A stretch of 33,030 nt of DNA from an archaeon (GTDB lineage Archaea; Hydrothermarchaeota; Hydrothermarchaeia; JALTZZ01), in NCBI GenBank assembly GCA_027051165.1, contig JALTZZ010000149.1, positions 1-33,030 on the forward strand. Reading direction: 5' to 3'. Shown here piece by piece: positions 1-33,030 of this stretch. Under the pieces are notes generated by a model that saw only the letters and a program-made list of their open reading frames with translations, did not search any database and had not been told where the DNA came from. Each line of letters opens with the position of its first letter. The first letter of the stretch is position 1. The position numbers and the translations under genes are program-made.

Positions 1-301
1 AAGAATATTTCTTAATGGTGATTAAAATTAACTGGGTCTTATTATCCTTTTTTAAAATTTTAATCTTAAATTTTAATTTTTAATCAAGGCTGCAGATTTT
101 TTGCATGTTTTTTAACAATATGATTTAAGAAAAACACCTATCTAACGATACATATGAAAAAATCTAATATAATGTATGTGCTTAGCCGATGCCTTTTGTA
201 GGGATGTTAACCTCTTGAATCTTAAGTGGATTTCGGTAGTTATAGAGCATTTTTTCTACAACTCGGCAGTGTGGATTTATTTTTCAAACACATAATACTT
301 A
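1..301. other. AT-rich non-coding stretch at window edge
   Basis: No open frame with a recognisable product, no tRNA-like fold and no C/D box pair was seen on either strand. It lies beyond the 3' end of the minus-strand operon that stops at 302 and contains several T- and A-runs that could terminate it. The neighbouring gene to the left is outside the window. Confidence 0.5.
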
Positions 302-757
302 TTATTTTTCAAAGTTTTTACTTAATTTTTTATTTTTTGATAAATAAATAATGAAACCAGCAAAAAGAAGAATAATGCACAAGATTTGAGCAGCACTTAG
401 AGATATAGCTCCATAGATTGGATTTTTATCTATAGGATAGAAAGGTTTTATATCTGCGTAGAGAGGGGAATCAAAGATTATATGTAAATAGACACCAAGC
501 AAAGAGGATATTAATATTTTGTTGAACCTTTCGTTCTTGAAAATGCTCTTCATAAGAGCCGAGAGGAGAATTGCAACAAGCGATGAGCCCAAGAATGTAT
601 GAGAAAACCCGTGCAGAGGTTTATCAGCTTTAAAAATTATTATAAAGAAAGGCTCTAAGTCTAAGATTATGCTTGAGATAAGTATTGTAGGAAGATTTAA
701 ACCTAAAACAATACCAAAAAAGAGTGCTGGACCAAGATGAAAGGGTGTGAGCGGCAT
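302..757 (-). CDS. Small polytopic membrane protein, YdjM-like putative membrane hydrolase
   Basis: A 151-residue protein with about four hydrophobic segments (near residues 8-30, 52-66, 80-92 and 117-138). The pattern MPLTPFHLGP at the N-terminus, DLEPFF near residue 33, LHGFSHT near 48 and DSPLYADIKPFYP near 96 resembles the membrane-bound 'YdjM/LexA-binding putative hydrolase' family, in which conserved His and Asp residues are thought to bind metal. The substrate is unknown. The ATG at 757 begins 2 nt after the stop of the flavoprotein gene upstream, so the two are almost certainly cotranscribed. The family call rests on motif memory only; the membrane nature is clear from the sequence. 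Confidence 0.65.
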   Translation of the reverse strand: MPLTPFHLGPALFFGIVLGLNLPTILISSIILDLEPFFIIIFKADKPLHGFSHTFLGSSLVAILLSALMKSIFKNERFNKILISSLLGVYLHIIFDSPLYADIKPFYPIDKNPIYGAISLSAAQILCIILLFAGFIIYLSKNKKLSKNFEK

Positions 758-759
758 GC

Positions 760-2097
760 TTAAATCTTCTTAAGAAGCTCGTTTGCAACGATGTTTATTG
801 CATCGTGAACCTGAGCCACCGCTGGCATGTAGCACGTATCAGCCTTTGCAAGGTCTTCTACACTTGCTCTCTTTTGTAAAGCTATTGCGATTGCATCTAT
901 CCTCTCCTTAACTCCTTCGTATCCAATTATCTGTGCACCAAGGACAAGCTTTGACTTCCTATCTGCAATAAGCTTTATCTTTATTTCTTTTGATCTTGGA
1001 TAGTATCTTGCCTTTGTATATGTTGTAATTGTTTTTTCTACGGCATTAAACCCTTTTTTCAAAGCTTCTTCAAGAGTTAATCCTACTCTACCTATAATAG
1101 TGTTTCTGATCATTGTAACTGAGCTCTTCACAACACCTTCGTAGCTCGCATCCCCATTTACAGCATTTACCCCAGCAACCCTTCCTTGGCGGTTTGCAAC
1201 GGTGCCGAGGGGAAAGTATATTTCCTCACCGGTTATAAGATTTTTCGTGGTTGCACAGTCGCCGCATGCATATATCCCCTTAATATTTGTCTCCATCCTC
1301 TCATTTACCCTTATAGCGTTTTTAACTCCAAGCTCGATTCCGCAATCCCTTGCAATTTCGCTGTTCGGCTCAACACCTATAGAAATGAGAACCATGTCCG
1401 CTTTTACTTCTTCACCGTTTACAATAATACCTTCTACGCTATCCTTTCCAAGGAATCTGCTTATCTTGGAGTTCAGCATAACTTTTATTCCATATTCTTC
1501 AAGTTCTTTCTTAACAATATCTGCGAAATCTCTGTCTATAAATCCCGGCAAAACCTGATCTGTAGCTTCTACAACGGTAACGTCCAAGCCCAAGCTTCTA
1601 AATGCATCTGCCATCTCTAAGCCTATAAATCCAGCCCCCACTACAGCTACCTTTGAGCAGTTTTCAATATACTCCTTTATTTTAATTCCGTCTCTGAGAG
1701 TTCTCAGTGTAAAAATACCTTTCAGCTCACTGTTTTTTATATTAAGCTTTTTAGCTCTCGCTCCAGTTGCTATTATAAGAGAATCGTATTCAAGAGAAAA
1801 TTCTTTACCCTTTTCTAAATCTACTGCTTTAACAATTTTCTTATTTGGATCTATTTTTACAGCCTTTGTTTTCGTCAGAACTCTTATACCAGCTTCTTCA
1901 AACTTCTCCTTTCTTCTTGCAATAAGATTTTCAAAACTTTTAACTTTTCCAGAGATTACGTATGGAATCCCACATGCTGCATAGGAAATGTCTTCCTGAT
2001 CGTTGATAAGCGTTATATCTGCATCTGGATTGGTTCTCTTAGCTTTTGCTGCGGCACTTGTTCCAGCAGCTACAGCACCTATTATGACGAGCTTCAT
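760..2097 (-). CDS. CoA-disulfide reductase / NADH oxidase-like flavoprotein
   Basis: A 445-residue class of pyridine nucleotide-disulfide oxidoreductase. The FAD-binding Rossmann motif lies at residues 7-12 (GAVAAG), the single redox-active cysteine is C42 in SYAACGIPY, the NAD(P)H-binding GAGFIG is near 154-159, and the second FAD motif YACGDCA is near 275. A C-terminal dimerisation domain follows. One active-site Cys rather than a CxxxxC pair is the hallmark of the CoADR/NADH oxidase/peroxidase (Nox, NPSR) group. The acidic residue in TVVEATDQV after the second nucleotide fold favours NADH over NADPH. Archaeal homologs reduce CoA disulfide, polysulfide or oxygen, so the physiological substrate stays open. 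It overlaps the upstream 2TM gene by 4 nt. There is no rhodanese domain. Confidence 0.85.
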   Translation of the reverse strand: MKLVIIGAVAAGTSAAAKAKRTNPDADITLINDQEDISYAACGIPYVISGKVKSFENLIARRKEKFEEAGIRVLTKTKAVKIDPNKKIVKAVDLEKGKEFSLEYDSLIIATGARAKKLNIKNSELKGIFTLRTLRDGIKIKEYIENCSKVAVVGAGFIGLEMADAFRSLGLDVTVVEATDQVLPGFIDRDFADIVKKELEEYGIKVMLNSKISRFLGKDSVEGIIVNGEEVKADMVLISIGVEPNSEIARDCGIELGVKNAIRVNERMETNIKGIYACGDCATTKNLITGEEIYFPLGTVANRQGRVAGVNAVNGDASYEGVVKSSVTMIRNTIIGRVGLTLEEALKKGFNAVEKTITTYTKARYYPRSKEIKIKLIADRKSKLVLGAQIIGYEGVKERIDAIAIALQKRASVEDLAKADTCYMPAVAQVHDAINIVANELLKKI

Positions 2098-2360
2098 TCT
2101 CCCAACTCCTTCATTGCAAGATTTTCTCTCCTTTCGAGAGTTTTGTCAATAAACTTTATTGCCGCAAGATAATGGAAAAATACTCCTATACCCCAGCCAA
2201 AGAGAGGATAAATAAACCAGTAGTAGTTTGGCGTTAATGTGTAGTTAATTCCTGCCATTATTATATTTGCCACTATATATGAGTATAGGTGCTTCTTAAA
2301 GATTTCTCTCTCCTCTCTCTTAACAACCTCTCTATAAACTCTTTTGTATTCTTCGAGCAT
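2094..2360 (-). CDS. 2TM-domain small membrane protein
   Basis: An 88-residue protein beginning MLEEYKRVY, with a charged N-terminal helix, two hydrophobic segments (about 27-42 and 46-65 counted from this start) and a charged tail, as in the '2TM domain' family of unknown function. A longer frame runs back to a TTG at 2438, but that would start inside the neighbouring IS element. A TATA-like box at 2382-2395 sits about 29 nt before the ATG at 2360, which fits a leaderless mRNA and fixes this start. It overlaps the flavoprotein start by 4 nt and is the first gene of a three-gene operon. Function is unknown; coupling suggests a membrane partner for the flavoprotein, which is inference. Confidence 0.65.
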   Translation of the reverse strand: MLEEYKRVYREVVKREEREIFKKHLYSYIVANIIMAGINYTLTPNYYWFIYPLFGWGIGVFFHYLAAIKFIDKTLERRENLAMKELGE

Positions 2361-2381
2361 ATTTCTATATTGAACATCGAC

Positions 2382-2395
2382 ATTTATATATTTTA
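2382..2395 (-). promoter_or_regulatory. TATA box of the 2TM/flavoprotein operon
   Basis: On the minus strand this reads TAAAATATATAAAT, an archaeal TATA-like box centred about 29 nt before the ATG at 2360. No Shine-Dalgarno sequence precedes that ATG, consistent with leaderless transcription. The TnpB element begins within a few bases upstream. Confidence 0.5.
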
Positions 2396-2407
2396 TCTTC
2401 CCATTGC

Positions 2408-2438
2408 TTGCAAAACCCTCTACAAAGAGGATATGCAA
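2408..2438. repeat. Left-end palindrome of the TnpB element
   Basis: Nested inverted repeats: TTGCA (2408-2412) pairs with TGCAA (2434-2438), and inside them CCTCT (2417-2421) pairs with AGAGG (2426-2430) around an ACAA loop. This matches the kind of imperfect hairpin found at left ends of IS200/IS605 elements. Confidence 0.45.
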
Positions 2439-2489
2439 AGGAAAGTGATTGAAAATGTTTTAACATGGAAAAAAGCAAACCATATAGTA

Positions 2490-3824
2490 ATGCAAACGTT
2501 TCGCTGTATAGCAATCAACTTAAGGAGATTAACCAAGGAGCACAGAACAGCCTTAGTCTACATGTGCTATCACAGCGCTAAGCTTTGGAATCAAGCTCTT
2601 TTTTTGCTTAACAAAAAAGAAGCTAAGCTAAACTTCTATGACCTATACAACAGGCTTAGGAGCAGCGTTCACCTAAGGGCTCTGCAGTCGAGAGCCTCGC
2701 AAATAATCTTAGACGAGCTCGTCAGAGCTTACAAGAAGCACTTGGAATATCAGAGTATTGCAAAGCCTAAGCCAAGGAGAAAGCATAGAACAGTAATCTT
2801 TGACAAAACAGGATTTAAAGTCTGCGGGAGCAGAATAAGGGTCAGCTTGAGCAGGAGCTTGAGAAAGCATTTAAAAGAGAAGCACGGCATAGACCTTAGG
2901 TATCTCTGGCTCGAAACAAGTTTGCCTCTAAACGAGAAAGCTATCAAAAACGTTCAGATTGTTCCTAAAGGAGATGAGTTCGAGCTGCATTTGATCTATG
3001 AAGCTGAGATAAATCCTATAGACTTTAACGGAAGTAAGGTAATGACAATTGATCCCGGCTCTTCAAACTTCTTTGCTATAGTTGTAGAAGGGGTTGAAAC
3101 TCCTTATATTATAGACGGCAAGGGATTAAAGAGTCTGCTTAGAAAATACCTCAAGAAGATTGCGAAGCTTCAGAGCTTAAAAGACAACCTAAAGAACAAA
3201 GGTTTACCGTTTCACAATGTTGAGAAGAAAATAAAAAAGCTCTGGGTTAAGATTCACAGACTGCTTAGAAACTTCGCTCACACAGTTTCAAACCTCGTTT
3301 TAGAGCTTGCTTTAAGGCACAACGTCAAGGAGATAAGAGTTGGAGATGGCTTCCAAAATAAAAACAGGGAATCCAACCTCAATTCAATAGCAGAGCAGAT
3401 GTGGCACCTATTGCCTCATGGCAAGGCTTTCGAGTATCTTAAATACAAGGCAGAAGAGCTTGGCATATTCGTAGATACAATTAGCGAAGATTACAGCTCT
3501 GGGGTGGACAGCCTGCTTAATAAGGCTGTTGCTGAAGAAAGCTGCATCCCAGAGCTTAGAGTTAAAAGAGGTTTGTTTAAATCCGTCTTGGGTTTTATAA
3601 ATGCAGATGTTAACGCTTGCAGAAGTTTGTTGAAGAAGCTCGGCATCTTCGATAAGATAAGCGGTCTTGCTAAGCCCATAAGGCTTAGGATATTCCACAA
3701 GTTTAAAGGTAGCTCCGCCTACGAGATGGGTAGGAGTAGAGGGCGCGTTTACCAAGCTGTGGGGATAAGGCTCTTGGCAAGGGCAAACTCCTCACGAAGC
3801 CCTTATAAAGGAGTAGTCCACTAA
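2490..3824 (+). CDS. tnpB: TnpB, RNA-guided endonuclease of an IS605-type element (OrfB)
   Basis: 444 residues from the ATG at 2490, giving the usual TnpB start MQTFRCIAINLR; an in-frame ATG at 2433 behind GAGG is the alternative. The N-terminal wedge-like domain is about 1-180 and the RuvC-like nuclease begins at D188 in MTIDPGSSN. The usual second acid in the 'hhhEdL' strand is replaced by VGDG (283-286). E333 in ISEDYSSG sits where a known TnpB subgroup carries a relocated glutamate, and D373 in NADVNA supplies the last acid. The canonical CxxC zinc finger is absent, as in the RVKRGLFKS subgroup. TnpB cuts DNA guided by an RNA made from the element's right end. The last ~55 residues are probably translation of that guide-RNA region. 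Activity is plausible but unproven. Confidence 0.8.
   Translation: MQTFRCIAINLRRLTKEHRTALVYMCYHSAKLWNQALFLLNKKEAKLNFYDLYNRLRSSVHLRALQSRASQIILDELVRAYKKHLEYQSIAKPKPRRKHRTVIFDKTGFKVCGSRIRVSLSRSLRKHLKEKHGIDLRYLWLETSLPLNEKAIKNVQIVPKGDEFELHLIYEAEINPIDFNGSKVMTIDPGSSNFFAIVVEGVETPYIIDGKGLKSLLRKYLKKIAKLQSLKDNLKNKGLPFHNVEKKIKKLWVKIHRLLRNFAHTVSNLVLELALRHNVKEIRVGDGFQNKNRESNLNSIAEQMWHLLPHGKAFEYLKYKAEELGIFVDTISEDYSSGVDSLLNKAVAEESCIPELRVKRGLFKSVLGFINADVNACRSLLKKLGIFDKISGLAKPIRLRIFHKFKGSSAYEMGRSRGRVYQAVGIRLLARANSSRSPYKGVVH
3787..3814 (+). ncRNA. Right-end hairpin, likely 3' part of the TnpB guide (omega) RNA
   Basis: ACTCCT (3787-3792) pairs perfectly with AGGAGT (3809-3814), with a loop that includes GAAGCCC. 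The hairpin overlaps the end of the tnpB frame, the usual place of the omega RNA scaffold and the transposon right end. The boundary of the mature RNA and the downstream guide cannot be read from sequence alone. Confidence 0.45.
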
Positions 3825-3858
3825 ATCTATAAACATTTAATGTAATGAGGTGGCAGTC

Positions 3859-5040
3859 ATGATATTCGTGGAGAGCATAAAAAAGACGCCTATAGAGGAA
3901 CAGAAAATAGAAATTGTTGAAAGAAAGGGGATTGGACATCCAGACAGCATTGCAGATGGAATTGCGGAAAGCATAAGCAGAGCTTTATGTAAGGAGTATA
4001 TTAAGAGGTATGGTGTAATACTTCATCACAACACCGATCAGGTTGAGGTTGTGGGTGGAAGGGCAAAAGTTTATTTTGGTGGTGGTGAAGTTATAAATCC
4101 AATATATATTCTTCTCTCAGGAAGAGCTACGACTTTTGTTGGAGATGAAATTATACCCGTAGGAAAAATTGCAATAAAGGCTGCTAAGGAATACCTCAAG
4201 GTTATAAGGAATTTAGACGTGGAAAGCGACGTTATTATAGATTCAAGAATTGGGCAGGGGTCGAGCGATCTTGTTGATGTTTTTAAGAGGAAAAAAGACA
4301 TACCTCTTGCAAATGACACAAGTTTTGGCGTGGGATATGCTCCTCTAAGCGAGACTGAAAAACTCGTTTTGGAAACAGAAAAACTTCTCAACTCTGATAA
4401 ATTTAAGAAGAAATATAGAGAAACTGGGGAGGATATAAAAGTAATGGCTGTAAGAGAGGAAAATAAGATAAATCTAACGGTAGCTTGTGCAATGATAAGC
4501 AGATATATCCCGGATATAGATCACTACATAAGCGTTAAGGAGGATATAATGGACGAAATAAAAGACCTTATATGTAGAATTACGGAAAAAGAAGTTAATC
4601 TTTCAATGAACACTGCTGATGACTATGAAAGGAAGGTTGTGTATATAACGGTTACTGGAACGAGTGCAGAGATGGGAGACGACGGTAGTGTTGGAAGGGG
4701 AAACAGGGTAAACGGACTTATAACGCCAAACAGGCAGATGAGCTTGGAAGCAGCAGCTGGCAAGAATCCTGTAAGCCACATAGGTAAGCTATACAACACT
4801 CTTGCATTTAGAATTGCAAACAAAATTGCTGAGATAGATGATGTAAGAGAAGTTTATGTTAAAATGCTCAGTCAAATCGGTAAACCTATAAATAAGCCTA
4901 AAGTTGTAAGTATTCAGCTCATAACAGATAAATTAACAAGAAACATTGAGGAAGAGTGCAAAGCGATAGTTGAAGAGCACCTTGAGAATATTAAAAAGCT
5001 TACCGAGGAGTTTGTTGAAGGAAAGATTAGTGTTTTTTAG
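3859..5040 (+). CDS. S-adenosylmethionine synthetase, archaeal type
   Basis: A 393-residue archaeal methionine adenosyltransferase, making S-adenosylmethionine from methionine and ATP in the cytoplasm. The family motif [14 protein letters not shown] is near residue 24, followed by [12 protein letters not shown] and the glycine-rich [15 protein letters not shown] segment; length matches the archaeal family (about 400). The start is the ATG at 3859 because GAGGTGG (3847-3853) is an ideal ribosome binding site 5 nt upstream; the GTG at 3850 lies inside that site. It stands alone, just downstream of the TnpB element, and is followed by TTTTTT at 5042. It supplies the cofactor of the radical SAM enzyme at 6.8 kb, though not in an operon with it. 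Confidence 0.93.
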
Positions 5041-5089
5041 CTTTTTTAAAATGATGTAGAAAGTTCAAGATTTGATAAATAAATGTATT

Positions 5090-5406
5090 TTATAAAGAAG
5101 ATATGTAGAACATAAGAGTCTCAAAAAATAAGGTAAGCAGAATCCCTATAAACGTTGCAAAGGAAAACCTTGTAAGCATTTCCAACTTTTTTCTAAGCTT
5201 CCTATCTCGTTTCCTAATCCCTCAATCTTTAGGTCAACGTATTCCTTAATTCTCTTTTCAAGCTCCTTCAAGTCGTCTTTAGTAGCTACTTCCTTTAAAA
5301 CAGCCTCCACTGTCCTCGATCTTAAAGCTATCTCGCTTGCTAAAATATCTGCAATTCTCTTTCTCCCCTCCTCGTCTCTTTCAAGGAGATCTCGAGCTGT
5401 TTTCAA
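5090..5406 (-). pseudogene. Coiled-coil protein with C-terminal membrane anchor, frameshifted
   Basis: The first frame from 5406 gives TARDLLERDEEGRKRIADIL, then VATKDDLKELEKRIKEYVDL, typical of a widespread archaeal coiled-coil family whose members end in a transmembrane helix. That frame derails after SLEKS. Shifting one base at the run of six A's (minus strand, 5187-5192) restores LEKKLEML followed by a hydrophobic helix FSFATFIGILLTLFFETL and a stop at 5090. So a one-base loss at a homopolymer separates coil and anchor. The only start is a TTG directly after an in-frame TAG; an ATG eight codons further up (MDNKRKLK-stop) suggests a second lesion. It could be a pseudogene, an assembly error or programmed slippage. 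Function is unknown. Confidence 0.6.
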
Positions 5407-5559
5407 CTACTTTAATTTTCGTTTATTATCCATAATTATCGCTGGAACGCTTTAACTGCATGAAATTTTTCCTCGAAACTTTTAATCTTCTGTTTAACAT
5501 GCTCTTTTTACAACAAAAATTTAACCAAGATTTAAGATGTTGACTTTAACTTCTTAGCC

Positions 5560-6486
5560 ATGGTTGATGCTCAAAAGTTCATTGAGGAGGCTATAGAGGA
5601 GATAAGGAGAACTGTTAAAGGTAAGGCAATAATAGCTTTATCTGGAGGTGTGGATAGCTCAGTAGCTGCTGTTCTCGTTCACAAAGCTATAGGCAAGAAT
5701 CTTGTTGCTGTATTTGTTGACCATGGATTTATGAGGAAAAATGAGCCAAAGCAAATAGAGGAAATCTTTAGGAATAAGCTTGGAATGAACTTGAGAATGA
5801 TAGATGCAAGCGACAGATTTTTCGATGCTATTAGGGGAGTTACGGATCCGGAGAAAAAGAGAAAAATTATAGGGGAGCTTTTTATAAGAATTTTTGAGGA
5901 AGTTGCTAAGGAAGAGAAGGCGGAATATCTTGTTCAGGGAACTATTGCACCAGACTGGATAGAGAGCCACGGCGGAATAAAAAGTCATCACAATGTAGCT
6001 GGCTTACCGAGCGGAATGAAACTTAAGCTTGTTGAACCGCTTAGGGACTTATATAAAGATGAAGTTAGAGAGGTTGCAAGAGCCTTAGGATTACCGAAAG
6101 AAATTAGTGAGCGCATGCCGTTCCCCGGGCCGGGATTAGCTGTAAGAGTTTTGGGCGAGGTAACGAGAGAAAAGATAGAAATTGTCAGAGAAGCAAACGC
6201 TATAGTTGAGGAAGAGGTTGAAAAAGCTGGAATAAAGCCATGGCAAGCCTTTGCGGTTCTTATGAACGATAAAACAGTAGGAGTTAAAGGAGATATAAGA
6301 GACTACGGCTATACGATTGCCGTTAGAATTGTTGAAAGCGTTGATGCAATGACAGCAACTGCGATGGAGGTTGATTGGAAGCTTCTTAAGACAATTATGA
6401 AGAGAATAACAAGGGAAGTCCCGAATGTTACGAGAGTTTTGTATGATATTACGGATAAACCTCCAGCAACGATTGAGTTTGAGTGA
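5560..6486 (+). CDS. guaAB: GMP synthase (glutamine-hydrolysing) subunit B
   Basis: 308 residues. It carries the ATP pyrophosphatase PP-loop SGGVDSS at 28-34, the conserved [11 protein letters not shown] near 53, and the GMP synthase C-terminal dimerisation motif [14 protein letters not shown] near 187-200. It adenylates XMP and aminates it to GMP with ammonia from subunit A. In many archaea the amidotransferase (A) is a separate gene, and none is visible here, so it must be elsewhere. The ATG at 5560 has no Shine-Dalgarno sequence, suggesting a leaderless mRNA. The stop is followed within ten bases by the G-rich structured block at 6495. Confidence 0.93.
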
Positions 6487-6494
6487 ACATTTAC

Positions 6495-6578
6495 GGGGGG
6501 TAGGGGGGCCTAGGGGGCATGGGTATAAAAAGTAGCTGTTGAGCGCCCCCTAGGATATTATATTATGCATACTACCCC
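6495..6578 (+). other. G-rich structured block: candidate G-quadruplex and nested hairpin
   Basis: Four G-runs (6495-6500, 6503-6508, 6513-6517, 6521-6523) with spacers of 2-4 nt fit the G3+N1-7 quadruplex rule. The same block also makes a nested stem: CCTAGGGGGC (6509-6518) pairs exactly with GCCCCCTAGG (6545-6554), and GGGGTAG (6497-6503) with CTACCCC (6572-6578). In an AT-rich thermophile a GC island of this kind usually marks a structured RNA; a terminator, a small RNA or a DNA structural element are all possible. I do not recognise a known family. Confidence 0.5.
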
Positions 6579-6796
6579 TATATAAAATTTTCGTCTAATA
6601 TTATTAGAGAATGAGACAATGAAAAATCGCGATATTGGTGGTATATCCTATTTTTTATAAGCAGTTCGTTAACTATTAAAAATTAAATGAAAAATAATGT
6701 GCAAATGCATCCACAATCACAAAAATTGGCTGTAAAAATCCCCTTATATAGTTCTAATCAAAAATATATTAAAAGGTTATTTGATTTATTAAAGCT
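6579..6796. other. AT-rich gap with promoter for the radical SAM gene
   Basis: No gene seen. A TATA-like ATATATT at 6764-6770 lies about 30 nt before the ATG at 6797, which lacks a Shine-Dalgarno sequence, so leaderless transcription is likely. A second TATA-like TTATATA lies at 6744-6750. Confidence 0.4.
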
Positions 6797-7867
6797 ATGG
6801 AACCCATTCCAAGGCTTGTAGCCTTAGAGCTTACTGGCAGATGTAATTTGAGTTGTGTTCATTGCAGAGCAAGTGCCGCGGACATTCTCGACCCAAATGA
6901 GCTGAAAACCGAGGAAGTATTTAGATTGATAGATGATATATCGTCATTCTCCAAACCAATCTTAATTTTAAGTGGCGGAGAGCCGTTAGTTAGAGAGGAC
7001 GTCTTCGATATAGCAAGATATGCGAGAAAAAAAGGTTTAAGGGTAGTTTTAGCTACAAACGCAACGCTGATTAACAAAGAAATTGCAAGAAAAATAAAAG
7101 AATCTGGAATAGGAAGAGTCAGCATAAGTATAGATGGTGCAACTGAGGAATCTCACGACAGCTTTAGAGGATATAAAGGAGCCTTTAAAAGATCTCTGCG
7201 TGGAATAGAGGAGCTTAAGAAAGCTGGAATAGAGTTTCAGATAAATACAACGATCACAAAGAGGAACGTGCATGAGCTCGAAAAAATATACCAGCTTGCA
7301 GTAAAGCTTGGTGCAAAGGCTTTTCATGTTTTTCTCCTTGTTTCCACCGGAAGGGGTGAGGATCTAAAAGGAGAGGAGCTTTCAAAGGAAGAATATGAGG
7401 AAGTTCTAAACTGGATGTTCGAAAAGATGAGAAAGGAAAACTCTCCCTTCATGAAAGCTACTTGTGCACCCCACTTCTTTAGGGTGGTATACCAGAGAGC
7501 AAAAAGAGAGGGGCTTAAGGTAAGCGACATTTTGAAGAGCGAACATGCCTTTAGCAGGCACACAAGAGGGTGCCTTGCTGGCATAGGCTTCGCTTTTATA
7601 TCGAGATATGGCGAGGTCAATCCCTGCGGATATCTGCCAATAAAAGTTGGAAATATTAGGGAGAAGAGCTTTAAGGATATATGGTTCAATTCGGAGATTT
7701 TTAAGAAGCTCAGAGACCTCAGCAACCTCAAAGGTAAGTGTGGTATATGTGAATTCAAAAGGGTATGCGGAGGGTGCAGAGCAAGGGCGTATGCACTGAA
7801 GGGAGATTACTTAGAGGAGGAGCCCTACTGTATATATATGCCACAAGGAATGAATAGAAAGCTTTAA
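6797..7867 (+). CDS. Radical SAM/SPASM protein, AhbC/AhbD/NirJ-like heme biosynthesis enzyme
   Basis: 356 residues. The radical SAM cluster motif is C16-x3-C20-x2-C23 (CNLSCVHC), followed by SGGEPLV and ISIDGA. The C-terminal SPASM-type region has C259, C277, C315, C318, C324, C327 and C345, enough for auxiliary Fe-S clusters. The block GCLAGIGFAFISRYGEVNPC and CGGCRARAYALKGDYLEEEPYC is characteristic of the siroheme-dependent heme pathway enzymes AhbC (didecarboxysiroheme deacetylase) and AhbD (heme synthase) and of NirJ of heme d1 synthesis. I cannot separate these by eye; AhbD is slightly favoured. No other ahb genes are nearby. An alternative is a peptide-modifying SPASM enzyme, but no precursor peptide was seen. 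Confidence 0.7.
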   Translation: MEPIPRLVALELTGRCNLSCVHCRASAADILDPNELKTEEVFRLIDDISSFSKPILILSGGEPLVREDVFDIARYARKKGLRVVLATNATLINKEIARKIKESGIGRVSISIDGATEESHDSFRGYKGAFKRSLRGIEELKKAGIEFQINTTITKRNVHELEKIYQLAVKLGAKAFHVFLLVSTGRGEDLKGEELSKEEYEEVLNWMFEKMRKENSPFMKATCAPHFFRVVYQRAKREGLKVSDILKSEHAFSRHTRGCLAGIGFAFISRYGEVNPCGYLPIKVGNIREKSFKDIWFNSEIFKKLRDLSNLKGKCGICEFKRVCGGCRARAYALKGDYLEEEPYCIYMPQGMNRKL

Positions 7868-7917
7868 ATACTCCAGAATTAATAAAGTTTATCGTATAGG
7901 TATGTGAGGTGAACTAT

Positions 7918-8133
7918 ATGGCTGATATAGCTGTTGCTGCAGCAGATAGAATTATAAGAAAGGCAACTGGTCTCAGAGTTAGTGAGAAAGCTGCAAAGTA
8001 TATGGTAGAAGTTTTAGAGGAAATAGGAGCTAAAATTGCCGAAGAAGCTGGAAACCTCGCTAAGCATGCAAAAAGAAAAACAGTTAAACTTGAAGATATC
8101 AAGTTAGCTCTTAAAAATCTCGGATACAGATAA
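7918..8133 (+). CDS. Archaeal histone
   Basis: 71 residues forming one histone fold. The signature RKATGLRVSEKAAKYMVEVLEE, then LAKHAKRKTVKLEDIKLAL, matches HMf-type archaeal histones (loop RKT and the ED-IKLA end). It wraps DNA as a dimer or longer polymer. The ATG at 7918 follows GAGGTGA (7906-7912) by 5 nt; the in-frame GTG at 7909 lies within that site and is rejected. A TTTAAATA box at 7863-7870 may drive it. No tail extensions are present. Confidence 0.95.
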   Translation: MADIAVAAADRIIRKATGLRVSEKAAKYMVEVLEEIGAKIAEEAGNLAKHAKRKTVKLEDIKLALKNLGYR

Positions 8134-8163
8134 TTTTTTATTTTTTTGATTATTTATTTTTTT
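8134..8163 (+). terminator. T-rich archaeal terminator after the histone gene
   Basis: Four successive T-runs (including T6 and T8) start at the base after the histone stop codon. Archaeal polymerase terminates at such runs without needing a hairpin. Confidence 0.6.
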
Positions 8164-8175
8164 AGGAGGTTTAAA

Positions 8176-9087
8176 ATGCTTGTTGAGCTAATAGTTTTCT
8201 TCATTGGGCTATTTATACTTATGAAGGGTGCAGATACACTTATAGAAAGCTCTGCAAAGCTTGCAAAAGTTCTTGGCATAAGTTCATCAATAGTAGGCTT
8301 GACGATAGTTGCATACGGAACCTCTTTGCCAGAGTTTGCGGTTTCTGTAGTGGCTACGATAGAGGAGAGCAGAGGTATTGTTCTTGGAAACGTGGTTGGC
8401 TCTAACATCGTTAACATAGGTCTTATAATAGGTGCAAGTGCCTTTGTTAGATCGCTAAGCGTTGAGTGGAAAATTTTTAAAAACAGCACAATTTTTATGA
8501 TTTTGTTCTCATTTTTAACGCTTATAGTTGCAAAAAACAATATATCAAGGGCTGAAGGCTTCATTATGCTTCTAATTTTTTTCTTATTCCTTTATTATTA
8601 CTATAAAACGGCTTTCATTGAATCATATAACAGTAAAAAAGGTGAAGAAAAGAAGTCAAAGCTTGTTTTGGGCATTATTCTTGGAATAATCGGTGTTGGC
8701 TTGGGGAGCAAGCTTCTTGTTGATTCAGCAGTAAAGATAGCTTTAAATTTGGGAATAAGCGAGGAAGTTATTGGTGCGAGCTTGGTAGCCTTTGGAACTT
8801 CATTGCCAGAAATCGTTACAAGCGTTGTGGCTGCATATAAGGGATTTTCCGGAATATCTCTTGGCAACATCGTTGGATCGAATATATTCAACATAGGATT
8901 GGTTCTCGGTAGCTGTGCCTTTATCAAGCCTCTCGTAGTTAGGGAAGAATTTATCTTTGACATATATTATATGATAGGAGTAACCCTTGTTCTCGTATTT
9001 TTTATGCTAAGCGGAAATATTGGAAGAATTAAAGGTTTTTCCCTCCTTTTGCTATACTTTGGATACATATATTATCTTTTTTCATGA
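8176..9087 (+). CDS. Sodium/calcium (cation/Ca2+) antiporter, CaCA family
   Basis: 303 residues with about ten hydrophobic segments in two inverted halves. Alpha-repeat 1 is GLTIVAYGTSLPEFAVSVVA (41-60) followed by GNVVGSN (71-77); alpha-repeat 2 is ASLVAFGTSLPEIVTSVVAA (201-220) followed by GNIVGSN (230-236). The paired GTSLPE and GN-VGSN motifs hold the ion-binding carboxylates and polar residues of this family, whose structural model is the Methanocaldococcus NCX. A hydrophilic loop (about 148-162) separates the halves. The start is the ATG at 8176, 5 nt after the perfect AGGAGGT at 8164-8170, rather than an upstream ATG at 8146. Physiological ions cannot be assigned from sequence. Confidence 0.9.
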   Translation: MLVELIVFFIGLFILMKGADTLIESSAKLAKVLGISSSIVGLTIVAYGTSLPEFAVSVVATIEESRGIVLGNVVGSNIVNIGLIIGASAFVRSLSVEWKIFKNSTIFMILFSFLTLIVAKNNISRAEGFIMLLIFFLFLYYYYKTAFIESYNSKKGEEKKSKLVLGIILGIIGVGLGSKLLVDSAVKIALNLGISEEVIGASLVAFGTSLPEIVTSVVAAYKGFSGISLGNIVGSNIFNIGLVLGSCAFIKPLVVREEFIFDIYYMIGVTLVLVFFMLSGNIGRIKGFSLLLLYFGYIYYLFS

Positions 9088-9157
9088 AAAATGGAGAGGA
9101 AGTTGGTAAACTCTTATATGCGAAACATTTTTAATCCATCCTTACAAATATCTCTTT

Positions 9158-9508
9158 ATGTTCTTGCACAATGAAAAAGATGTTGAATGGATCGATAGAG
9201 GGGTTTACAAAAAAAAGGTTATTGTAAAGCCCGATGACGTGGATGCAGATATAATGGTTCAGGTAGTTTCAATTAAACCTAAGAGTGAGGTAAAAGGTCA
9301 CTACCACAAGAGACACACAGAAATCTTCTATATATTAAATGGAAAGGGCAAAATAATAATTAATGATGAAGAAAAGCTCTGCGAGCGGGGAGATGTGTTT
9401 ATATGCAAACCAAACGACATTCACAGTGCTGTAAATGAAAGTGAGGAGGAATTTAAAATCCTCGTAATAAAGATAAATTATGTGGAGGATGATATATTCT
9501 GGCTGTGA
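9158..9508 (+). CDS. Small cupin-domain protein
   Basis: 116 residues, one cupin barrel. Motif 1 is GHYHKRHTEIFYILNGKG with metal-ligand candidates H48, H50 and E55; motif 2 is GDVFICKPNDIHSAVN with H89. All four typical metal ligands are present, so a metal-binding cupin is expected. The substrate is unknown; relatives include sugar isomerases, oxygenases and ligand-binding domains. The ATG at 9158 has no Shine-Dalgarno sequence. It lies 70 nt after the antiporter gene and may have its own promoter (TTATATG at 9114-9120). Confidence 0.8.
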   Translation: MFLHNEKDVEWIDRGVYKKKVIVKPDDVDADIMVQVVSIKPKSEVKGHYHKRHTEIFYILNGKGKIIINDEEKLCERGDVFICKPNDIHSAVNESEEEFKILVIKINYVEDDIFWL

Positions 9509-9621
9509 ACCGCCTTGCTTTAAAATTTTAAGCTTGAATTTTTCTTTTTAACTTTTTAACATTAAAAATTTATTTAATAAAAACTGAATTAAGATAATAG
9601 AGTTGCAAACAGATAAAGATA
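9509..9621. other. AT-rich spacer before the mobile-element region
   Basis: Homopolymer-rich sequence with T-runs able to end the cupin transcript. It contains AGTTGCAAA at 9601-9609, similar to the core of the IS5-like relic's terminal repeat, but too short to call an end. Confidence 0.4.
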
Positions 9622-9661
9622 TTAACTCCCTTGCTGAGTCATGACTCAGCAAGGGGTTATA
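9622..9661. repeat. Perfect loopless palindrome P1
   Basis: CCCTTGCTGAGTCA (9628-9641) is followed directly by its reverse complement (9642-9655), giving 28 bp of perfect symmetry without a loop. Outside it come partial matches, TTAACT against GTTATAA. Two related but degenerate palindromes occur at 10702-10737 and 11820-11856. Such sites could be element ends, recombination sites or a terminator for the integrase remnant, whose 3' end lies 13 bp away. Confidence 0.7.
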
Positions 9662-9673
9662 AGTTTTATAAGT

Positions 9674-10048
9674 CTAGTAGTGAGACCTTGGTGTGTGCTG
9701 TTTATAATTTATAAGTTGTGCTTCCACTAAACAGAATCTATTAAAGTACAGGTAATCTTTATATGCAGCATAATACTTCTCCGAGATTTCTTCTATATGT
9801 TTGATGTAATGTTCTATGAGGATCGCCCTCAATCTTCCTTGCAACATGTCAATTTCATGTCCCTGTAAAGTTCTGCTGCAAATTGCGGCATGAACTTTTC
9901 TGAATACCGCTAATTTTATCTTTACTCGCTTTCTTATCTGATCTCTTATAGATTTTCCATACTCATAGTCATTTTGCTCAATTTTCTTTACAAGTGCTAT
10001 TGATAAAATTGTAACATAGGCGCGTTTTGATTTTTTATTCGCTTTAGC
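9674..10048 (-). pseudogene. C-terminal fragment of an archaeal tyrosine recombinase (integrase)
   Basis: An open frame of 124 codons with no usable start, closed upstream by TGA at 10049-10051 and followed on that side by the relic IS at 10077. The sequence VFRKVHAAICSRTLQGHEIDMLQGR then LIEHYIKHIEE aligns by eye with the end of archaeal (SSV/pNOB8-type) integrases: an RK pair at the H-x-x-R position, 'xxLQGRxxxxxxxHY', and the catalytic Tyr in EHYI. The N-terminal half and the first catalytic Arg are missing, so it cannot act alone. It indicates that a plasmid or virus once integrated here and was broken by transposon insertion. No tRNA gene, the usual attachment site, was seen nearby. Confidence 0.6.
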
Positions 10049-10127
10049 TCAACAATCACACAGTTTTTATGATATATTTTTGCTCTGTTGCAAGTTTTAT
10101 ATATGCACTAATTAGCGAAAGAATAAC

Positions 10128-10590
10128 ATGAAGACGAAGAGGTCTTAAAATTATAAGATATTCGTAAAAGTGTTGCCTGAGCATAAGAACAGGAGGTTCT
10201 ATGAAGAGCTTTTTAAAGAGGAAAGCAACGTTTTAGCATACGATTCTACCGGAATTAGGGGATTATAACAGGAGTTCCTACTACGAAGCGGGATTGGAAA
10301 AAAGAAAAACTTTGGCATGTTCATATCATGATACAAGCAACATTTTAGTGATCTCTCAGAGAATCAGTATAAGCACAAGCTCAGATTTATTAGCTGATAT
10401 GAAAAACGAAAAAACGCACAGTCGCAGATTCCTGCTTCGATTGCTTGGCAACTGGAGCTTCGCAGTTTTAAAACCCAAAAAACGCCAGCTGCTCTATCTT
10501 AAACCCCTCCTCGCCAATGTGAAAAAAGATGGCTCTGCAAAACTTATAGGCGATAGAGTTAAATCCCGCTTACGTAAGTTTTGCTAATCA
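10128..10590 (+). pseudogene. Decayed IS5-type DDE transposase
   Basis: Starting at the ATG at 10128 the frame breaks at once, but pieces in different frames are recognisable: KIFVKVLPEHKNRRFYEEL then VLAYDSTGIRG, where 'DSTG' is the first catalytic Asp of IS5-like transposases; KLWHVHI, the usual 'W-x-HI' before strand two; and ADSCFDWLA, the second-Asp region. Each lies in a different frame or is followed by a stop, so there are several frameshifts and nonsense codons. A 97-codon open frame here (10294-10587) is an accident of the decay, not a gene. No function remains. Confidence 0.55.
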
Positions 10591-10658
10591 CCGCTTGCTG
10601 CAACGTCTATCCTGTTACTTTTTTATCCTTGTTATCTAAACTTGCAATTGAGCAAAAA
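10546..10658 (+). repeat. Direct repeat copy 1 (3' end of the IS5-like relic)
   Basis: Begins ATAGGCGATAGAGTTAAATCC and ends at the terminal repeat. The same order of blocks (GTTAAATCC, GTAAGTT, GCTAATC, CGCTTGCT, TGTTACTTTTTTA, TCCTTGTTATCTAAA, GAGCAAAAA) recurs at 11858-12005 with small insertions, so two copies of the same element end flank the second transposon. Confidence 0.6.
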
Positions 10659-10701
10659 CAAAATATACTTCCCTTGGAAGGTGTCATTTATTTCAATGAT
10701 A

Positions 10702-10737
10702 TAACCCCCTTGCGGGATGAGTGATGCAAGGAGGTTA
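10702..10737. repeat. Palindrome P2
   Basis: TAACCCCCTTGC (10702-10713) pairs with GCAAGGAGGTTA (10726-10737), one mismatch in 12, with a 12-nt loop. Related to P1 and P3. Confidence 0.55.
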
Positions 10738-10840
10738 GTTTTTCTATAAAAACAAATTTTCCAAGAGAAAACAAGTTTTCTTATAAAAGGACATTTGCAT
10801 TAGAAACAAGGCAAAATTTTCCAGACGAAACGCAGAAAGA

Positions 10841-10848
10841 TTTATATA
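10841..10848 (+). promoter_or_regulatory. TATA box of the relic transposase
   Basis: TTTATATA, about 40 nt before the ATG at 10885, followed by the inverted repeat GGGGT-ATT-AACCCC at 10856-10868 near the expected transcription start. GGTGAT at 10875 could serve as ribosome binding site. Confidence 0.45.
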
Positions 10849-10884
10849 GAAGAAGGGGTATTAACCCCTTCCCCGGTGATAGGC

Positions 10885-11783
10885 ATGAAACAGCCATTAA
10901 TTCCATATTTAGGACATTCAACATGGAGGAATTTCAAACAAATCTTTTTGACAGCAGGACTGTTAAGAAAGAGCTGGCTAAAGCTTGGATAAAACCTGTT
11001 AAGAGAGCGGCATTGATGCTTAGAATAACGATAACAGCCATATTTTTCGAAAAAGATATAACGAAATAGAGGAGCTTAAAAGGAATGAAGAGCTTAGAGG
11101 AGTCGTTAGAGCTGCAGAGATTCCATCTGCAGACGAAATATACAGCTTCCTCAGCAGATTCAGCGAGGATCAGTTCATAAAGCTTTTATCAGTTATAAAC
11201 AGGTTTATTAAGAGGAGCTCGGTAAAGCTCCTCGATACTACCGATTTAAATCTGTTCAGAGAGCAAAAAATATAAATGGGGCTACGCTTTAGGCAAGGGG
11301 TTCTATAAGGACTATAAATTAGCTTTAGTCGTGGAATATTCTCCTTTAAAGCCCATAGGGATTTATCTATACGAAGGCTCACTGAACGACTCAAAGCTCT
11401 TCCTTAAAATCACTGAAAACCTTAAGAGAAGGAGAATTCTGAGAAAAGGTGGTAAAATAGATATAGATTTCTGTGCTCAGAAGAACTACTGGAAAAGCAT
11501 TATGCATCATAACGTCTTGCCTTTCCTAAGAGAAATCTTAACGTTAAAAGGATTAAGGTGTGATTTACTTACCCCTTTAAAGCCCTTAAGGATAAAGAGA
11601 CTTTATGATAGACTCTTTACCTCTTTCAAGAGCTTCTTGAGCTCTTGGAAGGAATTTAAGGCTGTCAGAAGCGTTGTCGAAGATTTATTCAAGGTTCTCA
11701 AAAATTCTCTCTCCTTAAAAAATCTGCACAGATATTCTAATCGCTCTGTTGCAAAGTTCATAGCTATGCTAAGCTTTTATTAG
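10885..11783 (+). pseudogene. Frameshifted DDE transposase (IS4/IS5 superfamily-like)
   Basis: Pieces in successive frames form one protein: FNMEEFQTNLFDSRTVKKEL (from about 10917), NEIEELKRNEELRGVVRAAE, then VKLLDTTDLNLF with the likely first Asp, a frameshift in the A-run near 11265, KYKWGYALGKGFYKDYKLAL, and a long final frame from 11331 to the stop at 11783 with FKAVRSVVEDLFKVLKNS, the R..VE..F..LK motif that supplies the catalytic Glu. At least three frameshifts break it. The decay and the divergence of both palindromic ends suggest an old insertion. Exact IS family not recognised. Confidence 0.6.
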
Positions 11784-11819
11784 GCATATCTATGGGATTT
11801 AATAAAAAGGAAAAGCTCC

Positions 11820-11856
11820 AAGCCCTTGCTGTGTCTTGACTCTGCAAGAGGGTTAT
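11820..11856. repeat. Imperfect palindrome P3
   Basis: GCCCTTGCTGTGTC (11822-11835) against GACTCTGCAAGAGGG (11838-11852) with bulges. It follows the transposase frame by about 40 nt and resembles P1 and P2. Confidence 0.5.
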
Positions 11857-11857
11857 T

Positions 11858-12005
11858 ATAGGTAATAAGGTTAAATCCTACTCATGTAAGTTCTGCTAAT
11901 CGCCGCTTGCTAATTGCTGCTTTGTAACATCTATTGTTCCTTTTTTATACACCGTTTCTGTTACTTTTTTAATCCTTGTTATCTAAATTTGCAACTGAGC
12001 AAAAA
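11858..12005 (+). repeat. Direct repeat copy 2 (second IS5-like 3' end)
   Basis: A diverged copy of 10546-10658 with about 35 nt of extra sequence, ending in the same terminal repeat (TAAATTTGCAACTGAGCAAAAA, 11984-12005). Its 5' part is missing, so this is the stump of a second copy of the element. Confidence 0.6.
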
Positions 12006-12070
12006 ATTTCTATGAATGCTTATGAAGTCTGTTACTATTTCGAAAGGCTCCGTGCTCACAATCATCTTTA

Positions 12071-13069
12071 TCATTGGAGAACCTCCCTAATGGCGAGCAG
12101 ATCGAGTCTTGACTGCGGCTTTAAAATTCTCTCTATAGGATCCGCAAAAAGCATGTTTTCTTTTATGCAGAAAAGCATGCTTTCTTCAAGCTTTTTATAT
12201 TCAATAATCTCTTTCTCGGCGATTTCTTTTAAAACATCAACGACACCTTTATCTTCTGCCCTGTATATTGCATCCATAATTTGAGATACACGCATCTTCT
12301 TCATTCTCTCACAAAACTCCTCAAGTCTGTGCCTGTTCTTAATCGCTTCAACAAGATAAACCGGCTTTCCTCCAAAGTATTCAAGCGTTAGCCTAATTTC
12401 CTTATCACTGAAGCCGCTTTCCCTTAAAAACTCTTCAGCAGTCTCCAAGCTAAAATCATCAACAAGCAAATGTCTTGCCCTTCCGTGAAGCATAGCTGAG
12501 CTGTAAATTTTCTATGAACAAGGAATCGCTTGTAACTGCAAATACATGAGCTAAGTGTAGCTCCTTTGTTAAGTGAACGAAGAAGTTGAAGAGCTTGTAT
12601 ATTAAAAAGTCGTCTATCTTAACGTCTTTTATAACCTGAAGCTCATCGAAAATAATAACTGGTGTTCTTCCCCTTCTTCTAACCTCTTTTAAGAAGTTCT
12701 CAACGTATTTAAAGGCATCAGCTGTTTCGTGCTTCTCGAAGAATGAGAGGAAAACAGCCTTAGCAACTGGAATTGCTGAGTGAACACCTTCTAAGCTCTC
12801 CAAAATTTCTCTTACTCTCCTCTTAAGCTCTCTCTCGCTTTTATAGGTTTCAAAGAATATCCTTAAGAACTCGTCGTATTTTGCTACGGTATATCCCCTT
12901 AGGTTTATGTAAAAAGGGATGAATCCTTCCTTAGAGATATCCTCAGCTATTTTTTGCATTAGCTCCGTTTTTCCAGAATTTATGGGTCCGTAAACGAAAG
13001 TAATAAGATTTGGCTCAGTGCTGACGATCCTCTTTATTTCCTCTATTTTTTTTCTCTGTTGAAGAACAT
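12071..13069 (-). pseudogene. Archaeal P-loop ATPase (ATPase_2/MJ-type), two frameshifts
   Basis: Start is the ATG at 13069 (or 13072) behind GAGGTG. FFNREK is followed by a run of eight A's (13046-13053) where the frame is lost; one extra A would restore IEEIKRIVS, TFVYGPINSGKTELM (Walker A) and the long segment to TPVIIFDELQVI (Walker B) and AVTSDSLFIE. A second one-base slip near 12505-12512 then leads to MLHGRARHLLVDDF and the end KPQSRLDLLAIREVLQ, the usual C-terminus of this archaeal family. The whole protein would be about 333 residues, the normal size. These ATPases have a STAND-like AAA core and unclear roles. Both lesions are at A-rich spots, so sequencing error is possible. Its 3' end abuts the IS stump. 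Confidence 0.7.
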
Positions 13070-13166
13070 CATAACACCTCTTTAAGCTTTTTTGAGGAAA
13101 TTAGTTCTATTATTTTTTGTTATTTCCCTAACCTCTTAAATTTTTATTCAAGCTTTTTTGCTTTTT

Positions 13167-15833
13167 TCAGTTATCCCAGAATTTTCTCGTTCTTATATAA
13201 TCTCTTTCAGCCTTTAATATGTTTTTATATAGATCCTCATTGTTGAGGGAGTTCATTAAAACCCTTTTTGCAGTCTTAGCACCAATTCCATGTGCAGCCA
13301 TTACCAAGGCAGCTTTTCTTCCATAGGACATGAATAGATTTGCAGTAATCATAAGCTCATCTAAAATTTTTTTCTCATCTTTATTAAGCCTCTTACCCCT
13401 TCTATACTTCTTTAAAATTTCAAGAGCTTCTCTTCCATTTTTTAATATTGCAAGCATTCTTGAGCCGCATTTTTCACATTTAAGATTTTCGTCAACGTTT
13501 TTTACTTTAAGGCTTATCTTCCAGTCGGCACAGTATGTGCATGCAAAGCTTAACCTTCTTCTGTTTAATCTGTTTTTAAGAGCCTCCAAAACGGCATCCT
13601 CTACATCGTAGGCTATTTCGTATGCATCACTCAAACTAAGCTCAGCAAGTTTGCTCAGCCTATTTACTCTTACAAATCTTACTTTTATCTCTCCATTCTT
13701 TATTTTTTCAAGGATTTTTTTTGTTCTTTCTACATCCAAGTTATCTATAAAAATTTCTCTTAAAGTTTCCTCAAATAAAACTGTATCTTCATAGAAGCTT
13801 ATAAGCTTTTTTACATTGATGCTCTCGTAGTCCTTACTTACAACCCCAAACCTTTTTGCAACATGTAGAAACTTCCATTTAAAAAGCGAAGATTTTACAA
13901 GATTCCTTTTAAGAACACTTTCAAGGATATCTGGTTCAAAAACAATATCTTTTAATGCACGGTTGAGCTTAAAGATGATTCTATATGGTGTAGATAAGAA
14001 GATGTTTGATCCTAAGATTTCAGCTAAATATCTTGCCAGAGTCTCGTTCACCTTTGTTCCGAAGAACGTGTGGAAAACTGCAATATCCCTATATATTTCA
14101 ACAACTATCTCATCGTCTTTTGGTATAATATCCCTATTAATTTTTATTTTTAGAATATTCTCTATCTTTTTGAGATATTTTTTGTTGTTTATCTTTTTTA
14201 GAACGTCTCTTGCAACCTCATAAGTAACGGGAATCTCTTCTCCAACCCAAGACGGAACAGCTCCAACTATTTCGTTACTTGGCTCTACAACGACTTCTCT
14301 TGCATTAACGCTTACAATTTTCCATATGTTTCCCTTAAATATTATTAGCCTTCCTTCCTCAGCGAACCTTGCCACAAAGCTTTCGTCGAGCATTCCTATA
14401 TTTTCGTTGCTTGCAATGTTTCTGACAAAAAACTTCTTTTCATCTGGTATTGTTGATATGTTTTCAAAATAGTATTTATGAGATTTCCACACCTTTATGT
14501 TTATACCGTCATAGTAAATGAATCTCAGTCTGTTTAAAAACTCCAAAACTTCCTCAAATTTTTCCATGCTCAGATTTCTGTATGAATATGCACGTGTTAC
14601 TATATTGTAGGCTCTTTCCTTTGATATAACCCTGTTTTCTATCGCTAAGCCTACCACCGCATGGGCTAAAACATCGAGTGCATTTTCGTGAAACGCTATA
14701 TCCTCGATTTTCTCCTTATATGCCCTCTTAACTATGACCTCGCTTTCAACAACATCGTCAAATTCGCTTGCAACAATAACACCTTTTGCCTTCTTCCAAG
14801 CTCTGTGCCCGCTTCTCCCAATTCTTTGTATAAGCCTCGTAACCTGTCTTGGGGAGTTATATTGAACAACGAGATCTACGCTACCTATATCTATTCCAAG
14901 CTCTAAGCTTGATGTGCATACGAGAGCTCTTATCTTTCCTTTTTTAAAGTTCTTCTCGGCATTTATTCTTGCCTCCTGCGATAAAGAGCTGTGATGAACT
15001 TCAACATCGTCTCTTATAATTTTCAGCCTTGAAGAGAGAACTTCAGCAATTTCTCTTGTATTGACAAAAATTAAGCAAGAATCACTTTTATCAATAAGAT
15101 CAGATATAATTTTTACCTTAGCTGCAACATCATTTCCGGTTCCCAAGATTTCTGCGAGCTCCGATATTTTTTCATTTTTTTCGTTTTTTGGAACAATAAC
15201 TTTAACATCTATTTCCTTTTTTACTGGTATTTTAACAGCTTTTTTTAGTTTAAGAAATTTAACAAGCTTTTTATTGGCTGTTGCACTTATTCCAATTCTC
15301 CTAAATTCAGCAATTTCAGCAAGCCTTTCTAAGGCTAATGCAAGCTGTGTTCCTCTTTTGCTGTCAGCAATCTCGTGAATTTCATCAACGACAACAAATT
15401 TTACATTTTTTAAGTGTTCTCTCAATCTTTTGCCAACAAGAATTGCCTGCATTGTTTCCGGAGTAGTTATTAAAATTTGGGGAGGATTTTTTGTTTGTTT
15501 TCTTCTTAAACTCTTTGATGTGTCTCCGTGTCTAATCTGTATATCTATATCAAGCTCCTTACTCCAAAAAATAAGTCTGTCAAGAAGATCCCTATTTAAG
15601 GCTCTAAGCGGTGTTATGTATAAAACCGATATCGGTTTAGGGTTATTTTTAATTATAAAATCAAATATTGGCAATAAAGCGGCTTCTGTCTTTCCATATC
15701 CAGTAGGAGCTATTATTAATATTTCGTTCCCCTTAATTATCTCTGGTATTGCAATTTCTTGGATTTTTGTTGGCTTTTCAAATTTAAGCTTCTTTAATCC
15801 TTTTTGAATTTTTTCATGAAGAAGGTTGAACAT
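13167..15833 (-). CDS. lhr: Lhr-type DEAD/DEAH-box superfamily 2 helicase
   Basis: 888 residues. Motif I APTGYGKTE at 42-50, motif Ia TPLRALNRD near 74, DEIH box 150-153, motif III SAT at 183-185, motif V-like CTSSLELGIDIG near 306, motif VI QRIGRSGHR at 336-344. A winged-helix and Lhr-specific region follow, and near 770-796 a CxxC...CxxC pair (CTYC, CEKC) could bind zinc. Lhr enzymes are 3'-5' DNA/RNA helicases and annealases linked to replication-coupled repair in archaea. It starts 18 nt after the stop of the RND gene, on the same strand, so it probably belongs to the end of that operon, though a private promoter is not excluded. Length is normal for archaeal Lhr. Confidence 0.88.
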   Translation of the reverse strand: MFNLLHEKIQKGLKKLKFEKPTKIQEIAIPEIIKGNEILIIAPTGYGKTEAALLPIFDFIIKNNPKPISVLYITPLRALNRDLLDRLIFWSKELDIDIQIRHGDTSKSLRRKQTKNPPQILITTPETMQAILVGKRLREHLKNVKFVVVDEIHEIADSKRGTQLALALERLAEIAEFRRIGISATANKKLVKFLKLKKAVKIPVKKEIDVKVIVPKNEKNEKISELAEILGTGNDVAAKVKIISDLIDKSDSCLIFVNTREIAEVLSSRLKIIRDDVEVHHSSLSQEARINAEKNFKKGKIRALVCTSSLELGIDIGSVDLVVQYNSPRQVTRLIQRIGRSGHRAWKKAKGVIVASEFDDVVESEVIVKRAYKEKIEDIAFHENALDVLAHAVVGLAIENRVISKERAYNIVTRAYSYRNLSMEKFEEVLEFLNRLRFIYYDGINIKVWKSHKYYFENISTIPDEKKFFVRNIASNENIGMLDESFVARFAEEGRLIIFKGNIWKIVSVNAREVVVEPSNEIVGAVPSWVGEEIPVTYEVARDVLKKINNKKYLKKIENILKIKINRDIIPKDDEIVVEIYRDIAVFHTFFGTKVNETLARYLAEILGSNIFLSTPYRIIFKLNRALKDIVFEPDILESVLKRNLVKSSLFKWKFLHVAKRFGVVSKDYESINVKKLISFYEDTVLFEETLREIFIDNLDVERTKKILEKIKNGEIKVRFVRVNRLSKLAELSLSDAYEIAYDVEDAVLEALKNRLNRRRLSFACTYCADWKISLKVKNVDENLKCEKCGSRMLAILKNGREALEILKKYRRGKRLNKDEKKILDELMITANLFMSYGRKAALVMAAHGIGAKTAKRVLMNSLNNEDLYKNILKAERDYIRTRKFWDN

Positions 15834-15851
15834 TAAGAAAAGGTTATAATT

Positions 15852-17873
15852 TCACATCCGCATTTCATTTTGTTTCTCCATAATAATTGACAGTATTGCT
15901 GGATAGAAGATCAGGGCAACAACCGCACAGTAAAATATACCTATTGCCATGCTTGCCCCCATGTTTTTCAGCCCTACGAGACTTGCGAAAGTTAAAGAAG
16001 AAAATCCAGCTATTGTAGTAGTCGCTGAAGAAAGTATTGATCTATAAGATTTTTCTAACGCCATTTTTACACTTTTTTCCTCAAAGAATCTGTATGTTAT
16101 CAATATAGCATAATCAATTCCTATGCCGAGTATTGTTGAAGCTAAGCCTACGGTCTCTGGTCTTATCGGAATTCTCAGCATTCCTATAGTTGCGAATGTG
16201 AAGTATAGAGCTATTGCGAGAGGTAGCATGAGCAGGAAGATTGTTTTTAGCGATCTAAAGTTTATTATAAGAAATGTGAAGACGAAAATTATGGCTAATA
16301 TTGTTACTCTGCTGAAGTCCTTCATCATGAGCTTAAATGTTTCATAGCTAACCGCAAGCGGTCCAGCGAAATATATGTTTATATAGCTGGCTTTTTCCAC
16401 ATATATCCTTTCAAGGTTTGATATTAGCTCCCTTATTTTCTTGCCCTCGCTTCCAACGTCCGTATCTATCACTATAAATGTGTATCTTTTATCGTCGCTT
16501 ATAAAGCCGCTCTTATAGAGAGCATCTTCATCTCTTGGATCTATATTCATGAACTTTATGTAATCTGAAATGCTGAAAACCCTTATTACGTGCTCTTCGC
16601 TCATAAAAGCTTGCTCAAGTATTTCTATTTCTTTTATTGCTCTGTAATCTATTTTATCAGCCTCAACTAAGCATATAAGAACATCTCCACCTCCAAAATA
16701 GTCCCTAATTTCCCACATTTTCTTCACAACATCACTCTTCGGCAGGGTTTTCTCTGGGCTGCTCTCCATCTTTATACCTTTAAATCCGTGTGAAAACAGA
16801 GCTAAGAGAATTATCAGTATTAAAATAAGTGCTTTTTTGTGCTCTACAATGCTAACTGGAAATACGAAGAAATGCTTAATTTCACGCTTTTCTTTGGGCA
16901 GAGCTAAATACAGAGAAGGAAGAAGAAAAATGGCTGCTATCATCGAGTAGAATATTCCTATAACTCCGAGAGTTCCGAAATCCCTTAGCCCCGGCATGCT
17001 TGCAAATACAAGCGATGCAAAGCCAAGCATCGTTGTTATGCTGGTTGTTATTATCGCTCTACTAACCATAGGTAAGCCTTCGTCAAAGTTCTCTCTAATT
17101 CTGTGGATTACATGTATGGAGTAGTCTATACCCAAGCCAAGAAGCATAGGAGCTATTCCTACAGCCATTATAGATACCGGAATTCCGAGGAGATTCATAG
17201 TTCCAGCAGTCCAAATTATTGCGAGAGTAACAGATATAAGCGGTAATACACCTTCTCTAAGCGAATTTAATGTCAAAATAAGGGCAATTATTATTAGTAT
17301 ATATGCTATGAGTATAACACGTTTACCATCTTCTATTAGGAGATCCAAAAGTTCTTTTCTTATCATTATAGTTCCAGTTAGGTCTACCTCTAAACCGCTC
17401 GGCTTTGGAATGCTGTTAATATCTTCTTCTATCCTCTCAACAAGGTCTTTTATCTTCTTTTCATCGGCTCCAACGTTCGTCTGCACCCTTATGTATGTTC
17501 TTGAGAAGCTTGAATCTACGGCGTTTGGGTTTGTAAATATGTTCTCAACGTTGCCCACCTCCGGCTCCTCTGCTATTTTCTTACTCAGCCTTGCTATATA
17601 TGCGAGAACCTCCTTTTCTCTGATATCCTTCACGCAACCTTCGCAGTTCTCTACCTTCAGTGTTATTACCAGAAAATCGCTTCCGCCGAATTTATCTCTT
17701 ATAATATTGTTCACCTTAAGAACTTCTAAGTCCTGTGGAATCATCTTTTCCATATTAGCTTGTATTTCGATATTTTTTGCAGAATTAATCATAAAAACAG
17801 TAAAAACTAAAAAAATAAAAACTAAGGTTTTGTGGAACCTTCTGTGGAACTTTGAAAGATTTTTGAGCATCAT
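15852..17873 (-). CDS. Full-size RND transporter, HAE3/MMPL-like
   Basis: 673 residues in two similar halves: each has one membrane helix, an external domain and five more helices (12 in all). TM4 of each half carries the acidic residue expected for proton relay, in LLGLGIDYSIHVIHR and ILGIGIDYAILITYR. The domains between TM1 and TM2 contain FGGSDFLVITL and FGGGDVLICLV. Archaeal HAE3 relatives are poorly characterised; related MmpL and HpnN proteins move lipids and hydrophobic compounds. The ATG at 17873 overlaps the stop of the COG1361-like gene by 4 nt. C-terminus reaches a short basic tail. No membrane-fusion or outer-membrane partner exists in an archaeal operon; the secreted protein upstream may be the accessory. 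Confidence 0.88.
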   Translation of the reverse strand: MMLKNLSKFHRRFHKTLVFIFLVFTVFMINSAKNIEIQANMEKMIPQDLEVLKVNNIIRDKFGGSDFLVITLKVENCEGCVKDIREKEVLAYIARLSKKIAEEPEVGNVENIFTNPNAVDSSFSRTYIRVQTNVGADEKKIKDLVERIEEDINSIPKPSGLEVDLTGTIMIRKELLDLLIEDGKRVILIAYILIIIALILTLNSLREGVLPLISVTLAIIWTAGTMNLLGIPVSIMAVGIAPMLLGLGIDYSIHVIHRIRENFDEGLPMVSRAIITTSITTMLGFASLVFASMPGLRDFGTLGVIGIFYSMIAAIFLLPSLYLALPKEKREIKHFFVFPVSIVEHKKALILILIILLALFSHGFKGIKMESSPEKTLPKSDVVKKMWEIRDYFGGGDVLICLVEADKIDYRAIKEIEILEQAFMSEEHVIRVFSISDYIKFMNIDPRDEDALYKSGFISDDKRYTFIVIDTDVGSEGKKIRELISNLERIYVEKASYINIYFAGPLAVSYETFKLMMKDFSRVTILAIIFVFTFLIINFRSLKTIFLLMLPLAIALYFTFATIGMLRIPIRPETVGLASTILGIGIDYAILITYRFFEEKSVKMALEKSYRSILSSATTTIAGFSSLTFASLVGLKNMGASMAIGIFYCAVVALIFYPAILSIIMEKQNEMRM

Positions 17874-19099
17874 TTTCTTCTTTTTACCACAAATAATATT
17901 ACTATTATAGCTATCGCTGCTAAAGCTACTCCATATATAGCTTTGCTTGATTGCTCTTCTTTTGCAGAGACGACGTTTATTACTGCTTGGAGTTCTTGCG
18001 TATATACATTTGTATCCCCAGCCTCTCTATCACCAACGCATCTGACGTTTATCTTCAGCCTATACTCTTTTTCTGGTGCATCTCTATCCACGCTGAACTC
18101 TACAACGCCGCTTCCTATTTCGCCGGGGTTTAGGGTTCCTATGTAGTCGCTGTTCTTTTCGTAGTCAAACGGCTGTGTTGGCTCCCTTATAACTCTTATA
18201 TCAACATTTTCTGCCTGTTCATAACCGACATTCTTTATTTTTATCAAAAGCTTAACACTTTCTCCAGTTTTTACAGTCTTAGGATGAACTTCGACAATCT
18301 CAAATATCGGCTTGGGCTCAACAACGATCTTTACGTGCTTAACAACGCTGAACCAGTTTCCTCTGCTGTCTCTAAAGGTTATGTTCAGAGGTATAGTATA
18401 TACCATAGGTTTAGCCCTTTCATCAACATCTATATAAAATACAGCCTTTTTTTCATCTCCTTTTCTTAGAGTTCCTATATAGCTCTGGTCTGCATTTGAG
18501 AAAGATTGCTTAAAGGGCTCCTCAAGCTCGGCAGAAACCTCTACGTTCTCAAGCTCTATATCCCCGGTGTTCACAATTCCAACTGTTATTTTTACATTAT
18601 CCTCTCCAGCCTTTATCTCCCTTGGGGAAGTTTCCACGCCAGCAATGCCGATGTCAACGCTTCCTTTGACGAATATCCCCATATACAGAATCTGCGAGAG
18701 ATCATGCATGTTCTTGTCCTTCCACTTGAGCAATAGAGGAACGCTGTAAACACCTTCCTGCACATCTTTCACATATACCGTGTAGTTTAAGACAATTTCT
18801 TCGTTCTGGAGAACTGCACCGAAGTATAAGCCGCTTTCCTCGGCTTCTTTAGCTTTCCTTGTAAATCTTTCTCCAGACCCTATAACATTTATGGGCGATA
18901 CATGCTCTGGATCCAATATCGCCCTTAAATATAGTGCGTAATCTGGTGCGAGATTCTTAATCTTTATTGTCATGTTGTATACGTTTTGGGGTTCTACAAC
19001 CTTGGGTTCGACGTCTATAATATAGAATTCCGCCTTTCCATGCACAACTCCAAGGGAGAGCAGAAAAGCTAAAAGCAGGAGCAAGACCCTCATCTTCAT
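17870..19099 (-). CDS. Secreted, membrane-anchored COG1361/CARDB-like protein
   Basis: 409 residues. MKMRVLLLLLAFLLSLGVVHG is a signal peptide with cleavage likely near residue 22. Three or so Ig-like beta-sandwich repeats follow, each opening with a phrase such as VEPKVVEPQNVYN, VETSPREIKAGE or VHPKTVKTGESVK, and each containing an IKN/VNTG turn typical of COG1361 'S-layer-like' domains. A C-terminal helix YGVALAAIAIIVILFVV and the end KRRK anchor it outside the membrane. The start at ATG 19099 lies just after AGGAGGGTGAT and overlaps the upstream RND stop (ATGA). Wedged between RND genes, it is probably their extracytoplasmic partner; that role is inference. Confidence 0.8.
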   Translation of the reverse strand: MKMRVLLLLLAFLLSLGVVHGKAEFYIIDVEPKVVEPQNVYNMTIKIKNLAPDYALYLRAILDPEHVSPINVIGSGERFTRKAKEAEESGLYFGAVLQNEEIVLNYTVYVKDVQEGVYSVPLLLKWKDKNMHDLSQILYMGIFVKGSVDIGIAGVETSPREIKAGEDNVKITVGIVNTGDIELENVEVSAELEEPFKQSFSNADQSYIGTLRKGDEKKAVFYIDVDERAKPMVYTIPLNITFRDSRGNWFSVVKHVKIVVEPKPIFEIVEVHPKTVKTGESVKLLIKIKNVGYEQAENVDIRVIREPTQPFDYEKNSDYIGTLNPGEIGSGVVEFSVDRDAPEKEYRLKINVRCVGDREAGDTNVYTQELQAVINVVSAKEEQSSKAIYGVALAAIAIIVILFVVKRRK

Positions 19100-20163
19100 C
19101 CTATCACCCTCCTCTTTATTTTTCTCGAGAGAAGAAGAGCGGAAGGAACGAATGTAAGAGCAGACATGTAGCATGCGAGCACTCCTAAGCTCATAGCCGT
19201 GCCGAGATCGTGCATTACTTTTAGCTCCGCCAAGCTCAGGGCTCTAAATCCTATAATACTCGCCAACGTTGTTACGCTCATCGGAAATACGACTGCATTA
19301 AGGGTGTTTTCCATCGCATCTTCTTCGCTTAGCTCTGCTACTTCTTGCCTAAATCTGTTTATTATCTGTATTGCAAAGTCTATGCCTATTCCTATCGTCA
19401 TGCTCGCAACTCCAGCGAGGGTGGAGCTTATCTTTACTCCCAAAATTCCAAGCATTCCGTATAGCCATATTAGTCCAAGGAGAACACTTAAAAGGGGAAT
19501 AAATCCGTATATAGCAGATCTGAAGAGCAAAAGAATTACAACTACAACTCCAATAAGCGAGAACTTAGTTGTTGTGCTCATATCCTTTGGCGTAAGCTCC
19601 TTGAAAATAGCAGCGTTTACGACATCGCCTTCGAGCTCGACCTCATATACGTTGCTTGGCTTTTTAACTCTGCTGATAGCTTCTCTTATCTTATTTACAA
19701 CCTCCTCTTCCTTGCCTTCAACATCGCTCAATCTCAATCTTATAAGAGCGATGGAGTAATCGCTACTGACATAGAAACCCTTATCTCTCCTCTCTTCAAG
19801 CTTTCTGCATATTTCATTGTAGTCCTTTATATCTTTTAGAAAATCTGCAATGCTTACAGCATCTACAACTTCTTCAACACTCTCTATTTCTTCTGAAAGC
19901 GTGCTAATATATTCAACAACCTCAACACGCCTTATATCGTCGGCTTTTATCACTATATTTAAGCTTCTCGTGCTTGCGAAGTTGTCCTCAACCTTCTTTA
20001 TAGCAACAATTTCTGGCTTATCCTCTGGGAATATATCCACATACTTTAATCCTACCATTTCAATCTTTTTAATTCCATATATTGATGAAACAGTTATAAA
20101 AATAACAATAATTAGCAATATTAATGGATTTTTTGATGCAAACCTTGAATATAGCTTAATCAA
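19096..20163 (-). CDS. Half-size RND protein, similar to the C-terminal half
   Basis: About 355 residues starting at the TTG at 20163, which lies 5 nt after GGAGGTG; the track of codons further up to 20184 would include that site. One helix (about 13-30), an external domain of about 170 residues, then five helices. TM4 has GIGIDFAIQIINR with the proton-relay Asp. The external domain, with VDIFPEDKP and a CRKLEERRDKGFYVSSD segment, matches the second half of the full-size RND downstream better than the first. It overlaps the preceding half-size gene by 8 nt, which suggests a heterodimer assembled in fixed ratio. Half-size HAE3 proteins are known in methanogens. Confidence 0.8.
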   Translation of the reverse strand: MIKLYSRFASKNPLILLIIVIFITVSSIYGIKKIEMVGLKYVDIFPEDKPEIVAIKKVEDNFASTRSLNIVIKADDIRRVEVVEYISTLSEEIESVEEVVDAVSIADFLKDIKDYNEICRKLEERRDKGFYVSSDYSIALIRLRLSDVEGKEEEVVNKIREAISRVKKPSNVYEVELEGDVVNAAIFKELTPKDMSTTTKFSLIGVVVVILLLFRSAIYGFIPLLSVLLGLIWLYGMLGILGVKISSTLAGVASMTIGIGIDFAIQIINRFRQEVAELSEEDAMENTLNAVVFPMSVTTLASIIGFRALSLAELKVMHDLGTAMSLGVLACYMSALTFVPSALLLSRKIKRRVIG

Positions 20164-21169
20164 CAAACCACCTCCTGAAGACAACTATGAACGCTGGAAG
20201 AACAGTTAACGCAGAAATTAGACTGTAGAATATTCCCAAGGATAGTGCTAATCCCATATGCTGTATAAGAGGCATTGTAGCAAGAAGCAGAGCTAAAAAT
20301 CCTATCATCGTCGTTGTTCCGCTTGCAACTATTGCAGAGCCTATCCTCGTTATAGAAATTTTTAGGGAATTCTCAATGTCATTTCCTTTTTTAATCTCTT
20401 CCTCAAATCTTTTTACAATAAATATTCCATATTCAACTCCAAGACCTATAATCATAGCCCCTATACCGACTGTTGATATGCTGAGCGGCATTTTTAATAG
20501 CGACATCGTTCCAAGAGTCCATATAAGAGCGAATACTAAAGGTAGAAATACAAGAAAACCTCTTTTTCTGTTTAGAAGCAAAAGAAGGAAAAGGATTATT
20601 ATGCCAGCTAATGAAATTGTAAATGCAGCATCCTTTATCAGAAGATCGAGGAGCATGCTCCTAAGGACGGGTGTTCCGGTAACAACTATATCAAAGCTCT
20701 CTGGGATTGGTGATTTTTTTATGTCACGCTGAACATCTGCGACAAAGCTTTTAATGTTCTCTTCACTTGCCCCTACACTTGTATATACGTAGAGAACAGC
20801 ACTCTTGTAATCACTGCTTATTAATCCGCGCATTCCATAGTCCACCGGAGAGATTACGTTCTTTATATTAGACTCGCTCTCAAGAAGCCTCTCTAAAAAT
20901 GATATACCATAGTATATTTCTGGATCTCTAATATCGAAATAGTTTTCGTTATCAACTTCAATTAAAATCACAAATATATCACCAGTTTCAAATTTGCTCG
21001 AAATTTCCTTACTCAACTCTATATTCTTGATCTTTGGAAGCTCTTTTGATAGATCAGTCTGTATTTGGATATCTTTTGCGCTGATAAGGAAAAAGGCTGT
21101 TATAATAATGCTTGCTGTGGCAATTATCTTTGCATATCTATACTCTACTTCAGCTAATCTTTCGAGCAT
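20156..21169 (-). CDS. Half-size RND protein, similar to the N-terminal half
   Basis: 337 residues from the ATG at 21169 (MLERLAEVEYRY), which follows GGAG; an in-frame start at 21208 would extend far into trmB and is less likely. Topology is 1+5 helices. The external domain contains IQIQTDLSKELP and YVYTSVGASEENIKSF, close to IEIQANMEKMIP and VQTNVGADEKKIKD in the N-terminal half of the full-size RND. TM4 has GLGVEYGIFIVKR, with Glu in place of the usual Asp. It overlaps trmB by 20 nt. Together with the next gene it forms a split version of an RND pump in the same order as the fused one. Confidence 0.8.
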   Translation of the reverse strand: MLERLAEVEYRYAKIIATASIIITAFFLISAKDIQIQTDLSKELPKIKNIELSKEISSKFETGDIFVILIEVDNENYFDIRDPEIYYGISFLERLLESESNIKNVISPVDYGMRGLISSDYKSAVLYVYTSVGASEENIKSFVADVQRDIKKSPIPESFDIVVTGTPVLRSMLLDLLIKDAAFTISLAGIIILFLLLLLNRKRGFLVFLPLVFALIWTLGTMSLLKMPLSISTVGIGAMIIGLGVEYGIFIVKRFEEEIKKGNDIENSLKISITRIGSAIVASGTTTMIGFLALLLATMPLIQHMGLALSLGIFYSLISALTVLPAFIVVFRRWFVD

Positions 21170-21863
21170 TTCTCCACAGCTCCTCAAACGTTCTTCTTGA
21201 AAGTTCAACAGTATCCCTGTCGAGAATTAAGTAGGAGACAATCTTTTCCCCAAATACTGGAAGAATAATGCTTTTTTTGTCACCAACAATGAAGAGTTTG
21301 TGGAATATTGTTAAATCTAAAAATTTTGGATTAAAATCAATATACTCATTAAAAAGATCTTTTCTCCCAACAACAATTCTTATTCTTTTATTTTTTCCGT
21401 ATTTATTAAGGATATCTTTTATTTCATCAAAGTTTTCCAGCATAAATATATTTATCTGACCGCTTTCCGAAAATATTTCATTTATTTTTTCAAAAGTATT
21501 CTTTTTACCTTCTATTTTAATTATATCTTCAATTTTTGAAGGTTTTTCATAAACTGCACTGAGCTCTGAAGCTTTATCCTTAGCTTTTTTAAGCTCCTTA
21601 ATTTTATTCTCAAAAGCTCTGAAGCAAGCTTTTTCTGGATCTACTGGAATAAAAACTTTTGGATTTCTGCTAACAAGCTCTACAAAACCTTTATTTATTA
21701 AGCTTGATAATACAGCGTATATCTTTGATGTGGGAATACCAGCTTCCTTTGAAATTTCATACGCACCTGCTCTTTTTAGAAGAAGCAGATGTAAGTATGC
21801 TTTTGCTTCGGATTTTGTTAAACCGAGCTTCATCAGCGGCTCAATATATTTCGAAAGTTGCAT
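21150..21863 (-). CDS. TrmB-family transcriptional regulator
   Basis: 237 residues. The N-terminal winged helix MKLGLTKSEAKAYLHLLLLKRAGAYEISKEAGIPTSKIYAVLSSLINKGFVE (about 11-62) is the TrmB DNA-binding domain; a coiled linker rich in Lys/Glu (85-105) and a phospholipase-D-like C-terminal domain follow. The longer sugar-binding extension of TrmB proper is absent, so the effector is not necessarily a sugar. It is the first gene of the RND operon and overlaps it, so it likely controls that operon and itself. The ATG at 21863 lies about 28 nt after a TATA box and lacks a Shine-Dalgarno sequence, fitting a leaderless transcript. Confidence 0.88.
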   Translation of the reverse strand: MQLSKYIEPLMKLGLTKSEAKAYLHLLLLKRAGAYEISKEAGIPTSKIYAVLSSLINKGFVELVSRNPKVFIPVDPEKACFRAFENKIKELKKAKDKASELSAVYEKPSKIEDIIKIEGKKNTFEKINEIFSESGQINIFMLENFDEIKDILNKYGKNKRIRIVVGRKDLFNEYIDFNPKFLDLTIFHKLFIVGDKKSIILPVFGEKIVSYLILDRDTVELSRRTFEELWRNARKIS

Positions 21864-21885
21864 AGGAGTATAGGATAAGAAATTT

Positions 21886-21895
21886 GGTATATAAA
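21886..21895 (-). promoter_or_regulatory. TATA box of the trmB-RND operon
   Basis: TTTATATACC on the minus strand, centred about 28 nt before the ATG at 21863, which sets a leaderless or near-leaderless start. Confidence 0.6.
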
Positions 21896-21900
21896 TTTTA

Positions 21901-21920
21901 CTACTATCTATAGGTGGTAG
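21901..21920. promoter_or_regulatory. Candidate operator palindrome beside the trmB promoter
   Basis: CTAC-N3-CTATAG-N3-GTAG, symmetric at 16 of 20 positions. It abuts the upstream edge of the trmB TATA box, where the BRE lies, so a bound protein would compete with TFB/TBP. Autoregulation by TrmB is the natural guess. The serS promoter (GATATAAAA, 21935-21943) lies on the other side. Confidence 0.4.
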
Positions 21921-22007
21921 TTAATTAAGGTTTAGATATAAAATGAATGAAAACGATAAAAAAATGTTATAACACTTAAACTAAACAAATGAAGAGAAGG
22001 GAGTGGC

Positions 22008-23534
22008 ATGAGATTTTTAATGGAGGCAAGGCTCATACTCAGCGATAAAATAGATGAGGAAGTTCTAAAAGAGGGTATAGAGATAGTTAAACCTGTCTTA
22101 AGTAGAGGAGTTCCAAAAGGGAAAAAGGGCTGTGAAATACTGGAGTATAGGCTTGAGGACAATACGATATATATAAAGCTTCAGAGCGGTAGATACGTCA
22201 GACCTCATGATGCCATACTGAGGATAAACAAGAGGCTGTCGGAATTTCTTGGCAGAAAGAGGAGAGTTGGAATAAGAGAAATTTTAGTTGATAGATATGA
22301 GATAGAGTATGAACTTGATAAAAAACCTTTAAAAGAAATTAAGCTTCCTTTTGTTGATGAAATAAAATTTGAGGATAATAAAGTTTTCTTAAAACTCAAA
22401 GATATTGACACAGAAGCCCTTGAGAAGAAATTTGTTGACAGACTTTTGAGAAGGCTTGAAGAAAAAATAAATCAGCAGTATATTCTTGGTAAAGCAGAGT
22501 TTTCAAGAGTTGTTAAAGAAAGTGAACCAAAATTACATAAATATAAGTTTAAAAAAGATCCTACTGAGGAGCTTGCAAAAAATCTATGGGTTAAGCACTT
22601 TGCAAGAGGTGTCTGGATAATACTGCCGAGCTATGCAAGCTTAATGCGGGCTATTGAAGAGCTTGTTGTAGATAAAATTGCCAAGGAGCTTGGTTTTGTT
22701 GAGGTTTTCTATCCAAAAATTATACCTCTTGAGGTTATGCTGAGAAAGGGGCAGCTTGCTGGGATACCAAACGAAATCCTCTGGGTTTGTCCGCCAAAGA
22801 CGAGGGATATAACTGCTTGGCAGTCTTACGTGGACTACGTTAAGATTACTGGAAAGACTGCACCAGAGAAGCTCTATGAAATGCTCGATTACCCAGAGTT
22901 TGGCTTAGCATACGCACAGTGCGAACCCTTCTACGAGATATTTGCAAAGAAAACGCTCGACGTTGACAAGATGCCGCTTAAGTTTTACGACAGATACGGA
23001 CCTACTTATAGGCACGAAAGCGGTGGCTTAAAGGGCTTAGAGAGACTTACCGAGTTTAAGAGAATAGAGTTTACATGGATAGGATCAAAGGAAGATGTTA
23101 TAGATATAAGGGATTCTGTTAGAGATAAAGCCGTGGAAATTATAGATAAGATATTTGACTTAGAGTGGAAGCTTGAAGCTACTACGGCTGTATATCTTGA
23201 GCATGCTGGAGAAAAGGAAGAAGTTGTTGAGAAAGACTATGCAAGAACATACGATTTAACCGTTAAGCTTCCGTTCGAAACGGCTTCAAAAAAGGAGAGG
23301 GAGCTTGAAATAGCGAGCTTTCATGTGCATGAGGATTTCTATGCAAAGAGATTTAAGTGGAAGGAAAGAAAGAGAAGAGAAATATGGAGCGGATGTGCTG
23401 GAATAAGCCCGAGCAGATGGGCTTATGTGTTCGTAGTTAGGTATGGAATAAACTACGATGAATGGCCTAAAGAGATAAAGAGATATATTGGTGAGAGGCT
23501 TCCAGAATTTCCGAAAGACGTGTTTGTTGACTGA
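22008..23534 (+). CDS. serS: Seryl-tRNA synthetase, rare methanogen-type (SerRS2)
   Basis: 508 residues with the architecture of the atypical SerRS of methanogens: an N-terminal tRNA-binding domain of about 165 residues without the long coiled-coil arm of common SerRS, then a class II core. The three zinc ligands of the M. barkeri enzyme (Cys306, Glu355, Cys461) correspond to C305 in YAQCEPFYE, E354 in RIEFTWIG and C463 in WSGCAGISPSRW. Motif 2 is YRHESGG (334-340). It charges tRNA-Ser. Start at the ATG at 22008 behind GGGAGTG; ATG 22020 (MEARLILS) is the alternative. It has its own divergent promoter. The next RNA begins on the last base of its stop codon. Confidence 0.9.
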   Translation: MRFLMEARLILSDKIDEEVLKEGIEIVKPVLSRGVPKGKKGCEILEYRLEDNTIYIKLQSGRYVRPHDAILRINKRLSEFLGRKRRVGIREILVDRYEIEYELDKKPLKEIKLPFVDEIKFEDNKVFLKLKDIDTEALEKKFVDRLLRRLEEKINQQYILGKAEFSRVVKESEPKLHKYKFKKDPTEELAKNLWVKHFARGVWIILPSYASLMRAIEELVVDKIAKELGFVEVFYPKIIPLEVMLRKGQLAGIPNEILWVCPPKTRDITAWQSYVDYVKITGKTAPEKLYEMLDYPEFGLAYAQCEPFYEIFAKKTLDVDKMPLKFYDRYGPTYRHESGGLKGLERLTEFKRIEFTWIGSKEDVIDIRDSVRDKAVEIIDKIFDLEWKLEATTAVYLEHAGEKEEVVEKDYARTYDLTVKLPFETASKKERELEIASFHVHEDFYAKRFKWKERKRREIWSGCAGISPSRWAYVFVVRYGINYDEWPKEIKRYIGERLPEFPKDVFVD

Positions 23535-23594
23535 AGGCGATGATGAATATCCCCGCAGCTGAGGGGGTGATGAATATTACGCTATCTGAGCCTT
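23534..23594 (+). ncRNA. C/D-box guide sRNA
   Basis: All elements are present in order: terminal stem AAGGC (23534-23538), C box ATGATGA (23540-23546), a 12-nt guide, D' box CTGA (23559-23562), 4-nt spacer GGGG, C' box GTGATGA (23567-23573), a 12-nt guide, D box CTGA (23586-23589), and GCCTT (23590-23594), which pairs perfectly with the first stem. Spacing is that of archaeal 2'-O-methylation guides (L7Ae, Nop5, fibrillarin). By the N+5 rule the D' guide would modify the G in CTGCGGGGAT (fifth base) and the D guide the C in ATAGCGTAAT (fifth base); the RNA targets were not identified with certainty. Confidence 0.85.
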
Positions 23595-23596
23595 GT

Positions 23597-23968
23597 CTAT
23601 CTATGCTCACCGTTCTCGTGTTTCTCGTGGCTGTGCAGATGCTCTTCTCTAAATTCTTCAAGCTCCCCTCTTAGGAGCTCATTAATTGCATTTCGTATTT
23701 TTCCCTTAGATCTGTATATTTTTATATTATTCAGCTTAAGCTTTGTATATGGTTTTTCTCCCATGTTTTTTGTGATAACCACAGAGGCACCACTTCTTTT
23801 TATCAAATGAACAGGTTTTATACACATTTTTTCATCATTCTTGTATGAAGCTACATCTTTTATTTTTCCGTTTTCAATCTCTATAACTAAAAAATATTCA
23901 GCCCTTCCAAAGTGCTCGGAAATTTCGGAATCTAAGTCTTTACCGTTACTTGGTATAGCCACCTTCAC
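23597..23968 (-). CDS. NifX/NifB-C-like (dinitrogenase FeMo-cofactor biosynthesis) protein with His-rich tail
   Basis: 123 residues. MKVAIPSNGKDLDSEISEHFGRAEYFLVIEIENG is the classic start of the NifX/NifY/VnfX and C-terminal NifB domain, a ribonuclease-H-like fold that carries Fe-S or Mo-containing clusters. Archaeal stand-alone versions are common outside nitrogen fixation. The tail HLHSHEKHENGEHR contains five His and could bind metal. It starts with GTG at 23968, overlapping the DUF134 stop (GTGA). It lies 2 nt from the sRNA end on the convergent side. With Mrp and DUF134 it forms a conserved Fe-S/metal-cluster operon; the cargo is unknown. Confidence 0.85.
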   Translation of the reverse strand: MKVAIPSNGKDLDSEISEHFGRAEYFLVIEIENGKIKDVASYKNDEKMCIKPVHLIKRSGASVVITKNMGEKPYTKLKLNNIKIYRSKGKIRNAINELLRGELEEFREEHLHSHEKHENGEHR

Positions 23969-24252
23969 CTATAATCACCTTCCCTTATTATTATGTTTTT
24001 GCCTTCTATAAGTGCTTCTGCTATCTTTTTTCTTGCAGAGGTAAGAAGTCTATGAAATGTTGGCTGTGATACCCCCATTCTATTTGCAGCTTCTTCTTGG
24101 GTAAGTTTTTTAAGGTCTTTAAGCCTTATAGCCTCAAGTTCATCAATATTTAACACTACAACGTCACCCTCTATTTCTTCATCAAGCTTTGGACAAAAAA
24201 TTTTTATTTTGGGAATAAATTCTATGCATCTTTTTTTCTTTTTTCTGGGCAT
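23965..24252 (-). CDS. DUF134 family helix-turn-helix protein
   Basis: 95 residues. A basic start (PRKKKKRC) precedes a conserved ELEAIRLKDLKKLTQEEAANRMGVSQPTFHRLL block, in which the second half is a sigma-70 region 4-like helix-turn-helix (about 53-75). DUF134 proteins are small regulators usually found next to NifX-like and Mrp genes, as here. Cysteines C9 and C19 could sense redox or metal. It begins 2 nt after the Mrp stop and overlaps the NifX-like gene. A 16-bp palindrome before the operon is a possible binding site. Confidence 0.85.
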   Translation of the reverse strand: MPRKKKKRCIEFIPKIKIFCPKLDEEIEGDVVVLNIDELEAIRLKDLKKLTQEEAANRMGVSQPTFHRLLTSARKKIAEALIEGKNIIIREGDYR

Positions 24253-24254
24253 GT

Positions 24255-25034
24255 TTAGAGTTTGAAATCTTTAAAAAAGTCCTCTTCTATATCTTCTATC
24301 TTTCCTTCATCGCACATCCTTGTTATATTTATATCCATAGGTATTTTGGCTATTAATTTTAGATTGTATTTTTCGCAGAGTTTTTCTGCTGCATCTCTCC
24401 CTATATTTACAGTTTCACCGCAGTTTGGGCATTTGAAGTAGCTCATGTTTTCGACAATGCCGAGGACTTTTGTTCCAACTTTTTTTGCCATGTCAAGAGC
24501 TTTTTCCACGATAAAGGCAGTAAGTTCTTGGGGTGTTGAAACCATTATTATACCATCGAGGTCTGCGTGGTTCATGACAGTTAATGAGGCATCACCAGTT
24601 CCCGGCGGTAGGTCTATTAGCATGTAGTCAAGCTCCCCCCACTCTACCGATTTAAGGAAATCTATAATTGCTCTGCCCACGAGTGCGCCTCGCCATACCA
24701 CAGCCATGTTTTCCTCTGGCAAAAAGAACTGCATTGACATTATTTTTATCCCGTATTTGTTGCTTTCTATCGGATATACAGATTCTGTATCTATTATTAT
24801 TTTATCTGGCTTTTTTAAACCAAAAATCTTTGGAATGCTTGGTCCAAGGATGTCTGCATCGAGTATTCCAACAGTGTATCCCCTTTTAGCAAGGCTAACC
24901 GCAAGCAGAGCTGTTACCGTGCTCTTTCCTACACCACCCTTGCCGCTCATAACCGCAATTCTGTGCTGTATCTTGCTTAGCTTTTTCCTTATTTCCTTCT
25001 GCTCTTCCCAGATATTTGGCACAGCTTCATGCAT
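24255..25034 (-). CDS. Mrp/NBP35-family Fe-S cluster carrier ATPase
   Basis: 259 residues. The deviant Walker A is GKGGVGKST at 31-39, switch I/II include LDADILGPSIPKIFG and LIDLPPGTGD (139-148), and the cluster-binding CPNC pair is at 202-205. Family members (ApbC, Mrp, Nbp35) hold a bridging [4Fe-4S] cluster at a dimer interface and hand it to apo-proteins in the cytoplasm. It is first in the operon with DUF134 and the NifX-like gene. It lies divergently to a locus coding for proteins with about nine predicted [4Fe-4S] clusters, a sensible neighbour, although no direct link is shown. No Shine-Dalgarno sequence is apparent. Confidence 0.92.
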   Translation of the reverse strand: MHEAVPNIWEEQKEIRKKLSKIQHRIAVMSGKGGVGKSTVTALLAVSLAKRGYTVGILDADILGPSIPKIFGLKKPDKIIIDTESVYPIESNKYGIKIMSMQFFLPEENMAVVWRGALVGRAIIDFLKSVEWGELDYMLIDLPPGTGDASLTVMNHADLDGIIMVSTPQELTAFIVEKALDMAKKVGTKVLGIVENMSYFKCPNCGETVNIGRDAAEKLCEKYNLKLIAKIPMDINITRMCDEGKIEDIEEDFFKDFKL

Positions 25035-25037
25035 GGA

Positions 25038-25053
25038 ATGAATATATATTCAT
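25038..25053. promoter_or_regulatory. Perfect 16-bp palindrome before the mrp operon
   Basis: ATGAATATATATTCAT is its own reverse complement and ends 4 nt before the mrp start codon. It might be an operator, for instance for the DUF134 protein, or simply an AT-rich TATA-like sequence. Confidence 0.35.
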
Positions 25054-25312
25054 AACAAAATAATAGAAATTCATAATTCGAGAATATGCACAACCTCTTT
25101 TTAAGTTTTTCACATGAACTTTAATGAAAAATAGTGAGTATAATTATTTTTTTAATAAGCAAAAACTTTTTAATTATAAATAATATATTACTTTATTTAT
25201 TTTATTAAAATGCTGGGTGTATAGGGGTTAGAGGGTAAACTTTTTATACTTGAACTGCAACACTATTAATTGCCCAACCAATGGGCACGGAAAGGTTGGA
25301 GGTGTTATAGAC
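25054..25312 (+). promoter_or_regulatory. Promoter and 5' leader of the molybdenum-enzyme operon
   Basis: AT-rich divergent intergenic DNA. TTTTTATA at 25241-25248 is a TATA box whose start site would be near 25270. The predicted leader is then about 40 nt and begins with TGCCCA (25271-25276), which pairs with TGGGCA (25282-25287). Alternatively CCAACC (25274-25279) pairs with GGTTGG (25294-25299), whose last two G's are the start of the ribosome binding site GGAGGTG (25298-25304). The two stems cannot coexist. Confidence 0.45.
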
Positions 25313-27808
25313 TTGTTAGTGAGAAGAGTTAGTGAGTCTACAAAAGACTACGATACGATTAGATATACGACATGCACAAATATGTGTGAAAGCGGTTGTG
25401 GGCTGAAAGTTTTCCTCAAAGATGGAAGAATGGTAGATATCTGGGGAGACGATGAACATCCACAGAACTACGGTGCCCTTTGTCCAAAGGGAACCGCAAA
25501 CATTCAGCACGCGTATAACCCATTAAGGGTTAAATATCCAGCGATAAGAGAGAATATAGATGACAGGTTCAGAAGAGTTACATGGGATGAAGCCTTAGAC
25601 TTTGTAGCTGACAGATTAAAGTATATTAGAGAGAAGTGGGGTGCACATGCCGTAGCCTGCCACAGAACTGGTAGAAGCAGCTTTGGACACAAGATGGGTG
25701 CCACAAGATTCCTAACAATGTATGGAACACCGAATATATTCGGTCAGGGTCCACTTTGCTGCGAATCTCCAGGTGCGAGGGGTCACTACATATTTGGTGC
25801 TAAGGAGTTCTTGAGATTGATGAATCCATGCCAAGATGCAATGAACAGCGACACGATATTCATAGCTGGTGCAAATGCTGCCGCATTAGAAGTTATAACG
25901 ATGAGATGGTTTGTAGAAGCTAAGGAAAAGCAGGGTGCAAAGCTCATTGTTGTTGATCCAAGATTTAATGCAACAATGGCAAAAGCTGATCTTGCAATGA
26001 GATTGAGACCAACAACAGATGCTTACTTAGCCAATGCGATTGCACACGTGCTTATATATGAAATAGATGGTATAGATCACGAGTTCATAAGCAAATGGGT
26101 GCACGGTTTCAACAGATATGCTGCTGAGATGAAGAAATACACGCCTGAGAAGGCTGAACTTGTTACATGGGTTCCTGCCGAGGATATTAGAAAGGCTGCT
26201 GAGTGGATTGCCTATCCAAGAAGAACTCACTTCACCGGCTGCTTAGGAACTGCTCAGCAGTATAATGCCGGTAATACAAACGCCGCCTATCAGAGCTTAG
26301 TTGCAATAACTGGTAACGTGGGTGTTAAAGGCGGCGGCTGGAACTGGCTACACAACTGCAGACCACCACTAAGCGCTGGTAAAGATTTGGCTGAATATAA
26401 GAAGAAGATAAAAGAGCCTATAATTAGTGATAAGATAATCCCATGGGGTGATACAAGCTCAGCTGCTATAATACATGTCATTCTCACCGAGAAGCCTTAT
26501 CCAATTAAAGGATTCATAAGCAATGGTGATCATCCAGGAACACAGTGGCCAAACATAAACAAGGTTAGAGCCGCAATGAAGAAGCTCTACCTACACGTGC
26601 ACCTAAGCTATCATCCAAACGGCACAGCTGCAATGAGCCATGCAATATTCCCAATAGGAAGCGAGTTCGAGAGAGAGGGTCTCTGCCATCACGGAAACAA
26701 CAGACACATGCAGTGGCACAACTGGATAATACCAAGACAGTGGGAGTGCAGAAGCGATATAGACTTCTGGGCTGGATTAGCTAAGAGGTTTGAATTTGCT
26801 GAGCAGTTCTATGCACCAGAAGGAGAGAGCTGGTGGGCTAAGGAGACGCCACTTGGTGAGCCAGTCCCAGAGGATCCAAACTATCCAGGAACAACAATTT
26901 ATATAGATGAGAAGAAGAGCACAGACTTCTTCAACACAAGCGAGCCATTTACAGCTGGCTGCACGTGGGATGTTCTTGATCCAGAGAGATCTCCAAAGGG
27001 CGGTGTAATGTGGCCGGCAATGACGAAGGACGAAGCCATGATGTACAGCGATCCAGAGGCTACGATAAGAGGTGCCCAGTGGATAATGTATAAAGAAGGG
27101 GTTAACTATCCAGGAACAAACAAGAGATTCCCAACACCAAGCGGAAAGGTTGAGCTATACAGCGAAGCCTTAGAGCAGATGGGATGGTATCCAGTTCCAA
27201 TACACATAGAGCCAAACGAAAGCCCAGCTGCAAGACCAGACCTATGGGAGAAGTATCCAATAATAATGAGCTCTGGAAGATTAGTAGCCCACTTCCACGA
27301 GATGGGACACTGGTGGCCATGGATGGTTGAGCTTGAGCCTCACAGATTCATAAACATACATACGGAGCTTGCAAAAGTCCTCAACATAAAGGAGGGCGAC
27401 CTTATAGTTGCTGAGAACGACAGAGGTAAGATCGTTGGACCTGCATGGGTCAATGAGATGGTTGATCCTGGTGAAGCATGGTTCCCAGAAGCCTTCGATC
27501 CATATCAGCCGTTCTATCCATACGAGAGCGGCAACGTGCTTGTGGACGACGTAATCAAGGATCCATATTACACACAGGCACAGTATAAGTGCAACCTTGT
27601 AAGAATCTATAAGCTCGGAGATGATCCAGAGGAAGCAGTTAGAAAGACCAAAGAATTCTTAAAGAAGATCGGAAGAGATCCAAAGAGCTATCCAGATCCA
27701 AAGACAGACGAGAGCGTGCACCTCGGAACCTATACAAGGTTCTTCAAGGAAGGAAGCGGTATATACTTAGAGCCACAGCCAAGTGTAGAAGAACACTTCA
27801 AGAAGTAA
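25313..27808 (+). CDS. Molybdopterin oxidoreductase catalytic subunit (DMSO reductase superfamily)
   Basis: 831 residues from the TTG at 25313, 8 nt after a perfect GGAGGTG; a TTG at 25250 would add 21 residues encoded by the leader hairpins. N-terminal [4Fe-4S] ligands C21, C25, C29 and C57 (CX3CX3CX27C), then CPKG with the Lys between cluster and cofactor. The segment FGQGPLCCESPG (143-154) places C149 as the likely Mo/W ligand, as in PsrA/PhsA, Nap and formate dehydrogenase types; the usual Cys-His of formate dehydrogenase is Cys-Cys here. The MopB C-terminal domain is complete. There is no Tat signal, so the enzyme is cytoplasmic. Substrate unknown; a sulfur-oxyanion or polysulfide reaction is a guess from neighbours. 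C-ending codons suggest high expression. Confidence 0.88.
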   Translation: MLVRRVSESTKDYDTIRYTTCTNMCESGCGLKVFLKDGRMVDIWGDDEHPQNYGALCPKGTANIQHAYNPLRVKYPAIRENIDDRFRRVTWDEALDFVADRLKYIREKWGAHAVACHRTGRSSFGHKMGATRFLTMYGTPNIFGQGPLCCESPGARGHYIFGAKEFLRLMNPCQDAMNSDTIFIAGANAAALEVITMRWFVEAKEKQGAKLIVVDPRFNATMAKADLAMRLRPTTDAYLANAIAHVLIYEIDGIDHEFISKWVHGFNRYAAEMKKYTPEKAELVTWVPAEDIRKAAEWIAYPRRTHFTGCLGTAQQYNAGNTNAAYQSLVAITGNVGVKGGGWNWLHNCRPPLSAGKDLAEYKKKIKEPIISDKIIPWGDTSSAAIIHVILTEKPYPIKGFISNGDHPGTQWPNINKVRAAMKKLYLHVHLSYHPNGTAAMSHAIFPIGSEFEREGLCHHGNNRHMQWHNWIIPRQWECRSDIDFWAGLAKRFEFAEQFYAPEGESWWAKETPLGEPVPEDPNYPGTTIYIDEKKSTDFFNTSEPFTAGCTWDVLDPERSPKGGVMWPAMTKDEAMMYSDPEATIRGAQWIMYKEGVNYPGTNKRFPTPSGKVELYSEALEQMGWYPVPIHIEPNESPAARPDLWEKYPIIMSSGRLVAHFHEMGHWWPWMVELEPHRFINIHTELAKVLNIKEGDLIVAENDRGKIVGPAWVNEMVDPGEAWFPEAFDPYQPFYPYESGNVLVDDVIKDPYYTQAQYKCNLVRIYKLGDDPEEAVRKTKEFLKKIGRDPKSYPDPKTDESVHLGTYTRFFKEGSGIYLEPQPSVEEHFKK

Positions 27809-27822
27809 AGGGGGTGAGCTAA

Positions 27823-28608
27823 ATGGTTAGCGATGAAGAACTCTTCACAGAAAAGGATTTCTGCACAGTATTTGATGACATAAAGCTTATACACAGATTC
27901 TGGCAGAGAAACAAGGAAATTGGATTATACGAGGTTCAGGGTGCAAGGCGCTGGGCAATACCACCAGACCACATAGGAATGCTTGTTGACTTCGACAGGT
28001 GCATAGGGTGTTTTGCATGCGAGACTGCATGCAAGCTTGAGCATGAGCTTCCAATGGGTCCAAGACTTATAAGAGTAATGCAGATCGGTCCAAAGAAGGT
28101 AGGAAAGCACCTAAAAATGATCTACTATCCAATGGCATGCTTCCACTGTGGTAGAGCACCATGCGTAGATGCATGCCCAACTGGTGCAATGATAAAGAGG
28201 AGCAAAGACGGCATTGTCTATGTTGACAGTGAAAAGTGCATAGGGTGTAAGCAGTGCATGCAGGCTTGTCCATTTGGAGCACCTCAATTTGATAGCAGAA
28301 CTGGTAAAGTTATAAAGTGCAACTACTGTATGCACAGGATTGATAAGGGCTTAGCTCCAGCATGCGTTACAAAGTGCAGCACAAATGCACTTATATTCGG
28401 ACCATACAAAGAAGTATCAACATACTTCAGAGATAAGAGAGCAAGGCAAGTAGCAGCTGGATTCTTTGACAACAAGAGAGACACCGATCTGTTAAGCGGA
28501 CCAGCATACGTTTGGCCAGAAAAGCAGTATCTGCTACCAAGGTTTGCACTTAGACCAGGAAAACTGATGGAGAGACCACCAGTAGGCAAGCCTGTCTTTA
28601 AGAAATAA
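27823..28608 (+). CDS. Four-cluster ferredoxin-type electron-transfer subunit 1 (DmsB/PsrB/NrfC-like)
   Basis: 261 residues with 16 ligand cysteines for four [4Fe-4S] clusters: C60/63/66/70, C106/109/114/118, C139/142/145/149 and C166/169/181/185. This is the standard beta subunit of DMSO-reductase-family enzymes, passing electrons to or from the catalytic subunit. An N-terminal extension of about 55 residues precedes the first cluster. Start ATG 27823 follows GGGGGTGAG and lies 14 nt after the catalytic gene, so translation is probably coupled. It shares two nearly identical DNA blocks with the second subunit gene downstream. No membrane anchor (NrfD-like) gene follows. Confidence 0.9.
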   Translation: MVSDEELFTEKDFCTVFDDIKLIHRFWQRNKEIGLYEVQGARRWAIPPDHIGMLVDFDRCIGCFACETACKLEHELPMGPRLIRVMQIGPKKVGKHLKMIYYPMACFHCGRAPCVDACPTGAMIKRSKDGIVYVDSEKCIGCKQCMQACPFGAPQFDSRTGKVIKCNYCMHRIDKGLAPACVTKCSTNALIFGPYKEVSTYFRDKRARQVAAGFFDNKRDTDLLSGPAYVWPEKQYLLPRFALRPGKLMERPPVGKPVFKK

Positions 28609-28649
28609 TTCTATTTCTTTTTTATTTTAATTTGTAAAAAGGTGAAAAA

Positions 28650-28976
28650 ATGGTTAAAAAGGAAGAAAAAGGTAAGAAGGTAGCTAAAAAACCTGTTGTT
28701 AAGAAGGGAAAAAAACCTGAATTTAAGTTCATTCCTGAGGATATAAAGAAGATCATTATAAAGCCCTCTGGTGATTGGAAGCACGCTACTACTTATGTTA
28801 GGGAGATTCAAGCTTTAAGAGTGGCTAATGCCTTTTTTGGCAGATTTTTGGGAGAGACAAGGGTCAACACAGAAGGTTTTAAGAAGCTAATGGAAGAAAG
28901 GGATATCTTAGTAAGTCCAGCTTCAGCCTATCCAGAGAAGCAGAGAGTTTTAAAGAGAGAGAATTTAAAGCCTTAG
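28650..28976 (+). CDS. Unrecognised Lys-rich 108-residue protein in the molybdenum-enzyme operon
   Basis: Residues 1-28 are a Lys/Glu/Val-rich, probably disordered tail (VKKEEKGKKVAKKPVVKKGKKPE). A compact remainder, KFIPEDIKKIIIKPSGDWKHATTYVREIQALRVANAFFGRFLGE..., is predicted to be mainly helical and has no cysteine. Start ATG 28650 follows AAAGGTGA. It lies between two genes for electron-transfer subunits, 41 nt after one and 11 nt before the other, so it is surely part of the operon. It could be a structural subunit or an assembly chaperone. I recognise no family. Confidence 0.75.
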   Translation: MVKKEEKGKKVAKKPVVKKGKKPEFKFIPEDIKKIIIKPSGDWKHATTYVREIQALRVANAFFGRFLGETRVNTEGFKKLMEERDILVSPASAYPEKQRVLKRENLKP

Positions 28977-28987
28977 GTGGTGAATGA

Positions 28988-29830
28988 ATGTTAGAAGGAT
29001 CATTATTCGATGTTGATAGGTTAGAAGAGCCGAGAGATAACAATATTGTAATGCTCATTGATCTTGGTAGGTGCATAGGGTGCTTTGCATGTGAGACTGC
29101 ATGCAAGCTTGAGCATGAGCTTCCAATGGGTCCAAGACTTATAAGAGTAATGCAGGTTGGTCCTAAAACAGTATATAGAAAAGAAAGGGTAAAAGTAAAA
29201 GAAAATGGAAAGCTCGTTGAAAAAGAGAAGGTAATGCCAAGAATAAGAACTCTTTACATACCAATGCTCTGCATGCACTGCACACCAGCTCCATGCGTAG
29301 AAGCATGCCCAACTGGTGCGATGAAAAAAAGGACAAAAGATGGCATAGTCTATATAGAGGAGGAAGCATGCTTAGGGTGCAAGCAATGCATGCAGGCTTG
29401 CCCGTTTGGAGCACCTCAATTTGATAGCAGAACTGGTAAAGTTATAAAGTGCGACTTCTGCATGCACAGGGTTGACTATAAGAGAGTGTTTGAGAAAGCA
29501 GATTTAGAAAAAATTTATAGATATATATATGAGAAGGGCGGACAAGTGTATTCAGTAGCCTACGATGAGCTTGGTGATATTAAGAGAAATGAAAAGGGCA
29601 GACTTGTAGATGAAAATGGGGAAGTTCTCCAAGGAGACCTTTTGCTAAAAAGAAAGCCTGTAGAGAAGATAGAAATAAATGGGCTCTGGAGTGCTTGTGC
29701 AACAAAGTGCACAACAGACGCAATGAAGTTTGGTTATTATAAAGACTTAAAGCCGTATATAGAAAAGCTTAAGGAAAAGAGAGAAATAAAAAGGCTTGGC
29801 AGCGTATTTTATGCGATTCCAAAAGGTTAA
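28988..29830 (+). CDS. Four-cluster ferredoxin-type electron-transfer subunit 2, with a long insertion
   Basis: 280 residues, paralogous to subunit 1. Cluster ligands: C29/32/35/39, C95/98/103/107, C128/131/134/138 and C155/158/237/241. Relative to subunit 1 it lacks the long N-terminus, has a charged insertion between clusters one and two (about 61-86), and has 78 instead of 11 residues between the second and third Cys of the last cluster. The insertions probably form a different docking surface. ATG 28988 follows GGTGGTGA. It could serve a different redox partner or a second oligomeric position of the same complex. T-runs after the stop close the operon. Confidence 0.9.
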   Translation: MLEGSLFDVDRLEEPRDNNIVMLIDLGRCIGCFACETACKLEHELPMGPRLIRVMQVGPKTVYRKERVKVKENGKLVEKEKVMPRIRTLYIPMLCMHCTPAPCVEACPTGAMKKRTKDGIVYIEEEACLGCKQCMQACPFGAPQFDSRTGKVIKCDFCMHRVDYKRVFEKADLEKIYRYIYEKGGQVYSVAYDELGDIKRNEKGRLVDENGEVLQGDLLLKRKPVEKIEINGLWSACATKCTTDAMKFGYYKDLKPYIEKLKEKREIKRLGSVFYAIPKG

Positions 29831-29850
29831 TTTTTTCTTTATTATTTTTC
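29831..29850 (+). terminator. T-rich terminator of the molybdenum-enzyme operon
   Basis: T6, T3 and T5 runs directly after the stop codon at 29830; a new TATA box for the next gene follows. Confidence 0.5.
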
Positions 29851-29948
29851 ATTAAAATATGCTATTTATTCTCTATTTATAAAATTTTAATCTTTCTGAA
29901 AAATATATAATAAAAATTTCGTTTATCTAAATTAAATAAACAGAAATG

Positions 29949-29957
29949 TTTAAATAT
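29949..29957 (+). promoter_or_regulatory. TATA box of the TauE/SafE gene
   Basis: TTTAAATAT centred 27 nt before the ATG at 29980, which has no Shine-Dalgarno sequence, indicating a leaderless transcript separate from the enzyme operon. Confidence 0.55.
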
Positions 29958-29979
29958 CTCTAAAGAAAAAGAATGATGC

Positions 29980-30918
29980 ATGTATTTTGAGATATCTGGT
30001 GTGGAAACAAATCCGCTAATACCTGTATTTGTTGGTTATTTGTGTGCACTCCTTCTCAGCTGGGTGGGTCTTACAGGTGCTTTTTTAACACTTCCATTCA
30101 TGATAAGCTACTACGGCTACACATCACCAAGCGTTAGTGCAACGAATCTGGCTGTAAATCTGCTTGCACCTATAGGAGGTATATACGGTTATCTAAGAGA
30201 AAAGAGAATGGCATGGGCTTTAGGTTTTATTACAGGTATAGGAGCAGTGCTTGGCTCCCTTATAGGAGCATATATAAGAGTATATTATCTCTATAAGCCT
30301 GAGCCCTTTAAAGCACTTGTAGGTTTAATAATGATTTTTCTTGGTTTAAGACTTTTTTATGAAACAACAAAAAAAGCACTAATTAAAAAAAGAAAACAAA
30401 AAGAAATAATGAGAAAATTTTCAGAAAGAATAAAAAAATTAAGAAAAGAAGGAAAAACAATAGCTTCTGGGCTTGATAAAGAAGCATATTATAAAACAAT
30501 AAAAATTGGAATTAAAGAGATAAGATTCATATTTTGGGGAGAAGAGTTCAAGTATAACCCAGTTTCTCTACTCATTGTTGGAACGTCTATAGGAGCAGTT
30601 GGTGCACTGATAGGCGTTGGCGGCGCATTTCTGCTCGCACCCTATCTAACATCAATCGTAGGCTTGCCGATATACGTGGTTGCCGGTGCAACGCTTCTCT
30701 TCACATATATTACATCAATATCTGGTGTTATATTCTACAGCCTGATTAAAAACACCCAACCAGATTGGCTCCTTGGAATGCTCTTTGGTATAGGTGCGAT
30801 GCTCGGTGGATATACATCTGCAAGACTGCAGAAGTTCATGCCAGAAAAGAATCTGAAATATATATTAGGCAGTGTTTTAATAATATGGGGGCTGAGGTAT
30901 GTTTTTTCACTTTTATAA
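29980..30918 (+). CDS. TauE/SafE-family anion exporter
   Basis: 312 residues, about eight membrane helices in two halves. The first half has LSWVGLTGAFLTLPFMI and SATNLAVNLLAPIGG; the second repeats the theme as GTSIGAVGALIGVGGAFLLAPYL and VAGATLLFTYITSISG. These GVGGG/A-LxxP and T-N/L-x repeats define TauE/SafE (sulfite exporter family), which moves sulfite, sulfonates or related organic anions. A basic cytoplasmic loop (about 128-178) joins the halves and is longer than usual. It lies 150 nt after the oxidoreductase operon and 24 nt before the MOT1 gene. Substrate not proven; export of sulfite or another product is an inference from context. Confidence 0.88.
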   Translation: MYFEISGVETNPLIPVFVGYLCALLLSWVGLTGAFLTLPFMISYYGYTSPSVSATNLAVNLLAPIGGIYGYLREKRMAWALGFITGIGAVLGSLIGAYIRVYYLYKPEPFKALVGLIMIFLGLRLFYETTKKALIKKRKQKEIMRKFSERIKKLRKEGKTIASGLDKEAYYKTIKIGIKEIRFIFWGEEFKYNPVSLLIVGTSIGAVGALIGVGGAFLLAPYLTSIVGLPIYVVAGATLLFTYITSISGVIFYSLIKNTQPDWLLGMLFGIGAMLGGYTSARLQKFMPEKNLKYILGSVLIIWGLRYVFSLL

Positions 30919-30942
30919 CGTTAACATAAAGGGGTGTTCTTG

Positions 30943-32142
30943 ATGGTAAGAATAGGTAAAGATTTTAAGTTTGACAGACTTGAAGCCTCAGGTTCTCTTG
31001 GCGATCTGGGAACGCTTCTACCGTTGGCACTTGGAATGATACTGCTAAACGGAGTAAGTCCCGTAGGGCTCTTTTTCATGGTTGGGCTTTTTTATTTAAT
31101 GGCTGGCATATACTACAGGGTTCCTACCCCAGTTCAGCCGATGAAGGTGATAGGGGCTTATGCAATTGCAAACTATGCCCTTATAACTCCGAACATTATA
31201 TACGCTTCCGCTCTTCTTATAGGTGCTATTCTTGTTTTCCTTGGTATAAGCGGACTTATAGAGCTGAGCAAATACGTTCCGAAAACCGTTGTTAGGGGTG
31301 TGCAGCTGAGCGTAGGGACCCTTCTGCTTGTGAAGGGTTTAGAATTTATAAAGTCCCCTCCTCAAGGTGCCTTAGTTCCAGAATATCAGTTCAAGCTTGC
31401 TGAAATTGGTTTGTGGAATATAAATCTATACCTTGTTGTGGGTATAGTAAGTTTAATAGCAGCTTTTCTGCTTTTAGAGAACAAAAGAGCTCCGGCAGCA
31501 CTTATAATAGTTATAGGGGGTTTCATAATAGGTTTGTTGTTTGAAAGACCAAGCTTGGACATAGGATTTCATGTTCCGAAGCCTATATTCTTTGAATCTA
31601 TGCCAAGTCTAAGCGACTTTGCAACTGCATTTTTCCTCCTCGTCCTTCCTCAGCTCCCAATGACAATAGGAAATGCAATAATCGCTCAACGAGACTTGGC
31701 TCACAATTACTTTGGCAACAGGGCTAAAAGAGTTACTTATAGAGCTCTTTCAATAAGCCAAGGGTTAGCGAATATAGGGGCTTTTATATTTAAGGGCATG
31801 CCAATGTGCCATGGGGCTGGTGGGTTAGCAGCCCATTATAGATTTGGTGCAAGAACAGCTGGAAACAATGTAATAATCGGCTCTTTTTTCCTTATAGTAG
31901 CAATACTCTTTGGAGAGAGTTCTGTAAAAATAATAGAACTTCTACCGTTCTCCATACTCGGCGTTCTTCTGTTCTTCGCCGGTGCTGAGCTAATGACAAT
32001 GATAAAAGATTTGAGAGAGAAAAAAGAGTTCTTTATTCCCTTAGTTATGCTCGGAATAACTCTCGTAAGCAACCTTGCATGGGCATTTTTCATAGGAATA
32101 ATACTTGCATATCTGCTCAAATATGAAAAAATAAAGGTTTAA
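30943..32142 (+). CDS. MOT1-type molybdate/sulfate transporter
   Basis: 399 residues with about ten to twelve helices. The two diagnostic motifs of the MOT1 (SulP-related, STAS-lacking) family are present: SGSLGDLGTLLPLALG near residue 17 and RVPTPVQPMKVIGAYA near 65. A second-half PQLPMTIGNAIIAQRDLA and the GMPMCHGAGGLAAHYRFGAR stretch also fit. Characterised members take up molybdate, some sulfate. The ATG at 30943 lies 6 nt after AAGGGGTG; the GTG at 30934 is within that site. It is probably cotranscribed with the TauE/SafE gene. Next to a molybdopterin enzyme, molybdate uptake is the likely role. Confidence 0.85.
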   Translation: MVRIGKDFKFDRLEASGSLGDLGTLLPLALGMILLNGVSPVGLFFMVGLFYLMAGIYYRVPTPVQPMKVIGAYAIANYALITPNIIYASALLIGAILVFLGISGLIELSKYVPKTVVRGVQLSVGTLLLVKGLEFIKSPPQGALVPEYQFKLAEIGLWNINLYLVVGIVSLIAAFLLLENKRAPAALIIVIGGFIIGLLFERPSLDIGFHVPKPIFFESMPSLSDFATAFFLLVLPQLPMTIGNAIIAQRDLAHNYFGNRAKRVTYRALSISQGLANIGAFIFKGMPMCHGAGGLAAHYRFGARTAGNNVIIGSFFLIVAILFGESSVKIIELLPFSILGVLLFFAGAELMTMIKDLREKKEFFIPLVMLGITLVSNLAWAFFIGIILAYLLKYEKIKV

Positions 32143-32144
32143 AT

Positions 32145-32170
32145 TATTTTTTATGCTCTGCATTAGAGCA
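32145..32170 (+). terminator. T-run and hairpin after the transporter gene
   Basis: TTATTTTTTA follows the stop, then TGCTCT (32154-32159) pairs perfectly with AGAGCA (32165-32170) over a 5-nt loop. Confidence 0.45.
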
Positions 32171-32212
32171 CAAGATTTAACATTTCAAAGTTCACATGCT
32201 GTATTTCAGAAA

Positions 32213-32335
32213 CTAATAATCTATTTTCAAATCTCCGATAATAAGAACGTCAATATCGCTGCATTCTCTATACTGGTCAGTAGAGCCCATATCTTTTCTT
32301 TCACATATTTGTTCTTTTAATTTTAGGCTGAGAAT
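32213..32335 (-). pseudogene. Relic of an MNT-type minimal nucleotidyltransferase
   Basis: A 40-codon open frame without an early start contains MGSTDQYRECSDIDVLIIGD, the core of MNT nucleotidyltransferases (GS-x(8-10)-DxD), here with two residues fewer than usual between GS and DID. It stops soon after at 32213. It lies antisense, just before an intact MNT gene of the same superfamily, so it is likely the stump of an older toxin-antitoxin pair. Confidence 0.5.
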
Positions 32336-32346
32336 TCAAATTTTCC

Positions 32347-32670
32347 ATGGAAGAAAAATTAAAGCTGATCAAGGAAATCATATCTAACGCTGCAAAAAAA
32401 TATAACATAGAGATAGACAGGATCATTCTATTTGGCTCAAGGGCGAGAGGGGATTACACACAAGAGAGCGATTGGGACATATTAATAGTTACGAAGGAAA
32501 AGCTTGGTTGGAAAAAGAGAAAGGTATTTTTGGGGAATATCTTAAAAATTTTTGCAAAGATGAAGATTAGAGTAGAAATATTGATAGTAGATCTGGAAAC
32601 TCTAAATGAGTATGGAAAATGGTGGGGCTTCGTGTATTACCATGCCATAAATGAGGGAGTAAAAATATGA
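32347..32670 (+). CDS. MNT-domain minimal nucleotidyltransferase (antitoxin-like)
   Basis: 107 residues. The catalytic signature FGSRARGDYTQESDWDILIV gives G30, S31, D42 and D44; a third acid is probably in RVEILIVD. MNT proteins paired with HEPN ribonucleases neutralise them, in studied cases by adding AMP to a Tyr of the HEPN protein. Its stop overlaps the start of the HEPN frame (ATGA at 32667-32670), the typical arrangement. Start ATG 32347 has no Shine-Dalgarno sequence. Confidence 0.85.
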   Translation: MEEKLKLIKEIISNAAKKYNIEIDRIILFGSRARGDYTQESDWDILIVTKEKLGWKKRKVFLGNILKIFAKMKIRVEILIVDLETLNEYGKWWGFVYYHAINEGVKI

Positions 32671-33030
32671 GGAAAGACGTTGAAGAATTTCTTAAATCTG
32701 CAGAAGAAGATTTATAAGCCGCAAAAGAATTATTGAAAACTAAGAAGTATAGAATTGCTGTTTTTCATTGCCAGCAAGCTGTTGAAAAACATTTAAAAGC
32801 TTACTTATTAGAAAAATCTGATAAATATCCATTTACTCATTCGATATATGAGCTGATAGAATTGGCTACAGAGTTGGATGCAGATTTCGAATATCTGTTT
32901 GGTATAAATGCTCAGGCATTAGGGGAATACTATACTGGAGCAAGATATCCACCACTACTAAAAGTCTCGGAAGAAGAGGCTAAAGAAGCTGTTGAGATAG
33001 CTGAGAAAGCTAAGGATTTTGTTTTGAAAA
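32667..33030 (+). pseudogene. HEPN-domain protein with in-frame stop, running off the window
   Basis: MRKDVEEFLKSAEEDL is followed by TAA at 32715-32717, then the same frame continues AAKELLKTKKYRIAVFHCQQAVEKHLKAYLLEK, the core of the HEPN (PF05168-like) family, and DADFEYLFGINAQALGEYYTGARYP to the window edge. The usual sequence at the stop is Lys, Glu or Gln, so one base change explains it. A TTG at 32733 might restart translation and give a protein lacking the first helix. The gene is 3'-incomplete here. In MNT/HEPN pairs this is the ribonuclease toxin. Confidence 0.75.

Follow-up and report, generated by a model that had tools for sequence, protein, structure and literature searches.

Molybdopterin (MopB) enzymes form a biogeochemically central superfamily, and several described groups share features with the enzyme presented here. 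The cytoplasmic formate dehydrogenases (FdhF, HDCR; TIGR01591) come closest by model score and by solved structure, and like our enzyme they are cytoplasmic, have a Cys or Sec ligand to Mo and keep a Lys after the FS0 cluster, but our protein scores well below the cut-off of their model, their catalytic His and Arg are replaced in it and its tree position is different. PsrA/PhsA and ArrA/TtrA share Cys-ligated Mo, a four-cluster beta subunit and a NarJ/TorD-type chaperone; in contrast, these enzymes are exported, and Psr and Phs are also membrane-anchored. bSreA and SoeA are cytoplasmic and Cys-ligated, with sulfur-linked hosts, but as described in the main text of a superfamily survey (PMC10100899) they have three subunits, including a membrane subunit. 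That main text names neither the clade described below nor Hydrothermarchaeota.

Layout of the operon and its subunits

The window (the whole 33,030-nt stretch of DNA that was analysed) is part of the 2.38-Mb genome of a Hydrothermarchaeota-type archaeon from a hot vent and carries four consecutive + strand genes at 25313-29830. The first encodes the catalytic subunit (alpha, 831 aa, 25313..27808, +), a MopB superfamily protein whose Fe4S4, molybdopterin and dinucleotide-binding domains (PF04879, PF00384 and PF01568) all score above the Pfam cut-off. Next come b1 (261 aa, 27823..28608, +), a beta subunit whose four [4Fe-4S] motifs are followed by a C-terminal tail; a Cys-free protein of 108 aa (28650..28976, +); and b2 (280 aa, 28988..29830, +), a second beta subunit with the same number of [4Fe-4S] motifs, which has inserts and is without a b1-type tail. 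An earlier note on this DNA had placed a complete catalytic subunit, two four-cluster subunits and a 108-aa gene in one operon, and all are present; since other Hydrothermarchaeota have the same set of genes, a chance arrangement is excluded. The open frame of alpha begins at 25250, but the TTG start assigned at 25313, which gives 831 aa, is supported by a Shine-Dalgarno-like GGAGGTG read from the sequence 8 nt 5′ of it (25298..25304, +) and by agreement with close relatives, which are 830-831 aa long. Adjoining alpha, a divergent - strand segment (23597-25034) encodes a NUBPL/Mrp-type ATPase, a DUF134 regulator and a NifX/FeMo-cofactor-type protein.

The enzyme had been proposed to be cytoplasmic and free of an NrfD/DmsC membrane anchor, and both proposals are supported at the level of the locus. 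Alpha has no Tat or hydrophobic N-terminus and no transmembrane segment, and its first FeS Cys is residue 21. No NrfD/DmsC anchor was found in the operon or among the uninterrupted runs of same-strand genes at 52 loci; the polytopic membrane proteins encoded there were limited to MOT1 and, for the window, transporters of the TauE family, and FAD proteins with three borderline membrane segments are Rossmann folds according to Pfam. The Tat export and NrfD-type anchor that characterise PsrA/PhsA are therefore missing from the window locus, as is the membrane anchor subunit of bSreA/SoeA; an anchor might still be encoded elsewhere in the genome.

Both beta subunits are 4Fe-4S dicluster proteins (Pfam) and have the 16 Cys in four [4Fe-4S] motifs of DmsB/PsrB-type four-cluster (CISM) subunits. 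These account for 16 of the 17 Cys of b1 and all 16 Cys of b2, and the motifs are intact in both, in agreement with the earlier description of two paralogous 16-Cys subunits. When seven archaeal loci were analysed phylogenetically, b1 and b2 each formed their own group (100/99); the duplication may or may not have taken place within archaea (87/88). This phylogeny points to an old duplication with retention of both copies; as two old, separately conserved orthologue groups, b1 and b2 are probably both functional. Parts of the two genes are highly similar in the window, with DNA identities of 90% (27978-28094 vs 29050-29166) and 86% (28155-28343 vs 29287-29475) compared with 69-85% in other loci, possibly due to gene conversion. 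Bacterial relatives have one beta subunit of the b1/b2 type.

The 108-aa protein matched no family in Pfam or NCBIfam, and the earlier note had taken it for a novel protein. Instead, it is a homologue of the b1 tail, encoded as a detached domain. A nine-member family of these small proteins aligned with a stretch of ∼52 residues in the C-terminal tail of b1 (hhalign 97.1%, E 6e-11), and the window protein matched b1 sequences by blastp (best E ∼2e-7 to 1e-6); no homology to b2 was found by these comparisons. In the archaeal loci, L003 and L009 among them, the small gene separates b1 from b2. These alignments make b1 look like clusters plus tail, and b2 with the small protein look like its split equivalent. 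A bacterial 81-aa protein was rejected as a counterpart of the archaeal 108-aa protein (hhalign 0.1%, no homology). Outside Hydrothermarchaeota, a conserved 77-90-aa protein with a PIRV.Y..GD..KA / PYHATI motif is encoded after the beta gene (L013:11291-11536 and 29 other loci); it has no Pfam or NCBIfam match and shows no homology to the 108-aa protein.

Active site, tree position and spread of the catalytic subunit

Alpha has a single FS0 cluster of the CX3CX3C type (C21, C25, C29 and C57) and keeps the Lys after it (K59). The LCCESP motif previously noticed at the Mo-ligand region is present, and its C149, which aligns with FdhF U140, is invariant in 50 relatives; a Cys ligand argues against membership of the Asp-ligated group. 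Position 150, aligned with FdhF H141, is Cys in 47 of the 50 and Thr in the other three, and FdhF R333 aligns with an invariant His (H347). Both catalytic residues of formate dehydrogenase are thus replaced in 50/50 relatives, which argues against formate chemistry. Further invariant residues are R350, H459, H460 and E151, with R118 and R121 nearly so, and the conserved Arg and His residues would fit an anion pocket. The nearest solved folds to an AF2 model of alpha (pLDDT 77, pTM 0.84) were FDH and NapA (TM ∼0.7). Since this model is weak at residues 147-153 and 658-676, the Mo-ligand and FHE loops, what we say of the pocket is drawn entirely from the alignment.

We gathered 53 related loci at 45-88% identity (68-88% for matches in Hydrothermarchaeota MAGs). 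Their hosts are Hydrothermarchaeota, Altiarchaeales, Acididesulfobacter/SZUA-79-type bacteria, Sulfobacillus, Nitrospirota, Chloroflexota and actinobacteria. A family profile (A1) built from 25 of these loci was scored over some 430 genomes. Members reached 1090-1535 bits and two fragments 575 and 744 bits, while every other scored protein stayed at or below 318 bits, i.e. the clade is sharply isolated within the MopB superfamily. Alpha occurs in 14 of 23 Hydrothermarchaeota genomes (11/14 high-quality ones), in 9/198 Nitrospirota genomes (two known beforehand) and in 1/201 Chloroflexota genomes (that one known beforehand). A sharply separate branch of a central superfamily is carried by most good genomes of one archaeal phylum and is scattered over several bacterial phyla.

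In maximum-likelihood trees, the family formed one clade (100/100), and the references for Fdh, Nap/Nas, Phs/Arr/SoeA-like and Dms/Tor enzymes all fell elsewhere. This separateness holds for the sampled clades, as TtrA, acetylene hydratase, ArxA, bSreA and Asp-ligated references were absent from the trees. A Sulfobacillus SoeA-like protein (L133), assigned to this type solely from the FeS and membrane genes next to it, grouped with Phs/Arr, outside the alpha clade. The sister of the family (97-98/98-99) is an uncharacterised mixed group (L098, L099, L061, L105 and L108) that shares an FH...H motif with it, but scores at most 318 profile bits, has an FS0 of the CX2CX3C type and has several Tat-exported or ferredoxin-fused members. 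In this second MopB group (with L061:5353-8280 and further relatives), some Tat-exported members have their own beta subunit and chaperone.

Alpha reached no NCBIfam cut-off. The best score was to Fdh-alpha (TIGR01591, 271 vs 666 bits); other scores were PhsA (NF012032, 201 vs 694 bits), NasC (174 vs 1100 bits), NapA (99 vs 904 bits) and ArrA (NF041714, 98 vs 1600 bits), and in the trees alpha lay outside the FDH, PhsA and Nap/Nas clades. With the replaced His and Arg, these results agree with the earlier view that the enzyme is not a formate dehydrogenase, and no characterised clade with these subunits was found. The clade is unnamed in the literature searched and apparently undescribed; the kind of enzyme is known, but neither there nor in the model libraries does the clade appear to be described, nor its set of subunits and companion genes. 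For Hydrothermarchaeota, Carr et al. (PMC6775978) list genes of the fdo, nap and narGHIJ types and no thiosulfate reductase; some of these fdo, nap or nar genes may correspond to the window-type locus. Sulfobacillus SoeA-like and formate dehydrogenase genes are discussed in PMC4378227, in whose accessible text the alpha operon is not described. For a clade without a curated model, the best-match label would be 'formate dehydrogenase' or 'nitrate reductase', and it is on such labels that the metabolism of these organisms, mostly uncultured, is reconstructed.

Proposed reaction and its alternatives

From the sequence features, we consider it likely that the enzyme is a cytoplasmic, quinone-independent Mo oxidoreductase that acts on a small anion and uses soluble electron carriers. 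A Mo-bis-pyranopterin, with Mo bound by the invariant C149, would catalyse a two-electron oxo- or sulfur-transfer on an anion held in a pocket of R118, R121, H347, R350, H459 and H460. Electrons would be exchanged between Mo and FS0, and a four-cluster beta subunit (either b1 or the pair of b2 and the tail protein) would link FS0 to a soluble carrier, without direct use of the quinone pool. This carrier would probably be ferredoxin in the archaeon, whereas many bacterial relatives would probably use NAD(P)H by way of an FAD pyridine-nucleotide reductase. We regard the small protein as a probable structural subunit, giving b2 the tail that b1 has covalently. We infer the carrier, the direction of the reaction, the pocket and the subunit assembly, and likewise Mo rather than W, the latter from the neighbouring MOT1 gene. 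At this locus one can test the idea of a soluble molybdoenzyme, possibly linked to NAD(P)H, that has its beta subunit in duplicate and dedicated companions of the radical-SAM type.

Our leading guess for the substrate, which we put forward tentatively, is a sulfur oxyanion (sulfite, thiosulfate, tetrathionate or polysulfide), with the cytoplasmic enzyme feeding or draining the Dsr pathway. The window genome encodes DsrA and an adjoining DsrB-like protein, and DsrA over the cut-off was present in 9/11 good Hydrothermarchaeota genomes with alpha compared with 0/3 without (Fisher p 0.027). However, the association weakened over all 23 genomes (p 0.10), and both p values are uncorrected for shared ancestry. 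Among the other carriers, Sulfobacillus and Acididesulfobacter are named as sulfur organisms, and cytoplasmic Cys-ligated sulfur enzymes are known in bSreA and SoeA (PMC10100899, main text), but the conserved operons contain no sulfur gene and the Sulfobacillus SoeA-like protein groups elsewhere.

An assimilatory or detoxifying reductase of another oxyanion (nitrate, selenate, arsenate or chlorate), comparable to NADH-dependent assimilatory nitrate reductase, seems unlikely. The Arg/His-rich conserved residues, the NarJ-like chaperone and the resemblance of the bacterial-operon FAD protein to NirB/PadH-type pyridine-nucleotide reductases would suit such a role. Yet the same genome already encodes two separate Tat-exported enzymes, one Nap-like with neighbours of the NapG/NapH type and one Arr-like located next to arsenic-type genes. 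Neither a nitrite reductase gene nor one for a nitrate transporter was seen beside the operon, and the NasC, NapA and ArrA scores are far under their cut-offs. At the Arr-like locus (L059:1808-14884, on contig C11 of the window genome, G000), the enzyme is accompanied by a beta subunit, a chaperone, MoeA, MobA, an efflux permease and an ArsR-like regulator, and arsenate respiration in Hydrothermarchaeota via this locus is possible.

The earlier note had also suggested two electron exits, i.e. one alpha feeding two acceptors at once via b1 and b2. Intact four-cluster motifs in both subunits and their ancient, separately conserved groups are consistent with this, but we regard it as quite improbable: the archaeal operon encodes no flavin subunit, the relation between the b1 tail and the small protein suggests parallel, alternative betas, bacterial relatives manage with one beta of this type, and with its single FS0 alpha could equally have b1 and b2 as alternative partners or in series. 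Finally, formate dehydrogenase, which automatic annotation would suggest from the best NCBIfam score and the best solved relative (FdhF), is very improbable given the replaced His and Arg, the low score and the tree position of alpha, and a separate true FDH over the cut-off exists in other genomes of the phylum (L142, L143), with none over the curated cut-off in the window genome.

Companion genes and a possible role in maturation

Two transporter genes follow b2 in the window. A TauE/SafE-family anion permease (PF01925; 29980..30918, +) was seen beside the enzyme in the window only, and its link to the enzyme is uncertain. Next to it is a MOT1-family molybdate transporter (PF16983, 176 bits; 30934..32142, +). 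MOT1 is a neighbour of alpha in five loci from at least three phyla and, since these include Sulfobacillus and Chloroflexota loci (L026, L032, L037, L049), it is probably functionally linked to the enzyme.

Bacterial operons contain MoeA, MobA, a MoaA-like radical-SAM protein, a PTPS-like protein, an FAD pyridine-nucleotide reductase (PadH/NirB-like) and an extra ferredoxin, with an HdrB-like protein in addition in SZUA-79-type operons. The FAD protein scores 284 bits against a PadH-type cut-off of 475, and its partner ferredoxin is present. PadH/PadI of phenylglyoxylate dehydrogenase is of the same NADH-linked FAD plus ferredoxin type, but is attached to a different catalytic subunit and is absent from the window operon. 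NAD(P)H linkage is therefore likely in many bacterial relatives; the archaeal operon of the window has no FAD reductase. An FAD protein encoded elsewhere in the window (760-2097) was rejected as an obvious partner, with ∼30% identity to the operon-linked proteins.

Most archaeal operons include a NarJ/TorD-type chaperone. In the window genome its orthologue is on another contig (C80), where the gene overlaps one for a B12-binding radical-SAM protein. The two genes overlap or are near each other in four archaeal lineages (L154:6952-9881 on C80, L009, L010 and L046), and in L009, L010 and L046 homologues of the radical-SAM gene are near the alpha operon. In ∼24 bacterial loci (L013:12907-14258 and equivalents), the MoaA-like gene is next to the PTPS/QueD-like gene, between moeA and mobA. 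Its product scores 166 bits against a MoaA cut-off of 231, and its C-terminal Cys cluster is incompletely conserved. As MoaC was present in 5/5 genomes tested, the MoaA-like/PTPS pair is no simple substitute for the standard MoaA/MoaC route, and this replacement was rejected. A long shot is that the clade needs a dedicated, non-standard maturation, by the MoaA-like and PTPS-like proteins in bacteria and by the B12-binding radical-SAM protein, whose gene is coupled to that of the chaperone, in several archaea (the window genome included), leading to a modified pyranopterin or active-site residue; this would be chemistry not known in the MopB superfamily. MoaA-like orthologues also occur in two Hydrothermarchaeota genomes (L046:13751-14671 and, in the window genome, L157:10909-11853). 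The latter shares 59% identity with the copy in the L046 operon, and a second, MoaA-type gene is also present. A second Mrp-type gene lies beside this MoaA-like gene (L157:11916-12674).
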